Positions 1 through 64,000 of a DNA stretch of 64,000 nt are shown piece by piece. The notes beneath the pieces are model-generated. The model saw nothing but the letters and a program-made list of their open reading frames with translations, was not told the DNA's origin and did no database searches. The number at the start of each line of letters is the position of its first letter. The first letter of the stretch is position 1. The DNA comes from Comamonas sp. (GTDB taxonomy: Bacteria; Pseudomonadota; Gammaproteobacteria; Burkholderiales; Burkholderiaceae_C): assembly GCA_031277805.1 (NCBI GenBank), contig JAITLR010000017.1, positions 1 to 64,000 of the forward strand. Direction: 5' to 3'. A program made the translations under genes and the position numbers.

Positions 1-402
1 GAGGTGCAACACGAGTGGTTTGTGATTGACGCCACCGATAAGGTGCTCGGACGTGTCGCCAGCGAAGTGGCACTCCGTCTGCGCGGCAAGCACAAGGCCA
101 TTTACACACCTCACGTTGATACCGGTGACTACATCGTCATCATCAATGCCTCCAAGCTCAAGGTCACTGGCACCAAGAACCTGGACAAGGTGTACTACCG
201 TCATTCCGGTTTCCCCGGCGGCATCACTGCCACCAACTTCCGCGACCTGCAGGCTAAGTTCCCTGGCCGCGCTCTGGAAAAGGCCGTCAAGGGCATGCTG
301 CCCAAGGGTCCCCTGGGCTACGCCATGATCAAGAAGCTGAAGGTGTACGGCGGTGCCGAGCACCCCCATACCGCACAGCAGCCCAAGGCTCTGGAAATTT
401 AA
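1..402 (+). CDS. rplM: 50S ribosomal protein L13 (5' end outside window)
   Basis: Large-subunit ribosomal protein L13, an early assembly protein that binds 23S rRNA. The frame is open from base 1 (E-V-Q-H-E-W-F...), and the family is about 142 residues long, so roughly the first 8-10 codons lie left of the window. The GTG at base 4 is an internal valine, not the start. Conserved L13 stretches are visible: [16 protein letters not shown] near the N-terminus, [10 protein letters not shown] in the middle and GMLPKGPLG near the C-terminus. The rpsI Shine-Dalgarno sequence (AAGGAG) overlaps the stop codon, and rpsI starts 10 bases later, which is the usual L13-S9 operon. Confidence 0.97.
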
Positions 403-412
403 GGAGACCTAG

Positions 413-805
413 ATGATTGGTGATTGGAATAACGGCACCGGCCGTCGCAAGTCCAGCGTCGCTCGTGTGTTCCTGAAGAAGGGCTCCGGCAAGATCACTG
501 TGAATGGCAAGGACATTCAGCAGTATTTCGGCCGCGAAACCTCCATCATGATCGCGAAGCAACCTCTGGTGCTGACCAACAACGTGGAAACATTCGACGT
601 GCAAGTGAACGTGCACGGCGGCGGCGAATCCGGCCAGGCCGGTGCAGTTCGCCACGGTGTTACCCGTGCCCTGATCGACTATGACGCAGCGCTGAAGCCT
701 GTCCTGAGCCAAGCCGGCTTTGTGACTCGCGATGCTCGTGAAGTCGAGCGTAAGAAGGTTGGTCTGCGTGGTGCCCGTCGCGCCAAGCAGTTCTCGAAGC
801 GTTAA
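413..805 (+). CDS. rpsI: 30S ribosomal protein S9
   Basis: Small-subunit ribosomal protein S9 (130 residues, normal length), whose basic C-terminal tail contacts the P-site tRNA in the ribosome. The N-terminal [14 protein letters not shown] and the C-terminal end [11 protein letters not shown] are diagnostic. The ATG at 413 follows AAGGAG overlapping the rplM stop at a spacing of about 6 bases. It is the last gene of the rplM-rpsI operon; a two-hairpin terminator region follows. Confidence 0.98.
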
Positions 806-821
806 TTCGTTTCCCAGCCTC

Positions 822-893
822 AAAGGCCTTCCGGATTCCCGGAAGCCTTTGCGCGAAAACCGCCCCGAACGCAAGTTCCGGGCGGTTTTTTCA
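822..893 (+). terminator. Double-hairpin terminator after rplM-rpsI
   Basis: Two consecutive stem-loops. The first (822-850) pairs AAAGGC/GCCTTT and TTCCGG/CCGGAA with one bulged base. The second (857-891) pairs AAAACCGCCC with GGGCGGTTTT plus GAAC/GTTC around a GCAA tetraloop, with one C-C mismatch, and ends in a run of T. The second has the form of an intrinsic terminator. Confidence 0.85.
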
Positions 894-1133
894 TTGTAGG
901 GCCGCCCCAAGATGAAAACGCCGGGGCCGCCCAGGCCCTCTTGGAAGGGCAGCGGCTACACGAAGTGGGCAAGCGTGGGGTGCCTTTTTCATGCCCGCAG
1001 CTTTCGCGGCATGCGCCTGCATTGCCGGCCTTGAGCAATGCCCCCACTTGCTCTGGCGACAAAGAAATACGGTCTGAATTCCCGAGCCCCTTGCTGTACC
1101 ATTTCGGGCAATCAAGAACCACGGAGTACTGCC

Positions 1134-1499
1134 ATGAGCGCCGTTGCTGAAACCACGACCACTGAAATGCCTTCCCCCATCGTCTTCACCGACAGCGCTG
1201 CTGCCAAGGTGGCTGATCTGATCGCCGAAGAAGGCAATCCTGATCTGAAACTGCGCGTGTTCGTGCAAGGTGGTGGCTGCTCGGGTTTCCAGTACGGTTT
1301 CACCTTCGATGAAATCACCAACGACGACGACACCACGATGACCAAGAACGGTGTGTCTCTGCTGATCGATTCCATGAGCTATCAGTATCTGCTGGGGGCC
1401 GAGATCGACTACAAGGAAGACCTGCAAGGCGCTCAATTCGTGATCAAGAACCCCAACGCCACAACCACCTGCGGCTGCGGCTCCAGCTTCTCGGTCTGA
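1134..1499 (+). CDS. erpA: Iron-sulfur cluster insertion protein ErpA (A-type carrier)
   Basis: A-type Fe-S carrier of 121 residues that delivers [4Fe-4S]/[2Fe-2S] clusters to apo-enzymes in the cytoplasm. The three conserved cysteines are present: one in the [13 protein letters not shown] stretch (about residue 49) and two in the C-terminal TTCGCGSSF. The frame is open upstream to 1038, but the ATG at 1134 gives the normal family N-terminus ([20 protein letters not shown]) and has GGAG about 7 bases upstream. It is a single-gene unit with its own terminator. A xanthine dehydrogenase carrying 2Fe-2S clusters lies 2 kb downstream, but there is no operon link. Confidence 0.96.
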
Positions 1500-1553
1500 A
1501 CCTTATGCCTGTTTGCACGCCAGCCGCCAAGGTCTGGTGTGTGCACTCCATTT

Positions 1554-1586
1554 AAGCCGCTGCCTGTCAGCGGCTTTTTTGTTTTT
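1554..1586 (+). terminator. Intrinsic terminator after erpA
   Basis: Perfect 9-bp stem AAGCCGCTG / CAGCGGCTT (1554-1562, 1568-1576) around CCTGT, followed by TTTTGTTTTT. Strong intrinsic terminator separating erpA from the MFS gene. Confidence 0.93.
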
Positions 1587-1612
1587 GCAACTGGACCCTC
1601 CTGGAGTTGCCC

Positions 1613-3037
1613 ATGGGTGAAACGCCCGTCATGCACAGTAGTGCACCCCATAAAGAGAGATTGCTGTGGCTGGTGGCCATCGGTTTTTTCATGCAGTCGC
1701 TGGACGCGACCATTCTCAACACGGCCTTGCCTGCCATGGCGCGAGAGCTGGGCGAGAGCCCGATGAAGATGCAATCCGTCATCGTGGCTTATGCGCTGAC
1801 CACCGCCATGCTGATCCCTGCCACGGGCTGGGTGGCTGACCGCTTCGGTACGCGGCGCGTCTATGGCTGGGCAATCGGCCTGTTTGTGCTGGGCTCGGTG
1901 CTGTGCGCGCTCTCGCCCAGCTTGCCGTTTCTGATCGCCGCGCGCGTGGTGCAGGGTGTGGGCGGTGCCATGATGCTGCCCGTGGGGCGGCTGGCCGTGC
2001 TGCGCACCTATCCGCGTGGCGAGTTCATCCGGGCCATGAGCTTTATCGCCATTCCGGGCCAGGTCGGGCCGCTGCTGGGGCCCACCTTGGGCGGCTGGAT
2101 GGTCGAGTACGCGAGCTGGCACTGGATCTTCTGGATCAACGTGCCAGTGGGCCTGATCGGCCTGTGGGCCACCTGGCGCTGGTTTCCGCGCAATGCACCG
2201 ATTGTGGTGCGCAGCTTTGACGGCGCGGGCTATGCCATGCTGGCGTTTGGCATGGTGTCCATCTCCGTGGCGCTTGATGGCCTCTCGGGAATGGGGTTGG
2301 GCATGGCCTTGGTGGCGGTGCTCATGGTGTTTGGCCTAGCCAGTCTGGCCAGCTACTGGATGCATGCGCTGCGCGTGGATGAGCCGCTGTTTGCACCGGC
2401 GCTGTTCAAGGTGCGTTCGCTGCGTGTGGGACTGCTGGGCAATCTGTTTGCCCGCTTTGGCAGTGGTGCAGCACCGTTTCTGATTCCGCTGTTGTTGCAA
2501 ATAGGGTTGCAGATGTCGCCCATGAGCGCGGGCATGATGATGCTGGCGACTGTCATTGGCAGCATGTTGGTCAAACGCATCGCCGTGCGCACCGTACAGC
2601 GCTTTGGCTACAAGCGGGTGTTGCAGGTCAACTCCGTCATGCTGGCACTGATGCTGGCCTCGTTTGGCCTGGTCACGCCCGGTATGCCGATCTGGTTGCT
2701 GCTGGTGCAGATGTTCATCTTCGGGGGCTTCAACTCCATGCAGTTCTCGGCCATGAACTCGGTCACGCTCAAGGACATGGAGGGTGAATTTGCCAGCAGC
2801 GGCAACAGCCTGCTGTCCATGGTGCAGATGCTGGCCATGAGTATGGGCGTGGCGCTGGCGGGCGCTTTGCTCACGGGCTTCAGTGATATGTGGCCCGGGC
2901 AGGCTGATGAGCGCATGCTGGCCATTCGTGCAACATTTGTGACCGTGGCCCTGATGACGCTGGCGGCGACATTGGTATTCAGCCAGCTCGACAGCGACGA
3001 GCCGGTGCGCCCGGCTCCCGATGGTGGGGATGCTTGA
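1613..3037 (+). CDS. MFS multidrug exporter, DHA2/EmrB-QacA type (MdtD-like)
   Basis: Predicted 14-helix major facilitator of the proton-driven drug efflux type (474 residues), inner membrane. The first helix carries the D-A-T-I-L-N-T-A-L-P motif typical of DHA2 transporters. The loop motif GWVADRFGTRR (motif A) follows helix 2, and the motif-C-like GPLLGPTLGGW region is present. The ATG at 1613 has GGAG (1603-1606) 6 bases upstream; an in-frame TTG at 1607 and an ATG at 1631 are alternatives. No periplasmic adaptor (EmrA) or TetR/MarR regulator is adjacent, so the substrate is open. It could equally be annotated MdtD/SmvA-like. Confidence 0.88.
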   Translation: MGETPVMHSSAPHKERLLWLVAIGFFMQSLDATILNTALPAMARELGESPMKMQSVIVAYALTTAMLIPATGWVADRFGTRRVYGWAIGLFVLGSVLCALSPSLPFLIAARVVQGVGGAMMLPVGRLAVLRTYPRGEFIRAMSFIAIPGQVGPLLGPTLGGWMVEYASWHWIFWINVPVGLIGLWATWRWFPRNAPIVVRSFDGAGYAMLAFGMVSISVALDGLSGMGLGMALVAVLMVFGLASLASYWMHALRVDEPLFAPALFKVRSLRVGLLGNLFARFGSGAAPFLIPLLLQIGLQMSPMSAGMMMLATVIGSMLVKRIAVRTVQRFGYKRVLQVNSVMLALMLASFGLVTPGMPIWLLLVQMFIFGGFNSMQFSAMNSVTLKDMEGEFASSGNSLLSMVQMLAMSMGVALAGALLTGFSDMWPGQADERMLAIRATFVTVALMTLAATLVFSQLDSDEPVRPAPDGGDA

Positions 3038-3040
3038 AAT

Positions 3041-3125
3041 TGATAGCTGCTAGCGCTGTATCAGTAATGGTTTCATGGAAAATACACTCGTATTTTCATG
3101 AATGACCGGCGCTGGCAGCTATCAA
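3041..3125 (+). repeat. ~85-bp interspersed repeat, copy A (intergenic)
   Basis: Left end TGATAGCTGCTAGCGC and right end GCGCTGGCAGCTATCA form an inverted repeat matching at 15 of 16 positions. The centre contains GGTTTCATG, and an inner palindromic stretch lies around TGGAAAATACACTCGTATTTTCA. It starts 3 bases after the MFS stop codon and belongs to the family listed at 15772, 31102, 38377, 44309 and 51749. Confidence 0.85.
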
Positions 3126-3366
3126 TATTGAGAATCGATCTTCCGCCTGGCACAGGGAGATGACTCGGTATTTACCCGAGGGGTAGGGTGTTTTCTCCGG
3201 GTTCTCCCTTGATTTTGGTCACGGATATATGCAGCGCTACATAGCCGCTATGAGTGCTGTCATATGAGAAGCTGTAACGGCACGCTTAGTCTTGCCATAT
3301 TGACAAATGCCGTGCGTGGAATACATCTTGCATGCAGGCATTCCTTCTCATTTCAGTCCCACGATC
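3126..3366. other. Intergenic region upstream of xdhA
   Basis: Non-coding stretch between repeat A and the xanthine dehydrogenase operon, presumably holding the xdhAB promoter. It contains a short inverted element CTCGGTATTTACCCGAG (about 3155-3171) and alternating GCTACATAGCCGCTATGAG (about 3235). No clear -35/-10 pair or recognised operator was identified. An upstream in-frame ATG at 3307 could extend xdhA by 20 codons. Confidence 0.4.
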
Positions 3367-4983
3367 ATGAGCAATAGCCATAACACACAACCCATACGCT
3401 TCTTCCATCGCGGAGAGGTGGTCGAGGTGCAAGGACCGCACCCCACCCGTTCCGTGCTGCAGTGGCTGCGCGAGGACGCACACTGCACCGGCACCAAGGA
3501 AGGTTGCAACGAAGGCGACTGTGGCGCCTGCACCGTGGTGATCGGTGAGCTGGCCGAACCCGGAGCACCGGACGCAGTGAACGGCCTGCGCCTGCAGACT
3601 GTCAACGCCTGTATCCAGTTCCTGCCCAGCCTGCAAGGCAAGGCGCTGTTCACCGTGGAAGACCTGAAGAGTCAGTGCCAGGGCAAGGCCGGCGGCGCCT
3701 GCGGCCATGGCCATGCGCACGGCCACAGCCAGGCCAATGACAAGGCATTGCACCCCGTACAGCAGGCTCTGGTGGACTGCCATGGCTCGCAGTGCGGTTT
3801 CTGCACGCCAGGCTTTGTGATGTCGCTGTGGTCGGCCTATGAGCACCATCAGCAGCAGGGCTCCGTACCCACGCGCCAGCAGTTGGCCGATGAGCTTTCG
3901 GGAAATCTGTGCCGCTGCACGGGCTATCGTCCCATCCTGGACGCGGGCCAGCGCATGTTCGACCTGCCTTCCGTGCGGCTGGACGCCGCACCCGTGGTGG
4001 CCGCGCTGCAAGGCTTGCAGGAGCAGCAAAAGGGCGTTGACTCGTTCGATTACGCGGCGACGCAAAACGCTCGCACCGATCATTTCCACGCGCCGCGCAC
4101 GCTGGACGCGCTGGCCGCCATCTGCGAAGCCAAGCCCAAGGCGCGCATCGTTGCCGGCTCCACCGACGTGGGCCTGTGGGTCAACAAGATGTTCCGCGAC
4201 CTGGGCGACATGATCTATGTGGGCGATGTGGCCGAGATGAAGCGTGTCGAGGAGCGTCCCGATGCCGAAGGCGGCGAGCTTTACATCGGTGCCGGCGCTT
4301 CGCTGGAGGCAGCCTGGGGCGCGCTGGTCCAGCGTTTCCCCAGCCTGACCGACGTGTGGCTGCGCTTTGCCTCCATGCCCATCCGACACGCGGGAACCAT
4401 GGGTGGCAATGTGGCCAACGGTTCGCCCATCGGTGACTCGCCTCCGGTGCTGATGTCGCTGGATGCGCAGATCGAGCTGCGCAAGGGCGCGCGCGTGCGC
4501 CGCATGCCGCTACAAGAGTTCTATCTGGACTACATGAAGAATCAGCTGGAGCCTGGCGAGTTTGTGCAAGGCCTGGCGATTCCGCTGCATGTGGCGAGCC
4601 GCCAGGTGCGGGCCTACAAGATCAGCAAGCGTTTCGACTGCGACATCTCGGCACTGTGCGCGGGCTTTTCCATCGAGCTGGACGGAGAGGTGGTCAAGAC
4701 CGTGCGCCTGGCCTTCGGCGGCATGGCCGCCACGGTCAAGCGCAGCGCCAAGGCGGAGGCCGCCTTGCTCGGCAAGCCCTGGAGCCAGGACAACGTGAAC
4801 GCCGCCAAGGCTGCACTGGCCGAGGATTTCAAGCCTATGTCCGATATGCGCGCCAGCGCCGACTACCGCCTGCAGGTGGCGCAGAACCTGATCCAGCGCC
4901 TGTGGCTGGAAACCCGTGCCCAGCAGCCGGTCTCGATTGCCGAGACCAGCGTCTGGAGCGTCATGCCGCATGCCGTGGTCTGA
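3367..4983 (+). CDS. xdhA: Xanthine dehydrogenase small subunit (2Fe-2S and FAD)
   Basis: Electron-transfer subunit of xanthine dehydrogenase, which oxidises hypoxanthine and xanthine to urate in the cytoplasm. Domain order: plant-type 2Fe-2S ferredoxin with GCNEGDCGAC (about residues 46-55), a second 2Fe-2S helical domain with QCGFCTPGF and LCRCTGY (about 142-186), FAD-binding domain (about 235-410) with GSTDVG and AGTMGGNVANGSPIGD, and a C-terminal CO_deh_flavoprotein domain. The start at 3367 (MSNSHNTQPIRFF) fits the family; an ATG at 3307 is in frame but gives an unusual leader, and neither has a good Shine-Dalgarno. Odd feature: a His-rich insertion GACGHGHAHGHSQAN (about 110-125) between the two Fe-S domains. 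xdhB follows after 17 bases. Confidence 0.95.
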   Translation: MSNSHNTQPIRFFHRGEVVEVQGPHPTRSVLQWLREDAHCTGTKEGCNEGDCGACTVVIGELAEPGAPDAVNGLRLQTVNACIQFLPSLQGKALFTVEDLKSQCQGKAGGACGHGHAHGHSQANDKALHPVQQALVDCHGSQCGFCTPGFVMSLWSAYEHHQQQGSVPTRQQLADELSGNLCRCTGYRPILDAGQRMFDLPSVRLDAAPVVAALQGLQEQQKGVDSFDYAATQNARTDHFHAPRTLDALAAICEAKPKARIVAGSTDVGLWVNKMFRDLGDMIYVGDVAEMKRVEERPDAEGGELYIGAGASLEAAWGALVQRFPSLTDVWLRFASMPIRHAGTMGGNVANGSPIGDSPPVLMSLDAQIELRKGARVRRMPLQEFYLDYMKNQLEPGEFVQGLAIPLHVASRQVRAYKISKRFDCDISALCAGFSIELDGEVVKTVRLAFGGMAATVKRSAKAEAALLGKPWSQDNVNAAKAALAEDFKPMSDMRASADYRLQVAQNLIQRLWLETRAQQPVSIAETSVWSVMPHAVV

Positions 4984-5000
4984 GACTGTAGGAGCCTGAA

Positions 5001-7439
5001 ATGAACAACCTCCGCGAACCTATTGCTCCCGCCGTCGAAGCACAGTCGGCTGAAGCCTTTGCCCATTACCTGAAGAACACGGCCTCCCGCATCGATGTGA
5101 AGACCGAAGCTCATGCCCTGCAGAGCGGTGCCCGCGTAGGCATCAGCCGTGCCCATGAATCGGCGCACCTGCATGTGGCCGGCGAGGCCGCCTATATCGA
5201 CGACCTGCCCGAACTCGATGGCACGCTGCACTGCGCGCTGGGCCTGTCGCCCATCGCCCACGGCCGCCTGATGGCGCTGGCATTGGAGTCCGTGCGCGCC
5301 ATGCCTGATGTGGTGGACGTGATCACGGGGGCCGACATTCCCGGCGTCAACGACTGCGGCTCCATCATCCACGACGATCCCATCCTGTGCGATGGAGAGA
5401 TCCGCTACGTGGGCCAGCCCCTGTTTGCCGTGATTGCCCGCAACCGCGACGCCGCGCGCCGTGCGGCTGCCCTGGCCAAGAGCGTGGCCACAATCACCGA
5501 AGCCGCGCCTGTGCTGACGCCGCAGAAGGCGCACGAGCTGGGGCAGTACGTGCTGCCCCCCATGCACCTGGAGCGCAGCACCAACGAAGGTGGCGCACGT
5601 GCGGCCATCGACAAGGCGCCGCACCGACTCAAGAGCACCTTCGATCTGGGCGGCCAGGAGCAGTTCTATCTGGAAGGCCAGATCAGCTACGCCATTCCCA
5701 AGGAAGATGGTGCGGTGCATGTGCACTGCTCCACCCAGCACCCCAGCGAAATGCAGCATCTGGTGGCCCATGCCCTGGGCGTGCATTCGCATATGGTGCA
5801 TGTGGAATGCCGCCGCATGGGCGGTGGCTTTGGCGGCAAGGAGTCGCAGTCGGCCCTGTTTGCCTGCGTGGCTTCCGTGGCCGCCATACGCCTGCGCCGT
5901 CCCGTGAAGCTGCGCCTGGACCGTGACGACGATTTCATGATCACGGGCCGTCGCCACTGCTTCTGGTTTGAATACGAAGTGGGTTACGACGACGACGGCC
6001 GCATCCTGGGTGCGGAGATTTCCATGGTCTCGCGTGCCGGCCATTCGGCCGACCTGTCGGCGCCGGTGATGACGCGTGCGCTGTGCCATTTCGACAATGC
6101 CTATTGGCTGCCCGATGTGTCCATGCATGGCTACTGCGGCAAGACCAACACGCAGAGCAATACGGCCTTCCGCGGCTTCGGCGGTCCCCAGGGCGCGATT
6201 GCCATTGAAAACATCATCGAAACGATTGCACGTAGTCTGGGCCGCGATGCGCTCGATGTGCGCCGCGTGAACTTCTACGGCACGGACGCCAACAACGTCA
6301 CCCCCTACAGGCAGACGGTGGTGGACAATGTGATCCACGATCTCGTCGGTCAACTGGAGGCCAGCAGCGACTACCGTGCACGCCGCGAGGCCGTGAATGC
6401 CTTCAATGCACAGAGCACCGTGCTCAAGCGCGGGCTGGCTCTCACACCCATCAAGTTCGGCATCAGCTTCAACGTCAAGCATTTCAACCAGGCCGGCGCG
6501 CTGGTGCATATCTACACCGATGGCTCCATGCTGGTGAACCATGGCGGCACCGAAATGGGTCAGGGCCTGAACACCAAGGTGGCTCAGGTGGTGGCTCACG
6601 AACTGGGCGTGAGTTTCGGGCGCGTGCGTGCCACGGCCACCGATACCACCAAGGTGGCGAATACCTCGGCCACGGCTGCCTCCACGGGCGCCGACCTCAA
6701 CGGCAAGGCGGCGCAGGATGCGGCACGCCAGATTCGCGAGCGTCTGGCGGTGTGCGCTGCCAACCGCTACGGTGGCAAGGCCGAAGACGTGCGTTTCGGC
6801 AATGACCTGGTGCAGGTCAATGGCCAGTCCATCCCCTTCGAGAAGCTGGTCGGCGAAGCCTATCTCGACCGCGTGCAGCTCTGGTCCGACGGCTTCTATG
6901 CCACGCCCGGCCTGTCCTGGGACAAGGACAAGATGCAGGGCCGTCCGTTCTATTACTTTGCTTATGGTGCAGCCGTGAGCGAGGTGGTGATCGATACGCT
7001 GACTGGCGAGTGGAAGCTGCTGCGCGCCGATGTGCTGCACGATGCTGGCAAATCGCTGAATCCGGCTGTGGATATTGGTCAGGTCGAGGGAGCCTTCATC
7101 CAGGGCATGGGCTGGTTGACCACCGAGGAACTGGTCTGGCATCCGCAAAGCGGCAAGCTCACCACCCACGCACCCAGCACCTACAAGATCCCCACGGCCA
7201 ACGATTGCCCGCCCGTGTTCAACGTACAACTGTTCGAAGGCCAGAACTTTGAGGACTCCATCCACCGCAGCAAGGCTGTGGGTGAACCCCCGCTGCTGTT
7301 GCCGTTCTCGGTGTTCTTTGCCATTCGCGATGCGGTGGCATCCGTGGGTAGCTCAAGCTGCAATCCGCCGCTGCGTGCGCCAGCGACGCCCGAGGCAATC
7401 TTGCGTGCCGTAGAAGCCGTGCAGGCTGGCCAGGCCTGA
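5001..7439 (+). CDS. xdhB: Xanthine dehydrogenase molybdopterin-binding large subunit
   Basis: Catalytic molybdenum-cofactor subunit (812 residues) of xanthine dehydrogenase, partner of the XdhA encoded just upstream. Typical molybdoflavoenzyme motifs are visible: GGGFGGKE (about residue 274), TAFRGFGGPQG (about 390), HGGTEMGQGLNTK (about 515) and the C-terminal KAVGEPPLLL, which carries the catalytic glutamate of the family. GGAG precedes the ATG at 5001. The usual third gene xdhC (Moco sulfuration/insertion chaperone) is not downstream; a purine permease takes that place, so XdhC must be encoded elsewhere. Confidence 0.96.
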   Translation: MNNLREPIAPAVEAQSAEAFAHYLKNTASRIDVKTEAHALQSGARVGISRAHESAHLHVAGEAAYIDDLPELDGTLHCALGLSPIAHGRLMALALESVRAMPDVVDVITGADIPGVNDCGSIIHDDPILCDGEIRYVGQPLFAVIARNRDAARRAAALAKSVATITEAAPVLTPQKAHELGQYVLPPMHLERSTNEGGARAAIDKAPHRLKSTFDLGGQEQFYLEGQISYAIPKEDGAVHVHCSTQHPSEMQHLVAHALGVHSHMVHVECRRMGGGFGGKESQSALFACVASVAAIRLRRPVKLRLDRDDDFMITGRRHCFWFEYEVGYDDDGRILGAEISMVSRAGHSADLSAPVMTRALCHFDNAYWLPDVSMHGYCGKTNTQSNTAFRGFGGPQGAIAIENIIETIARSLGRDALDVRRVNFYGTDANNVTPYRQTVVDNVIHDLVGQLEASSDYRARREAVNAFNAQSTVLKRGLALTPIKFGISFNVKHFNQAGALVHIYTDGSMLVNHGGTEMGQGLNTKVAQVVAHELGVSFGRVRATATDTTKVANTSATAASTGADLNGKAAQDAARQIRERLAVCAANRYGGKAEDVRFGNDLVQVNGQSIPFEKLVGEAYLDRVQLWSDGFYATPGLSWDKDKMQGRPFYYFAYGAAVSEVVIDTLTGEWKLLRADVLHDAGKSLNPAVDIGQVEGAFIQGMGWLTTEELVWHPQSGKLTTHAPSTYKIPTANDCPPVFNVQLFEGQNFEDSIHRSKAVGEPPLLLPFSVFFAIRDAVASVGSSSCNPPLRAPATPEAILRAVEAVQAGQA

Positions 7440-7613
7440 GCTTCCAGCGTTCTTCTCATTCATATTCCGCGCATCAGTGCGCGAACCGGAGTCCATGGCT
7501 GCCTTAGCTAAGTCGCCATGCCCTGTGCCGGGCCTATGGTCCGGCGCTCAACCCCTGGGCGCTTTCTCAACCGTTGCGCCCCCGCATGCGAAAACAACAC
7601 GGAGACAATTGCG

Positions 7614-8912
7614 ATGAACTGGACCGAACGGGTGTTCAAGCTCAATGAGCACGGCACCAATATAAAAACCGAGCTGATTGCCGGCTTGACAACCTTCCTG
7701 ACGATGGCCTACATCATCTTCGTCAATCCCTCGATTCTGGGGGATGCGGGGATGCCCAAGGGATCCGTTTTCGTGGCCACCTGCCTGATTGCGGCACTGG
7801 GCACGACCATCATGGCGCTGTACGCGAACTATCCGATCGCGCTGGCTCCGGGCATGGGTCTCAATGCCTACTTCGCCTACGGCGTGGTGCTGCACATGGG
7901 CTTCACCTGGCAGGCCGCATTGGGTGCCGTGTTTGTTTCCGGCTGTCTGTTCCTCATCGTGACGCTGTTTGGCTTGCGGGAGTTGATCATCAAGGGCATA
8001 CCGCAGTCCATACGGATTTCGATCACCGTGGGTATCGGCCTGTTCCTGGCACTGATCGCGCTCAAGAGCGCCGGCATCGTGGCCAAGTCGGACGCGACCT
8101 TCGTGACGCTGGGCGACCTGCACACGCCTCAGGTGGTGATGGCTTCGCTGGGCTTTTTGCTTATCGTGGTGCTGGATCGCCTCAAGGTTCCCGGTGCCAT
8201 CCTGATCGGCATTGTGTCGGTGACCATCGCTTCGTTCTTCTTCGGTGGCAATGAGTTCAAGGGCATTTTCTCGGCGCCTCCATCAATCGAGCCGACGTTC
8301 CTGCATCTGGACATCAAGGGGGCGCTGACGGGCGGTATCCTCAATGTGGTGCTGGTGTTCTTCCTGGTTGAACTGTTCGACGCCACCGGTACGCTGATGG
8401 GCGTGGCCAAGCGCGCCGGTCTGCTGGTGCCGGGCCGCATGGAGCGACTGAACAAGTCGCTGCTGGCCGACTCGGGCGCCATCTTTGCCGGTTCGCTGCT
8501 GGGTACATCGAGCACCACGGCCTACGTGGAAAGCGCTGCTGGCGTGCAAGCGGGTGGTCGTACCGGTCTGACGGCTCTGACTGTGGCCGTGCTGTTCCTG
8601 GGTTGCTTGTTCCTGGCGCCTCTGGCGGGTGTCGTGCCTGCCTACGCCACGGCTCCGGCGCTGTTCTTCGTGGCTTGCCTGATGCTCAGGGAGCTGACCG
8701 AGATCGAGTGGGATGAAACCACCGAGGCCGTACCTGCTGCGGTGACGGCACTGCTGATGCCCTTCACCTATTCGGTGGCCAACGGCCTGGCATTCGGTTT
8801 CATCACCTACGCCGTGCTCAAGCTGTTCACCGGCAAGAGCAAGGAAGTGCACTGGATGGTGTGGCTGATTGGTGGCGTGTTCCTCTTCAAGTTCATCTAC
8901 ATCGGCGGATAA
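7614..8912 (+). CDS. NCS2 purine permease, AzgA type (guanine/hypoxanthine)
   Basis: Predicted inner-membrane purine:proton symporter of 432 residues with about 12-14 membrane segments. The N-terminal signature KTELIAGLTTFLTMAYIIFVNPSIL and the APGMGLNAYFAY motif are typical of the AzgA branch (E. coli GhxP/GhxQ/AdeP relatives). The longer open frame begins at 7518, but the ATG at 7614 (MNWTERVFKLNEHGTNIKTE) is preceded by GGAG and matches the family start. Its position 174 bases after xdhB suggests it supplies hypoxanthine or xanthine to the dehydrogenase. Exact substrate is an inference. Confidence 0.93.
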   Translation: MNWTERVFKLNEHGTNIKTELIAGLTTFLTMAYIIFVNPSILGDAGMPKGSVFVATCLIAALGTTIMALYANYPIALAPGMGLNAYFAYGVVLHMGFTWQAALGAVFVSGCLFLIVTLFGLRELIIKGIPQSIRISITVGIGLFLALIALKSAGIVAKSDATFVTLGDLHTPQVVMASLGFLLIVVLDRLKVPGAILIGIVSVTIASFFFGGNEFKGIFSAPPSIEPTFLHLDIKGALTGGILNVVLVFFLVELFDATGTLMGVAKRAGLLVPGRMERLNKSLLADSGAIFAGSLLGTSSTTAYVESAAGVQAGGRTGLTALTVAVLFLGCLFLAPLAGVVPAYATAPALFFVACLMLRELTEIEWDETTEAVPAAVTALLMPFTYSVANGLAFGFITYAVLKLFTGKSKEVHWMVWLIGGVFLFKFIYIGG

Positions 8913-8970
8913 ACGAATAAAGAGGGAGTCCCGGGTCAACCCGGGCTGAGGAGAAGCGCGAAAAGCGCAG

Positions 8971-9006
8971 AAAGGGAGCGTGGCGACACGTTCCCTTTTC
9001 TTTTTC
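8971..9006 (+). terminator. Intrinsic terminator between convergent genes
   Basis: Stem AAAGGGAGCGTG / CACGTTCCCTTT (8971-8982, 8987-8998, one G-T pair) around a GCGA loop, followed by TTCTTTTT. It ends the xdhAB-permease unit; the convergent GGDEF-EAL gene stops 23 bases further on. Confidence 0.85.
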
Positions 9007-9028
9007 CGGCCCTGACGGTTCCGGCCGT

Positions 9029-11503
9029 TTATCCAGTGGTAGCCGGCAGCATGGTCTGACCGGCCCATTGCCTGGCAGGCTGCGGACGGCTGAATACATA
9101 GCCCTGCTGCAGCACGCAGCCCATGCTGCGCAGCAGGGCCGATTGTTCCCGGGTCTCAACACCTTCGGTGATCACGCTGAGGTCCAGATCGGTGGCCATG
9201 GAGATGATGGCGCGCACGATCTTCTGGTCTTGTGCATTGGTGGTGAGGTTGCGCACGAAGCTGCGGTCGATCTTGATGATGTGGACTTGGTAGTGCGACA
9301 GATAGCTCATGGAGGAGTAGCCGGTGCCGAAGTCGTCAATGGCGATGCGCACGCCCTGGCCGCGCAGCTGGGTCAAGGTCTCGGCCGCCAGCTGTTCATC
9401 GCCCAGCAGCATGTCCTCGGTCACCTCAAGTACCAGGCGGTTTGCGGGCATGCCCAGGCTGGCAAGTGTCTTGGCCAGCTGCATGGGAAATTCGCCACTG
9501 TAGATATCGCTGACTGACACGTTCACGGCCAGGTAGGGGTGAGCGGGGCTGTCCAGGTGTGGCAGAAAGTCTATGCAGGCCTTGCGCAGCACGCATTGGG
9601 TGAGAGCGCCTATATGGCCGGATTCGGTGGCGACGCGGATGAACTCGGGCGGCGGTATGGCTCCGAGCTCGGGGTGCTGCCAGCGTGCCAGCGCCTCGAA
9701 ACCCGCGATGCAGTCGCTGGCGGTATTCATGATGGGCTGGAAGTACACCTCGATTTCGCCGCGCGCGATGGCATCGGGCAGGCTGGCTTCGATCTGGAAC
9801 TGGCGCGTGGTACGGACATGGATGCGGCAGTCAAAGGCAACGACTTCTGTTCGGCGGCTGCGCTTGGCTTCGTACATGGCCGTTTCGGCCTCGCGCAGCA
9901 GTTGCTCGGGATCCAGCGCATTCAGCGGTGCGGAGCTCATGCCGAAGGCTGCTGCGACGGGAATGCGTTGGCCGTTGATGGTGAAGGGCGTGCTGAACAA
10001 GGCTTCGCAGCGCGAGCGTAGATGCTCGAGCGCAGGTTCGCCGCAGAAATGAGAGACGATGACGAAGGAGTCACCGCCAAAGCGCACCAGCGCCTCCCGT
10101 TCCACGCGCCAGTGCCGCAGGCGCTCGGCCATGGCCGCCACAATGGCGTCGCCGAAGGCGTGGCCATAGGTGTCGTTGATGAGTTTGAAACGGTTCAGAC
10201 CCAGCATCACCAGCGCCACATGCTCCTGGTCGCTGGTGGCATTGCGGGCGGCCTGCAGCAGCAGCGGGGGCAGGCCGTGGCGGTTGGGCAGGCTTGTGAG
10301 GTCGTCGTGAGTAGCCTGATAGTGCAGGGCGCGCTGGCGCTCGGCCAGCACACGGCTGCGTATGACCAGGATGGCCACACTGGCCAGCAGCAGGGCCACG
10401 ACCAGCGAAAAGCCGATCAGCGGCTGGCGGTATTTGGAGTCGAAGATCGAGGCAGGCTCATTGAGCAGCGTGCTGCCTTCGGGCAGGTTACGGGCGCTCA
10501 CGCCCAGCCGGTGCAGTTCCTGATAGTCAAACAGCAGGGCCAGCGGTGTCTCGCGCACATAGGGAATCTGTGAAGGGGCCTGACCGGCCAATATCCGTTG
10601 CGCCATGGCGGCCTGCAGCCGGCCGGTTTCCAGCCCGCTGTTCATGTAGCCGCCCACAATGCCGTGGCCAACCGAGGTGTCCAGGTCGGAATACACGGGT
10701 AGCCCGGTGCGGGCGTGCACAAAAGCCGTCACTTCCTCGGGCTCCAGCGGCGGCTGGCCTAGCAATGCGGGAATCGAGCCCAGCACGAAGATCAGCGTGT
10801 CCCGGTGCTGGTGCTGCAAGCGCTCACCGATGCGCGAAAGATCGGGTGCGACCCAGTGCTCGACCTGCGGGCCAGGCGGCAGCAGCGCGAGGGTGGTATC
10901 CACTCCGTTGCGCAGCTCGATGCCGGTCTCATCCTGCGGCGTGATGAAGATCAGGCGCCGGGTTCCCGAATGCAGGGACAGGGCGATGCGCAGCGTGCGT
11001 GTCAGGTCGAAGCGCTCGAGAATGCCAGTGACCTTGGGGCGCTCACCGACGATCTGGGCTGGATCGCCGTTGATGCCGCTGAATACCACGGGCGTATTGC
11101 CGAAGAGAGCGCTTTGCCGGGCTACGAATTCGAGCGCGTTGTCATCGACCGTGGCGATCAGATCGAAGCGCTGGTGTGCATATTTGTCGGTCAGGTAGCG
11201 GGCCAGCCGCTGACGTTGTTCCAGCCCCGGGTAGCGCTTGGTGTCCATCCATTCGGTATGGAATACCGGCTTGGCAGCCCCTTCTCCCCCCCACTCATTG
11301 AGGCCGGCCAGAATTCGATCCTCCCAGCTGTGACCAGGGTGGTAGGACATCAGTACCAGCACCTGCGGACGCGCTGTCTGCGCACCTGGCTCGGCTCGGC
11401 TTGCAGACGCGCAAGCGCTCAGCATGCAGACTGAAACCCAGGCTGTGGCGCGGATCAAGCCACGAAGACGCCAGGCATGCAGGTGGATGAAGGTGCGGGG
11501 CAT
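9029..11503 (-). CDS. Membrane GGDEF-EAL protein with periplasmic ABC-type sensor domain
   Basis: Predicted c-di-GMP phosphodiesterase of 824 residues. Order: signal/lipoprotein-like N-terminus (VCMLSACAS), a periplasmic domain resembling ABC-transporter substrate-binding sensors (about 45-350, starting PQVLVLMSYHPGHSWED), one transmembrane helix (about 359-381), a GGDEF domain (about 405-565) and an EAL domain (about 575-820). The GGDEF signature is changed to GGDSF (about 476), so cyclase activity is probably lost. The EAL domain keeps FEALARW, LEVTED, DDFGTGYSS, KIDRSF, EGVE and QGY, so hydrolysis of c-di-GMP to pGpG is likely. It stands alone. The ligand sensed is unknown. Confidence 0.9.
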   Translation of the reverse strand: MPRTFIHLHAWRLRGLIRATAWVSVCMLSACASASRAEPGAQTARPQVLVLMSYHPGHSWEDRILAGLNEWGGEGAAKPVFHTEWMDTKRYPGLEQRQRLARYLTDKYAHQRFDLIATVDDNALEFVARQSALFGNTPVVFSGINGDPAQIVGERPKVTGILERFDLTRTLRIALSLHSGTRRLIFITPQDETGIELRNGVDTTLALLPPGPQVEHWVAPDLSRIGERLQHQHRDTLIFVLGSIPALLGQPPLEPEEVTAFVHARTGLPVYSDLDTSVGHGIVGGYMNSGLETGRLQAAMAQRILAGQAPSQIPYVRETPLALLFDYQELHRLGVSARNLPEGSTLLNEPASIFDSKYRQPLIGFSLVVALLLASVAILVIRSRVLAERQRALHYQATHDDLTSLPNRHGLPPLLLQAARNATSDQEHVALVMLGLNRFKLINDTYGHAFGDAIVAAMAERLRHWRVEREALVRFGGDSFVIVSHFCGEPALEHLRSRCEALFSTPFTINGQRIPVAAAFGMSSAPLNALDPEQLLREAETAMYEAKRSRRTEVVAFDCRIHVRTTRQFQIEASLPDAIARGEIEVYFQPIMNTASDCIAGFEALARWQHPELGAIPPPEFIRVATESGHIGALTQCVLRKACIDFLPHLDSPAHPYLAVNVSVSDIYSGEFPMQLAKTLASLGMPANRLVLEVTEDMLLGDEQLAAETLTQLRGQGVRIAIDDFGTGYSSMSYLSHYQVHIIKIDRSFVRNLTTNAQDQKIVRAIISMATDLDLSVITEGVETREQSALLRSMGCVLQQGYVFSRPQPARQWAGQTMLPATTG

Positions 11504-11607
11504 GGGAGGTTGGTGGTGCCTCGGGAGGGTTGCGAGTTGTTACGATATTCTGTCATACGGGCATGACAGCATCTGCAACAGCATGTTGATAGGGCGCGTA
11601 CCCGCCT

Positions 11608-12747
11608 TTAGGCGGGGTAAATGGCACCGAGGACGCGTGGTCCGCGCGCACCGGTGACGCTGGCCAGATTGCCGGGCAGGCCCAGCAGGCACTGGCGTGC
11701 CAGCCAGGCAAAGGCAGCAGCCTCCACTTCCAGGGGGGGCAGGCCACGCTGCGCGGTGGTGCCGATCTGGACGCCTGGTAGCAAGGCCGCGAGACGCTGC
11801 ATCAGATGGGTGTTGAGTGCGCCGCCGCCGCAGACCAACAGCTCTGTGCCCCCCATGCCAAAGCGCTTGATGGCATCGGCACAGCTCGCGGCGGTGAATT
11901 CGGTCAGCGTTGCCTGCACATCCATCGGCGCAGCCTGGGCCGCATGCTGCTGCAGGCGTTGCTCCAGCCAGCCTGCGTGGAAGAGGTCGCGGCCCGTGCT
12001 TTTGGGCGGAGTCTGTGCCAGGTAGGGGTCGGTCAGCATGGCGGCCAATAGCTGAGGCAGTACCCGGCCACCTACCGCCCACTGGCCGCCCGCGTCATAG
12101 GGCTGGCCTGTATGGCGCAGGCACCAGCCATCCATCAGCGCATTGCCGGTGCCGGTGTCAAAGCCCATGACCGATCCATCGGCCCCCAGTACGCTGAGGT
12201 TGGCGATGCCGCCGATATTGAGCACCAGAGCCGTTTCCCCAGGCTTGCCAAACACACCTTGGTGAAAGGCTGGCACCAGAGGGGCGCCTTGGCCGCCGGC
12301 CGCCACATCGCGGCTGCGCAGATCGGCGATGACGGAGATGCCTGTCAGCTCGGCCAGCAGAGCAGGGTTGCCCAGTTGCAGGGTGTAGCCCGTGCCATCA
12401 AACATCTGCGGGCGGTGGCGCACGGTCTGTCCATGCGCTCCGATGGCGGCGATTTGTCCGGATTGCAGACCGCTGGCCCGCAGCAACCGTTGCACGACCT
12501 GCGCATAGTGGCGGGCAACAGCATTGGCAGCCAGTGCGGCGCGATGCAGCTCATCACTGCCACCGGGACTGTTGAGGGCCAGCAGCTCTGCACGCAGTGC
12601 ACTGTCAAAACCGCAGCTCGCATGTTGCAGCACCTGCGTTCCCTGACTGAAGTCCACGATGACGCCATCGACCCCGTCCAGCGAGGTGCCGGACATCAGT
12701 CCGATGTACAGAGGGCGTTGAGCAGCTGGTTCAATGGCGTTGGGCAT
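11608..12747 (-). CDS. anmK: Anhydro-N-acetylmuramic acid kinase
   Basis: Cytoplasmic kinase (379 residues) that phosphorylates and opens 1,6-anhydro-MurNAc to MurNAc-6-phosphate in peptidoglycan recycling. Family motifs: YIGLMSGTSLDGVDG at the N-terminus, GAHGQTVRHRP, LNIGGIANLS and GFDTGTGNALMD. The start codon gives a standard N-terminus. The M23 peptidase gene lies upstream on the same strand across 220 bases that hold a repeat and a terminator, so the two are probably separately transcribed, although both act in cell-wall turnover. Confidence 0.96.
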   Translation of the reverse strand: MPNAIEPAAQRPLYIGLMSGTSLDGVDGVIVDFSQGTQVLQHASCGFDSALRAELLALNSPGGSDELHRAALAANAVARHYAQVVQRLLRASGLQSGQIAAIGAHGQTVRHRPQMFDGTGYTLQLGNPALLAELTGISVIADLRSRDVAAGGQGAPLVPAFHQGVFGKPGETALVLNIGGIANLSVLGADGSVMGFDTGTGNALMDGWCLRHTGQPYDAGGQWAVGGRVLPQLLAAMLTDPYLAQTPPKSTGRDLFHAGWLEQRLQQHAAQAAPMDVQATLTEFTAASCADAIKRFGMGGTELLVCGGGALNTHLMQRLAALLPGVQIGTTAQRGLPPLEVEAAAFAWLARQCLLGLPGNLASVTGARGPRVLGAIYPA

Positions 12748-12780
12748 GGAGAGCAGTCAGTAAGGATGTGTGTGCACTAT

Positions 12781-12850
12781 CTTAGCTGTAGCGCATGGCG
12801 CTTGCTAGATAAGCGCTTGGGGTGATTTTGATGCCTGTTTCATGAAAATG
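12781..12850 (-). repeat. Related interspersed repeat, different subtype
   Basis: Read on the minus strand this is TTTCATGAAACAGGCATC, then AAGCGCTTATCTAGCAAGCGC, then AGCTAAGATAG. It shares the AGCGCT and AGCT modules of the ~85-bp family but has a different layout, with closely spaced AAGCGCT arms. It lies between the M23 gene and anmK. Membership is inferred from shared words only. Confidence 0.5.
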
Positions 12851-12915
12851 GCACCCCCATTTCTCACTCCGTGTGGTTCGCTACCCCGTCGAGAGAACCG
12901 AGGTGGTCCCGCAAT

Positions 12916-12941
12916 GAAAAAGGGCTGCAAATGCAGCCCTT
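12916..12941 (-). terminator. Intrinsic terminator after the M23 peptidase gene
   Basis: On the minus strand a perfect 9-bp stem AAGGGCTGC / GCAGCCCTT with a 4-base loop, followed by TTTTC. It lies 27 bases downstream of the peptidase stop codon. Confidence 0.85.
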
Positions 12942-12967
12942 GGTGAGTGAGTGTCTGGTACGCCGCC

Positions 12968-14326
12968 TCAGCGTGCGCTGGCCACGGCTACGGACTGGGT
13001 GCCCGCATCGAGCTCGATGCGCATCTGCGCGGCCTGCCTGTCAAAGGTGGCGCGGGCGGATTTGCTGATGGGCTTGGCCGAATCGGTGATCTGGGCAATG
13101 GTCAGCGGATCGCGCTGCTCGCCCTTGTCACGGAATTCAAAGTGCAGGTGAGGTCCTGTGGCCCAGCCGGTCGAGCCCACGGCGCCGATGATGTCGCCCT
13201 GGTCCACATGCTGGCCCTGCCTGACGTCGATGCGGCTCAGGTGTGCATAGACCGTGGTGTGCTGGTTGGCATGCTCGACAAAGATCACATTGCCATAGCC
13301 GTTTTGCACGCCGGCAAAGGACACGGTGCCATCGCCCACGGTACGAACCTTGGTGCCTGTGGGCGCGGCAAAGTCCGTGCCCAGATGGGCGCGCCAAGTC
13401 TTCTGAATGGGGTGCAGGCGCATGGAAAAATTGCTGCTGATGCGCGAGAACTCCACGGGGTAGCTCAGATAGGCCTGCTGCAGGCTCTTGCCGTCCAGCG
13501 TGTAGTAAGAGCCTTTCCTGCCTTCCTCCTGGAACCATATGGCCTGATGGGCCTTGCCATTGTTGAGGAACTCGGTGCTCAGCACGCGGCCGGCCCGCAG
13601 GGGCTCGCCGTCGGCTTCCAGGGATTCATAGACCACGGCAAAGCGGTCGCCCTTGCGCAGGCCGCGGCGGAAGTCCAGCTGGCCTTCGAAGATGTCGGCC
13701 ATCTGCATGGAGACATTCTCGGGAATGTCCGCCGCGTCGGATGCTGCGTAGAAGGTGGAGCGGATCACGCCGCCCGCCAGGCGGGGGCTGGCGGTGAGCT
13801 TGCCGGTTTCGATCTTGGTCTGCAGCTTGCCGTCCACGCGCTCGACGGTCAGGCGGCGGAAAGTGCCATCCTCATCGGGAGCCCAGCGCACAGTCAGTGC
13901 CGTCAACTGGTGGTCGGCCGTGGTCTCGGCGGAGACCAGACGGCCAGCGCGGCTCAGTACGTTCTGGCGCACAGCCTCGTTGCTGCGCATGAAGGCCGCG
14001 GCCTGTGGGTCGGCAATGCCCAGGCGTTGCAACAGGGACTCGGCGGTGTCGTTGCCGCGCGTGGTTTCGTTGCGGTAAAGAGAGAAGGCCTGAAGGTCCG
14101 TGAGTTCGGCCAGGTCATGGCCTTGGGCCAGAGAGGCCACGGGTTCGGTCAGTGTGCGTACGGGGAGGTCGGCGGGGTCGGGGCCCAGATTGGCCACAGC
14201 GAAGGCACCGCTGCCACCGGTCAGCAAAACAGCCGCCAGCGCCGCCGAAGCGCGCCGAGGATGTTTTTGCAGGGCCGATGTCAGCCGCGCAATCAGTGCA
14301 CCGCCGGCATTTTTCAAGCCAGTCAT
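12968..14326 (-). CDS. M23 family metallopeptidase, membrane anchored
   Basis: Predicted LytM/NlpD-type zinc endopeptidase or septal activator acting on peptidoglycan in the periplasm (452 residues). An N-terminal helix ([21 protein letters not shown], about residues 28-48) anchors it. A LysM-like/OapA-like middle region (about 100-290) precedes the M23 domain (about 310-400) with intact HLGTD and HLHFEF zinc motifs. The frame is open to a GTG at 14386, but MTGLKNAGG at 14326 has AAGGA upstream and matches the family N-terminus. It is divergent from tyrS by 191 bases. The neighbourhood anmK / M23 / tyrS is familiar in Burkholderiales. Confidence 0.9.
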
Positions 14327-14517
14327 CAGAATTGGAGGTCCTTGGGAAAACGTGTCCGAGAAGTTGGTGTAGGTCACGACTGACACGTCTCCAGCGGCTC
14401 AACCGTGCCATAAGTCCATCCACAGAGGTCTATATGAGGGAGCAGTCTAGAATTGGCCGTGACACCAAACTCCCGAGTATATCGACCGCGTCCTACCACG
14501 CCTGCCGAAAAACCCTT

Positions 14518-15750
14518 ATGAATCAATCTGCTGTTACAAGTTTCCCCGTGACCGACAGAGTGAACCAGGCACTGGAAGTCACTCTTCGCGGGGTCGATGA
14601 ATTGCTGCCCAAGGATGAATGGGTCCAGAAGCTGGCCAAGTCCGAGGCCACGGGTGTGCCTTTGCGCATCAAGCTGGGCCTGGATCCCACGGCACCTGAC
14701 ATCCACCTTGGCCACACCGTGGTGCTCAACAAGATGCGCCAGCTGCAGGACCTGGGCCACCAGGTGATTTTCCTGATTGGCGACTTCACCACGCTGATCG
14801 GCGACCCCTCGGGCCGCAATTCCACGCGTCCTCCGCTGACGGCCGAGCAGATCAAGGTCAATGCCGAGACTTATTACACCCAGGCCGCCAAGGTGCTGGA
14901 CCCGGCCAGGACCGAGGTGCGCTACAACAGCGAATGGTGCGACCAGCTGGGTGCGCGCGGCATGATCGAGCTGTCGGCCAAGTACACGGTGGCGCGCATG
15001 ATGGAGCGCAATGACTTCCATACCCGCTTCACCGAAGGCAGCTCCATCAGCCTGCACGAGTTTCTGTACCCGCTGCTGCAGGGCTATGACTCGGTGGCGC
15101 TCAAGGCCGACCTGGAACTGGGCGGTACCGATCAGAAGTTCAATCTGATGATGGGTCGCCATCTCCAGGCTGAATATGGTCAGGAGCAGCAGTGCGTGCT
15201 CACAATGCCGCTGCTGGTAGGCCTGGACGGCGTGCACAAGATGTCCAAGTCCAAGAACAACTACATCGGCATCACCGAGGACGCCAACACCATGTTCGCC
15301 AAGGTGCTGTCGATCTCGGACGAGCTGATGTGGGACTGGTACACGCTGCTGTCCTTCAAGAGCCTGGCCGAGATTGCCGCGCTCAAGGCCGAGATTGCCG
15401 CCGGCGGTAATCCCAAGCATGCCAAGGTGGCGCTGGCCAAGGAAATCACTGCACGCTTCCACAGCGCCGAGCTGGCCGATGCGGCCGAGCAGGATTTCAT
15501 CAACCGCTCCAAGGGCGGTATTCCCGATGACATCCCCGAGCTGAGCCTGAGCGGCGCGCCGCTGGGCATAGGCGCATTGGTCAAGCAGGCCAATCTGGCT
15601 GCGTCGACCGGCGAAGCCAACCGACTGATTGACGGCGGTGGTGTGCGCATCGATGGAGCCGTGATCAGCGACCGTGGTCTGAAGCTGGAGGCAGGCACTT
15701 TCGTGCTGCAGGTGGGCAAGCGCAAATTTGCGCGTGTCACGCTGTCCTGA
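14518..15750 (+). CDS. tyrS: Tyrosyl-tRNA synthetase
   Basis: Class I aminoacyl-tRNA synthetase charging tRNA-Tyr (410 residues). The HIGH-like motif is HLGH (about residue 62) within [14 protein letters not shown]. The KMSKS motif is intact (about 241) in [14 protein letters not shown]-terminal S4 RNA-binding domain (about 345-410, [12 protein letters not shown]) is present. The long open frame starting at 14152 overlaps the divergent peptidase gene and is not credible as a start; [13 protein letters not shown] at 14518 fits the family. The ~85-bp repeat copy D lies 21 bases after the stop. Confidence 0.97.
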
Positions 15751-15771
15751 AAACAGCAGCGAACCGGTAAT

Positions 15772-15855
15772 AGGAGCTGCTAACGCTGGTCAGTCAAGGG
15801 TTTCGGATGCTTTCATCTCTGAAACCTATGCAAATCAGGCGCTGGAAGCTCCTTT
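15772..15855 (+). repeat. ~85-bp interspersed repeat, copy D (convergent tyrS/LysR end)
   Basis: Ends AGGAGCTGCTAACGCT and GGCGCTGGAAGCTCCTTT form an inverted repeat (AGGAGCT/AGCTCCT perfect). The centre contains GGGTTTCGGATG and CTGAAACC. It separates the convergent tyrS and LysR genes and probably acts as a terminator structure. It also supplies the last seven codons and stop codon of the LysR gene. Confidence 0.85.
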
Positions 15856-16809
15856 TATCGCAGCGAATGTCAGCGCTGCCTGCTCCTGCAGCCATTGGCA
15901 GAAAGCCTGAACTTCGGGCCGCTCGCTGCTGCGTGGGCCTTGCAGCAGCCAGTACGAGAGTGGCGATGCCAGGCGGTGTTCTGGCAGCACCTCGACCAGA
16001 TTGCCTGCAGCCAGCGCATCGGCCACCAGCGGCAATCGGGCGATCGCCAGGCCCTGACCGGCCAGAGCTGCCTGAACGATCTGGTGGGCATAGTTGAAAT
16101 ACAGCCAGCGCGGAGGTTGCAGCTGATCACAACCATTGGCGGCGAACCAGCGTTGCCAGCTCAGCCACTCCAGTTGCGGCATGCGGTGTACATCGCCGGT
16201 TTCTATCAAGGTGAAGTGCGCCGCGTCGGCAGGCTCGCGCAGCGGCGGCCCATTCCTGAGCAGGGCAGGGCTGGCCACCAGCACCAGCTCTTCACCGAAC
16301 AGGAAACGGGCGCCGGGGTCCGCCACGCTGGCGCTGTAGCGTATGGCCAGATCCACATCGGTGGTTTCCAGGTCCAGCACGGCGTCGCCCGTATCGATGC
16401 GGATATCGATGTCGGGGTGGGTGCGCTGAAAGGCCTCCAGGCGCGGAATCAGCCACATGGCGGCAAAGCTGGCCCAGGTCGTAATGGCCACGCTCTTGCG
16501 GCCTGCGGTCTGGCGTATCTGGCGTACGGTGGCATCAATGGACTCCAGAGCCGGCTGCACGGAGTGCAGCAACTGGGCGCCAGCGCCCGTCAGCTCCACG
16601 GCACGCGAATGGCGCAGGAACAAAGGCATGCCGACCTCGTCTTCCAGCGACTGGATCTGGCGGCTGACGGCCGATTGGGTCAGGGCCAGCTCATCGGCGG
16701 CCGCGCGAAAATTCAGGTGCCTGGCTACAGCCAGAAAAGCGCGCAGATGGCCTGCACCGATGGCGCGGGTGCGAAGCAGAGGGGTGGGGCTGGAAGTCGC
16801 ATGTGGCAT
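15835..16809 (-). CDS. LysR-family transcriptional regulator (GcvA-like)
   Basis: DNA-binding regulator of 324 residues. The N-terminal winged helix-turn-helix (about 22-80) contains FLAVARHLNFRAAADELALTQSAVSRQI, and a periplasmic-binding-like effector domain follows (about 105-310). The C-terminal residues IKGASSA and the stop codon are encoded inside repeat D. It is divergent from glmU with about 105 bases between starts, but glmU is a housekeeping gene and an unlikely target. The inducer is unknown. Confidence 0.9.
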   Translation of the reverse strand: MPHATSSPTPLLRTRAIGAGHLRAFLAVARHLNFRAAADELALTQSAVSRQIQSLEDEVGMPLFLRHSRAVELTGAGAQLLHSVQPALESIDATVRQIRQTAGRKSVAITTWASFAAMWLIPRLEAFQRTHPDIDIRIDTGDAVLDLETTDVDLAIRYSASVADPGARFLFGEELVLVASPALLRNGPPLREPADAAHFTLIETGDVHRMPQLEWLSWQRWFAANGCDQLQPPRWLYFNYAHQIVQAALAGQGLAIARLPLVADALAAGNLVEVLPEHRLASPLSYWLLQGPRSSERPEVQAFCQWLQEQAALTFAAIKGASSA

Positions 16810-16914
16810 GACAGGGCAAGCATACGGTGTTTGATGCAGCTGTTGCGCAGGCCGAACACAAGCCGTCGCGTGTATGAGCCGATAATCGACCGTTCAATGA
16901 GCTCACGAACAACT

Positions 16915-18339
16915 ATGACTGCACCTCTGGACATCGTCATCATGGCTGCCGGCAAAGGCACTCGCATGAAAAGCCGCCATCCCAAAGTGCTGCAAAAGCT
17001 GGCCGGTCGCGCCCTGCTGCAGCATGTGCTGGATACGGCAGCGCAGCTGAAGGCACGCTCGGCCGTGGTGATTACCGGTCATGGTGCTGCAGAAGTAGAA
17101 GCAGCTATCGCAGGTGCACAAAGCGCTGAAGCCGGTTTTGATCTGAAATTTGCGCGTCAGGAGCCACAGCTGGGCACTGGCCACGCCGTGCAGCAGGCGG
17201 TGCCGCAACTCAAGGATGACGGCCTGGTGGTGGTGCTGTCGGGCGACGTGCCTCTGACGGAAGCCGACACCCTGCAAGGTCTGGTCGATGCAGCGGGGGC
17301 CGACAAGCTGGCGCTGCTGACGGTGACCATGGCTGATCCCACGGGCTACGGCCGTATCGTGCGCAACGATACGGGCACCGTGCAGCGCATCGTGGAGCAA
17401 AAGGATGCGAGCGAGGAGCAGCGCGCCATCACCGAGATCTACAGCGGCATCATGGCCGTGCCCGCCAAGCATCTGAGGGCCTGGCTGGCCAAGCTCGACA
17501 ACAACAACGCCCAGGGCGAGTATTACCTGACCGACATCGTTGCCATGGCAGTCGCCGACGGCGTGCCCGTGGTGGGCCACCGCATCTTCGATGCGCTGCA
17601 GGTTGCAGGCGTGAACAGCCCGCTGCAGCTGGCTGAACTTGAGCGAGCCCATCAGCTGCGCCAGGCGCGCAGCCTGATGGAACAGGGCGTGCGTCTGGCA
17701 GATCCCCAGCGTTTTGACCTGCGCGACGATGTGCGCGGCGCCAAGGCGGATCTGACCTGTGGGCAGGATGTGGAGATCGATGTGAACTGCATCTTCACCG
17801 GCCATGTGACGATTGGCGCGGGCGCGAAGATTGGTGCCAACTGCCATATCAGCAACGTCAGCATTGCCGACGATGCGGTGATTCACCCCTTCACCCATAT
17901 CGACGGCGAGAAGGCCGGCGTGGAAGTGGGGCAGGGGGCGCTGATCGGTCCGTTTGCCCGTCTGCGCCCCGGGGCCAGGCTGGGCCGGGAAGTGCATATC
18001 GGCAACTTCGTGGAAGTGAAGAACTCCACCATGGCCGATGGCGCCAAGGCCAACCATCTGGCCTATCTGGGCGATGCCTCGGTGGGTGAACGTGTGAACT
18101 ACGGCGCAGGCAGCATTACCGCCAATTACGACGGCGTGAACAAACACCGCACGGTGATCGAGGCTGATGTGCATATCGGCAGCAACTGCGTGCTGGTCGC
18201 TCCGGTGACCGTCGCTGCAGGTGGAACCGTGGGGGCAGGTTCCACCGTGACCAAGAGTACCGAGGCAGGCTCGCTGACCGTGGCGCGCGGCAAGCAGGTG
18301 GGTATCAGTAACTGGAAACGTCCTCAAAAACAGCCGTAA
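16915..18339 (+). CDS. glmU: Bifunctional GlmU: GlcNAc-1-P uridyltransferase / GlcN-1-P acetyltransferase
   Basis: Makes UDP-GlcNAc from GlcN-1-P for peptidoglycan and LPS (474 residues, cytoplasm). The N-terminal pyrophosphorylase domain has IVIMAAGKGTRMKS (about 7-20) and QEPQLGTGHAVQQ. The C-terminal left-handed beta-helix acyltransferase domain shows hexapeptide repeats from about 250, with FARLRPGA, GNFVEVKN and HLAYLGD. An alternative ATG 6 codons upstream (16897) is in frame. GlmS, the preceding pathway enzyme, is encoded only 2.7 kb downstream, separated by three other genes. Confidence 0.97.
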   Translation: MTAPLDIVIMAAGKGTRMKSRHPKVLQKLAGRALLQHVLDTAAQLKARSAVVITGHGAAEVEAAIAGAQSAEAGFDLKFARQEPQLGTGHAVQQAVPQLKDDGLVVVLSGDVPLTEADTLQGLVDAAGADKLALLTVTMADPTGYGRIVRNDTGTVQRIVEQKDASEEQRAITEIYSGIMAVPAKHLRAWLAKLDNNNAQGEYYLTDIVAMAVADGVPVVGHRIFDALQVAGVNSPLQLAELERAHQLRQARSLMEQGVRLADPQRFDLRDDVRGAKADLTCGQDVEIDVNCIFTGHVTIGAGAKIGANCHISNVSIADDAVIHPFTHIDGEKAGVEVGQGALIGPFARLRPGARLGREVHIGNFVEVKNSTMADGAKANHLAYLGDASVGERVNYGAGSITANYDGVNKHRTVIEADVHIGSNCVLVAPVTVAAGGTVGAGSTVTKSTEAGSLTVARGKQVGISNWKRPQKQP

Positions 18340-18344
18340 CTCTT

Positions 18345-19151
18345 ATGGACAAAGCGCAGCAAGCTTCTGAAAAAATAGCGCCTCAAACGCTGGAAGAGGC
18401 GCTGGCCCTGCTGGCCCGGCGTGATGCCGAACTGGCAGCTTTGCGCGATGTCCAGCAACAATGGGTACATGCGGTATCGCATGATCTGCGCGCTCCTCTG
18501 CGCCATGTGCTGGCATTCAATCCCTTGATCGCCGAGCTGCTGCAGCAGGCTGCGCCAAGTGCCGATGATCTGCAGGAGGCGTGCAGCTTTCTGCAGACCA
18601 TGGATCAATCGGCCAAGCGCATGGCAGCCATGTTTGATGGTTTGCTGCTGTTGTCACGGGCCGCGCGGCAGCCTCTGCAATGGCAAGCCGTGGACCTGCA
18701 GGCCATGTTGCAGCGTCTCCAGGTCCAGTTGCAGGCGCGGAACCCCGGTCACAACATCGAATGGAGGCTGCCAGCGACTGCTGTTGTCGTTCAAGGCGAT
18801 GCACAGCTGCTGGAGCAGGCGCTGACGGCAGCCTTGTCCAATGCTGTCAAGTTCAGCCATCAGCAGATTCAGGCGCAGATTGCTGTGACGGTGGAAGAGG
18901 TCTCCGAGGCGATGCAGATCTTGGTGCGCGACAACGGCGCAGGTTTTGATGGTTCGCGCGCTGATCGCTTGTTCGGCATTTTTCAGCGCATGCATCGCGA
19001 CTCGGAATTCGACGGTGTGGGGACAGGCCTGGCTTTGATACAAAGCATCTGCCAGCGCCATGGAGGGCAGGCCAGTATCGAGGCTCAGCTGGGTCAGGGC
19101 TGCACTTTGCGGCTGAGCTGGCCTCAGTCTGCGTCTTTCCCGTCTCAGTAA
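18345..19151 (+). CDS. Orphan soluble sensor histidine kinase
   Basis: Histidine kinase core of 268 residues lacking membrane segments or a recognisable input domain. It has an H-box HAVSHDLRAPLRH (about residues 42-54), an N-box-like ALSNAVKFS, DNGAGFD (G1) and GVGTGLALIQ (G2), like the kinase module of phytochrome-type proteins. The N-terminus (about 12-40) is a short Ala/Leu/Gln-rich helix. It begins 5 bases after the glmU stop, so it is probably co-transcribed, and its 3' end overlaps the convergent diguanylate cyclase gene by 7 bases. No response regulator is nearby. Confidence 0.85.
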   Translation: MDKAQQASEKIAPQTLEEALALLARRDAELAALRDVQQQWVHAVSHDLRAPLRHVLAFNPLIAELLQQAAPSADDLQEACSFLQTMDQSAKRMAAMFDGLLLLSRAARQPLQWQAVDLQAMLQRLQVQLQARNPGHNIEWRLPATAVVVQGDAQLLEQALTAALSNAVKFSHQQIQAQIAVTVEEVSEAMQILVRDNGAGFDGSRADRLFGIFQRMHRDSEFDGVGTGLALIQSICQRHGGQASIEAQLGQGCTLRLSWPQSASFPSQ

Positions 19152-20278
19152 GTCAGATCGTCTTTGATGGACTGCTCTTTCGTCACCGGGTTCAGGATTG
19201 TCTTGTTGGCCGGCATGGGAATCGTTGCCGGACTGTTGGGTATGCGACTGCTGGGGCCGGCATCAATGATCTGATCGCGGCCAGCATCCTTGGCACTGTA
19301 GAGAGCGGTGTCGGCAGCCTTGATCCAGGCTGTCACGGACTCAAAGCTGTCATCGGCCGCAGCCACGCCAATACTGGCGCTGATCTTCAGATTTGGGTGC
19401 TCGCGCAGGCGAATCTGCGCCAATTTGTCGCGAATGCGCAGCGCCACAAAGTAGGCATCCTCGGCTTTGGCGTTTTTGCATAGCACCGTGAATTCATCGC
19501 CGCCATAACGACCGGCAATATCATGGCTGCGCAGACATTGGCGAATGTTCAGGCCTATGAGTTTCAGCACTTCATCTCCGACGATATGGCCGTATTCGTC
19601 ATTGATGCGTTTGAAGTGATCAATATCGATAACCAGCAGGCTGGTCTGCTCCTGGCGTATGTGATGCTGGCGCAAAGCCGTGCGGGCCACTTTCCACCAG
19701 TAATCCCGGCTGTAAACCGTGGTCAGCGGGTCGATGCGTCCCAGCAGCTTGAGTTGCAGATTCTGTTTGGCCAGTGTTTTAAGCATTCTGCGTGTGGAGC
19801 GGCTGGTATAGGCGGTATGCAGAATGACCAATGGCAGCAGACTGATCTGCACTCCCAATGGTGCAAGCCATTGCGCAGCAGGCTGAACCAGGGCTGCCAT
19901 CAGTCCCATGCCGGCCAGCAAGGCGCCCACAAAGGGAAGCCAGCGCTGCTTGAGCCCTAGATAGGAGCGGTCCGACATGCTGATGGCCAGGATGCAGATG
20001 CTGGGCAGCAAGCTCCATTGCATGAGCGCGACCCAGCAGCCCACGATCAAAGCATCAATCAGGCAGTTCAGGTATTCGGACTGAAAAGGATCCGCCTGTC
20101 TGCAGGAATGCAGGTAGGCAATATGAGGCCAGATCAGTGCGCTGACTGTCGTAAATGCCCACCAGACAATATCTGCTGGCTGATATGCCAGGCTCGCAGC
20201 CACGACCAGACCGCCCAGCCCCATATATGAGGCTCGCACGGGATAAGTCCTGCGGTGGATCCTTTGATGCAGCGGCAT
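19145..20278 (-). CDS. Diguanylate cyclase with MASE2-type membrane domain
   Basis: Predicted c-di-GMP synthase of 377 residues. The N-terminal membrane region (about 1-150) resembles MASE2 of E. coli DgcC/AdrA (WWAFTTVSALIWPHIAYL, MSDRSYLGLK). The GGDEF domain (about 180-345) has the canonical GRYGGDEFTVL (about 256-266) and the inhibitory RxxD site (RSHD) at the correct distance upstream. It should therefore be active and feedback controlled, in contrast to the GGDSF protein at 9-11.5 kb. It is a single gene, convergent with the histidine kinase. Confidence 0.93.
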   Translation of the reverse strand: MPLHQRIHRRTYPVRASYMGLGGLVVAASLAYQPADIVWWAFTTVSALIWPHIAYLHSCRQADPFQSEYLNCLIDALIVGCWVALMQWSLLPSICILAISMSDRSYLGLKQRWLPFVGALLAGMGLMAALVQPAAQWLAPLGVQISLLPLVILHTAYTSRSTRRMLKTLAKQNLQLKLLGRIDPLTTVYSRDYWWKVARTALRQHHIRQEQTSLLVIDIDHFKRINDEYGHIVGDEVLKLIGLNIRQCLRSHDIAGRYGGDEFTVLCKNAKAEDAYFVALRIRDKLAQIRLREHPNLKISASIGVAAADDSFESVTAWIKAADTALYSAKDAGRDQIIDAGPSSRIPNSPATIPMPANKTILNPVTKEQSIKDDLTY

Positions 20279-20407
20279 CTGGCTAATGGCTGGAGGTCAA
20301 AGGAGCAGAGAATAATTGAAATTAAATAATTTGTATCAATTTACAACAGACTTGCGAGGCGTTTACACCACAGCCTGAAATCAGGGCGAAAGAGGTCCTG
20401 CGGACGA

Positions 20408-20908
20408 TTACCGGAACACTTCTGGAATGGGAAGTTCGGTGCTGAATTTGGCACGCTTCACCGCGAAAAAAGCCTTCACATTGCGCACATTGGCATCTTG
20501 CGTGAACAGTTTCTGACTCAGTGTCAGATAGGCAGGCATATCCAGCGTGGCGATGACCAGTACGAAGTCCGGCCCGGGTGAAACACGCCAGCATTGCTGG
20601 ACGCCGCTCTCGGCAACGGCCTTGCGTTCAAACTGCATGAGAGAGCTGCTGTCTTGCCGGTCCAGCGACACTTCGACAATCGCCTGCAAGCCGTGGCCTG
20701 TGACCTCTGCCAATCGTTCGCAGCTCAGAATGGCAACCTGCTGCTCAATCAGCCCCAATGACTGCAGGCGCTTGACCCGGCGCAGGCAGGTGGGCGGTGA
20801 CAGATGCAGCAGGGAGGCCAGAGACAGGTTGCTGAGGCTGGCGTCGCGTTGCAGCTGCCGCAATAGCTGCAAATCGGTGGCATCCAGATTGATGGAATCT
20901 TCATTCAT
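20408..20908 (-). CDS. Lrp/AsnC-family transcriptional regulator
   Basis: Feast-famine regulator of 166 residues. The N-terminal HTH is LDATDLQLLRQLQRDASLSNLSLASLLHLSPPTCLRRVKRL (about 6-46), and a C-terminal RAM/ligand domain (about 75-155) follows. The open frame extends to a TTG at 20938, but MNEDSINLDATD at 20908 is the usual kind of start. It is divergent from glmS across an AT-rich region with a large inverted repeat (20953-20995) that may be its operator. Amino-acid ligand unknown. Confidence 0.92.
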   Translation of the reverse strand: MNEDSINLDATDLQLLRQLQRDASLSNLSLASLLHLSPPTCLRRVKRLQSLGLIEQQVAILSCERLAEVTGHGLQAIVEVSLDRQDSSSLMQFERKAVAESGVQQCWRVSPGPDFVLVIATLDMPAYLTLSQKLFTQDANVRNVKAFFAVKRAKFSTELPIPEVFR

Positions 20909-20952
20909 TAAAAGTAATTTTATTGAATAAAAGTTCAAATCAATTTTTCTGA

Positions 20953-20995
20953 GAAATTTTCAATCATTTTTTATATCTAAATGAATGAAAATTTC
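20953..20995. promoter_or_regulatory. 16-bp inverted repeat between lrp-like gene and glmS
   Basis: GAAATTTTCAATCATT (20953-20968) and AATGAATGAAAATTTC (20980-20995) are complementary at 15 of 16 positions around an 11-base A/T spacer. The position midway between the divergent starts and the length suit an Lrp-family operator controlling the regulator itself and possibly glmS. This is inference; no footprint data exist. Confidence 0.6.
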
Positions 20996-21043
20996 TTGAT
21001 TGGAGGGGTAGCATGCCCAGCAAATCAACCTGAAGGTCTATCT

Positions 21044-22960
21044 ATGTGTGGCATTGTGGCGGCGGTTTCTCATCGCGATATCGTTCCTGTTCTGGTTCAA
21101 GGCCTCCAGCGTCTGGAGTACCGCGGCTATGACTCCTGCGGCGTGGCGGTGCAGGCGCTGAATGCCGATGGCCTGAGCCAGGGTCTGCAGCGAGCCCGTT
21201 CGACGGCCCGGGTGGCGGAGCTGATGGAGCAGGTCAAGATCGAACATGTGCAGGGCCTGACCGGCATTGCCCACACGCGCTGGGCTACACATGGCGAGCC
21301 TGCAGTGCGCAATGCTCACCCTCATTTCAGCCACGGCCCTGGCATTTCTGCCGTGGCTGATGCCGACGCACCTGCCCGCGTGGCCCTGGTGCACAACGGC
21401 ATCATTGAAAACTACGAAGCCCTGCGTGCCGAGCTGCAGGACAAGGGCTATGTGTTCGCCAGCCAGACGGATACGGAAGTGATAGCGCATCTGGTAGACA
21501 GTCTCTATGCCGGAGACCTGTTCGAGGCCGTGCAGGCAGCTACTGCTCGTCTGCATGGCGCCTATGCCATTGGCGTGATGCACAAGGACGAGCCCAGCCG
21601 CGTGGTGGGTGCCCGTGCCGGCTCTCCGCTGATTCTGGGTGTTGGCCAGGAAGGTGCCGAGCATTTCCTGGCCAGCGATGCCATGGCGCTGGCAGGCGTG
21701 ACCGACCAGATCGTCTACCTGGAAGAGGGCGATATGGTGGACCTGCAACCGGGCCGTTACTGGATCGTGAGCAAGAAGGGTGACCAGCTGACACCCCTGC
21801 AACGTCCGGTCAAGACCGTGCTGGCCCACAGCGGTGCGGTGGAGTTGGGCCCCTATCGCCACTACATGCAAAAGGAAATCTTCGAGCAGCCGCGTGCCTT
21901 TGGCGACACGCTGGAAGGTGTGCAGAACGTGGCTCCCGAGCTGTTCGATGGTGTGACCTCCGAAGGCAAGACAGGCGTAGCCGCCTGGCGAGTGTTCAAG
22001 GAGATCGACCGCGTGCTGATCCTGGCTTGCGGCACCAGCTACTACAGTGGTTGCACGGCCAAATACTGGATTGAGTCGATTGCAGGTATCCCCTGCAATG
22101 TGGAAGTGGCCAGCGAATACCGCTACCGCACCAGCGTGCCGGACTCCAAGACCCTGATCGTGACGATCAGCCAGTCGGGCGAGACCGCCGACACTCTGGC
22201 TGCGCTGCGCCATGCGCAAAGCCTGGGCATGACACACACGCTGACCATCTGCAACGTGGCGACCAGCGCCATGGTTCGCGAATGCGAGCTGGCTTACATC
22301 ACCCGCGCAGGTGTGGAAATCGGTGTGGCTTCGACCAAGGCTTTCACGACACAGCTGGCAGGCCTGTTCCTGTTGACCTTGGCTCTGGCGCAATCCAAGG
22401 GCCGCCTGCCCGAAGAGAAAGAGCAGCAATATCTGACAGCCATGCGTCATCTGCCTGTGGCGCTGCAGTCCGTGTTGGCTCTGGAGCCTCAGATCATCAG
22501 CTGGGCCGAGGACTTTGCGAAAAAGGACAACGCACTTTTCCTGGGCCGAGGCATTCACTACCCCATCGCCCTGGAAGGCGCGCTCAAGCTCAAGGAAATC
22601 AGCTATATCCACGCCGAAGCCTATCCGGCCGGTGAGCTCAAGCACGGCCCGCTGGCGCTGGTGGACAGCGCCATGCCCGTGGTCACGGTGGCTCCCAACG
22701 ACGAACTGCTGGAAAAGCTCAAGAGCAATATGCAGGAAGTGCGCGCACGCGGCGGTGTGCTGTATGTGCTGGCGGATGCCAAGAGCAATATCGAAAGCGC
22801 CGAAGGCATGCATGTGATCCGCATGCCTGAAAACTACGGTGCGCTGAGCCCCATTCTGCACGTGGTCCCGCTGCAGCTTCTGGCCTATCACACCGCTGTG
22901 GCACGCGGCACGGACGTGGACAAACCGCGCAACCTGGCCAAGAGCGTGACGGTCGAATGA
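21044..22960 (+). CDS. glmS: Glutamine-fructose-6-phosphate aminotransferase
   Basis: Makes glucosamine-6-P from fructose-6-P and glutamine, the first step to UDP-GlcNAc (638 residues, cytoplasm). The ATG at 21044 exposes the catalytic Cys at position 2 ([12 protein letters not shown]) after initiator removal, which decides the start; GAAGG lies upstream. The glutaminase domain (about 2-240) has [11 protein letters not shown] and HTRWATHG. The isomerase half has two SIS domains ([18 protein letters not shown]) and ends in LAKSVTVE. That terminal segment corresponds to the region recognised by Tn7-type TnsD proteins, and part of it is duplicated at 23047-23097. Confidence 0.98.
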
Positions 22961-22974
22961 CCGGTGCGCTCTTG

Positions 22975-23046
22975 GGGCGGCGTAGCCGTCGCGCGTAGCG
23001 CTCAGGTGGCGCGGTTTGGACGCCACTCACTTCGCGCAGCGAAGTT
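22975..23046. repeat. GC-rich palindromic stretch downstream of glmS
   Basis: Contains GTGGCG...CGCCAC (about 23007-23026) and ACTTCGC-GCA-GCGAAGT (about 23030-23046) stem-loops separated by a few bases. It resembles GC-rich intergenic repeats of this bacterial group, and lies between the glmS stop and the duplicated glmS tail. Confidence 0.45.
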
Positions 23047-23097
23047 ATGCGGCGGCACAAGCCCATAGCCTGGGCCAAGAGCGTGACGGTGGAGTAA
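23047..23097 (+). pseudogene. Duplicated 3' end of glmS (relic / att-like sequence)
   Basis: A 16-codon open frame ending AWAKSVTVE-stop. It shares an exact 18-base match (23073-23090) with the true glmS end (22936-22953), followed by the same last codons in synonymous form. True glmS ends [13 protein letters not shown]; the copy reads HKPIAWAKSVTVE. It has no room for a functional product. The likely reading is a scar left when a glmS-associated element inserted or excised, or a local duplication. Confidence 0.7.
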
Positions 23098-23135
23098 GTC
23101 TCTGAAAGGCGTCGAAGCGTCTTTACCCGCCCCCG

Positions 23136-23166
23136 AAAAGAGCGCTTCGTTAGAAGCGCTCTTTTG
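23136..23166. terminator. Bidirectional terminator between glmS and TRAP operon
   Basis: Perfect 13-bp stem AAAAGAGCGCTTC / GAAGCGCTCTTTT with a GTTA loop. A-run and T-run flank both sides, so it can end both the glmS transcript and the convergent dctPQM transcript. Confidence 0.92.
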
Positions 23167-23176
23167 CATTGGGCCG

Positions 23177-24472
23177 CTACATATTGTTGGGCAGCACCGT
23201 CACGATCTGGGGGAAGAACCACAGAATCACCAGCGCCGTCACCATCAGGAAGAAGTACGGTGCGCAGACGCGGGCGATATAGGTGATCTGCTTGCCGGTC
23301 ATGCCCTGCAGCACGAACAGATTGAAACCCACGGGGGGAGTGATCTGCGCGGTCTCCACGGTGATCACCAGAAAGATGCCGAACCACAGCAGATCGATGC
23401 CTGCAGCCTGGATGATGGGCAGCACCACGCTCATGGTCAGCACGATGGTGGAGATGCCGTCCAGAAAGCAGCCGATCACGATGTAGAAAAATCCCAGCAC
23501 GATGATCAGCATGGCGGGCGACAGGTTCAGGCTGCCCACGTACTGGGCCAGCTGGCGCGGCAGGCCGATATAGCCCATGGACAGGGTCATGAAGGCCGCA
23601 CCCGCCAGGATCAGCGCGATCATGCAGTACAGGCGTGTGGCTCCGAACAGCGCATCCTTGAAGTTCTTCCAGGTCAGTGCGCCCTGCACGGCCGACAGAA
23701 TCAGCGAGCCCACCACGCCGATGGCCGCCGCTTCGGTGGCCGTGGCAATGCCGGTGTAGATGCTGGCGATGACCGAGGCGATCAGCAGCACCACCGGAAT
23801 CAGGTGGCGCGATTCGTAGAGCTTTTCCTTGAAGCTCATTGCCGTATCGGCCTTGGGGACCTTGCCGGGGTTGAGCAGCGCCCAGATCATGATCCAGCCA
23901 CTGAACATCAAGGCCAGCATGATGCCGGGCAGCACGCCGGCCATGAAGAGCTTGGAGATGGACATCTCGGCCGAGACGCCATAGACGATGAGGATGATGG
24001 AGGGTGGAATCAGCAGGCCCAGCGTGGCCGGGCCGCCCAGCGAGCCGATCACCTGATCCTGCGGATAGCCGCGCTTCATCAGCTCGGGCACGTTCATCTT
24101 GCCCACTGTGGCGCAGGTGGCGGCAGACGAGCCCGAGACAGCAGCAAAAATCGTGCAGCCGATCACATTGGTGTGCAGCAGGCGGCCGGGCAGGGCATTG
24201 ACCCAGGGGGCCAGGCCGCGGAACATGCTCTCGCTCAGATTGGTGCGGTAGAGGATTTCGCCCATCCACACAAACAGCGGCAGGGCCGTGAGCGTCCAGC
24301 TGCTGGCCGAACCCCAGATGGTCATGGCCATGGCATCGCCAGCAGCGCGTGCGGTGAAGAACTCCATGCCGAACCAGGCCACGCCCGCCAATGTCAGACC
24401 GACCCAGACACCGCCACCCAGCAAGGCCAGCAACACCACGATCAAGGCAATGCTTGCGGTGATTTCATTCAT
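23177..24472 (-). CDS. dctM: TRAP transporter large permease (DctM type)
   Basis: Large membrane subunit (431 residues, about 12 helices) of a tripartite ATP-independent periplasmic transporter importing an organic acid. The frame is open to 24532, but MNEITASIALIVVLLALLGG at 24472 fits the family and its ATG overlaps the dctQ stop by 8 bases (ATGAATGA), indicating translational coupling. Motifs include GLLIPPSIILIVYG and ITPPVGFNLFVLQG. Order on the minus strand is dctP-dctQ-dctM. Symbol denotes family, not proven dicarboxylate substrate. Confidence 0.93.
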   Translation of the reverse strand: MNEITASIALIVVLLALLGGGVWVGLTLAGVAWFGMEFFTARAAGDAMAMTIWGSASSWTLTALPLFVWMGEILYRTNLSESMFRGLAPWVNALPGRLLHTNVIGCTIFAAVSGSSAATCATVGKMNVPELMKRGYPQDQVIGSLGGPATLGLLIPPSIILIVYGVSAEMSISKLFMAGVLPGIMLALMFSGWIMIWALLNPGKVPKADTAMSFKEKLYESRHLIPVVLLIASVIASIYTGIATATEAAAIGVVGSLILSAVQGALTWKNFKDALFGATRLYCMIALILAGAAFMTLSMGYIGLPRQLAQYVGSLNLSPAMLIIVLGFFYIVIGCFLDGISTIVLTMSVVLPIIQAAGIDLLWFGIFLVITVETAQITPPVGFNLFVLQGMTGKQITYIARVCAPYFFLMVTALVILWFFPQIVTVLPNNM

Positions 24473-24971
24473 GGTGGGCATCCTCGTTGACCACGGATTG
24501 GCGCTTTCCCAGCAGTTCCAGCACCAGTTCATCGCAGAGTGCTATGAAAAAGACAATGGTGCCCAGCGCCATGAAAATCTGCGGAATCCACATCGGCGTG
24601 GCATCTATGCCCACCGAGATGTCCTCGATCTCCCATGACTGCCAGGTCAATCGAGCGGAGTAGAACGCCAGAAAGCCGCCAAGCACGGTGGCAATGCCCA
24701 GGGCAATGACCTCCATCGCCTTGAGTGCATGGCCCTTGAGGGCACCTAGCAGCAGAGTGACGCGGATGTGCTCGCCCTTCTTGAAAGTGCTGGCCAGTGC
24801 CATGAAGCCGGCGCCGGCCATGGCGTAGCCCGCATAGGCATCGGTGCCCGGCGCGCTGAAGCCGATGACGCGGCTGAGGACGGTGAGCAGCACCATCACC
24901 AGAATGCCGATCATCGACAGCCCTGCCAGCCATGCGGCGGCGGTGTACAAACCATCGAGTAATTTGCGCAT
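24465..24971 (-). CDS. dctQ: TRAP transporter small permease (DctQ type)
   Basis: Small four-helix membrane subunit (168 residues) that links the binding protein and DctM in a TRAP transporter. MRKLLDGLYTAAAWLAGLSMIGILVMVLLTV is a typical first helix, and FKKGEHIRV is the conserved DctQ loop. An upstream ATG at 24998 is in frame, but its nine extra residues do not look native. It lies 75 bases after dctP and overlaps dctM. Confidence 0.9.
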   Translation of the reverse strand: MRKLLDGLYTAAAWLAGLSMIGILVMVLLTVLSRVIGFSAPGTDAYAGYAMAGAGFMALASTFKKGEHIRVTLLLGALKGHALKAMEVIALGIATVLGGFLAFYSARLTWQSWEIEDISVGIDATPMWIPQIFMALGTIVFFIALCDELVLELLGKRQSVVNEDAHHE

Positions 24972-25046
24972 GTATATGCCCCAACAAGGCGTGCCCATCT
25001 GCCACGGCGGACGGGTGCCTGCTTTTTGCGGAGATCGATGCAGCCC

Positions 25047-26030
25047 TTATCTGGCGGCCTTGTAGGTGTCCAGAATGGCCTTGCCTTCGGCGCCGGCCTT
25101 GTCCGTCCATTCCTTGATGACGGTTTCGCCGACCTTGGCCAGATCGGCCTTGAGCTGGGCCGAACCAGGCTCGATGCTCATGCCGCCCGCTTTCAACGCG
25201 GCGATGGATTTGGCATCCACTTCCTTGGATTCCTTCCAGCCGCGCTCTTCCGCTGTGGCTGCTGCCTTCAGAACGGCATCCTGTTCGGCTTTGCTCAGTG
25301 CACCAAATGCCTTCTTGCTCACGGTGACGGCATTCTTGGGAATCCAGGCCTGCACGTTGTAGTAGTACTTCAGGTTCTCGAACAGTTTGTTGTCGGCCCC
25401 GGTGGCGCTCGACGTGACCAGCCCATCCACCACGCCGGTGGCCAGGGCCTGGGCCAGCTCGGCCTCCTGTACGGTGACAGGCTGGGCACCAATCAGCTCA
25501 CCGATACGGGCCGTGGTGGGCGAATACACGCGCCACTTCATACCCTTCAGGTCCGCTGCCGAATGGATGGGTTTCTTGGTGTAGATGCCCTGAGGCGGCC
25601 AGGCCACGGAATACAGCAGGATCTGCCCTTGCTTGTCCAGCAGCTTCTGCAGCGCCGGCTTTTGCGCCTGATACAGCTTGAACGCATCGTCATAGCTGCT
25701 CACCAGAAAGGGCAGTCCATCCACGCCAAAAATCTGTGATTCGTTCTGGAAGCTCACCAGAAAGAATTCGCCCATCTGTGCATTGCCGGTCTGCACAGCA
25801 CGTTTGATCTCGGGCATCTTGAACAGCGATGCGCCAAAGTGCGGCGTGATCTTGAGCTTGCCGCCTGTGGCGGCATCCACATCCTTGACAAACAGCTCAT
25901 CGTTCTTGGAGTGGAAATTGCCAGGGCCATAAGCCGTGGCGAAGTCCCATTTGGTCTGGGCTGCGGCCATGCCCGCAAAAGTGAGGCTGGCGATCAGGGG
26001 AACGGTGGCACAAAAGATGCGGCGCTTCAT
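25047..26030 (-). CDS. dctP: TRAP transporter substrate-binding protein (DctP type)
   Basis: Periplasmic solute receptor of 327 residues with a Sec signal peptide (MKRRIFCATVPLIASLTFAGMAAAQ). The DctP/YiaO fold is indicated by KWDFATAYGPGNFHSKN near the N-terminus, GLPFLVSSYDDAF, and MKWRVYSPTTARIGELIGAQPVTV, in which the conserved Arg contacts a substrate carboxylate. AGGAG precedes the ATG at 26030. The next gene upstream is a FadR-type repressor on the same strand. Substrate unknown; nearby pyroglutamate genes make 5-oxoproline or a related acid worth considering, but DUF969/979 may already fill that role. Confidence 0.93.
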   Translation of the reverse strand: MKRRIFCATVPLIASLTFAGMAAAQTKWDFATAYGPGNFHSKNDELFVKDVDAATGGKLKITPHFGASLFKMPEIKRAVQTGNAQMGEFFLVSFQNESQIFGVDGLPFLVSSYDDAFKLYQAQKPALQKLLDKQGQILLYSVAWPPQGIYTKKPIHSAADLKGMKWRVYSPTTARIGELIGAQPVTVQEAELAQALATGVVDGLVTSSATGADNKLFENLKYYYNVQAWIPKNAVTVSKKAFGALSKAEQDAVLKAAATAEERGWKESKEVDAKSIAALKAGGMSIEPGSAQLKADLAKVGETVIKEWTDKAGAEGKAILDTYKAAR

Positions 26031-26364
26031 GTGAACTCCTGAGTGAGAGGGCGAGGGCCTTGCTGGGCAAGCCTCTGTGTAGTCAGTGATGGCTGGAAAT
26101 TCGCAGGCCAAAACTATCACTCCTGTCCTGAAGCGAGCACTAGGGATTTCAACAATGAATTGTTTTTGTTGGAATTTCTCGGTATTTTTGGTGAGTTGAG
26201 TTGCCTGGATTGTTCAGCGATTGATTGCTGATCGTGGACTTTGAAGGACTGCGGAGAAATCTCCCAAGGGTGTTGGGGCGTGGTACGCGTTTGCCGGCAA
26301 GCACCGCGGCGGGAGAAGAATTCATCGGACTGTGACTTGCCTTGATTGGCAGCCGCCGGAACTC
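26031..26364. other. Intergenic region: dctP promoter area
   Basis: 334 bases without a credible gene. It holds the candidate operator at 26209-26221 and a second stretch, TTTCAACAATGAATTG (about 26147-26162), that shares TTCAACAAT with the operator at 27189. A CAACAA...TTGTTG inverted pair lies around 26150-26172. The dctPQM promoter is presumably here. Confidence 0.5.
26209..26221. promoter_or_regulatory. Candidate GntR operator upstream of dctPQM
   Basis: ATTGTTCAGCGAT matches the perfect palindrome ATTGTTCAACAAT at 27189-27201 at 11 of 13 positions. Its position upstream of dctP, with the twin site upstream of the divergent DUF969 operon, suits joint control by the FadR-type protein encoded between them. 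Confidence 0.45.
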
Positions 26365-27042
26365 TCAAGCGGTTTTGAGGCCGGTCTGGGCCAGTTGCCG
26401 GGCATAGGCCGCGAGAATGATGCGCTCCGAATGCACCAGGTAATCGTGTAGCTCTGCCGCTGCATCTGCAGGCTTGCTGCTTTCGAAGGTTTGCAGAATG
26501 TGCTGATTCATTTCCACATAGGGTGCATGCAGGAAATGCGGGTCGCGCAGCAGGCCAAAGGCCAGGCGCAGCTCGGCCAGCAGGTGCGAGAACATTTCGT
26601 TGAGGCGTTCGCTGTCGGCCAGGGCGACGATGGCCTTGTGAAACGCCATATTGGCCGTGCCCACTTCGGCCCAGTTCTCGGCCTCGCTGTAGCGCCGGGC
26701 ATCGGCCACCGCCTGGTGCATCAGGGCACGTGCCGGGTGCATGGGGTAGGCCTGGGCCAGGGCCTGGCACTCGATCATGCGGCGCACACGGTAGATATCA
26801 ATGATGGAGGCCATGTCAGGTACGGCCACCGATACGCCCTTGTTGGGCTCGTGCACCAGCAGGCCCTCCTTGGTCAGTACGCGGAACACCTCACGCAAGG
26901 TGTTGCGTGAGATATCCAGCGCTTCGCTAAGAGCCGCTTCGGACAGTCGCTGTCCAGGAGCCAGTTCACCGTTGACCAGCTTTTCGCGTATCTCATGGGC
27001 AATCCGCTCGGTCAGATTCTGGTTGTCTGTTGCGGCTTTCAT
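26365..27042 (-). CDS. GntR-family regulator, FadR (FCD) subfamily
   Basis: Transcription factor of 225 residues. The N-terminal winged HTH (about 10-75) contains IREKLVNGELAPGQRLSEAALSEALDISRNTLREVFRVLTKEGLL. The C-terminal all-helical FCD effector domain (about 85-215) retains metal-site histidines (HKAIV, HSERI). AGGAG precedes ATG 27042; an ATG at 27060 is in frame but lacks a site. It sits between the TRAP genes and the divergent pyroglutamate operon, and palindromes on both sides suggest that it controls both, probably as an acid-responsive repressor. Confidence 0.92.
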   Translation of the reverse strand: MKAATDNQNLTERIAHEIREKLVNGELAPGQRLSEAALSEALDISRNTLREVFRVLTKEGLLVHEPNKGVSVAVPDMASIIDIYRVRRMIECQALAQAYPMHPARALMHQAVADARRYSEAENWAEVGTANMAFHKAIVALADSERLNEMFSHLLAELRLAFGLLRDPHFLHAPYVEMNQHILQTFESSKPADAAAELHDYLVHSERIILAAYARQLAQTGLKTA

Positions 27043-27188
27043 AGGTCTCCTGTCAGTCATGGCCCGAGTGTAGCGATTGCCCTGCCGATGCTGCAGCTAT
27101 CAAAAAATCAGCAAAACCTAGGGTTTGTTCTATACATGGAATTTGATTGTTCTTTGGAAAATTAAATTTGTGCAGTTAATTGATATTG

Positions 27189-27201
27189 ATTGTTCAACAA
27201 T
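27189..27201. promoter_or_regulatory. Candidate GntR operator upstream of the pyroglutamate operon
   Basis: ATTGTTCAACAAT is a perfect 13-base palindrome of the TTGTnnnACAA kind recognised by FadR-type GntR proteins. It lies about 137 bases before the DUF969 start and 147 bases before the regulator start. The rest of 27043-27337 is AT-rich and probably holds the divergent promoters. Confidence 0.55.
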
Positions 27202-27337
27202 ATGAAAGACCCAGGAGCTGCTGAAAGTTGAACATGGGCGCTTTCAGTCCAAGAGAGCGGATAGCGGCTGGTGCATCGCCCACTGCTGTCCGAACGTGGT
27301 TTTGCAACAAGAGTGAAACCTGTTTCCGGAGGTCTAC

Positions 27338-28057
27338 ATGCCTGCTGATATCAATCTGTGGCCGCTGATTGGCGTGCTCATCATCATTGCCGGCTTCGCG
27401 CTGCGCTTTAACCCCATGCTGGTCGTGATCGTCACGGCCATCGGTACGGCATTCGCTGCGGGCTTTCCCGTCGACAAGGTGCTGGCCGCCATTGGCACGG
27501 GCTTTGTCAAGACGCGCAACCTGCCGTTGATCATCCTGCTGCCGCTGGCCGTGATCGGCCTGCTGGAGCGCCATGGCCTGCGCCAGCATGCGCAGAACTG
27601 GATCAGCTCCATCAAGTCGGCCACCGCAGGCCGTCTGCTCATCGTCTATCTGGCGGCGCGCCAGCTGACTGCGGCCATAGGCCTGACCAGCCTGGGCGGC
27701 CATCCGCAAATGGTGCGTCCGCTGCTGGCCCCCATGGCCGAAGGCGCGACCGAATCGCGCTACGGCAAGCTGTCCACCAAGGTCCGTGAAAAGCTGCGCG
27801 CCATGTCCGCAGCCACCGATAACGTGGGCCTGTTCTTTGGTGAAGACATCTTCGTGGCCTTTGGCGCCATCGTGCTGATGACCACCTTCCTCAAGGAGGC
27901 CGGTATCGATGTGGAGCCCATCCATGTGGCGCTATGGGGCATTCCCACAGCCTCCTGCGCCTTCGCCATCCATGCTTTCCGTCTGTATCGGCTGGACAAG
28001 GCGCTGGAGCGCGAGATCGCTGAAGAAAACAAGAACTCGCAGGGAGAGCAGGCATGA
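27338..28057 (+). CDS. DUF969 family membrane protein (putative 5-oxoproline transporter subunit)
   Basis: Integral membrane protein of 239 residues with about 5-6 helices. LWPLIGVLIIIAGFALRFNPMLVVIVTA starts the DUF969 domain, and LTSLGGHPQMVRPLLAPMAEGA is conserved. GGAGG precedes the ATG. In many genomes DUF969 and DUF979 are encoded side by side with pyroglutamyl peptidase and 5-oxoprolinase genes, which suggests a two-part transporter for 5-oxoproline; that role is inferred from context. The 3' end overlaps the DUF979 gene by 4 bases (ATGA). Confidence 0.87.
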   Translation: MPADINLWPLIGVLIIIAGFALRFNPMLVVIVTAIGTAFAAGFPVDKVLAAIGTGFVKTRNLPLIILLPLAVIGLLERHGLRQHAQNWISSIKSATAGRLLIVYLAARQLTAAIGLTSLGGHPQMVRPLLAPMAEGATESRYGKLSTKVREKLRAMSAATDNVGLFFGEDIFVAFGAIVLMTTFLKEAGIDVEPIHVALWGIPTASCAFAIHAFRLYRLDKALEREIAEENKNSQGEQA

Positions 28058-29007
28058 TCATTTCCATCCAGTATCTGTACTACCTGGTTGGCATCATCCT
28101 GGCCATCACGGCCGTGATGACGCTGCGCGATGCCAGCAATCCGCGCCGCTATTCGGCAGGCATCTTCTGGGCACTGTATGCCGTGGTGTTTCTGGTTGGT
28201 GATACGTTGCCGCCTGTTTGGGTGGGCGTGATTGCCGTGGCCATGGCGCTGATCGCGGGCTTTGGCGGCGTGCTGGGCGGCAAGCACCAGCCGCGCACCG
28301 ATGCGCAGTACCTGGAAAGCGCCAGGCGCCTGGGCAACAAGCTCTTCATTCCCGCGCTGGCCATCCCGCTGATCACCATGGTGGGCACCTTGTCTGCCAA
28401 GCACCTGATGGTGGGTGGTGTGCCGCTGATCGACCCCAAGAACGCCACGCTGGTCAGCCTGGGCATCGGTTGCGTGATAGCACTGGGCTTGGCCTGCAAG
28501 CTCACGCATGAGACGCCCATGCAGGGCCTGCGCGAATCGCACCGTCTGATCGACGCCTTGGGATGGGCGCTGGTGCTGCCGCAGATGCTGGGCATGCTGG
28601 GCCTGGTGTTTTCCGATGCCGGCGTGGGCAAGGCCGTGGCCTATATCAGCACCACCTATATCAACATGGACGTGCGCTTTGTCGCCGTGGCCGTGTATGT
28701 GATCGGCATGGCGCTGTTCACCGTCATCATGGGCAATGGCTTTGCGGCTTTCCCCGTGATGACCGGCGGCGTGGGCGTGCCTGTGCTGGTGGGCGTCTAT
28801 CACGGGGACCCGGCCGTGATGGCAGCCGTGGGCATGCTCTCGGGTTATTGCGGCACTTTGCTGACGCCCATGGCGGCCAACTTCAACCTGGTACCTGCGG
28901 CCCTGCTGGAAATTGACAAGAATGCGGTCATTCGTGCCCAGGTTCCGACGGCCATCGCACTGCTGATCGTCAATGTGTTCCTGCTCAATTTCCTGATGTT
29001 CCGTTGA
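28054..29007 (+). CDS. DUF979 family membrane protein (putative 5-oxoproline transporter subunit)
   Basis: Membrane protein of 317 residues with about 9-10 predicted helices, starting MIISIQYLYYLVGIILAITAVMTLRD. Conserved DUF979 stretches include GNGFAAFPVMTGGVGVPVL and GYCGTLLTPMAANFNLVPAALLE. It is translationally coupled to the DUF969 gene through an ATGA overlap. The pair precedes pcp by 16 bases, so uptake and peptide cleavage are in one operon. No ATPase or binding protein is associated, so transport would be secondary. Confidence 0.87.
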   Translation: MIISIQYLYYLVGIILAITAVMTLRDASNPRRYSAGIFWALYAVVFLVGDTLPPVWVGVIAVAMALIAGFGGVLGGKHQPRTDAQYLESARRLGNKLFIPALAIPLITMVGTLSAKHLMVGGVPLIDPKNATLVSLGIGCVIALGLACKLTHETPMQGLRESHRLIDALGWALVLPQMLGMLGLVFSDAGVGKAVAYISTTYINMDVRFVAVAVYVIGMALFTVIMGNGFAAFPVMTGGVGVPVLVGVYHGDPAVMAAVGMLSGYCGTLLTPMAANFNLVPAALLEIDKNAVIRAQVPTAIALLIVNVFLLNFLMFR

Positions 29008-29023
29008 GTGCTGGAGGCTTGCC

Positions 29024-29680
29024 ATGACTGCGCCCACTGTTTCCCGCATCCTGCTCACCGGCTTCGAGCCGTTTGACCAGGACCCGATCAACCCTTCATG
29101 GGAGGTGGCACGCGCGCTGGATGGCGAAGTCATTGCTGGCGGCGCTGTTCATGCCCTGCAGATGCCCTGCGTGTTTGGCGCTGCCATCGTGGCGCTGGAT
29201 GAAGCCCTGGCCGAATTGCAGCCCGCTCTGGTGATCTGCCTCGGCTTTGCCGGAGGGCGATCGGAGATCACTCCCGAGCGCGTAGCCATCAACATCGATG
29301 ACGCGCGCATACCCGACAACGCGGGCAAGCAGCCTGTGGATGAAGCTGTGGTAGCCAATGCTCCTGCGGCCTATTTCTCCACATTGCCCATCAAGGCCAT
29401 GGTGCGCAATATGCGCGACATGGGTGTTCCCGCTTCGGTTTCCAACACCGCAGGCACTTTTGTCTGCAATCACATCTTTTATGCGCTCATGCACCGCTTG
29501 AGTCGCCGCGCCGCGCCGGGCGTGCGCGGTGGCTTCATCCACACGCCTGTCCTGCCCGGGCAAGTTGCATCGCAGCCAGGCATGGATCTGGACCTGCAGA
29601 TCAAAGGCATACGTGAAGCGATTCGCACGGCAATGACCGTGCACCAGGACCTGCGTGAAAACGCCGGTCAGCTGTATTGA
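29024..29680 (+). CDS. pcp: Pyrrolidone-carboxylate peptidase (pyroglutamyl peptidase I)
   Basis: Cytoplasmic cysteine peptidase (218 residues) that removes N-terminal pyroglutamate from peptides, releasing 5-oxoproline. The Glu-Cys-His triad is visible in [32 protein letters not shown] and [10 protein letters not shown]. The start [23 protein letters not shown] is diagnostic. GGAGG precedes the ATG. Its product is the substrate of PxpABC encoded directly downstream. Confidence 0.95.
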
Positions 29681-29699
29681 CGGCAGCAAGGAGAGAGTT

Positions 29700-30458
29700 A
29701 TGAAAATGGATCTGAACAGCGACCTGGGCGAGAGCTTTGGCGCCTGGACCATGGGCGACGATGCCGCCATGCTGGACATCGTCAGCAGCGCCAATGTGGC
29801 CTGCGGCTTCCATGCCGGTGATGCGGCAGGCATTCTGGCCACACTCAAGGCCGCCCAGGCACGCGGCGTGGTCGTCGGCGCCCATGTGGCCTACCGCGAT
29901 CTGGCCGGTTTTGGCCGCCGCAACATGGACGTGGCCAGCAGCGATCTGGTGGCCGATGTGATCTACCAGATCGGCGCGCTGCAGGGCCTGGCGCAGGCGG
30001 CTGGCACGACGGTGAAATACGTCAAGCCCCATGGCGCGCTCTACAACACCATTGCCCAGGACAAGCGTCAGGCCAACGATGTGATCAACGCCATGAAGGC
30101 GATTGATTCCAAGCTGGTGCTGATGGCCCTGGCCGGTTCGCCGCTGATCGGCTGGGCGCGCGACGCGGGCCTGACCGTGGTGGCCGAAGCCTTTGCCGAT
30201 CGTGGCTATACCCCGCAGGGCGCCCTGGTCTCGCGCCGCGAAAAAGGTGCCGTGCTGCACGACGAAAAGCTGATCGCCGAACGCATGCTCAAACTGGTGC
30301 GCGAAGGCGTGATCGAAGCCGTGGACGGCAGCCAGGTGCGCGTGGAGGCAGACTCCATCTGCGTGCACGGCGACAGCCCCGGCGCCGTGGCGATCGCGCG
30401 CCAGCTGCGCCTGCGCTTCGAGCAGGAAGGCGTGAAGATCGCCTCCTTCGTGGCTTGA
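29700..30458 (+). CDS. pxpA: 5-oxoprolinase subunit A (LamB/YcsF family)
   Basis: 252-residue subunit of the ATP-dependent 5-oxoprolinase, which opens 5-oxoproline to L-glutamate with PxpB and PxpC. Typical opening [16 protein letters not shown], then [13 protein letters not shown] and [16 protein letters not shown]. The ATG at 29700 follows AAGGAG; upstream open frame (to 29655) overlaps pcp and is not used. The stop at 30456-30458 lies 15 bases before the chosen pxpBC start. Confidence 0.95.
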
Positions 30459-30472
30459 AACGGATGGCCCGG

Positions 30473-32113
30473 ATGAGCAGCATGCGCTTTCTTCCCGTCA
30501 ACCGTCAGGCCATCATGGTGGAGCTGGCAGACCTGCAGCAAACCCTGGTGCTGCTGGCATCGCTGCAGGCCCGGCCCATTGACGGCGTGCAGGAACTGGT
30601 GCCCGCCGCGCGCACCATCCTGGTCTACTTTGCACCTCATCGCATCACGGCGGCGCAATTGGTGAACGCCATTGCCAGCCGCGATCTGCAAGGCACGGTG
30701 CAGCGCTCCGAAGTGCTGGTGCAGATTCCCGTGCGCTATGACGGCGAGGACCTGGCCGAAGTGGCGCAGATCCTGGGCATCAGTGCCGAGGAAGTGGTGC
30801 ACCGCCACACGGGCAGCGAATGGTCAGTGGCCTTTACCGGCTTTGCGCCGGGCTTTGCCTATCTGAGCGGCGGCGATGCCATCTTCAACGTGCCGCGCCG
30901 CGCCACGCCACGCACCAAGGTGCCTGCGGGCGCCGTGGCCCTGGCCGGAACTTTCAGCGCCGTCTATCCCCAGGCCAGCCCCGGCGGCTGGCAGATCATC
31001 GGCGTAACCGACACGGCCATGTGGGACTTGTCGCGCGACCTGCCCGCGCTGCTGCAGCCTGGCTATCGCGTGCAGTTTGTTGACGTGGGTGCTGTAAAAA
31101 ACATAGCTGCTGGCGCTGATAAGCAAACGGTTTCAGATTTAAAAGCATATGAAACCAAGCAAGAGAAGGCGCAAGCAGCTACTGAATCAGTAGTTGGGAG
31201 CGGGCTGAAAGTCCGTGGCACAGGTCTGCTGACGGTGTTTCAGGATCGTGGTCGCCATGGCCAGGCCGGGCAGGGCGTATCGGCTTCCGGCGCCATGGAC
31301 CAGGCGGCGTTCAAAAGCGCCAACCGCCTGCTGGGCAATGCCAGCGATCTGCCGGTGCTGGAAACCGTGGGCGGCGGCCTGAGTCTGCAAAGCCTGGGCG
31401 AAAACGTGGTGGCGGTGACCGGTGCCGATGCCCCCATCACCATCACCACCGCCCAGGGCCAGCGCTGGGCCGCGCCGCGCTATGCCGCGATTGCGCTGGC
31501 CGATGGCGATTTGCTGAGCATCGGCCAGCCGGTCGCTGGTGCGCGCTGCTATGTGGCGGTGCGCGGCGGCTATCAGGTGGCTGCGGTGCTGGGCAGTGCT
31601 TCTGCCGACACGCTGGCCCATGTGGGTCCGCCAGCCTTGCAAGTGGGGCAGCTCTTGCCTGTGCGAGCCAGTACCCACGCGGTGGTCGCGGACGCACAGT
31701 TGCCGCCCGAAAATCTTCCTGCCGCAGATGCCGAAGTCGTGCTCGATGTGGAACTGGGCCCGCGCACGGACTGGTTCACGCCCGAGGCCGTGGCCCTGCT
31801 GGCCAGCCAGCGCTGGCAGGTCACGCCGCAGTCCAACCGTGTGGGCCTGCGCCTGGCCGGCGACGCGGCTTTGACCCGTGCCGCCTCTCAAGAACTGCCC
31901 AGCGAGGGCACGCCCCTGGGTGCCATACAGGTGCCCGCCAGCGGTCAGCCCGTCCTGTTCCTGGCCGACCATCCTCTGACCGGCGGCTATCCCGTCATTG
32001 GCTGTGTGGCCCCACATCATCTTGATCTGGCAGGGCAGATTCCTGTCGGTGCCTGGATTCGTTTTAACCCCATTCACAGCTTTGCTGAGCTTGCGCCTGC
32101 AGCTGCGAAATGA
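30473..32113 (+). CDS. pxpBC: Fused 5-oxoprolinase subunits B and C (PxpB-PxpC)
   Basis: Natural fusion of PxpB (KipI/AHS1-like, about residues 4-205) and PxpC (KipA/AHS2, biotin-dependent carboxyltransferase-like, about 242-546). PxpB has FTGFAPGFAYLSG and VPRRATPRTKVPAGAV; PxpC has TVFQDRGRHGQAGQGVSASGAMD and the C-terminal HPLTGGYPVIG. The separate E. coli genes are ybgJ and ybgK. Residues about 210-238 between the domains are encoded by repeat copy B (31102-31185) and are Ala/Lys/Glu/Gln-rich, as expected of a flexible linker. The start is uncertain: ATGs at 30464, 30473 and 30482 are in frame. Confidence 0.92.
   Translation: MSSMRFLPVNRQAIMVELADLQQTLVLLASLQARPIDGVQELVPAARTILVYFAPHRITAAQLVNAIASRDLQGTVQRSEVLVQIPVRYDGEDLAEVAQILGISAEEVVHRHTGSEWSVAFTGFAPGFAYLSGGDAIFNVPRRATPRTKVPAGAVALAGTFSAVYPQASPGGWQIIGVTDTAMWDLSRDLPALLQPGYRVQFVDVGAVKNIAAGADKQTVSDLKAYETKQEKAQAATESVVGSGLKVRGTGLLTVFQDRGRHGQAGQGVSASGAMDQAAFKSANRLLGNASDLPVLETVGGGLSLQSLGENVVAVTGADAPITITTAQGQRWAAPRYAAIALADGDLLSIGQPVAGARCYVAVRGGYQVAAVLGSASADTLAHVGPPALQVGQLLPVRASTHAVVADAQLPPENLPAADAEVVLDVELGPRTDWFTPEAVALLASQRWQVTPQSNRVGLRLAGDAALTRAASQELPSEGTPLGAIQVPASGQPVLFLADHPLTGGYPVIGCVAPHHLDLAGQIPVGAWIRFNPIHSFAELAPAAAK
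31102..31185 (+). repeat. ~85-bp interspersed repeat, copy B (inside pxpBC)
   Basis: Left end ATAGCTGCTGGCGCT, centre GGTTTCAGAT, right end GGCGCAAGCAGCTA. Orientation, length and end words agree with intergenic copy A. It codes for N-I-A-A-G-A ... A-Q-A-A-T between PxpB and PxpC. Base composition here is visibly more A-rich than the surrounding gene. Confidence 0.8.
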
Positions 32114-32123
32114 GGAGCGTTCT

Positions 32124-32243
32124 ATGAAAAAAATTCTGATTGCCAACCGTGGCGAAAACAGCTGCGCAGCAGTTGTTTCACCAGATTGCCGGGCCTGCGC
32201 AGCAGGCGACGGCGGTCTCGCATCCCTGTCTTTCGCTTCCTGA
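32124..32243 (+). pseudogene. Truncated duplicate start of biotin carboxylase
   Basis: An ATG with GAGGAG upstream, 10 bases after the pxpBC stop, encodes [11 protein letters not shown], a perfect biotin-carboxylase N-terminus, then diverges into unrelated residues and stops after 39 codons. A 22-base run (TTCTGATTGCCAACCGTGGCGA) is shared with the real accC-like start 130 bases downstream. Probably a remnant of a duplication or replacement of the carboxylase gene; it may still be translated as a leader peptide. Confidence 0.65.
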
Positions 32244-32253
32244 GGTGGCAACC

Positions 32254-33987
32254 ATGATTACCAAAGTTCTGATTGCCAACCGTGGCGAGATCGCCGTCCG
32301 CATTGCCCGTGCCTGCGCCGACTATGGCGCGCAGTCCGTGGCTGTCTACGCCAATGCCGATATCGATGCCCTGCATGTGCGCCGCGCCGATGAAGCCTAT
32401 GGCCTTGATGGCGACAAGCCTGCAGACAGCTATCTCCATATCGAAAAGCTGATTGCGATCGCGAAGAAGTCGGGTGCCGATGCCGTCCACCCCGGCTATG
32501 GCTTTCTGTCCGAAAGCGAAGCCTTTGCACGCGCCGTGCTGGATGCGGGTCTGATCTGGATTGGCCCGAACCCAGACACCATCGCCAAGCTGGGCGACAA
32601 GGTGGAAGCGCGCAAGATTGCGCTCAAGGTTGGCGCGCCGCTGGTGGCCGGCACGCCCGACCCGGTCAAGAACGCCGATGAGGTGCTGGCCTTTGCCGAG
32701 CAGCATGGCCTGCCCATCATCATCAAGGCCGCATTCGGCGGCGGCGGGCGCGGCATGAAGATCGCCTGGCGCATGGATGAGGTGGCCGAGCTGTATGAGT
32801 CCGCCGTGCGCGAAGCCGTGACGGCTTTTGGCCGCGGCGAGTGCTTTGTCGAGCAGTTCCTCGACAAGCCCCGTCATATCGAGGCCCAGGTGATTGCCGA
32901 TACGCATGGCAATGTGGTGGTGATGGGTACGCGCGACTGCTCGCTGCAGCGTCGCAACCAGAAGCTGGTCGAAGAAGCGCCCGCGCCCTTCATCAGCCAC
33001 GAGCAGCGCGAGCGCATCCACAGTGCCGCCAAGTCCATCTGCGCCGAGGCGGGCTATGTGAACGCCGGTACGGTGGAGTTTTTGCTGTCCACCAGCGGTG
33101 CGATTTCCTTCCTCGAAGTCAACACGCGCTTGCAGGTCGAGCACACGGTGACCGAGGAAACCACGGGCGTGGACCTGGTGATGGAGCAGTTGCGCGTGGC
33201 CGATGGTCTGCCGTTGTCCATCACCGAAACGCCTGCGCCGCGTGCGCACTCCATTGAATTCCGCATCAATGCCGAAGATGTGGGCCGGGGCTTTCTGCCC
33301 ACGCCAGGTCTGATCTCGCGCTTTGCACCGCCTTCGGGGCCGGGCGTGCGCCTGGATTCTGGCGTGGAAAGCGGCTCGGTGATCCCCGGCACTTTCGATT
33401 CGATGATGGCCAAACTCATCGTCACCGGAGCCACGCGGGAACAGGCACTGGCCCGCGCCCGCCGTGCGCTGGCCGAGTTCCAGATCGAAGGCGTGGCTTC
33501 GGTACTGCCCTTCCACCGCGCTGTGATTGCGCATGCGGACTTTGTCGGCGAGCAAGGCTTCAAGGTGCATACGCGCTGGATCGAGTCCGACTTTGCCGAG
33601 CCGCTGGCCGCCGCCGTGCGTGCCCAGCCGCAGGTCGATACCAGCCTGGTGCGCACCGCCATCGAAATCGACGGCCGCCGCGTGCAGCTGGGCCTGCCCG
33701 CCATGCTGCTGCAAGGTCTGGCTTCGGGGGCGGGTCAGACAGCCGTCGCAGCAGCTGAGCCGCAGTCCGTGGATGCCTCGGCCGTGCAGTCGCCGATTGC
33801 AGGCAATCTCCACGCCTGGAAGGTCGCCGATGGCGACGAGGTCAAGGAAGGCGATGTGATTGCCGTGATGGAAGCCATGAAGATGGAGATGCAGGTCAGC
33901 GCCCATCGCAGCGGCCGCATCACGCTGGTTGCACAGGCAGGCACGGCCCAGGCGCTGGGTGGCGTGCTGGCGCATATCAAGTCCTAA
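32254..33987 (+). CDS. Biotin carboxylase with C-terminal biotinyl (BCCP) domain
   Basis: 577-residue protein combining biotin carboxylase (about 1-445; [23 protein letters not shown]-grasp glycine loop [23 protein letters not shown]) with a C-terminal carrier domain (about 505-577) carrying the biotinylation motif EAMKMEM (about 539-545). It resembles alpha subunits of acyl-CoA carboxylases, and its BC and BCCP modules also resemble those of urea carboxylase. GAGGTGG precedes ATG 32254. No acyl-CoA carboxyltransferase subunit is present; the only carboxyltransferase-like protein in the operon is PxpB-PxpC. This makes a biotin-dependent step on 5-oxoproline or a related amide conceivable. Confidence 0.92.
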
Positions 33988-34128
33988 ATATCATCCCCTG
34001 AGCCGCTTTGCGCCTTCCACCCTTTCTCTACGCGCTGCGCGCTAGGGGAGGGGGCGTACGGGCTACCGGCGCAGTCCTCGCTGCGGGGCGCCCTTTGCTC
34101 GGCTGCCCGCGCGGGGGCTGTGCCGGTT
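33988..34128. repeat. GC-rich intergenic repeat after the carboxylase gene
   Basis: 141 bases between convergent genes, containing CTACGCGCTGCGCGCTAGGG, GGGCGCCC and GCCCGCGCGGGGGC palindromic words. This resembles GC-rich intergenic repeats of Comamonadaceae by eye. No gene. A terminator role is plausible but no T-run is evident. Confidence 0.4.
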
Positions 34129-35028
34129 TCACGTGCGGCGAGTCGTGCTCAGGGTTTCCAGCAGCGCCTGCAATGCCTGCACTTTGGGCGGCTGTAGCCG
34201 AGCCGAGGGCATCACCAGACTGATGGGCATGGGCGGTGGGCGGCATTCCGGCAGCAACTCGACGAGTGTGCCGCCTTGCAGCTCGTCCACCACCATATTG
34301 TCCGGCACCTGCGTGAGCCCGCAGCCAGCGAGGGCCGCTGCCACCATGCCTTCGCTATCATTCACCTGCACTCGTGCCCGCGGCTGCCATTTGATCAGGC
34401 CTTGCGGACCCGAGAACTGCCAGGACTGGTCGCGGCCCGTGGAGGGCAGGCGAAAGACGATGGCCCCATGGGCCGAAAGCTCCTGGATACAGATTGGCTG
34501 GCAGTGGGCTGCGACATAGCCGGGGCTGGCCACCAGCACCAGCCGCTGCCAGTCGAAGCGCCGAGCCACCAGGGTGGAATCGCGCAGGGTCCCCACGCGG
34601 ATTGCGGCATCCAGGCCCTCGCGCGCCAGGTCGGCATAGCTGTCGCGCAGTCGCAGATCCAGCGTCAGCGCCGGGTAGGCCTGCAGCAACCGGGCCAATA
34701 GGGGCAGAACCACACGCCGACCATAGGTCAGGGGTGCGTCCAGCCGCAGCGTGCCGCTCACGGTGCCACGGCTGCCTGCTGCCTCGGTCTGCAGCTCGCC
34801 CAGTTCGGCCAGCACCCGCTCGCAGCGGCAGTACAGGTGCTCGCCGTCCGGCGTCAGGCTGACCTGTCTTGTGGTGCGGTGGAACAGCTTGACGCCCAGC
34901 GCAGACTCCAGGCGGGCCACGCTCTTGGCCAGCGTGGACGGTGCACATCCCAGCTCGCGGGCCGCCGCCGCAAAGCTGCCCAGCCGTGCGGTGTGCGAGA
35001 ACGCCATCAGTTGCTGCAGGCTGTTCAT
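34129..35028 (-). CDS. LysR-family transcriptional regulator
   Basis: 299-residue regulator: HTH in MNSLQQLMAFSHTARLGSFAAAARELGCAPSTLAKSVARLE (residues 1-41), effector domain about 90-295. The frame is open to 35304, but that would run over the cytochrome gene; MNSLQQLMAF at 35028 is the normal start. It is divergent from the cytochrome gene (117 bases between starts), which is its most likely target. Confidence 0.92.
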   Translation of the reverse strand: MNSLQQLMAFSHTARLGSFAAAARELGCAPSTLAKSVARLESALGVKLFHRTTRQVSLTPDGEHLYCRCERVLAELGELQTEAAGSRGTVSGTLRLDAPLTYGRRVVLPLLARLLQAYPALTLDLRLRDSYADLAREGLDAAIRVGTLRDSTLVARRFDWQRLVLVASPGYVAAHCQPICIQELSAHGAIVFRLPSTGRDQSWQFSGPQGLIKWQPRARVQVNDSEGMVAAALAGCGLTQVPDNMVVDELQGGTLVELLPECRPPPMPISLVMPSARLQPPKVQALQALLETLSTTRRT

Positions 35029-35145
35029 GTGTGGGATTAAGGAATTTCTTTCGGCAATGTTACGGCGCCTGCGGTAGTTCTGAAATCCCTCCGGCGGTGC
35101 CAGACTGGCGCCATCCCTGGCCCAGGCCAGCAACTGGAGACCGCC

Positions 35146-35721
35146 ATGAGAACCCCGAGCACTGCTTCTTGCTCCGCCCTGGTACTGGTTGCCGCAGCTG
35201 TCCCTATGGGCGTACAGGCTGGGGGGCCGACAGGCGTCTCCGCCCAGGCCTCGGTGGCGCGTGGTGCCTATCTGGTCAGCACCATCGGTTGCGCGGACTG
35301 CCATACGCCGTTCAAGACAGGCCCGCGCGGCCCAGAGCCTGATTTCTCACGCGGGCTTTCGGGCCATCCCCAGGGGCAGGTGCTTCAGGCACCTGCAGCA
35401 TCCAAGGGGCCCTGGATCTGGGGCGGCTCGGGTACGAATACGGCGTTCTGGGGGCCTTGGGGCGTGAGCTATGCGGCCAATCTCACACCTGATGCCACAG
35501 GTCTGGGGCCCTGGACCGCAGAGCAGTTCATACAGGCCATGCGCAGCGGCAAGCATGCGGGCACGGGTCGACCCATCGTTGCGCCCATGCCCTGGCAGCA
35601 TTTCGGCCAGCTGACGGATGCGGATCTGCAGGCCATGTTCGCCTATCTCAAATCCCAGCCACCGGTGCGCAACGCCGTGCCCGACTATCAGCCTCCGGCT
35701 GTGGTCACCGGCAAACCCTGA
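35146..35721 (+). CDS. Exported c-type cytochrome, single haem
   Basis: 191-residue protein with a Sec signal peptide (about 1-25, cleaved after VQA) and one CxxCH haem site, GCADCHTPF (about residue 49). A C-terminal PMPWQHF supplies a candidate Met axial ligand, and DADLQAMFAYLKS is a typical class I cytochrome c helix. Such proteins often act as electron-transfer partners of periplasmic dehydrogenases, but no dehydrogenase gene is adjacent here. Divergent LysR gene upstream. Confidence 0.88.
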   Translation: MRTPSTASCSALVLVAAAVPMGVQAGGPTGVSAQASVARGAYLVSTIGCADCHTPFKTGPRGPEPDFSRGLSGHPQGQVLQAPAASKGPWIWGGSGTNTAFWGPWGVSYAANLTPDATGLGPWTAEQFIQAMRSGKHAGTGRPIVAPMPWQHFGQLTDADLQAMFAYLKSQPPVRNAVPDYQPPAVVTGKP

Positions 35722-35815
35722 TCCTGACTTGATAGCTGGAGGCGTTTTGCTGTAAAGGGCTGGAGCTGTTTTTGGTGCTGGGGCAAACGGTGGGTGAAAA
35801 AATCTTGCGTCATGC

Positions 35816-35846
35816 TTGACATTGACATGATGTCAATCTCTACAGT
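35816..35846 (+). promoter_or_regulatory. MerR-type (CueR-like) promoter of copA
   Basis: A -35 TTGACA (35816-35821) and -10 TACAGT (35841-35846) are separated by 19 bases instead of 17, with a perfect 17-base palindrome ATTGACATGATGTCAAT (35821-35837) between them. Over-long spacers holding a dyad are the hallmark of MerR-family metal-responsive promoters, which suits a copper ATPase gene. No merR/cueR gene lies in the window next to it. Confidence 0.8.
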
Positions 35847-35870
35847 GGCTTCAACCTGATGGAGAAAGCC

Positions 35871-38363
35871 ATGAATGCATTGACGAAAAGTGCCCTGGTC
35901 GAACTGCCGGTGGAAGGCATGACTTGCGCCTCCTGTGTGGGGCGCGTGGAGCGTGCGCTCAAGAAAGTGCCGGGCGTGCGCAGCGCCGTGGTCAATCTGG
36001 CCACCGAGAAAGCCAGCCTGAGCCTGGACGACCCCTCGCAAGCCCAGACCGTGGTTCCCGCCGCCATTGCGGCAGTGGAGAAGGCCGGCTATGCCGTGCC
36101 GCAGCGCCAGTTCGACCTGCAGGTCGACGGCATGACCTGCGCCTCCTGCGTGGGGCGCGTGGAACGTGCGCTGCAGAAAGTGCCGGGCGTGCAGTCTGCC
36201 AGTGTGAACCTGGCGACTGAACGCGCCAGCGTGCAGGCCAGTGACGGCACCGATGTGAGTGTGCTGATTGCCGCCATTGCCAAAGCTGGCTACGAAGCAG
36301 CGCCGGTGCCGCAGGCCCGCGAAGGCCAGGCCGTGGAAGACGCCACGGCCCAGCGCCAGGCAGCGGAGCGCGAGTCGCTCAGGAAGTCGCTGATCTTTGC
36401 CGCTGTGTTTGCGCTGCCAGTGTTTCTGCTGGAAATGGGCGGTCACATGGTGCCCGCGTTTCACCACTGGATTGCGCAGACCATCGGCACGCAGAACAGC
36501 TGGTACATCCAGTTCATCTTGACGGCGATTGTGCTGTTTGGCCCTGGCCGCCGCTTCTTTGCAAAAGGTGTTCCCGCACTGCTGCGCGGCGCGCCCGATA
36601 TGAATTCGCTGGTGGCTGTGGGCACCACGGCGGCCTTTGCCTATTCGGTGGTCGCGACCTTCATGCCGCAGTTGCTTCCCGCAGGTACGGTCAATGTGTA
36701 TTACGAGGCGGCTGCCGTCATCGTTGCACTGATTCTGCTGGGGCGCTTTCTGGAGGCGCGGGCCAAGGGCAATACCTCGGAAGCAATCCGTCGCCTGGTA
36801 CAACTGCAGGCCAGGACGGCCCGCGTGCGCCGCGATGGCGTGGTGCAGGAGCTGGACATTGCCCAGGTGCGCGCCGGCGATGTGATTGAAGTGCGCCCCG
36901 GTGAGCGCATTCCCGTCGATGGCGAGGTCATCGAAGGCCAGAGCTTTGTCGATGAATCCATGATCAGCGGCGAGCCCGTGCCCGTGGAAAAGACTGAGGG
37001 CGCGGAAGTGGTGGGCGGCACCGTCAACCAGAACGGCGCGCTGGCCTTCAAGGCCACCAAGGTCGGTGCCGACACCTTGCTGGCGCAGATCATTCGCATG
37101 GTGGAACAGGCCCAGGGCAGCAAGCTGCCAATCCAGGCACTGGTGGACAAGATCACCATGTGGTTTGTGCCGGCGGTCATGGCCGCGGCCCTGCTGACCT
37201 TTGCGGTCTGGCTGATCTGGGGCCCGTCACCCGCGCTGAGCTTTGCGCTGGTCAATGCCGTGGCTGTGCTCATAATTGCCTGCCCTTGCGCCATGGGTCT
37301 GGCCACGCCGACCTCCATCATGGTGGGCACGGGCCGCGCTGCGCAAATGGGGGTGCTGCTGCGCAAGGGCGAGGCCTTGCAGCAGCTCAAGGATGCCAGG
37401 GTGGTGGCTGTGGACAAAACCGGCACCCTGACCAAGGGCCGTCCTGAACTGACCGATCTGGTATTGGCACATCATCTCAATGTCGGCCTGCAGCGCAGCA
37501 CCGTGCTGGCCCAGGTGGCGGCCGTGGAGGACCGCAGCGAGCACCCGATTGCCCGCGCCATTGTCGATGCGGCCAAGGCCGAGGGCTTGCAGATTCCCGC
37601 CATCAGCGCATTTGAATCGGTGACCGGTTTTGGTGTGCGCGCTGTGGTGGATGCGGCCAAGGTCGAGATTGGCGCCGACCGTTTCATGCGCGAACTGGGC
37701 CTGAGCGTGGATGGTTTTGCCTCCGAAGCCCAGCGCCTGGGCAGCGAAGGCAAGACGCCGCTGTATGCAGCCATTGGAGGCCAATTGGCGGCCATGATTG
37801 CCGTGGCCGACCCCATCAAGCCCACGACCAAGCCTGCAATCGATGCGCTGCATGCATTGGGCCTGAAGGTGGCCATGATTACCGGCGACAACCGTCACAC
37901 GGCCGAGGCCATCGCCAGGCAGCTGGGCATTGACGAAGTGGTGGCCGAGGTGCTGCCCGGAGGCAAGGTCGAAGCGGTGCAGCGCCTCAAGGCCGAACAC
38001 GGCACGCTGGCCTATGTGGGCGACGGCATCAACGATGCCCCTGCGCTGGCCGAAGCCGATGTGGGCATTGCGATTGGTACTGGCACCGATATCGCCATCG
38101 AAGCAGCCGATGTGGTGCTGATGTCGGGCGATCTCTCGGGCGTACCCAACGCGATTGCGCTGTCCAAGGCCACGATGAAGAACATTGGCGAAAACCTGTT
38201 CTGGGCCTTTGCCTACAACGTGGCGCTGATTCCGGTGGCCGCTGGTGCGCTGTACCCGGTCAACGGCACGCTGCTTTCGCCCGTGTTTGCGGCGGGGGCC
38301 ATGGCATTGTCCAGCGTGTTTGTGCTCTCCAACGCCTTGCGGCTCAAGCGCTTCAAGGTCTGA
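35871..38363 (+). CDS. copA: Copper-exporting P1B-type ATPase
   Basis: 830-residue Cu(I) efflux ATPase of the inner membrane. Two N-terminal heavy-metal-binding domains, each with GMTCASC (about 16-22 and 87-93) and near-identical sequence, suggest internal duplication. About eight helices follow, with the intramembrane CPC motif in [15 protein letters not shown] (about 470), phosphorylation site DKTGTLTKG (about 515), nucleotide-domain HP in SEHPIARA, and [10 protein letters not shown] (about 717). The start at 35871 is chosen because GGAG lies 6 bases upstream; ATG 35859 is in frame but lacks a site. Driven by the MerR-type promoter just upstream. Confidence 0.96.
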
Positions 38364-38376
38364 GAGCTATTCAAAA

Positions 38377-38461
38377 AGAAGCTGCTCCCGCAATATCAGA
38401 CTGGGTTTCAGAGAGATTCCTCCCTAAGACTCAGGTAGATAGAGCGGGAGCAGCTCTTTTA
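38377..38461. repeat. ~85-bp interspersed repeat, copy F (copA/ribE convergent end)
   Basis: Perfect 12-bp arms AGCTGCTCCCGC (38380-38391) and GCGGGAGCAGCT enclose a ~50-base loop containing GGGTTTCAGAGAG. A-run before and T-run after the arms let it serve as a bidirectional terminator for copA and the convergent ribE. The arm sequence differs from other copies but is compensated, so pairing is conserved. Confidence 0.8.
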
Positions 38462-38471
38462 TTGAGAGTGC

Positions 38472-39173
38472 TTACTTGAGCTTGGGCACATCCACAAAAT
38501 CATCCAGGCTCAGACCTTTTTCGGCCAGCAGGGCTTCAAGCATGGGCTTGAGTCGGCCCAGACTGGCTTCCACGGTTTCGCGCACGGTGTCCACCACCAC
38601 CTGGGTGCCGCGTTCGATCTCGATATTCACCAGATCGCCGACCTTCTTGTTGCCGAACACCGTCATGCGCAGGGTTTCCGGAATCAGCCAGACCTCGAAC
38701 CAGCCCTGCTTGCGATTCACCTCGGCCACGGTCAGGCTGGCGCCATTGACGGCGATATAGCCCTTGGCGAACACATAGGGGCGAAAGGCCTCGGGGATGC
38801 CGAAGCGGATCTTGTGGTTCGTGTCGGTCTTGACGATTTCCAGCAGCGGCGCCGTGAAGTCCACATGGCCGGACAGCGGATGACCGCCGATCTCGGCCCC
38901 GTCCTTGGCAGCGCGCTCCACATTGAGCGTGTCACCCTCCTGATAGCTGCCCAGCGTGGTGATGTTCAGGCTTTGCAGCATCACATCGAAGGTGGCGCTG
39001 GTGGGCGAGAGGTTTTCCGTCACCGTCAGGCACACGCCATCATGCGAGACGCTGGCACCTATGGCCAGGTCCTGACAGAAGCCTTCGGGAAACTCCATGG
39101 TGAAGGTGCGCAGACCGTCCTGGTCGCGCAGCGCGGCAATCTTTGCCACGGCCTGAATGATGCCGGTAAACAC
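38472..39173 (-). CDS. ribE: Riboflavin synthase alpha chain
   Basis: 233-residue enzyme converting two 6,7-dimethyl-8-ribityllumazines to riboflavin. It starts MFTGIIQ as the family does and shows the two internal lumazine-binding repeats: SVSHDGVCLTV / GHPLSGHVD in the first half and YIAVNGASLTV in the second. Slightly longer than the usual 200-215 residues because of the C-terminal tail (about 205-233). No FMN riboswitch was recognised in the 93 bases upstream. Other rib genes are not adjacent. Confidence 0.96.
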   Translation of the reverse strand: MFTGIIQAVAKIAALRDQDGLRTFTMEFPEGFCQDLAIGASVSHDGVCLTVTENLSPTSATFDVMLQSLNITTLGSYQEGDTLNVERAAKDGAEIGGHPLSGHVDFTAPLLEIVKTDTNHKIRFGIPEAFRPYVFAKGYIAVNGASLTVAEVNRKQGWFEVWLIPETLRMTVFGNKKVGDLVNIEIERGTQVVVDTVRETVEASLGRLKPMLEALLAEKGLSLDDFVDVPKLK

Positions 39174-39266
39174 AGGGCAGACTCTCTTATCAACAGGCGG
39201 GCGCCGGGCGCTGGCCTTGGGTCAAAAAAGCTATTTTGCCTGTTTGCCCCTTAACCCGACCCGCGT

Positions 39267-40142
39267 CTAGGCGAAGGCTGGCCGGCCTTCCCAGAAGCCG
39301 CTAATCAATGCCTCCGGCTTTTTGAGTGCACGCACCCAGGCGCAGTCGGGCCATGCATCCATCTGCACGCTCATGCCGGCAAAAACGCCATAACCGGGGC
39401 CGGCGGTGATTTCCCCGTCAGCCTGCAAGGTTTCGCCCGTGCGTATGCTGCAGGCCGCGCGAATATCGCCCAGTGCCTTGATGCCCCAGCCAGCCTGAAT
39501 ATGGTTGCCGCATTTGATATGGCTGTTGCTGGCGATACCGTGGCCCACTTCCAGCAGCCCCTGCACCTGGATGGCATTGCCTGCGCGCAAGCCCTTGGCG
39601 CAGTGCATATCGCCTTGCACCTCCACTTCCTGGCCGATATGGGCATTGCCTTTGAGCTTCACATGGCCGCCGCTGCGCAGCTCCCAGCCCGTGCGCAGGT
39701 CTTCGGCGCGGATATCGCCTTGCACTTCCACGCTCCAGGCCACCTTGACATTGCCGCCAGCCTGCAGTAATTCGTCGGCAAAGATGGCGCCGCCACACTG
39801 AATCTCTTCACCGGCTTCCAGCTTGCCAGCGCGTATGCCTCCGCCCACCTGCAGGCTGCGACCCACGAGCAACTGACCGGGCACGCGCACATCGCCATGC
39901 ACGATCAGCGTGCCGGCATAGACAAAGTTGTCGGCCTCCAGATGTTCGAGCTCCAGCACGCTGTTGGTGGAGCCAAAGTTCTCCAGCAGCCAGCGCGCAT
40001 CTTCCACGCGGCCTGCGCCGACCTGGGTATCCATGGCGGCCTGGTAGTCGCCGCCGGCCAGGTTGTTGCGCACAAACCAGCGGTAACCCATGGCGCAAGG
40101 GTTTTTGCCGCGCAAGAAGTTTTGAGTGAGTTCCATGTCCAT
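39267..40142 (-). CDS. Beta-solenoid, bactofilin-like polymer-forming protein
   Basis: 291-residue protein of unknown function. After an N-terminal region (about 1-75, ELTQNFLRGKNPCAMGYRWF) come about a dozen short repeats of the form G-x-I-x-A/V-x-x-L-x-A-G/x-W-x-I-x-x-G-G (about 76-260), as in bactofilins and other polymer-forming beta-helices. No signal peptide, so cytoplasmic. GGAGG lies 6 bases before ATG 40142; the longer open frame is not supported. It is a single gene. A structural or scaffold role is inferred from fold only. Confidence 0.75.
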   Translation of the reverse strand: MDMELTQNFLRGKNPCAMGYRWFVRNNLAGGDYQAAMDTQVGAGRVEDARWLLENFGSTNSVLELEHLEADNFVYAGTLIVHGDVRVPGQLLVGRSLQVGGGIRAGKLEAGEEIQCGGAIFADELLQAGGNVKVAWSVEVQGDIRAEDLRTGWELRSGGHVKLKGNAHIGQEVEVQGDMHCAKGLRAGNAIQVQGLLEVGHGIASNSHIKCGNHIQAGWGIKALGDIRAACSIRTGETLQADGEITAGPGYGVFAGMSVQMDAWPDCAWVRALKKPEALISGFWEGRPAFA

Positions 40143-40581
40143 GGCTGACCTCCGGATCGTCCGTTGAGCAAAAGTCGGTGCGTGGCGGGACATGGCCTGA
40201 TGGCCTTGGACGTACTTCCGCCTTGCACCTGGGGCTGTGCTGTTGTTGGAAGGCCGTGCGGAGGAGGTGAGCTGTGGTGCTTCAAGCCATCCGCACGGCG
40301 GCGGAAAGCATGGCCGTGACACCGCTGAGGCTCACGAATGCGGTCGGAATGCCATGGCGGCGGGTATGCAGCGCACGCAGCACGCAGGCACGCGCAGGCA
40401 GCTCTGCGGCAAAGGCAAAGCGGCGCAAGCGGGCAGCGGTGGAAAGATGCGTGCAGGCCATGGTTCAGAAGACAGGCAAGGACCGGATTATGCCGCGCGC
40501 TACCTGTCGGTGCCACAGGCGGCGGCAGAGCCCCTGCCGTCCTTGCCGATGCCTGGCCTGGTTCAAGGCCTATTTCAAGGT
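40143..40581. other. 439-base region without a recognised gene
   Basis: Lies between the start of the bactofilin-like gene and the end of the aminotransferase gene. Open frames here lack good starts and family resemblance. Just after the aminotransferase stop is a 12-base tandem repeat (minus strand CTTGAAATAGAC / CTTGAAATAGGC, about 40561-40590). It presumably contains the bactofilin-gene promoter. Confidence 0.4.
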
Positions 40582-41817
40582 CTATTTCAAGACCTGTTGC
40601 ACGGCCATGCGCAGTCGTTCGACGGCCTGCGCTATCTGCGGCACCTCGGGCGCGGCAAACGACATGCGCAGCGTGTGCAAGTCGGGGTCGGCAGGGTAGA
40701 AGGCCTTGCCGGGCACATAGACCACACCTTGCGCCACGGCGGCGTCGAACAGTTTTTGCGGATCGATGCTGCGGTCCAGCTCGGCCCAGACGAACATGCC
40801 GCCTGCGGGGCGCGAGCAGCGTATGCCGCTGTCCTCTCCATCGCTCAGGCCCCGCACCAGGGCCTGCATGCGGCGTTGGTATTCCTGGCGCGCGCGCTGC
40901 ACCGTGGCCGGGTAGCGGCCGCCATGCAGATAGCAGGCCGCGATCGATTGGGTCAGCGGCGAGGTGCACAGATCGGCCGTCTGCTTGGCCACGGTGCAGC
41001 GGCGCAGCAGGGGCGCGTCGGCCAGCATCCAGCCTACGCGCAGCGCGGGTGCCACGGTCTTGGACAGGCTGGACAGATAGACGACCGGATTGCTGCCCGC
41101 CGCGGCCAGCCGCTCGCCCGTGGCGCGCACGGTGGCCGGCATGGCCTGGAGGGCGCCGTCATGGGCGTCGAAGCGCAGCTCGCCATAAGGGTCGTCCTCC
41201 ACCACGCGAAAGCCGTACTCCAGCGCCAGGCTCACCAGGGCCTCGCGGCGCTCGGCGGCCAGCAGCGTACCGCGCGGGTTGGAGAAATTGGGCACGGTGT
41301 ACAGCAGCTTGGGGCGCTGCTGGGCGGGCAGCTCGGCCAGCAACTGGGCCAGGGCTTCGGTCTGCAGGCCTTGCTCGTCCATGGGGATGGGCAGGATGCG
41401 CGCCTGAGCCAGGCGCAGGGCCTGCAGCGTGGCCGGGTAGGCCGGCACCTCGACCAGCACCGTGTCGCCGGGCTCGACGAGCACGCGCACCAGCAGGTCG
41501 AAGGCCTGCTGCGAACCCGTGGTCACCAGAATGTCGGAGGCTGCGGCCTGCATGCCGCGCTCGCGCGCCTGCAGCGCCAGGGCCTCGCGCAGCTCGGCCA
41601 GACCTTCGGTGGCGCCGTACTGCAGTGCACCCGGGCCTTGGGCCATGGCCTGCTGGGCGGCCAGAGCCAGGCCCTCGGCATCGAAGAGGCTGGGCGAGGG
41701 ATAGCCGCCGGCCAGCGAGATCATGCCGGGGCGGGACAGGTAGGGAAACAGCTCGCGTATGGGCGAGCCAGCTGGCTCGGCAAACGGCGCGGCAAACGGG
41801 GCCAGCGCCGGGCTCAT
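40582..41817 (-). CDS. PLP-dependent aminotransferase, class I/II (probable 2-aminoadipate aminotransferase)
   Basis: 411-residue fold-type I aminotransferase. Motifs: SLAGGYPSPSLF, YGATEGLAELREAL, VPNFSNPRGTLL, and the PLP lysine in SSLSKTVAPALRVGW (about 250). The sequence resembles the aminoadipate/aromatic (LysN, AmaC) group. Its ATG overlaps the stop of the HglS gene by 4 bases (ATGA), so the two are translated together. Because HglS acts on 2-oxoadipate, the enzyme most likely makes that acid from 2-aminoadipate in lysine catabolism. This assignment is from context. Confidence 0.88.
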   Translation of the reverse strand: MSPALAPFAAPFAEPAGSPIRELFPYLSRPGMISLAGGYPSPSLFDAEGLALAAQQAMAQGPGALQYGATEGLAELREALALQARERGMQAAASDILVTTGSQQAFDLLVRVLVEPGDTVLVEVPAYPATLQALRLAQARILPIPMDEQGLQTEALAQLLAELPAQQRPKLLYTVPNFSNPRGTLLAAERREALVSLALEYGFRVVEDDPYGELRFDAHDGALQAMPATVRATGERLAAAGSNPVVYLSSLSKTVAPALRVGWMLADAPLLRRCTVAKQTADLCTSPLTQSIAACYLHGGRYPATVQRARQEYQRRMQALVRGLSDGEDSGIRCSRPAGGMFVWAELDRSIDPQKLFDAAVAQGVVYVPGKAFYPADPDLHTLRMSFAAPEVPQIAQAVERLRMAVQQVLK

Positions 41818-43211
41818 GCGAGGGCTCCGGCCAGGGCCGCGCGTACTCGGGTCATCGATTGCTGCTGGGCCGCCTCGTAGAGGGCGATCTCGTCGTGCAC
41901 GCGCGCGCCCAGAGCGCTCTCGAAGACCTGCTGCGCCGCATGGGCCTGGTACTGTTTCTGTTCCTCGCCGCCCAGATTGGACTGGAAGATGCCGGCCGCG
42001 CTCACGGGCAGAAAGTCTTCGTAGGTGATGGGCTCGGCCAGCACCAGACCCAGAGCGATCAGTTCTTCCAGGCCAGCCTCGGCGGCGCTCTGAGGCGACT
42101 GGGCCTGGCCCTGCCCGGTCAGGCTGTAGCGGTAGAAGGCCAGGCCCTGGTTGCGCAATTCCTCGTGCGTGTCGGGGAACTGCGCAAAGACCTGCTGCAG
42201 GCGGTAGTCATAGTCGGGCGCGGCACTGCCTGCGCTGTCTATGCTGCGTACCAGACCCAGCAGCTCGTCGTACAGCGCGCGGCCCTTGCGTGTCAGCGCC
42301 ACGCCGCGCTGCTCGATCTCGCCAAAGCGCGCGGTATGGGCGCCAGCACTGTCGGCGCCGGTAAAGCGTATGGCCTCCTTGAGTGCCTTGAAGCTGGTCT
42401 GACGCAACAGGATGGGGCAGGCGCGCTGGGGCGGACCCTCGACCACGTCCTTGGCGTCCATGCCACGCGCGGGCATACCTGTCTGGGCCTGGTCTATGTC
42501 CAGCGTGCGCGGTGTCAGGTGATTGATGTGCGGGCCCTTGAAGCACACCACATCGGCCACCAGGCGGTGGGCCTTCTGCAGGGCCTCGTAGGTGGCGGCG
42601 TCCACGGTGGCGTCGCTATGCCAGCGGAAGGTTTCCAGCGCCTGTTGCACAAAGGCGTCGGCATCCTGGCTGTCCAGCCCGCCGTCGCGCTCGGCCTGGG
42701 TGATCAGTTCCAGCGCGCGCGGCGTGAAGATCCGGCGGCGCTGGAGGATCTCGGCAGCCTGTTCACGCAGCGCGGCATCGGTGATCAGCTCCAGGCGCAG
42801 CAGCGAGGTGAAGACGCGAAAAGGGTTGGCCAGCAGCGCCTCGTCATGCACGGGACGAAAGGCCGTGGAATGCACGGGCACGCCGGCCACCGAGAGGTCG
42901 TAATAGCCCACGGGCTCCATGCCCATCACGGCGAACAGGCGGCGCAGCGTGGCCAGCTCCTCGGCGGTACCCACGCGGATGGCGCCGTGGCGCTCCACAT
43001 CCAGGCGTTCCAGCTCGCCGCTTCTGGCCATGCGCTGGCGCAGTTCGGGGTCATCCTGCAGCGCCAGTGCGTTGACATCGGCCACCAGGTCGATCAGCGT
43101 GCCGTACTGCGGCACTTCCTTGCGATACATCTCGGACATGGCGCGCGAGAAGCGCGTGCGGATCTCGTTGGTGGAAACAAAGTGGGGGCTGGGGGAATGC
43201 GTGGCACTCAT
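41814..43211 (-). CDS. hglS: 2-oxoadipate dioxygenase/decarboxylase (HglS, DUF1338)
   Basis: 465-residue non-haem iron enzyme of the VOC/DUF1338 family, which converts 2-oxoadipate to D-2-hydroxyglutarate in the Pseudomonas putida lysine pathway. Motifs include TRFSRAMSEMYRKEVPQYGTL, GVPVHSTAFRPV and PHINHLTPRTLDID, the latter two holding the presumed metal histidines. The frame is open to 43364, but MSATHSPSPHFVS at 43211 fits the family length. The downstream aminotransferase gene overlaps by 4 bases; a LysR gene is divergent. Confidence 0.9.
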   Translation of the reverse strand: MSATHSPSPHFVSTNEIRTRFSRAMSEMYRKEVPQYGTLIDLVADVNALALQDDPELRQRMARSGELERLDVERHGAIRVGTAEELATLRRLFAVMGMEPVGYYDLSVAGVPVHSTAFRPVHDEALLANPFRVFTSLLRLELITDAALREQAAEILQRRRIFTPRALELITQAERDGGLDSQDADAFVQQALETFRWHSDATVDAATYEALQKAHRLVADVVCFKGPHINHLTPRTLDIDQAQTGMPARGMDAKDVVEGPPQRACPILLRQTSFKALKEAIRFTGADSAGAHTARFGEIEQRGVALTRKGRALYDELLGLVRSIDSAGSAAPDYDYRLQQVFAQFPDTHEELRNQGLAFYRYSLTGQGQAQSPQSAAEAGLEELIALGLVLAEPITYEDFLPVSAAGIFQSNLGGEEQKQYQAHAAQQVFESALGARVHDEIALYEAAQQQSMTRVRAALAGALA

Positions 43212-43342
43212 GACGGGAAGAAGGGCTGGGTTGATTGGAACGGCCGCACCACAGGCTGTGGCCGCAAAGATACGCAGCATGTTCTGCGCTGTCCTGACTT
43301 CGGTCAAACGATAATCCGGCCTGCAGGTCATACCTAAACGGA

Positions 43343-44296
43343 ATGAACCAGCGCCCACCCCCACTCACCGGTTCACCCATGCAGCTGTCCCGTCGCTTTC
43401 TGCCCCCCATGTCCCTGCTGTGCGCCTTCGAGGCTTCGGCGCGGCACCAGAGCTTTACCGCGGCCGCGGCCGAGCTGCACCTCACGCAAAGCGCCGTCAG
43501 CCGCCAGATCCGCGCGCTGGAAGAGCGCCTGGGTACCGAGCTGTTCGTGCGCGAGCGCCAGACCGTGCGCCTGAGCGCCGCCGGCCAGGCCTATGCGCAG
43601 GAGATACGCGCAGCCCTGGTGCGCATCTCCAATGCCACGCTGGGCTTTCGCACCAATCCGCAGGGCGGCAGCCTGAACCTAGCCATACTGCCGACCTTCG
43701 GCACACGCTGGCTGGCGCCGCGGCTGCCGCAGTTCTTCAGTGCGCATCCGGGCATCACCATCAATCTGACCACGCGGCTGTCGCAGTTCGACTTTCAGCT
43801 CGAAGCCGTGGATGCCGCCATTCATTTCGGCCTGCCGAGCTGGCCTGGCGCCGAGCTGGAGTTTCTGATGAGCGAGACCGTGGTCCCGGCCTGCAGCCCC
43901 GATGTCGCGGCCCAGTACCGTTTTGCCCAGCCGCAGGATCTGCTGCGCGCGCCCTTGCTGCATCTGGCCTCGCGCCCCGATGCCTGGCGGCGCTGGTTCG
44001 GCAGCCAGGGCTGTGAGGCCAGCGATATGCAGGGCATGTTGTTCGACCAGTTTGCGACGGCCGCACAGGCTGCCATCGCTGGCGTGGGCGTGGCGCTGCT
44101 GCCCAAGTTTCTGATTGCACGCGAGCTGCAGAGCGGCGATCTGGTACAGGCTTTGCCGCAGTTGCCGGAGGTGGAAAGCGCCGAGCGTTATTACCTGGCC
44201 TGGCCGACCAGCCGCTCGGCCTATCCGCCGCTGCAGGCTTTCCAGAGCTGGCTCAAGCAGGCCGCCCAGGAGTTCGCGCCGCCTGTAGCACCCTGA
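43343..44296 (+). CDS. LysR-family regulator (GcvA-like), probable regulator of hglS operon
   Basis: 317-residue regulator with HTH SLLCAFEASARHQSFTAAAAELHLTQSAVSRQI (about residues 24-56) and effector domain (about 110-305). Divergent from hglS (131 bases between starts), so it probably controls the hglS-aminotransferase pair. An ATG at 43379 (MQLSRRFLPPM) is an alternative start. Its 3' end faces repeat copy E. Confidence 0.9.
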   Translation: MNQRPPPLTGSPMQLSRRFLPPMSLLCAFEASARHQSFTAAAAELHLTQSAVSRQIRALEERLGTELFVRERQTVRLSAAGQAYAQEIRAALVRISNATLGFRTNPQGGSLNLAILPTFGTRWLAPRLPQFFSAHPGITINLTTRLSQFDFQLEAVDAAIHFGLPSWPGAELEFLMSETVVPACSPDVAAQYRFAQPQDLLRAPLLHLASRPDAWRRWFGSQGCEASDMQGMLFDQFATAAQAAIAGVGVALLPKFLIARELQSGDLVQALPQLPEVESAERYYLAWPTSRSAYPPLQAFQSWLKQAAQEFAPPVAP

Positions 44297-44303
44297 CGCC
44301 TAT

Positions 44304-44332
44304 AAAAAAAGGAGCTGCCAGCGCAGCTCCTT
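44304..44332 (-). terminator. Terminator for the gltI-like gene, formed by the end of repeat E
   Basis: Perfect 10-bp stem AAGGAGCTGC / GCAGCTCCTT with a CAGC loop. On the minus strand it is followed by TTTTTTTATA, an intrinsic terminator for the convergent binding-protein gene. It is made from the left arm of repeat copy E. Confidence 0.85.
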
Positions 44333-44393
44333 GAAGGGTTTGAATTTGAAAACTAGCTGAAGCGACCATGTATAGGGCGCTGCCAGCTATCGA
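44309..44393. repeat. ~85-bp interspersed repeat, copy E (LysR/gltI convergent end)
   Basis: Left end AAGGAGCTGCCAGCGC, centre GGGTTTGAATTTG, right end GGCGCTGCCAGCTATC. Same length and modules as copies A and D. Here the left arm folds on itself to give the terminator at 44304-44332. Confidence 0.8.
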
Positions 44394-44407
44394 ATCAAAG
44401 TTGATGC

Positions 44408-45319
44408 TCAGCTGCTATAGGCTTCGAGCGGCTTGTCGTTGGGCTCCTGCAGCAGTTGCTTGAGCGTGTCGCTCATGGGCAGGTTCAGCGGCATTTCCTT
44501 GGGCGGGATGGGCTGCATGAACCACTTACCGTAGATCTTGGCGACTTCGCCCGACTTCATCATGCGCACCAGCGCGTCGTCCACGGCCTTTTTGAACGCG
44601 GGGTCGTCCTTGCGCATCAGCAGCGCGATGGGCTCTGAGCCCAGCACCTCGCCCACGATCTTGTAGCCCTTGGGATCCTTGGAGTTGGCGATCACGCCGG
44701 CCAGCAGGTTGTCGTCCAGCACAAAGGCGTCGGCGCGGCCGGACTCCAGCATCAGAAAGCTCTCGAAGTGGTCCTTGCCCAGCTGGGTCGGCAGCTTCAC
44801 GTTGTTGTCGTGGCTGTATTTGCGCAGCAGCTGCACGGCGGTGGTGCCGGCCGATGCCGCCACGGTCTTGCCGTCGAGCTGCTTGAACGAGGTCACGGGC
44901 GAGTCGGCGCGCACGGCCATGCGCACCTGGCTCACATAGGTGGTGACGGCGAAGGACACCTGCTTCTGGCGGCTGAGGTTGTTGGTCGTGGGGCCGCAGC
45001 CCATGTCCACCGTACCGTTCTGTACCAGGGGCATGGTGTTCTGGGCGGTGATGGCCATGTATTCGATCTTGGCGCTGGGCGCGATCTGGGCCAGAACCTT
45101 CTCGCACAGTTCCACGTGATAGCCGGTGAAGCGGTGGTTGGCGCCTATGGCGTAGGCCATGGGCGCCGAGCTTTCGCGCACGCCGATGACGACCTTGCCG
45201 GTCTTCTGGATCTTGTCCAGCGTGCCGTCGGGCGTGGTTTGTGCCTGAGCGCCAAAGGCGGTCATGGCGGCTACAAGGGCGGTACATGCCAGCGTTATGT
45301 TCGCGGTCATCAAGCGCAT
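44408..45319 (-). CDS. Glutamate/aspartate ABC transporter substrate-binding protein (GltI-like)
   Basis: 303-residue periplasmic binding protein with a signal peptide (about 1-26, cleaved after AQA). Family-3 solute-binding features: DTLDKIQKTGKVVIGVRESSAPMAY-like opening, GYHVELCEKVL, MGCGPTTNNLSRQKQVSFAVTTY and AVSAGTT-like nucleotide ASAGTTAVQLL. It closely resembles GltI/AatJ. No GltJKL permease or ATPase gene is adjacent, so it is an orphan receptor that must use components encoded elsewhere. Confidence 0.9.
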   Translation of the reverse strand: MRLMTANITLACTALVAAMTAFGAQAQTTPDGTLDKIQKTGKVVIGVRESSAPMAYAIGANHRFTGYHVELCEKVLAQIAPSAKIEYMAITAQNTMPLVQNGTVDMGCGPTTNNLSRQKQVSFAVTTYVSQVRMAVRADSPVTSFKQLDGKTVAASAGTTAVQLLRKYSHDNNVKLPTQLGKDHFESFLMLESGRADAFVLDDNLLAGVIANSKDPKGYKIVGEVLGSEPIALLMRKDDPAFKKAVDDALVRMMKSGEVAKIYGKWFMQPIPPKEMPLNLPMSDTLKQLLQEPNDKPLEAYSS

Positions 45320-45685
45320 GGGGGAAGTCTCCTCGGAAATGATGGGAATGCCGGATGGCTCCGTGGCCGTCCGTCAAGTGCCTGCATCAACTATCCGGCA
45401 ATTGACGGTGCCGTCATAACGATGAAACGGAAGAAGGTCATGCGCGTGGCGTATGACCTTCCTGCATCGGCACCGGTGGCAAAGCCGTAGCGGAACGGCA
45501 GATCATGCTTTTGGGTAACATCTGCGCCTATTGCACAGGCCCGCGCGCATATGTTCCGACGCGTCCCGCCTGGTGCCGCAAGGCCGGGCCGATGTTGCCA
45601 GACCCGGCTTTTTTCGGTTTGCGCAGCGCCGGCCCGCAAGGGCAGAAGACCCGGGCATGCGTGAACCTGTTTTGAGACAGATTCC
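45320..45685. other. 366-base divergent intergenic region with structured elements
   Basis: Contains a perfect 9-bp inverted repeat GAAGGTCAT / ATGACCTTC (45433-45461) and a terminator-like hairpin GCCGGG / CCCGGC followed by six T (about 45583-45614), 70 bases before the DUF2760 start. A terminator between divergently transcribed genes implies a short transcript on the plus strand, possibly a leader or small RNA. No open frame with a credible start was seen. Confidence 0.45.
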
Positions 45686-46363
45686 ATGACTGCCAATACT
45701 CCCCCCTCATTCCTCAGCCGCATCGCCATCGCGATCGGCAGCTTTTTCGCCATCCTCGGCAATGGCCGCCTGGCCGCCGATGTGAACCGCGTGCGCGCGG
45801 GCGAAGCCTTTGCCGCCGATGTGGCGCCCAAGGAAGTACGCGTCGAAGTCCCGGTCGAGAAGATCGTCGAAGTCCGCGTGGAAGTGCCCGTGGAAAAGAT
45901 CGTCGAAAAGACGGTGGAGAAACGCGTCGAGGTACCGGTAGAAAAACTGGTCGAGAAGACCGTTGAAGTCCAGAAACTGGTCTCCACCGACACCGCCGCC
46001 CTGCAACTGCTGGGCCTGCTGCAGCGCGAAGCGCGCTTTGTGGACTTCATCCAGGAAGATGTGGCGCCCTATACCGACGCCGAGATCGGCGCCGCCGCCC
46101 GCGTGGTGCACGAGGGCTGCCGCAAGGTGCTGCGCGAGCATTTCACGCTGGCGCCCGTGAGTGACGAAGCCGAAGGCGCGCGCGTCACGCTGCAGGCCGG
46201 TTTTGATGCCACGGCTGTGCGCCTGAGCGGCAATGTGGTGGGCCAGGCGCCGTTCACTGGAACGCTGTCCCACCGTGGCTGGTATGTCAGCGAGGTGAAG
46301 CTGCCTCAGCTGACGGACACCGAAGCTGCCAGGATCATCGCCCAGGCCGAGGTGGAGCTGTGA
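45686..46363 (+). CDS. DUF2760 domain protein with VEVPVEK repeats
   Basis: 225-residue protein of unknown function. A short hydrophobic N-terminus (SRIAIAIGSFFAILGNGRLAA, about 9-29) may anchor it. A repeat tract (about 50-95) made of V-E-V-P-V-E-K-I/L-V-E units follows, then the DUF2760 domain (about 97-225, TAALQLLGLLQREARFVDFIQEDVAPYTDAEIG). The stop is 2 bases before the ATG of the first Hsp70 gene, so it forms an operon with it; a co-factor or client-adaptor role is a guess from this linkage. Confidence 0.82.
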   Translation: MTANTPPSFLSRIAIAIGSFFAILGNGRLAADVNRVRAGEAFAADVAPKEVRVEVPVEKIVEVRVEVPVEKIVEKTVEKRVEVPVEKLVEKTVEVQKLVSTDTAALQLLGLLQREARFVDFIQEDVAPYTDAEIGAAARVVHEGCRKVLREHFTLAPVSDEAEGARVTLQAGFDATAVRLSGNVVGQAPFTGTLSHRGWYVSEVKLPQLTDTEAARIIAQAEVEL

Positions 46364-46365
46364 AC

Positions 46366-48225
46366 ATGAACTGCCCCAACGCACAATTCAGCATTGGCAT
46401 CGACCTGGGCACCACGCATTGCGCGCTGTCCTATGTCGACAAGAAGGCCAGCGATGGCGACCAGGTCGTGCAAGGCGTGCTCAGCGTGCCACAGCTCACG
46501 GCGCCTGCCAGTGTCGAGGCCAAGCCCCTGCTGCCATCGTTTCTGTACCTGCCCCATGAAAGCGAGCTGACCGAGGCCGAGCGCAGCCTGCCCGGTGCAG
46601 AGTCTGGCGATTTCATCGTCGGCGAGTTCGCCCGCACGCGCGGAGCGGCCACGCCCATCCGCCTGGTCAGCAGCGCCAAAAGCTGGCTCTGCCACCCCGG
46701 CGTGGATCGCCGCGCCGGCATTCTGCCTGCCGACGCACCGGATGAAGTGGCGCGCATCTCGCCGCTCACGGCTTCGATTCGCTATCTCTCGCACCTGCGC
46801 TGGGCCTGGGAGCAAGCCCACCCCGAGGCACCGTTTGCCCAGCAGGACATCACCGTCACCATCCCCGCATCGTTCGACCCCGCCGCGCGCGAGCTGACGG
46901 CCGAGGCCTGCCGCGCCGCCGGTTTTGAAAACCTCACCCTGCTGGAAGAGCCGCAAGCCGCGCTGTATAGCTGGATCCAGGCCAGCGGCGGCAACTGGCG
47001 CAAGCAGGTCACGCATGGCGACATCATCCTGGTGGTGGACGTGGGCGGCGGCACCACCGACCTCTCGCTGATTGCCGTGCGCGAGCGCGATGGCAATCTG
47101 GAGTTGCAGCGCATCGCCGTGGGCGAACACATTCTGCTGGGCGGCGACAATATGGACTTGGCTCTGGCTTACGGTGTGGCCCGCAAGCTGGCGCAGGAAG
47201 GCAGGCAGCTGGACGCCTGGCAGACCCGCGCGCTGGCCCATGGCTGCCGCGCTGCCAAGGAACAACTGTTGGCCGACGAAAACCTGCAGTCCGTGCCCGT
47301 GGTCGTGCCCAGCCGCGGCAGCAAGCTGATCGGCGGCAGCATCCGCACCGAAGTCACACGTGCCGAAGTGCTGGCCATGCTGGTCGAAGGCTTCTTCCCC
47401 AAGGTCGCCGTCAGCGACAAGCCCCAGACCCGCGCCCGCGCCGCGCTCACGCAACTGGGCCTGCCCTACGCGCAGGATGCCGCCGTCACCCGCCATCTGG
47501 CCGCCTTCCTGAGCCGCCAGGTGAATGCGCTGGAGCAGATTGAAGGTCTGGAAGGCCGGCAGGAAGAGGGCTCCACCTTTTTGCACCCCACGGCGATTCT
47601 GTTCAACGGCGGCGTGCTCAAGGCCACGCAGATCGAACAGCGCATTCTGCAGGTCATCAACGGCTGGCTGGATGACGAGGCCTGCGAGCCCGCGCGCCTG
47701 CTGGGTGGCGCCAACCTCGATCTGGCGGTGGCCCGGGGCGCTGCCTATTTCGGCCATATCGCGGCATCGGGTCGCGGCATGCGCATCCGCGGCGGTACGG
47801 CCCAGTCGTACTACATCGGCGTGGAATCGAATATGCCGGCCATCCCCGGCATGGAGCCCCCAATCTCGGCCCTGTGCCTGGCACCGTTCGGCATGGAAGA
47901 GGGCACGGAAGTGGCGCTGGACGCGCAGGAGTTTGGTCTGGTCGTGGGCGAGCCCGTGCGCCTGCGCTTCTTCGGCTCATCGGTGCGCCGCTCTGATGCC
48001 GTGGGCACCATGCTGGACTTCTGGGGCCCCGAAGAACTGCTGGAGCTGCAGGAAATCGAAGCCCATCTGCCCGCGGAGGGCCGCCAGCCCGGCGAGGTTG
48101 TCCCCGTCACCCTGCATGCGCGCGTGACCGACATCGGCACGCTGGAACTCAACGCCGTGCCCGTGGGCGGCAGCGAACGCTGGAAGGTGGAGTTCGATGT
48201 GCGTGCGGAGACCATTGATCAGTAA
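46366..48225 (+). CDS. Hsp70-family protein, HscC-like
   Basis: 619-residue divergent DnaK homologue. ATPase motifs are present: SIGIDLGTTHCALSYV (phosphate 1, about 10-25), VVDVGGGTTDLSL (phosphate 2, about 223-235), GGDNMDLALA and LNGGVLK-like FNGGVLKATQ. The substrate-binding part after about 470 is short and unlike DnaK. GGAG lies 8 bases before ATG 46366; a GTG at 46360 would give a 4-base overlap with the DUF2760 gene. No DnaJ or GrpE gene is nearby. A second, larger homologue follows after an inserted gene. Confidence 0.88.
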   Translation: MNCPNAQFSIGIDLGTTHCALSYVDKKASDGDQVVQGVLSVPQLTAPASVEAKPLLPSFLYLPHESELTEAERSLPGAESGDFIVGEFARTRGAATPIRLVSSAKSWLCHPGVDRRAGILPADAPDEVARISPLTASIRYLSHLRWAWEQAHPEAPFAQQDITVTIPASFDPAARELTAEACRAAGFENLTLLEEPQAALYSWIQASGGNWRKQVTHGDIILVVDVGGGTTDLSLIAVRERDGNLELQRIAVGEHILLGGDNMDLALAYGVARKLAQEGRQLDAWQTRALAHGCRAAKEQLLADENLQSVPVVVPSRGSKLIGGSIRTEVTRAEVLAMLVEGFFPKVAVSDKPQTRARAALTQLGLPYAQDAAVTRHLAAFLSRQVNALEQIEGLEGRQEEGSTFLHPTAILFNGGVLKATQIEQRILQVINGWLDDEACEPARLLGGANLDLAVARGAAYFGHIAASGRGMRIRGGTAQSYYIGVESNMPAIPGMEPPISALCLAPFGMEEGTEVALDAQEFGLVVGEPVRLRFFGSSVRRSDAVGTMLDFWGPEELLELQEIEAHLPAEGRQPGEVVPVTLHARVTDIGTLELNAVPVGGSERWKVEFDVRAETIDQ

Positions 48226-48270
48226 GCGTGTCCGCACGCGGTACGCCTGAAACTTTTTGAACTTGTTGAT

Positions 48271-49722
48271 ATGCACAACCCACATCTTGTCCTGTTGCTG
48301 AAAAACTTGTGTGCTTTGGCGGGAGAGCAGGAGTGGGTGGAGTTCAAAGAGAACAACCATGACCCAGACATGATCGGCTCAACCGTGTCTGCGCTATCCA
48401 ATGGCGCTCGGTTGCGTGGCGAGCCATGCGGCTATTTGGTTTGGGGCGTTCGGGATAGTGATCACAGAATTGTGGGAACCGAGTTCTGTCCTGAAGCGGC
48501 CAAAAGGGGTAATGAAGAGCTGGAACACTGGCTGGTTCGATCTCTCGCGCCCCGGTTGGACTTGCGCTTCCATTCCCTTGAAATAGAGGGAAAGCATGTG
48601 GTGCTGTTGGAAATACCTGCAGCGATGCACACACCTGTTCAGTTTTTTGGATGTGAATACATTCGTGTGGGAAGCTTGTGCAAAAAGCTCAAGGATTACC
48701 CGGAGAAGGAGCGCGAGCTATGGCTGCGCTTGAATGCCAGTCGCTTTGAACAAGGTGTGGCGAAAGCAGGTGTCGAGGCCGATGAGATCTTGCAACTGCT
48801 GGAGTACCCCAAATACTTTGAGCTGACTGGTCAGCCCTTGCCCGTTGGAAGAGATGGCATTCTTGAGCGCCTGGTTGCCGATGGGCTTGTGCTGAATGGG
48901 CGTCAAGGTTGGGCCATATCTAATCTTGGCGCTATTTTGTTCGCCCGCAATCTCAACGACTTTGGTGGGCTGGGGCGCAAAGGTTTGCGGGTGATTCAAT
49001 ATGCGGGAAAGAATCGCATCCAGACCTTGAGAGAAGCGCCTGGAAGTAAGGGTTATGCCGTCGGTTTTGAAAACGCGATCAGCTATATCAATGCCTTGCT
49101 GCCAGTGAGTGAGGAAATTGGACAAGCCCTGCGTCGCGAGGTTCGCACTTATCCTGAGCTAGCTATCCGTGAACTGGTTGCGAATGCTCTTATTCACCAG
49201 GACTTCACTCTGACGGGAACAGGGCCGATGGTGGAGTTGTTTGATGATCGGCTTGAGATCAGCAATCCAGGAAAGCCGCTGATGGACACGTTACGCATGA
49301 TGGATGAGCCTCCACGCTCCAATGAGTCTTTGGCTTCCTTGATGCGTCGCATGAATATGTGCGAGGAGCGAGGCAGTGGTATCGACAAAGTCGTCAATCA
49401 GGTGGAACTGTTCCAACTGCCAGCACCGAATTTTGTGCTGAAAGAACATGCCACGGTGGTCACCCTGTATGCGCATCGTGCTCTGAAAGACATGAGTAAG
49501 GACGACAGAACACGCGCCTGCTACCAGCATGCTTGTTTGAGATATGTGTCCAATGAAGTATTAACGAATGCCAGCTTGCGGCAGCGTTTCGAAATTTCGG
49601 AGGCTAACTCTGCGCAAGCATCACGAATCATTGCCGAGACGGTCGATGCGGGTTTGATCAAGCAATCCAATCCAGAAAACAGGTCGCGCAAAATGATGCA
49701 GTACCAACCTTTTTGGGCGTAA
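48271..49722 (+). CDS. AlbA_2/Schlafen-type ATP-binding protein (putative regulator or defence-associated)
   Basis: 483-residue protein. The N-terminal AlbA_2 (Schlafen-like) domain (about 15-130) contains EWVEFKENNHDPDMIGSTVSALSNGA and GYLVWGV. The C-terminal region (about 280-400) resembles HATPase_c_4 with IRELVANALIHQDF, GTGPMVELFDDRLEISNPG and CEERGSGIDKVV. A winged-helix-like tail (about 430-483) follows. Base composition is clearly less GC-rich than the flanking Hsp70 genes and codon use is more mixed, which suggests acquisition. It separates two Hsp70 genes that otherwise look like one operon. Function unknown. Confidence 0.85.
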   Translation: MHNPHLVLLLKNLCALAGEQEWVEFKENNHDPDMIGSTVSALSNGARLRGEPCGYLVWGVRDSDHRIVGTEFCPEAAKRGNEELEHWLVRSLAPRLDLRFHSLEIEGKHVVLLEIPAAMHTPVQFFGCEYIRVGSLCKKLKDYPEKERELWLRLNASRFEQGVAKAGVEADEILQLLEYPKYFELTGQPLPVGRDGILERLVADGLVLNGRQGWAISNLGAILFARNLNDFGGLGRKGLRVIQYAGKNRIQTLREAPGSKGYAVGFENAISYINALLPVSEEIGQALRREVRTYPELAIRELVANALIHQDFTLTGTGPMVELFDDRLEISNPGKPLMDTLRMMDEPPRSNESLASLMRRMNMCEERGSGIDKVVNQVELFQLPAPNFVLKEHATVVTLYAHRALKDMSKDDRTRACYQHACLRYVSNEVLTNASLRQRFEISEANSAQASRIIAETVDAGLIKQSNPENRSRKMMQYQPFWA

Positions 49723-49874
49723 ACCATGGAGTGGCTATTTGATTGCAGTCGCAGAAATTGCTTTAAAAATTCCTTGGTGACACTTCAAGTATTTGATTTT
49801 GAACAAAATTTTTTATTTGATGGGTATTTGATTGATGTGCCGTTTCGCCGTGATGGAGCTGGCGTGACTGAATC

Positions 49875-52745
49875 ATGAATTCAATTGCTAACCTCGCCGT
49901 CGGCATTGACCTGGGCACCAGCCATACGGTGGTCGCCAGCGTTCCGCTTGCCGGGGCTGCGGACGATATTGCATTGTTCGATATTCCCCAGCGCAGCGCG
50001 GCGGGCGAGGTGGTCTCTCAGCCCCTGCTGCCCTCGGTGCGCTACCAGGCCGCGCCCGGCGAACTGGGCGAAGCCTGGCAGCAGCCCTGGCCGCCTCAGG
50101 CCGCCAACGCTGAGGCTCCCGCCGTCATAGGCCGTTGGGCGCGTGATCTGGGCGCTGCCGTGCCCAACCGTTTGGTGGCCAGTGCCAAAAGCTGGCTGTC
50201 GCATACCGGAGTGGACCGCACGGCGCCCATATTGCCCTGGGGCGCGGGGGACGATGTAGTCAAGGTCTCGCCACTGGCCGCGTCAAGCTCTTATCTGGCC
50301 CATGTCAGAACGGCCTGGGACAGAGTCCACCCCGATGCACCGCTGCATCGGCAAACCGTGGTGCTCACGGTGCCAGCCTCGTTTGACGAGGGCGCACGCG
50401 CGCTGACGCTGGAGGCCGCACAACTGGCCGGGCTGCCCGATGTGCAATTGCTGGAAGAGCCCAAGGCGGCTTTCCACGACTGGTTGCTGCTGCAGGGTGA
50501 TGCGCTGGCCAAGCAGCTGGAGGGCAGCCGTCTGGTGCTGGTCGTCGACGTGGGTGGCGGTACCACCGACTTGACGCTGATTCGTGTCGATGCATCCCAG
50601 AATGGCGGCCTGCCCGCGCTGACGCGCACGGCGGTGGGCGAGCATCTGATGCTGGGCGGCGACAACATGGATCTGGCTTTGGCACATCAGCTGGAGGGGG
50701 CGTTTGCCGGCGAGGGCCAGAAGCTGCCTGCCACGCGCTTTGCCCAGCTGGTGCAGCGCTGCCGTATCGCCAAGGAGCAACTGCTGGCGCAGAACGCGCC
50801 CGATCAGCTCGGCATCACCTTGCTGGGCGGTGGCAGCAAGCTGCTGGCCAGGGCGCAGTCGGCCACGCTGACCCGGGAGCAGGTGCAGCAATGGGTGGTG
50901 GAAGGGTTTTTGCCCACAGCGCAGATCAGCGATATGCCTGCCAGGCGCCAGGGCGCGCTGCGCGGCTTTGGCCTGCCGTATCCGGCTGATGCGGCCATCA
51001 GCCGTCATCTGGCGCAGTTTCTGACCCGGCATGGCGAGGGCGAACTGCCCGATACGGTGCTGCTCAATGGCGGTGTCTTCCATGCCCATGCCATCGCTCA
51101 GCGGCTGACGGATTTGCTGGCGCAGTGGCGCGGCAGCCCCGTGCGCGTGCTGCACAACCCGCACCCCGACTGGGCCGTGGCGCGCGGCGCGGCGGCCTAT
51201 GGGTTGGCCCACCATCAGGCTGCGCAGGCGTTGCAAGAGTCACAGCCAGATCAGCCGCAAACGCAGGCACAGAGCGCGCAAGCAGCTATCAAAGGCAGTG
51301 TTCCGAAGATCGTTCCCCGCATAGGCGGTGGTTCGGCCCGCAGCTACTGGCTGCTGCTGCCCGGCAAAAAAGGCGCACTGCCCCAAGGCATCTGCCTGCT
51401 GCCGCGAGGCACCGAGGAGGGCGTGCGCATCGTGCTCTCGGGCCGACGCTTTGCACTCAAGCTGGGCCAGGCCGTGCGTTTCAATCTGCTGGCCAATAGC
51501 CAAAGTCAGCTGCCACATCAGGCCGGCCAGATTGCGCCCTTGAGCGGTGATGGCTGGGTGGAGCTGCCGCCGCTGTCCGCCGTGCTGCCCGCGCCCCAAG
51601 GCCAGGCTGCTGCCCAGGTCGAGGTGCAGTTGCAGGCCGGCATGAGCGAAGTCGGCACGCTGGAGGTGCGCTGCGTGGCGGTGCACGATGCCACGCAATC
51701 CTGGCTGCTGCCGTTTGCGGTGCGCGGTGCATTGGGTGCTTCTGAATCTGTAGCTGGTAGCGCTCAATACACAACAGGTTTAAATGGAAAACATTCTGAA
51801 ATAAAGGTAAATCAAGCGCAAGCAGCTATCGATTTGATGGACCGCATCTTTGGCACGCAGGCGCAGGAAGTGACGGCCAAGGAGGTGCGTCAGCTGCGTC
51901 AGTCGCTGGAAAAGCTGCTGGGCTCGCGCGAAACCTGGGATGTGAGTTTGTTGCGTGCCTTGTTCGATGCGCTGCTGGCCCGTGCCAAACGCCGCCGCCG
52001 CACGGCCGACCATGAGCGCGTCTGGCTCAACCTCGCTGGCTGGTGCCTGCGGCCCGGTGTGGGTGCGGAGCTTGATGCCTGGCGCATGGACCAGGTCTGG
52101 GCGCTGTATGCCCAGGGGCTGGGCCACGCCAAGGAGGCGGCCAACTGGACCGAGTGGTGGGTCTTCTGGCGCCGCGTGGCGGCAGGTCTTGACGAAGCGC
52201 AGCAGATGGAGCTGCTGGAAGACGTGGCCGGTCATATGCAAAAAGCCGTGCAGCAGAGCGTGCGCGGCAAATCCAGTCACGGCAGTTACGACGACATGCT
52301 GCGCCTGTTTGCCGCCATGGAGGCCGTGCCCTGGCAGTACCGCCAGGAAATGGGGCAGTGGATGCTGCAGCGCCTCAAGCGCCCCGAGGAAACGGTACAG
52401 ACCTGGTGGGCCATAGGGCGCCTGGCCGCGCGCCAGTCGCTGGCAGCCAACGCCCACCTCGTGATGCCACCCGAGGCCGCGCAGGAATTCCTGGAAGCCA
52501 CGCTGGAGCAGGACTGGCGCAAGAACGAAACCGCCATGTTTGCCGCCGTACAGATGGCCCGCATGACGGGCGACCGCACGCGTGATCTGCCTGATGATGT
52601 GCGAGCACGGGTGCTGGAGAAAATGCGCAGCAGCGGTGCCCCCGAGCGCTGGATGGCGATGGTCGAGCAGGTGGTGCAGATGGAGGCTGAGGACCAGAAA
52701 CGCAGCCTAGGGGATAGTTTGCCGCCGGGGCTGGTGCTGTTGTAA
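49875..52745 (+). CDS. Large Hsp70-family protein with DnaK-related C-terminal domain
   Basis: 956-residue Hsp70 homologue. The ATPase half has AVGIDLGTSHTVVA (about 8-21), VVDVGGGTTDLTL (about 225-237), GGDNMDLALAH and LNGGVFHAHA (about 397-406). The C-terminal half (about 655-950) matches the uncharacterised DnaK-related DUF3731 region rather than a classical peptide-binding domain. Residues about 625-652, at the junction before that region, are encoded by repeat copy C; a second repeat-like scrap encodes AQAAIKG (about residue 470). The preceding 152 bases are AT-rich. Probably works with the upstream Hsp70 and DUF2760 protein. Confidence 0.87.
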   Translation: MNSIANLAVGIDLGTSHTVVASVPLAGAADDIALFDIPQRSAAGEVVSQPLLPSVRYQAAPGELGEAWQQPWPPQAANAEAPAVIGRWARDLGAAVPNRLVASAKSWLSHTGVDRTAPILPWGAGDDVVKVSPLAASSSYLAHVRTAWDRVHPDAPLHRQTVVLTVPASFDEGARALTLEAAQLAGLPDVQLLEEPKAAFHDWLLLQGDALAKQLEGSRLVLVVDVGGGTTDLTLIRVDASQNGGLPALTRTAVGEHLMLGGDNMDLALAHQLEGAFAGEGQKLPATRFAQLVQRCRIAKEQLLAQNAPDQLGITLLGGGSKLLARAQSATLTREQVQQWVVEGFLPTAQISDMPARRQGALRGFGLPYPADAAISRHLAQFLTRHGEGELPDTVLLNGGVFHAHAIAQRLTDLLAQWRGSPVRVLHNPHPDWAVARGAAAYGLAHHQAAQALQESQPDQPQTQAQSAQAAIKGSVPKIVPRIGGGSARSYWLLLPGKKGALPQGICLLPRGTEEGVRIVLSGRRFALKLGQAVRFNLLANSQSQLPHQAGQIAPLSGDGWVELPPLSAVLPAPQGQAAAQVEVQLQAGMSEVGTLEVRCVAVHDATQSWLLPFAVRGALGASESVAGSAQYTTGLNGKHSEIKVNQAQAAIDLMDRIFGTQAQEVTAKEVRQLRQSLEKLLGSRETWDVSLLRALFDALLARAKRRRRTADHERVWLNLAGWCLRPGVGAELDAWRMDQVWALYAQGLGHAKEAANWTEWWVFWRRVAAGLDEAQQMELLEDVAGHMQKAVQQSVRGKSSHGSYDDMLRLFAAMEAVPWQYRQEMGQWMLQRLKRPEETVQTWWAIGRLAARQSLAANAHLVMPPEAAQEFLEATLEQDWRKNETAMFAAVQMARMTGDRTRDLPDDVRARVLEKMRSSGAPERWMAMVEQVVQMEAEDQKRSLGDSLPPGLVLL
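51749..51832 (+). repeat. ~85-bp interspersed repeat, copy C (inside hsp70-like gene)
   Basis: Left end TGTAGCTGGTAGCGCT, centre CAGGTTTAAATGG, right end AAGCGCAAGCAGCTATC. Encodes V-A-G-S-A ... A-Q-A-A-I. It has the same frame and 27-codon span as copy B in pxpBC, and is much more A/T-rich than the rest of the gene. Confidence 0.8.
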
Positions 52746-52831
52746 CGGTGCTTTCATCCCGCGCAGGCCTGGCCTGGAACGGCCGTGTCGGTGGGCCTGT
52801 ATCTGTAGAAAATTAAAATAATTTGATAAAA

Positions 52832-52872
52832 AATTATCGAAAAACGATAATTTATATAGAATGAATTCATTC
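52832..52872. promoter_or_regulatory. Tandem palindromes upstream of DUF2975/HTH pair
   Basis: AATTATCG-AAAAA-CGATAATT (52832-52852) is a perfect inverted repeat, followed by the perfect 14-base palindrome GAATGAATTCATTC (52859-52872). Both lie in an AT-rich stretch 23-60 bases before the DUF2975 start, where the promoter should be. They are candidate autoregulatory operators for the small HTH protein. Confidence 0.6.
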
Positions 52873-52894
52873 CAATGATTTCAAGGAGTGGATC

Positions 52895-53461
52895 ATGTCC
52901 CATCCGGATCGACTGGCGCGCGGCAGCCAGTACATCGCAGCAACCGCCCTGGTGTTGGTGGTCGTCATGCTGGCGCTGAACACGGCCGCATGGTTCTTCC
53001 CCGCACTGGGCGCTGTGGATGGCGGCATGGGGCTGTCCTTCTCGTTAAGCCACCGCATTCTTGGCATGGAGGGGCTGGAGCTTGCCGGCCTGGCCTGGTG
53101 GCAGCAACTGGGAGCAGCGTTGATTTCGGCCATACCGCTGCTGGCCATGGCCTACGGGTTGCTGCATCTGCGCTCACTGTTTCAGCAATACGCTTGCGGC
53201 AATTACTTTGCGCATTCCGCCTATGGCCACATGGAAAAAATAGGTCGCACCATTGCGGCCTGGGTGGTACTGGATTTTGCGAGCGAACCGGTGCTGAGCT
53301 ACTGGGTCACCATGCTGAAGCCCATAGGGCACCGCGTCATCACGCTGAGCCTGGAGCCTTCGGTTTTCCTGGCCTTGTTTGTGGCGGCCTGTGTGGTCGT
53401 GATCGCTCGCATCCTGCTGCGCGCCAGCGATCTGCATGTAGAAAATCAGCAGTTCGTCTGA
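52895..53461 (+). CDS. DUF2975 membrane protein
   Basis: 188-residue protein with four predicted membrane helices (about 12-33, 66-90, 112-130, 150-175). YACGNYFAHSAYGHMEKIGRT is the conserved DUF2975 stretch. AGGAG precedes the ATG. It is followed 9 bases later by a YozG-like HTH gene, a pairing common in many bacteria in which the HTH protein is thought to regulate the operon. Function unknown. Confidence 0.87.
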   Translation: MSHPDRLARGSQYIAATALVLVVVMLALNTAAWFFPALGAVDGGMGLSFSLSHRILGMEGLELAGLAWWQQLGAALISAIPLLAMAYGLLHLRSLFQQYACGNYFAHSAYGHMEKIGRTIAAWVVLDFASEPVLSYWVTMLKPIGHRVITLSLEPSVFLALFVAACVVVIARILLRASDLHVENQQFV

Positions 53462-53470
53462 GCGCGCACC

Positions 53471-53710
53471 ATGGCGATTGAAATCACACTCGACGTGATG
53501 CTGGCCAGGCGCAAGGTCAAGTCCAAGGATTTGGCAGCAACCATCGGCATCACGGAGCAGAACCTGTCTCTGCTCAAGCAGGGCAAGGTCAAGGGCATGC
53601 GTTTATCAACGCTCGATGCCATCTGCCGCCATCTGGACTGCACGCCTGGAGACCTGCTGCACTATGTGCCCGGCGAGATGCCGGAGGATTGGGACGATGA
53701 GCGGCCATAA
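53471..53710 (+). CDS. Small Cro/C1-type HTH regulator (YozG-like)
   Basis: 79-residue DNA-binding protein that is almost only HTH: ITLDVMLARRKVKSKDLAATIGITEQNLSLLKQGKVKGMRLSTLDAICRHLDCTPGDLL (about 5-63). It is co-transcribed with the DUF2975 gene and is the likely ligand of the palindromes at 52832-52872. The short acidic C-terminus (PEDWDDERP) is free of further domains. Confidence 0.92.
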   Translation: MAIEITLDVMLARRKVKSKDLAATIGITEQNLSLLKQGKVKGMRLSTLDAICRHLDCTPGDLLHYVPGEMPEDWDDERP

Positions 53711-53741
53711 GGCCGTGGCGCGAGAGGCATGGTCAACGGTG

Positions 53742-53768
53742 AGGCGGTCCCTCGGATGGACCGCTTTG
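53742..53768 (+). terminator. Weak hairpin after the HTH gene
   Basis: GCGGTCC / GGACCGC (53744-53750, 53758-53764) around a 7-base loop, followed only by TTTG. Possible terminator of the DUF2975-HTH operon; the T-run is short. Confidence 0.4.
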
Positions 53769-53908
53769 CCGTTAAATTGGCAGACTGCGTAACCCTACGA
53801 GCCACTGTGCGAGCCAATGGACGCACTGGATCTCGATGGGTTTCCCGGTATCTCCTGCAACGGATCGGCTGTTGTGTGGAGGGGAGCTGAAGACGGAAAG
53901 AAGATGCT

Positions 53909-54934
53909 ATGAAATTTGATGCCGTAGCGCATGACGGTAGCGTGCTGGAGGCTGTTCCCTCCCTCAGGCGTCAATGCTTGCTTTTGGCGGCTGGTACGAC
54001 CGCCCTGGTCGCTGTTCCGCAGGCCTGGGCACAGGATGCAATGGGCAACTGGCCTGCCAAGCCCATCACCTTTGTCGTGCCCCAGGCTCCCGGCGGCGCC
54101 AATGATGTGATCGCTCGTGCCGTAGCGCAAGGCCTGGAAAATTCCCTGGGCCAGCCCGTGATTGTGGAGAACCGGCCCGGTGCCAATGGCAATCTGGGCA
54201 CAGGCCAGGTGGCGCGTTCGGCGGCCGACGGCTATACCTTTCTGGTGACGGCGCAAAGTGCCTACACCATCAATCCCGCGCTGTACTCCAGGGTTCCGTT
54301 CGACCCCATCAAGGATTTCACGCCCGTGATGCAGCTGGCCGTGGCGCCCTATCTGCTGGTGGTCAATCCCCGCTTTCCGGCGAAGACCCTGGATGAGCTG
54401 GTGGCCTATGCCAAGGCCAATCCGGGCAAGGTGGAATATGCCTCGGCCGGCAATGGAACGCTCAACCATCTGCTGGGCGAGATGCTGAAGAAGCAGAAGA
54501 AGATCGAGTTGCTGCATGTGCCGTACAAGGGCGCTTCGGCGGCTGCCACCGATGTGGTGGCCGGCCAGCTGCCCATGACCTTCGGCAGCTTTCCGGGGGT
54601 GATGCCCTTTGTCGCCAGCGGCAAGCTGCGCGTGCTGGGTGTGGCTTCCGACAGGCCCACGACGTTGGCCCCCGAGATTGCCCCGCTGGGCAAGGATCTG
54701 GCCGTGACCAGCTGGTACGGGCTGTTCGCTCCGGCCGGCACGCCGCAGCCCATCGTGGACAGGCTGTACCAGTCCATTCGCACGGTACTGGCAAAGCCCG
54801 AGATGGGCGAACGCCTCAAGACTCTGGGCGCCGAGCGTGTGGAGTCCACGCCGCAAAGCTTCAAGGCCATGTTGCCGGGCGAGCTGGCGCATTGGCGGCA
54901 GGTAGTCAGGGACTCGGGCGCGCATATCGACTGA
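53909..54934 (+). CDS. Bug-family tripartite tricarboxylate transporter substrate-binding protein
   Basis: 341-residue periplasmic TctC-like receptor. The signal segment is RRQCLLLAAGTTALVAVPQAWAQD (cleavage near residue 42; RR at about 20 could allow Tat export). Bug hallmarks: PITFVVPQAPGGANDVIARAVA, GQPVIVENRPGANGNLGT, VPYKGASAAATDVVAGQLP. As usual in Burkholderiales it stands alone without TctA/TctB genes. Ligand unknown, probably a carboxylated or amide compound. Confidence 0.93.
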   Translation: MKFDAVAHDGSVLEAVPSLRRQCLLLAAGTTALVAVPQAWAQDAMGNWPAKPITFVVPQAPGGANDVIARAVAQGLENSLGQPVIVENRPGANGNLGTGQVARSAADGYTFLVTAQSAYTINPALYSRVPFDPIKDFTPVMQLAVAPYLLVVNPRFPAKTLDELVAYAKANPGKVEYASAGNGTLNHLLGEMLKKQKKIELLHVPYKGASAAATDVVAGQLPMTFGSFPGVMPFVASGKLRVLGVASDRPTTLAPEIAPLGKDLAVTSWYGLFAPAGTPQPIVDRLYQSIRTVLAKPEMGERLKTLGAERVESTPQSFKAMLPGELAHWRQVVRDSGAHID

Positions 54935-54954
54935 CGCCTCTTTTTTTCACTGTT

Positions 54955-55371
54955 ATGACTGCCTGGATGTCTGTTTTGGTTTTCCGCCGTTCCCGCCTGT
55001 TTTTGCTGCTTCTGATGTTGCTGGTCGTTGCCCTGGGTCTGGCTTCGCGTCGCGGCTTTTCACCGTTTCCGTCCATGCTGGGCAATTACCCGGGTGACGC
55101 ACTCTGGGCCTGGGTGGTGTTGCTGTGCGTGGCCTGGATGCGGCCGGCCATTGCGCGGATCAGCCTGGTAGGGTGGTCACTGGTCATTGCCTTTGCCATT
55201 GAATTCCTTCAGCTCTACCAGGCGCCATGGATGCAGGCGCTGCGCGCCAACAAGCTGGCGTATCTGGTGCTGGGCAACGGTTTTGATCCGCTGGATTTGC
55301 TGGCCTATGTCGTGGGCATTGCGCTGGGTGCTGCGCTGGACTGGGTTTGGCAGCGGTGGCTGCAGCGGTAG
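54955..55371 (+). CDS. DUF2809 small membrane protein
   Basis: 138-residue protein with about four helices. The pattern LGLASRRGFSPFPSMLGNYPGDALWAWVVLL and IAFAIEFLQLYQAPWMQALRAN fits DUF2809 (VanZ-like). ATG 54955 is the first good start after the Bug gene stop, 20 bases away; an open frame from 54892 overlaps that gene. Function unknown. Confidence 0.82.
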   Translation: MTAWMSVLVFRRSRLFLLLLMLLVVALGLASRRGFSPFPSMLGNYPGDALWAWVVLLCVAWMRPAIARISLVGWSLVIAFAIEFLQLYQAPWMQALRANKLAYLVLGNGFDPLDLLAYVVGIALGAALDWVWQRWLQR

Positions 55372-55410
55372 GTAGCTGTGGACCATGGGCTTTTGATTGG
55401 GGAGCTTCGC

Positions 55411-55734
55411 ATGATGTTTGAGGTGGCCAGCGTGCCTGCGTTTCTCGCATGGCAGACGGGCGAACCGCGTGATGACGGGTTGATGATCTATGCGCCCGAG
55501 GATCTGCCAGAGCGCAGCCGGACCTATGAAGTGGCGCAGTACCTGCCAGGCCATCTGATGATTGGTGATGACAGCGGTGGCCGGGGCATTCTGGTGGATG
55601 GCAACGGTGCGCTCTGGATCTGCGGCCTGGGTGCGCTGTTCGTCGATTGCCGTGAGCCGCTGTCTCCGCATCTTGCGCAATGGGTGGCGCAGGGCTGTAC
55701 TCTGCCTGCATGGGATGACGAGAGCGATGAATAG
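55411..55734 (+). CDS. SMI1/KNR4 (SUKH)-like small protein
   Basis: 107-residue soluble protein. The central YLPGHLMIGDDSGGRGILVDGNGALWICGLGAL resembles the core of SUKH proteins, many of which are immunity proteins against secreted toxins, though others are not. GGGGAG lies 7 bases before ATG 55411. Its 3' end overlaps the next gene by 8 bases (ATGAATAG), so the two are translationally coupled. No toxin gene is visible nearby, so it is at best an orphan immunity-like gene. Confidence 0.68.
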   Translation: MMFEVASVPAFLAWQTGEPRDDGLMIYAPEDLPERSRTYEVAQYLPGHLMIGDDSGGRGILVDGNGALWICGLGALFVDCREPLSPHLAQWVAQGCTLPAWDDESDE

Positions 55735-56248
55735 CACGACGTACTTTGAGCCGGAGTTTGTGCAGTCCCTGCATGCCATGGCCTGGTTTTCGCGTTGTGG
55801 GCAAGGCCTGCCTGCGGATCTTGCTGCGAGCCTGCCGTTTGAGGTCGCACCGGTTGCCACGCTGAAAAAAGCCATGCGCCAGTGGGGCTCCACGCAATGG
55901 GAAGACGCAACGCTGGAAGCACGCAATGAACTGACGGGCTTTCTGGCCGTGCATGCGCGTGATGCCTATCAGCAGTGGAACACCATCACGCAGTTGGCGA
56001 AGGTGGAGGTGGCGCAACCTCTGGCAGAGAAATTCTGGCGACCCTATGCGCAGCAGCAGGGGCTGGATACGGATTTCTTGCATTGCGTGCAGTGGGACAT
56101 ATTGGCGCTGTGCATGGAGCATGCCTATCGTCAGCAGCGCGGCTTGCCGCAGTTTTTTCATGCGCTGCTCAAGGTCTATGCGTCAGGGCATTTGCCTTGT
56201 GGTTGGGAGGGCGGCAAATATCCCAGGGGCAGGCTGCTGGTCTGGTGA
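55727..56248 (+). CDS. Hypothetical protein coupled to the SUKH-like gene
   Basis: 173-residue soluble protein of no recognised family, rich in Trp, Gln and Ala (AMAWFSRCGQGLPADLAASLPFEVAP, QWNTITQLAKVEVAQPLAEKFW, LPCGWEGGKYPRGRLLVW). ATG 55727 overlaps the stop of the SUKH-like gene; the longer frame to 55562 is antisense-like noise over that gene. Tight coupling suggests a shared role. Confidence 0.7.
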   Translation: MNSTTYFEPEFVQSLHAMAWFSRCGQGLPADLAASLPFEVAPVATLKKAMRQWGSTQWEDATLEARNELTGFLAVHARDAYQQWNTITQLAKVEVAQPLAEKFWRPYAQQQGLDTDFLHCVQWDILALCMEHAYRQQRGLPQFFHALLKVYASGHLPCGWEGGKYPRGRLLVW

Positions 56249-56329
56249 CGCCGAGGCACATTGGGATACAGACAGTGGATATGAAGCCTATTAAGCTGCC
56301 ACGGTTTTTGGCAATGATGGAAGTGGCTC

Positions 56330-56677
56330 ATGTCCCAAACTATGAAAACACTGGTTCCAGCAGCGCTGCTGTTGGGGTGCACTCTGATGGCGCAGGCGCA
56401 AAACCTGGCTTTACCCAGCACGTCAGAGGCCACGGTGGCGATTGTCGATATGTTCTCCGGTTCGGGTCTTCCACAGCCTTCGAGGGTGCAGCTCGGAACC
56501 TGCATTGCCGCAGTTGATTCCAGCCATCCAGGGCAGCTTGCGTGCACTGTGGCGGTAACTCTGGGCGCGGCCACCAACGAGACCCAGCTTGACTTCTTCA
56601 AGCAGGGCAAGAAGTGGAAGGCTCAGCCCAGCGCATCTCAGGACAAGCTGCCGTTTCCGGACCCCAAGCTTCATTGA
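56330..56677 (+). CDS. Small exported hypothetical protein
   Basis: 115-residue protein with a signal peptide (MKTLVPAALLLGCTLMAQAQ, cleavage after AQA). The mature part has two cysteines (GTCIAAV, QLACTVAV) that may form a disulfide. GGAAG lies upstream of ATG 56330; ATG 56342 is an equally possible start. No family recognised. Immediate neighbours give no functional hint. Confidence 0.65.
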   Translation: MSQTMKTLVPAALLLGCTLMAQAQNLALPSTSEATVAIVDMFSGSGLPQPSRVQLGTCIAAVDSSHPGQLACTVAVTLGAATNETQLDFFKQGKKWKAQPSASQDKLPFPDPKLH

Positions 56678-56897
56678 GCCCGTACTGCCGGCTCCTGGGA
56701 GATGGCGTTGGGCCATCAAAACTGTCCATTCAAGCTGACGGTTGAGGCTTGGTTCTGTTCTCCAGACGTCTCATGCTTGTCATGGCAAGTTAGCATGGGC
56801 GGCTAGAATTTTTTCTGCCTGACATTGCTCAGGCATTCCCCTGAATGTTCTCCACAACCGGCCCGGAAAGTCTGCAGGGAGATGACGGCCGACATAG

Positions 56898-58352
56898 ATG
56901 AGTCATGCGATGAGCACTGCATATCCTGATACCCAGCTTTTGATCGACGGTCAGTGGCAGGACGCTGCCAGCGGCAAGAAAATTGATGTGCGCAATCCGG
57001 CCACGGGCGAGGTGATTGGCCATGTCGCCCATGCCGACATTCCCGACCTGGACCGCGCGCTGGCCGCGGCCGACAAAGGCTTTCAGGTCTGGCGCAAGAT
57101 GTCGGCTCACGAGCGCGGCGCCATCATGCGCAAGGCCGCGAGCCTGCTCAAGGAGCGTGCCGACGAGATTGCTGCGCTGCTGACGCAGGAGCAGGGCAAG
57201 CCCTTGATCGAGGCCAAGGTAGAGATCGTCGCTGGAGCCGGAATCATTGAATGGTTTGCCGATGAGGCCCTGCGCGTCTATGGCCGCATCGTGCCCTCGC
57301 GCAAGCCCGAACAGCAGCAACTGGTCATCAAGGATCCTGTGGGCCCCGTGGCGGCCTTCACGCCCTGGAACTTTCCTGTCAACCAGATCGTGCGCAAGAT
57401 CGGTGCAGCCCTGGCTTCGGGCTGCTCCTTCCTGTGCAAGGCACCCGAGGAAACTCCGGCCTCCCCCGCCGCCCTGCTCAAGTGCTTTGTCGATGCCGGC
57501 ATTCCTGCCGGTGTGGTGGGTCTGGTCTATGGCAATCCCGCGCAGATTTCCGAATATCTGATTGCCCATCCCGTGATCCGCAAGGTGACCTTCACAGGCT
57601 CCACGGCCGTGGGCAAGCAGCTGGCGGCTCTGGCCGGCCTGCACATGAAACGCTCCACCATGGAACTCGGCGGTCATGCTCCGGTGATCGTGGCCGAGGA
57701 CGCAGACGTGCAACTGGCCGTCAAGGCCGCGGGCGCTGCCAAGTTCCGCAACGCCGGCCAGGTCTGCATCTCGCCCACGCGGTTTCTGGTGCACAACAGC
57801 GTGCGCGAAGAGTTCACCAGCGCCATGGTCGCCCATGCCGAGGCGCTGAACGTGGGCAACGGCCTGGAGAAGGGCGTGCAGATGGGACCGCTGGCCAATC
57901 CACGCCGCGTGACCGCGCTGACCCAGCTGATCCAGAACGCAGAGCAAAGCGGCGCCAGGCTGCTGGCCGGCGGCAAGGCCTTTGGGGATGCAGGCAACTT
58001 CTTTGCGCCCACGGTGCTGGCCGACGTGCCTTTGACGGCCGATATCTTCAATCAGGAGCCTTTCGGCCCCGTGGCCGCGATTCGAGGCTTCGACAGGATC
58101 GAGGATGCCATTCAGGAGGCCAACCGCCTGTCCTATGGCCTGGCAGCCTATGCCTTCACCCGCTCGCTCAAGACTGCGCACCAGCTGTCTCAGGATGTGG
58201 AAGCCGGCATGCTGTGGATCAACCAGCCCGCTCTGCCTTCAGCCGAGCTGCCGTTCGGTGGCATCAAGGATTCGGGCTATGGCTCCGAAGGTGGCCCCGA
58301 GGCGCTGGAGGCCTATCTGGTTTCCAAGGCCGTGGCGATTACCTGCGTCTGA
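56898..58352 (+). CDS. NAD(P)-dependent aldehyde dehydrogenase, succinate-semialdehyde type
   Basis: 484-residue aldehyde dehydrogenase oxidising an aldehyde to the acid in the cytoplasm. Catalytic residues are intact: Glu in [10 protein letters not shown] (about 254) and Cys in [11 protein letters not shown] (about 288); cofactor motifs [10 protein letters not shown] and FTGSTAVGK are present. Closest in style to GabD-like succinate-semialdehyde and 2,5-dioxovalerate dehydrogenases; the substrate cannot be fixed from sequence. A second ATG at 56910 is possible. It is a monocistronic unit with its own terminator. Confidence 0.9.
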
Positions 58353-58370
58353 GCCTGGAAAGCGCTTGGC

Positions 58371-58403
58371 GGAAAAGGCCACCCTTGCGGTGGCCTTTTC
58401 CAT
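58371..58403 (+). terminator. Intrinsic terminator after the aldehyde dehydrogenase gene
   Basis: Perfect 13-bp stem GGAAAAGGCCACC / GGTGGCCTTTTCC (58371-58383, 58389-58401) around CTTGC, 19 bases after the stop codon. Confidence 0.92.
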
Positions 58404-58446
58404 TGGAGGGTGTATGTCGTTTGGCTTATGAGAGGCCTTTGGTAAG

Positions 58447-58469
58447 CGTTATTCCAAAAATGAATAGCG
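58447..58469. promoter_or_regulatory. ModE-like inverted repeat upstream of the TonB-receptor operon
   Basis: CGTTATTC (58447-58454) and GAATAGCG (58462-58469) form an imperfect dyad of 23 bases. The outer half-sites CGTTAT / ATAGCG(AT) match the half-sites of ModE molybdate-repressor boxes (CGYTAT...ATARCG, about 24 bases). It lies 53 bases before the receptor start, directly ahead of a possible -10 TAGAAT (58475-58480). It supports Mo/W control of the downstream genes, but is a by-eye match only. Confidence 0.5.
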
Positions 58470-58521
58470 ATGGCTAGAATCGACGGTTTTTTACATCCGA
58501 CAACAATTACCCGCCCACGCC

Positions 58522-60576
58522 ATGCCACTGCACTCCACGGTTTTCCAGGTCCATCCTCCGAGTTTTGTTCTTCGCCGCAGCTGGCTGTGGGGTGCTCTGG
58601 CCATCGTGCCCATGGGGGCCGCCTGGGCCCAGACGGCCCCGGTGACCGCAGCCGAAACGCCCAGTCAGACCTTCACGCTGGGAACGGTGGAGGTCAGCAC
58701 GCGCCGCGATGCCGAAGAGCTTGGGGCCGGCGACATGCAACGCGTTGGCAGCGCCGAGATGGAGCGGACCAATGCCAATACCGTGGCTGATGCCGTGCGC
58801 AATCTTCCCGGTGTGAGCCTGTCGCGCAACAACCGCAACGAGGAGATGATCAGTCTGCGCGGCTTCGACTCGCGCCAGGTACCCATTTATGTGGATGGCG
58901 TACCGTTGTATGTGCCTTATGACGGCTATGTGGATCTGGGCCGCTTCACCACCTTCGATCTGGCCGAGATCAACGTGGCCAAGGCAGGTGCTTCGCTGCT
59001 GTATGGTCCCAATACGCTGGGCGGCGCCGTCAATCTGGTCACGCGCAAGCCAGTCAAGCCGTTCGAGGGCGATGTGCGTCTCGGTGTGGGCAGTGGCGGC
59101 GAGCGCAAGGCCGGCTTCAACCTGGGCGGCAACCAGGGCAACTGGTACTACCAGCTGGGCGCTTCCTACCTGGATGCCGACAGCTTTCCTCTGCCCCGGG
59201 GCTTCAGGGACTACAAAAAACAGCCCACCGATACCGGCAGCAATCGCGAGAACGCGGACCGCACCGACAAGCGCCTGTCCTTCAAACTGGGACTCACGCC
59301 CAATGCCACGGATGAATACGCCATCGGCTATGTACGCCAGGAAGGCGAGAAGGGCAATCCCGTCTACACCGGTCAGTCCACGCAGAAGAATGCCGTGCGT
59401 TACTGGCGCTGGCCCTACTGGGACAAGGACAGCCTGTATTTCCTGAGCACGACGCGCCTGAACAGCAGCAATGTGCTCAAGACCCGCCTGTACCACGACA
59501 CCTACAAAAACGGTCTCGACATGTACAAGGATGCCAGCTACACGGCCCACGATCCGACCAGCAGCTACAAGGACGTGAGCAAGGGCGCCAGCCTGGAGTG
59601 GGTCAACTACGCCCTATCCGGTCACGAGCTGCATGCGGCCTTCCACTACAAGCAGGACGAACACACCGACGCCGCCTCGGGCAAGGACCCGCAAAAGCAC
59701 TACCGCGATGTGACCACTTCGCTGGTACTAGAGGACCATATCACCCTGGCCGAACGCTGGCACCTGACGCTGAGTCTGAGCCATGACCAGCGCGACGCCA
59801 AGGAGGTCTACCAGTGGCCCACGGGCTCCACCAGTGCCACCAACGGCTTGGCGCGCCTGAGCTATGCACTCACGGCCCAGGGCGACGAGGTCTATCTGAT
59901 CGCCTCGCACAAGACCCGCTTTCCGACCATCAAGGACCGCTATTCGGCGCGCATGGGCACGGCCCTGGCCAACCCCGATCTCAAGCCCGAGGTGGCCAAC
60001 CATCTGGAGCTTGGCCTGAGCGGCAAGCCATGGCAGGGCGGCAAGGGGCAGGCGGCCGTGTTCTACAGCCGGGTGCGCGACCAGATCCAGACCATGGTCG
60101 TGGACTCCACGGCCTGCGGCGGCAAGACCTGCAACCAGGCACAGAACGTGGGACGCACGCGCAATATCGGTTTTGAACTATCGCTGGCGCAGCAACTCTC
60201 GGCCCAATGGGCTGTGCATGCGGGCTACACCTATCTGAGCCGCACCAATCTCAGCGATCGCAGCGTCACCTTGACGGACACGCCACGCCAGCGCCTGACG
60301 GCTGCCCTGCAATGGAATCCGCAGGCCCAGTGGCAGCTGCGCGCCGAGCTGGAGGCCGAGCAGGGCCGCAAGGTGCCGCTGTCGGCCAGCGGCCAGGCCC
60401 AGGTCTACCAGATGGCCGGCTATGGCGTGGTCAATCTGCGCGCCCGCTATCTGCCGCGCCCGGACACCACGCTGGACTTCGGTGTGACCAATCTGGGCGA
60501 CAAGTGGTACCAGATGGCCGACGGTCTGCCCATGCCGGGCCGCAGCTGGTATATGAACCTGGGTTACCGATTCTGA
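58522..60576 (+). CDS. TonB-dependent outer-membrane receptor (putative molybdate/tungstate-complex receptor)
   Basis: 684-residue outer-membrane protein. Signal peptide about 1-36 (cleaved after AWA). Plug domain about 50-170 with VADAVRNLPGVSLSRNN, ISLRGFDSRQVPIYVDGVPLY and GASLLYGPNTLGGAVNLVTRKP. The 22-strand barrel ends in YMNLGYRF with terminal Phe. A loop cysteine pair (ACGGKTC, about 533-539) is notable. The next gene starts inside its stop codon (TGATG), so the receptor is coupled to a TupA-like protein. The Mo/W substrate is inferred from the operon; siderophore or cobalamin remain alternatives. Confidence 0.88.
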   Translation: MPLHSTVFQVHPPSFVLRRSWLWGALAIVPMGAAWAQTAPVTAAETPSQTFTLGTVEVSTRRDAEELGAGDMQRVGSAEMERTNANTVADAVRNLPGVSLSRNNRNEEMISLRGFDSRQVPIYVDGVPLYVPYDGYVDLGRFTTFDLAEINVAKAGASLLYGPNTLGGAVNLVTRKPVKPFEGDVRLGVGSGGERKAGFNLGGNQGNWYYQLGASYLDADSFPLPRGFRDYKKQPTDTGSNRENADRTDKRLSFKLGLTPNATDEYAIGYVRQEGEKGNPVYTGQSTQKNAVRYWRWPYWDKDSLYFLSTTRLNSSNVLKTRLYHDTYKNGLDMYKDASYTAHDPTSSYKDVSKGASLEWVNYALSGHELHAAFHYKQDEHTDAASGKDPQKHYRDVTTSLVLEDHITLAERWHLTLSLSHDQRDAKEVYQWPTGSTSATNGLARLSYALTAQGDEVYLIASHKTRFPTIKDRYSARMGTALANPDLKPEVANHLELGLSGKPWQGGKGQAAVFYSRVRDQIQTMVVDSTACGGKTCNQAQNVGRTRNIGFELSLAQQLSAQWAVHAGYTYLSRTNLSDRSVTLTDTPRQRLTAALQWNPQAQWQLRAELEAEQGRKVPLSASGQAQVYQMAGYGVVNLRARYLPRPDTTLDFGVTNLGDKWYQMADGLPMPGRSWYMNLGYRF

Positions 60577-61472
60577 TGGCCATGGAAAACCTGTTCCAGA
60601 TACCGCTGGCGCGCCGTGAATGGCTGCAAGCCCTGGCCGCTCTGGGCCTGGCCGGAGGTCCGGCCCTGGCGGCCGAGCCCAAGTCGGCTTCGGGCACCGG
60701 CGTGCAGGTGGCGGCCGTGGGCGGGCTGGTGCTGTGCGGCGTATGGCCGCGCGTGGCCGAACAGGCTAGCCAGGCCATGGCCATGCCGGTCACCACCGTG
60801 GCGGCCGCACCCAAGGAGGGTGTAGTGCCCGCCTTCGCGCGCGGCGAGGCGCAGATGCTGCTGATCCACGCCAGCGACGAAGCCATGGCGCTGGAGGCCA
60901 GCGGCATGGCATCCGCCGCGCGTGTCTGGGGCTGGAACGAGCATGTGATTGCCGGCCCTGCCCAGGACCCTGCTGGCGTGCGTACGGCCGCTGACGGCAC
61001 GCAGGCGCTGCGGCGCATTGCCGAAACCGGCTCGCCCTTTATCGCGCTGCGCGACCCCGGCAGCTATACCGTGGTGCAGCGCCTGTGGCGGCGCGGCGGC
61101 GTACGCCCCGATGCGCGCTGGCTGCGCGCCGACACCGGCCCGCGCCCGCAGGCCGTGCTGGAGCTGGCGGCGCGGGAGCAGGCCTATGCCGTGGTTGGCC
61201 ATATCCCGCTGGCCTTCGGCAAGATGGGCGCCCCCGGCATAGAGCTGCTGCTGCATGGCGATCCGCTGATGCGCCGCCCCTATGTGCTGCTCACGCCTGG
61301 CCCGCGCCATCTGGCCACGGTAGCACAGCGCCGGGCGGTCAGTCAGCTGGCCGACTATCTGCTCTCGGACGCCGGGCAACAGATACTCAGGAATGCCAAC
61401 GGCAGCGACGGCACCTGGGTGTTTGCGCGCGACAGCGTGCCTGCGGGCATGAGCGCTGGCGCTGCTGGCTAG
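60576..61472 (+). CDS. TupA-like (tungstate/molybdate) periplasmic binding protein
   Basis: 298-residue exported protein with a twin-arginine-like signal (LARREWLQALAALGLAGGPALAA, about 11-33). The middle, GEAQMLLIHASDEAMALEASG, WNEHVIAGPAQDPAGVR, GSPFIALRDPGSYTVVQRLW and LLLHGDPLMRRPYVLLTPGP, follows the pattern of tungstate-binding TupA, but the S-G-T-H phosphate/oxyanion loop of typical TupA is altered to DPGSYT. No TupB/TupC genes follow. Its ATG overlaps the receptor stop. It may be a sensor or a periplasmic carrier working with the FecCD-type transporter downstream. Confidence 0.75.
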   Translation: MAMENLFQIPLARREWLQALAALGLAGGPALAAEPKSASGTGVQVAAVGGLVLCGVWPRVAEQASQAMAMPVTTVAAAPKEGVVPAFARGEAQMLLIHASDEAMALEASGMASAARVWGWNEHVIAGPAQDPAGVRTAADGTQALRRIAETGSPFIALRDPGSYTVVQRLWRRGGVRPDARWLRADTGPRPQAVLELAAREQAYAVVGHIPLAFGKMGAPGIELLLHGDPLMRRPYVLLTPGPRHLATVAQRRAVSQLADYLLSDAGQQILRNANGSDGTWVFARDSVPAGMSAGAAG

Positions 61473-61491
61473 AGATCGTCAAAGGACCTGT

Positions 61492-62043
61492 ATGAGCACC
61501 AACTCCAATGTGCCGCCACTGGCGGCGCTGATCTACCCTGATGACCAGCACGATATCGAGGCCTTGCTGGAGAGTGTGGCGCGGCGGTTGCAGCAATCGG
61601 GCCGGAATGTGGGCGGGCTGGTGCATCACCAAAGCCACTATGCCAATGGCAACAAGTGCATGCGTCTGCTGGATCTGCGCAGCGGCCGGCAGTTCGAGAT
61701 GACCGAGGACCTGGGGGGCCGCTCAAAGGCCTGTAGCCTGAACCCGCAGGCCCTGGCCCAGGCCAGTGTGGTGCTGCGCCAGGCCTTGGCCGATGGTGTG
61801 GAGCTGGCCGTGGTCAATTGCTTTGGCCAGCTGGAAGCGGCGGGTGGCGGCTTTGTCCAGGAAATCGCGGGCCTGATTGGGGCCGACATTCCCGTCATTA
61901 CCGCTGTGGCTGCCCGGCATGAGGCCGGCTGGCAGGCGTTTACGGGCGGAGACTTTGTCAGCCTGCCGGTGGATGAAGAAGCCGTGCTGCGCTGGTGCTT
62001 GCTGCAGTTGCAAACGCAGGGCACGGAAGGCTTGCCATGCTGA
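61492..62043 (+). CDS. DUF2478 protein (Mo-associated nucleotide-binding-like)
   Basis: 183-residue soluble protein. ALIYPDDQHDIEALLESVARRLQQSGRNVGGLVHH and the conserved DLRSGRQFEMTEDLGGRSKACSLNPQALAQAS fit DUF2478, a family I recall as encoded next to molybdate transport genes; biochemical role unknown. AAGGA precedes the ATG. Its end overlaps the next gene by 7 bases. The single-copy cysteines (KACSL, VNCFGQ) could bind metal. Confidence 0.78.
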   Translation: MSTNSNVPPLAALIYPDDQHDIEALLESVARRLQQSGRNVGGLVHHQSHYANGNKCMRLLDLRSGRQFEMTEDLGGRSKACSLNPQALAQASVVLRQALADGVELAVVNCFGQLEAAGGGFVQEIAGLIGADIPVITAVAARHEAGWQAFTGGDFVSLPVDEEAVLRWCLLQLQTQGTEGLPC

Positions 62044-63089
62044 CACGTCGCCAATGGCTGCATGGAGGCGCAGCGGTGCTGGCTTCAAGCCTGTACCAGG
62101 GGACGTTATGGGCGCAGGACGGTCGCTCCGTCATCGCTGCTCGATTCGGCTCGCTGCCTGCAAGGCCGGGCCGCGTGTTCGCCTCGGGGCCGCCGGCCGG
62201 CGTGCTGCTGGCGGCGCTGGCGCCGCAGCAGCTGCTGGGCTGGCCCATGCAATTGAGCGACGCAGCGCGCGCCTACCTGGGGCCGCAGCTGCAGGCCCTG
62301 CCCTATCTGGGTCGCCTGTCGGGCCGTGGCAGCACGCTGCCGTTAGAGAAGCTGCTGGCGCTGCAGCCCGATCTGGTGCTGGACTCCGGCACTTCCGATG
62401 CCACCCATGTCTCTGCCGCCGAGCGTCTGGCGCGCCAGACGGGTCTGGCCTGTGTGCTGGTGCAGGGCAGCCTGCCCGAACATGCGCGCCAGCTGCGCGA
62501 GGTCGGTAGCTTGCTGGGTGTGACCGAGCGTGGCGAGACCCTGGCCCGCTATGCCGACGAAGCCGCCAGGCTGGTGCGCTCCGTGACCGCAGGGCTGGGG
62601 GAGCAGGCCAGGCCGCGTGTCTATCTGGGGCGCGGCGCCAACGGCCTGGAAACCGGGCTGGCCGATTCCATCAATGTCGAGGTGATCGACTATGCGGGCG
62701 GCCGCAATGTGGCGGCCCAGGCCGGCAGGGGCGGACTCACGCGCGTCTCCATGGAGCAGATCCTGGCCTGGGACCCCGAAGTCATCCTGACCCAGGAAGC
62801 CGGTTTCGCCGAGCGCGTGCGCCAGGACCCCTTGTGGCGCGGCGTCAGCGCCGTGCGCAGCGGCCGTGTGCACTGCGCGCCCGTGCTGCCCTTCGGCTGG
62901 CTGGACGGCCCGCCCAGCGTGAACCGGCTGATCGGCGTGCGCTGGCTGCTCGAAAAGCTGCATCCGGGCCGCCTCGCCCGGCAGGACGCAAAGCCCCTGG
63001 AGCAGGCAGTGCGCGAGTTCTATGCGCTGTTCTATGGTGCCCAGCTGTCACCGGTGCAATTGCGAGCGCTGCTGGAAGCCGCACGTTGA
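62037..63089 (+). CDS. BtuF/MolA-like periplasmic binding protein
   Basis: 350-residue class III periplasmic binding protein for a type II (FecCD/BtuC-like) ABC importer. It has a twin-arginine-type signal (MLTRRQWLHGGAAVLASSLYQGTLWA). Two lobes are joined by a long helix (about 155-180); QPDLVLDSGTSDATHV, WDPEVILTQEAGF and PFGWLDGPPSVNRLIGVRWLLEKLHP are conserved features. The last motif is shared with the branch containing Haemophilus MolA (molybdate/tungstate). The ATG overlaps the DUF2478 stop by 7 bases. Confidence 0.85.
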   Translation: MLTRRQWLHGGAAVLASSLYQGTLWAQDGRSVIAARFGSLPARPGRVFASGPPAGVLLAALAPQQLLGWPMQLSDAARAYLGPQLQALPYLGRLSGRGSTLPLEKLLALQPDLVLDSGTSDATHVSAAERLARQTGLACVLVQGSLPEHARQLREVGSLLGVTERGETLARYADEAARLVRSVTAGLGEQARPRVYLGRGANGLETGLADSINVEVIDYAGGRNVAAQAGRGGLTRVSMEQILAWDPEVILTQEAGFAERVRQDPLWRGVSAVRSGRVHCAPVLPFGWLDGPPSVNRLIGVRWLLEKLHPGRLARQDAKPLEQAVREFYALFYGAQLSPVQLRALLEAAR

Positions 63090-63104
63090 AGGCATGGTGC
63101 CTGC

Positions 63105-64000
63105 ATGAAGTCCTTTGATTCCGGACCAGACGCTGCTTCGGGTGCGGATGCCAGCCAGTGCCGCCGGCGCGGTCGGGTGCGCCGGAACCTGGGTTGGTGG
63201 ACGGCCCTGGTCTTGCTGGTTCTGGTACTGCTGTGGGCGCTGGGCTCGGGCCAGTTTGCGCTCGCGCCGGCACAGCTGGCCGAAGCATTGTGGGCGCGTG
63301 CCACGGGGGTGGCGTCGCCGCTGCCGCCAGCGGCCGAAACCGTGCTCTGGAACATCAGGCTGCCGCGCATCGCAGCCGGCATGGCGGTCGGTGCGATGCT
63401 GGCTGCTGCAGGCGCGTCCTACCAGGGCATGTTTCGCAATCCGCTGGTCTCGCCCGACATCCTGGGTGTTTCGGCCGGTGCCGGCCTGGGGGCCGTCGTC
63501 GCCATCTATCTGGGCCTGTCGATGTTTGCCGTGCAGTGGCTGGCCTTTGGTGGCGGGCTGGTCGCTGTGGCCGTTGTGGTGGCCATCAGCGCCTGCGTGC
63601 GCAGGCACGATCCGGTACTCGTGCTGGTGCTGGCCGGCATCGCTTTGGGGGCCTTGCTGGGTGCCGGCATTGCCCTGATCAAGACCCTGGCCGACCCGAA
63701 CACCCAGCTGCCGTCCATCACCTTCTGGCTCATGGGGGGGCTGTCGGCCGTGACGCTGCAGGAAGTGGCCGCCACGGCGCCCGTGATGCTGGCGGTCCTG
63801 CTGCCCTTGCTGCTGCTGCGCTGGCGCATCAATCTGCTGGCTCTGCCCGATGAGGAAGCGCGGGCTCTGGGCGTGCCGGTCGGGCGGCTGCGCCTGGTGC
63901 TGGTGGTTTGCGCCACCCTGGGCACGGCGGCGGCTGTGTCGCTGGCCGGCATCATCGGCTGGGTCGGGTTGGTGGTGCCGCATGTGGCACGCCTGCTGGT
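63105..64000 (+). CDS. FecCD/BtuC-type ABC transporter permease (3' end outside window)
   Basis: At least 298 residues are visible and the frame is still open at the right edge. Helices begin at about residue 30 (LGWWTALVLLVLVLLWALG). Family motifs are NIRLPRIAAGMAVGAMLAAAGASYQGMFRNPLVSPDILGVSAGAG (about 88-132), FWLMGGLSAVT and GIIGWVGLVVPHVARLL. It begins 15 bases after the MolA-like gene and would form the membrane channel for it; a cytoplasmic ATPase gene is expected just beyond the window. Confidence 0.93.
   Translation, partial: MKSFDSGPDAASGADASQCRRRGRVRRNLGWWTALVLLVLVLLWALGSGQFALAPAQLAEALWARATGVASPLPPAAETVLWNIRLPRIAAGMAVGAMLAAAGASYQGMFRNPLVSPDILGVSAGAGLGAVVAIYLGLSMFAVQWLAFGGGLVAVAVVVAISACVRRHDPVLVLVLAGIALGALLGAGIALIKTLADPNTQLPSITFWLMGGLSAVTLQEVAATAPVMLAVLLPLLLLRWRINLLALPDEEARALGVPVGRLRLVLVVCATLGTAAAVSLAGIIGWVGLVVPHVARLL

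Follow-up and report, generated by a model that had tools for sequence, protein, structure and literature searches.

A ModE-boxed TonB-dependent receptor operon in Comamonas with a probable role in molybdenum uptake

Rather than await its inward diffusion, certain bacteria probably spend energy to bring molybdenum (or tungsten), most likely as a bound species, through a gate in the outer membrane. This is suggested by a complete import operon with a ModE signal, whose link to Mo is kept by relatives in many Proteobacteria. The operon lies at the right end of a 64-kb stretch of Comamonas DNA (hereafter the window), and we put at roughly 0.8 the probability, judged from sequence, that it encodes an uptake system under ModE control and driven by TonB, with molybdenum, and possibly tungsten too, as its substrate; on the same footing, a role in the uptake of Mo or W is highly probable.

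A receptor-to-ATPase operon behind a ModE-type dyad

The five genes that a first-pass annotation had described within the window (Table 1) were recovered with the same coordinates and the same two stop/start overlaps: the start of the TupA-like gene overlaps the stop of the TonB-dependent receptor (TBDR) gene by 1 nt (60576), and the gene for the MolA/BtuF-type (Peripla_BP_2) protein overlaps the DUF2478 gene by 7 nt (62037–62043). The ATPase gene that had been expected to the right of the window is indeed there, overlapping the end of the FecCD gene, and beyond it on the right flank (locus L002) lies a convergent SSF symporter gene. A consensus scan of positions 58353–58600 found no sigma-70-like promoter or terminator. 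The window had also been credited with a Mo enzyme, and a domain scan of its large subunit alone (xanthine-dehydrogenase type, 5001–7439) bears this out, with MoCoBD_1, MoCoBD_2 and Ald_Xan_dh_C domains. ModABC is already encoded in the same genome, which, like the lack of a promoter match, counts against the uptake reading.

Table 1. Coordinates and domain content of the operon and its upstream dyad (positions in the window; C7 positions where so marked).
Feature	Position	Strand	Description
ModE-type dyad CGTTATTCCAAAAATGAATAGCG	58447-58469	.	CGTTAT-N11-ATAGCG, 52 bp before receptor start codon
TonB-dependent receptor (TBDR) gene	58522-60576	+	684 aa, plug + beta-barrel; PF07715 E=6.6e-23, PF00593 E=6.2e-36
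TupA-homologous periplasmic binding protein (SBP)	60576-61472	+	298 aa, altered oxyanion site; PF13531 E=1.1e-5
DUF2478 protein	61492-62043	+	predicted THEP1/NTPCR-like fold, no evident P-loop
MolA/BtuF-type (class III) periplasmic binding protein	62037-63089	+	Peripla_BP_2, PF01497 E=2.1e-22
FecCD-type permease	63105 to C7:64190, 190 bp past window end	+	PF01032 full-length E=5.9e-87
ABC ATPase	C7:64190-64957, just right of window		overlaps FecCD end; ABC_tran E=1.4e-31

In Escherichia coli, ModE represses modABC. The ModE-like dyad that had been noticed ahead of the Comamonas receptor gene is the sole match within the window, at up to one mismatch, to the pattern CGYTAT-N10..13-ATARCG. It keeps the exact core CGYTAT-N11-ATARCG, though not all the inner TATA parts of the E. 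coli-type consensus, atCGnTATATA-N6-TATATAnCGat (PMC545781). Across the 4.16-Mb assembly (86% complete) an exact box is found at two sites, the modE-modA junction and the TBDR operon; the pattern read backwards gives 7 exact matches, so it is not exact matches per se that are rare, but their place. The ModE gene of this genome (C4:548889–549161) encodes HTH_1 and TOBE domains, and its product scores 92.6 bits against TIGR00637, under the cut-off of 98.5.

Recurrence of the receptor and its Mo-linked neighbours

The comparison covers 80 of the 157 TBDR relatives found. They were retrieved with two receptor motifs, YWRWPYW and P[LQ]YVPYDG, whose conservation is therefore partly a matter of selection. 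Among aligned members the plug is present in 42 of 42 and the barrel in 41 of 42; one receptor motif matched 4 of 299 Pseudomonadota genomes, a pattern too narrow for a distribution. The box pattern follows the E. coli consensus and was fixed once six loci were in view, two of which (L020 and L021) recur among the 80 as L031 and L033. Searched over 500 nt plus 60, a box with at most one mismatch lies upstream of 53 of the 80 receptors, against 0.68 expected from shuffles, and an exact box is found in 36, against 0.02. When the relatives are clustered at 80% receptor identity the box is present in 31 of 52 clusters, and at 70% in 18 of 33. Thirty control loci with siderophore TBDRs, searched over 700 nt each, gave no exact box and one with a single mismatch. 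On this recurrence and these controls, taken with the co-occurrence at modE-modA, we reject a chance dyad.

The same receptor is accompanied by ModE boxes in other genomes, where the first-pass annotation had proposed looking for it, and within the genus 11 of the 17 genomes with a DUF2478 protein above cut-off have an exact box 2.9–3.2 kb upstream of the DUF2478 gene. Across genomes of the genus the box pattern is often matched less frequently than its backwards control; the argument thus rests on where a box lies, an exact match by itself being little proof.

At least one of a box, a ModE gene, ModA plus ModB or Moco-II RNA is found nearby in 69 of the 80 loci, some of which end at contig ends; the other 11 have none of these. 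A ModE/TOBE gene occurs in 36 loci, by a tblastn count that may include TOBE-only proteins, and ModA with ModB in 26. DUF2478 is present in 39, a seeded count, because the genomes that supplied the six seed receptors had been picked for DUF2478; no such seeding affects the counts of the box, ModE and ModABC. The combination of a MolA/BtuF-like protein and FecCD (type A, meaning both genes anywhere in the locus: upstream of the receptor in L074, 8–10 kb downstream in L055) is found in 45. A TupA-like gene, in 10 of the 80, is an optional part of the operon, and FmdE homologues occur in three loci (Pfam-confirmed in L108 only). Ten neighbour proteins were scanned, and none belongs to metallophore synthesis. 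The two Desulfuromonadales loci, L103 and L105, each have a Moco-II RNA ahead of the operon; besides the ModE box, this receptor lineage carries in it another cis element associated with Mo, unrelated to the first.

The inner proteins and the nature of the substrate

The first-pass annotation had held that each of the last four proteins points to Mo or W, which is too strong for the FecCD permease taken alone and for the TupA-like protein, whose motif is altered. In the label "TupA-like oxyanion binder" the homology stands (TupA structures 3lr1, E=1.4e-17, and 5my5, E=1.2e-14) and the oxyanion site does not: TupA binds through a TTTS motif and R118, T124 and D170 (PMC5517513), whereas the Comamonas protein has AVGG in place of TTTS and G208 at the position of D170. 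H59 of TupA is retained as H98, and R118 and T124 probably as R159 and S163, given a two-residue gap. Without TTTS the protein is not a canonical tungstate binder, and canonical TupA identity is ruled out; unlike TupABC, moreover, the operon has no TupB-type permease, FecCD being the only one.

For the MolA/BtuF-like protein, profile search gave 4pag (E=1.9e-80), MolA 3psa (E=9.2e-27) and BtuF 1n2z (E=1.5e-15). MolA, at 97.1 bits, outscores BtuF, at most 62.9, in a match that spans profile positions 151–331 and ranks fourth, behind three binding proteins without Mo-ligand names. DUF2478 had no match among PDB sequences. Among the closest described arrangements is MolBC-A of Haemophilus influenzae (MolA HI1472, PDB 3psa/3psh), in which a class III binding protein likewise works with a FecCD-type permease and an ABC ATPase, and for which molybdate-dependent repression of molB and low-affinity transport of free molybdate are reported (PMC4031551). 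To this set the Comamonas operon adds the TBDR, DUF2478, the TupA-like protein and the ModE box, whereas MolBC-A is of low affinity and is described, in the excerpted text of that paper, with no mention of an outer-membrane receptor. Since MolBC-A carries free molybdate, a class III system alone does not imply a chelate.

From the operon, its box, their conservation and the family homologies we infer repression, the direction of transport, Mo as substrate and chelation, as follows. With ample Mo, Mo-loaded ModE would occupy the box at 58447 and repress the operon, as it does E. coli modABC; under Mo shortage the receptor would be produced and, driven by TonB-ExbBD, would import Mo from outside in a form that porins cannot serve because it is too dilute or too large. 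The likeliest such form is a chelate, either a xeno-molybdophore or an organic complex of Mo that occurs in nature. The MolA/BtuF-like protein would accept this species in the periplasm, perhaps with the TupA-like protein as an optional helper, and the FecCD permease and ATPase would carry it over the inner membrane, after which DUF2478 (in relatives also a methyltransferase or FmdE protein) may process it inside the cell. That the substrate is complexed Mo rather than the free oxyanion is plausible, and it is the reading towards which we lean.

The alternative that survives best, and which we nonetheless consider rather unlikely, is that the receptor imports free molybdate or tungstate at trace levels, with no chelator and with TonB energy serving only affinity. 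It draws on three loci (L084, L106 and L109) in which the receptor is found with ModABC, a carrier of free oxyanion, and no FecCD, and on MolA of H. influenzae, which binds molybdate and tungstate (PMC4031551) and is related to the Comamonas binding protein. Yet porins are thought to admit molybdate (PMC8264917), the closest structures in a profile search with the receptor belong to the colicin I receptor CirA, the haem receptor PhuR and ferric enterobactin receptors, and the TTTS oxyanion motif is missing from the TupA-like protein.

It is improbable that the system salvages pterin-bound Mo (the cofactor or a breakdown product) and not a simple chelate: the window operon has no PF00174-type protein, and the MolA relative binds inorganic molybdate. 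Free Moco is unstable, which also counts against such salvage. What speaks for it is a small protein with a molybdopterin-binding oxidoreductase domain (type B; PF00174 checked in L089 and L079, signal-peptide-like start judged by eye) that neighbours the receptor in 18 of the 80 loci and retains a cysteine in 15 of 16 aligned type-B sequences (that of L104 is translated in a wrong frame). Where this gene precedes the receptor, mostly in Xanthomonadales, an upstream ModE box is exact in 4 cases and one mismatch away in 2, a post hoc count, and the two loci with Moco-II RNA point the same way.

A tungsten-specific system, in which ModE would be used as a sensor of both oxyanions, could explain the presence of a TupA homologue, but we hold it to be of low probability given the altered TupA site, the few loci with a TupA-like gene and the xanthine-dehydrogenase-type Mo enzyme in the window.

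Least credible is an ordinary siderophore or cobalamin system that happens to follow a ModE-like dyad. Although BtuB-BtuFCD and siderophore TBDR-FecCD systems share the two-membrane architecture and customarily comprise a TBDR, a BtuF-like protein and FecCD, Mo-linked elements (the recurrent box, confined in the assembly to this operon and modE-modA, and Moco-II) here replace the B12 riboswitch or Fur box, and the receptor falls under the cut-offs of all NCBIfam models among the matches listed (best 25 of 31), including the siderophore receptor model TIGR01783 (168.1 bits, cut-off 223.5) and the BtuB model TIGR01779 (115.5 bits, cut-off 599.7). No sequence sign of iron or cobalamin control, which the first-pass annotation had named as evidence against a Mo/W role, was seen: there is no cobalamin riboswitch in L002 (no Rfam match) or in the 25 of the 80 loci scanned, and no Fur-box enrichment, Fur-like matches being at the shuffled level. 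A cobalamin or iron system is rejected on this regulation and on the receptor cut-offs.

To return to complexed Mo, a tentative view of the whole family, to which we give somewhat less than even odds, would make the receptor an energised outer-membrane gate of Proteobacteria, dedicated to an organic Mo complex (a molybdophore, whether dedicated or pirated, or Mo released in pterin-bound form) and subject to two independent Mo-linked controls, the ModE box and the Moco-II RNA. The gate might then be served by three interchangeable inner modules. One is a MolA/FecCD transporter, frequently accompanied by DUF2478; another is a periplasmic protein with a pterin-binding domain, for which ModE and ModABC are frequent company; the third pairs a binding protein with a di-haem oxidoreductase.

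Precedents and implications

The idea of a TonB receptor for molybdate is already in print as an annotation: in the mod region of Azotobacter chroococcum (Achr_39320-39290) a TonB receptor and ABC genes lie beside modE/modG/modABC, and one sentence calls the receptor "potentially for molybdate" (PMC4465626), a likeness to the Comamonas receptor drawn from annotation. Within the open-licence literature searched, in so far as its text was available, this is the only paper to name such a receptor, and wider print may differ; no functional test of TonB-dependent Mo uptake was found there, and the available portions of PMC10781756, PMC11734730, PMC6147048 and PMC12905483 hold no direct evidence on a Mo receptor. 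Another outer-membrane route for molybdate has been proposed in Pseudomonas aeruginosa, where in place of a TBDR operon the excerpted account describes a T6SS-secreted ModA and IcmP, by description an outer-membrane insulin-cleaving metalloproteinase (PMC8602904). In Azotobacter vinelandii it is VnfA1, not ModE, that is reported to turn on three TonB siderophore-receptor operons without Mo and V (PMC9542535).

If this conserved TBDR truly belongs to ModE-boxed uptake, many Proteobacteria would spend energy on scavenging Mo, which fits reports that Mo limits nitrogen assimilation (PMC3440940). DUF2478 and the Moco-II RNA gain a Mo-linked context, and the molybdophore idea becomes testable with a named receptor, for example in laboratory strains of Comamonas testosteroni. 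It is also suggested that siderophore or B12 annotations given to members of this receptor family would need re-examination.

The operon and its ModE-type box

The source DNA is, judged from its sequence, of a Comamonas kind, and the nearest named relatives of the receptor, among the 80 of 157 relatives compared, are three Comamonas testosteroni records at 90–94% identity. The window covers bases 1–64000 of the 417 kb contig C7, which belongs to a 4.16 Mb assembly of 31 contigs that is 86% complete. The operon lies between an aldehyde dehydrogenase gene upstream and a convergent sodium:solute symporter gene downstream. The ATPase gene that the first-pass annotation expected to the right of the window is present as the next gene after the FecCD permease gene, and the molybdoenzyme it had noted within the window is borne out as the large subunit of a xanthine dehydrogenase-type enzyme (5001–7439).

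Features of the operon and of related loci
Feature	Position	Remark
ModE-type dyad	58447–58469	core match to E. coli-type ModE consensus
TonB-dependent receptor (TBDR)	58522–60576	
TupA-like binding protein	60576–61472	
DUF2478	61492–62043	
Class III (MolA/BtuF-like) binding protein	62037–63089	
FecCD permease	63105 to C7:64190	
ABC ATPase	C7:64190–64957	
Moco-II RNA	L103:8789–8832	operon strand; Rfam RF01713
Moco-II RNA	L105:1138–1183	operon strand; Rfam RF01713
PF00174 protein	L058:9305	
PF00174 protein	L060:9441	
PF00174 protein	L084:11936	
PF00174 protein	L089:11826–12461	

The consensus used for comparison is that printed in PMC545781. Allowing up to one mismatch, the dyad is the sole match in the 64-kb window, and the assembly has only two exact, near-identical boxes (CGYTATTCCAnnAATGAATAGCG), at the operon and at the modE–modA junction, against seven matches to the same pattern read backwards. 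The box at the junction is likewise the sole match in the 16-kb modE–modABC region; it contains the first ATG of the called modA frame, whose true start therefore probably lies downstream. There modE diverges from modABC, which is followed by fdhD (G000:C4:548406–552028, equivalent to L019:7407–11029).

DUF2478 scored above the cut-off in 17 of 53 genus genomes, 11 of which carry an exact box 2.9–3.2 kb upstream of it, that is, ahead of the receptor gene; no exact box was found at the receptor in the remaining six, one of which (G133, locus L033) has a one-mismatch box. Because backwards matches are about as frequent as the box, or more so, in most of these genomes, it is the position of the box that counts.

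Molybdenum-linked elements among receptor relatives

A search with the receptor alone found 157 relatives, of which 80 were analysed over 560 nt upstream, with dinucleotide shuffles giving the expectation. An exact box was present in 36 (0.02 expected), and allowing one mismatch raises this to 53 (0.68 expected); box-positive clusters numbered 31 of 52 at 80% receptor identity and 18 of 33 at 70%. Among 30 control siderophore receptors from the same genus there was no exact box and a single one-mismatch box. Gene families, named through Pfam on representatives, occurred in the 80 loci as follows: class III binding protein together with FecCD, 45; DUF2478, 39; ModE/TOBE, 36; ModA with ModB, 26; SAM methyltransferase, 25; small PF00174 protein, 18; di-haem oxidoreductase, 13; SBP_bac_6 protein, 11; TupA-like protein, 10; FmdE, 3. 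With Moco-II RNA scanned in 25 loci, 69 of 80 carry one or more of four elements, namely the box, a ModE gene, ModA with ModB, and Moco-II, and 11 carry none (L042, L047, L063, L074, L075, L076, L079, L080, L081, L098, L107).

Gene layouts and Moco-II RNA

Three layouts surround the receptor. Type A (45/80) has class III ABC genes within the locus, mostly arranged as in the window operon; in L074 these genes lie upstream of the receptor and in L055 8–10 kb downstream. Type B (16/80) has a PF00174 protein, usually ModE and often ModABC; type C (13/80) has an SBP_bac_6 protein, a di-haem oxidoreductase or both; six loci fall outside these types, some through contig ends. Several type-B loci with no box at the receptor have one instead ahead of the preceding PF00174 gene (post hoc, four exact and two one-mismatch among the 16).

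The small proteins bearing the molybdopterin-binding domain PF00174 adjoin the receptor in the type-B loci, L055 and L108 (domain checked for L089 and L079); they keep a cysteine, several have their own ModE box, and they are putative periplasmic partners of the receptor. SBP_bac_6 and di-haem oxidoreductase genes follow the receptor as a pair in L088, L091, L092, L095, L098–L100 and L109, with hosts including Pandoraea and methanotrophs. The methyltransferase gene follows the ATPase gene in many loci (e.g., L046:15276–16076), and in L103 and L105 it stands ahead of the receptor gene; the imported ligand may be the target of its product.

When 25 of the 80 loci were scanned with Rfam, none showed a cobalamin riboswitch, and Moco-II RNA turned up in the two Desulfuromonadales loci. 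In L103 it is followed by methyltransferase (9039–9872), receptor, binding protein, permease, ATPase and FmdE genes; in L105 the methyltransferase gene comes next, then a second TBDR-like frame, and then the receptor gene with the same set of ABC genes and FmdE. By eye, that second frame (L105:2058–4241) differs from the family receptor, which it directly precedes within the operon. Manganese and TPP riboswitches lie in the flank of L068 (Thermomonas), away from the receptor (404–579 and 1212–1307). That a single receptor lineage carries two unrelated Mo-associated elements, ModE box and Moco-II, is difficult to account for other than through Mo metabolism, and Moco-II ahead of methyltransferase–TBDR–MolABC-like operons is a possible lead to its function.

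A probable import route

Porins have been described as the entry route of molybdate (PMC8264917). Under the most likely route, scarce Mo would lift ModE repression, the receptor, powered by TonB, would bring in a scarce Mo (or W) species, and the class III system would finish import. We infer that this species would be a chelate, since a TBDR is costly, the class III/TBDR architecture is typical of chelates, and the oxyanion site of the TupA-like protein is altered (TTTS motif absent). Such Mo complexes exist, since Azotobacter vinelandii is reported to release Mo-binding compounds that are available for uptake (PMC3440940); however, the Haemophilus influenzae transporter MolBC-A carries free molybdate (PMC4031551), and in some related loci ModABC is present and FecCD is missing, both of which count against the chelate step. 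A literature search, judged by titles and abstracts, brought up no recognisable study, comparative or functional, of a receptor of this kind, and the operon is therefore taken as a new version of TonB/ABC metal uptake. That reading is well supported, with a putative substrate chemistry.
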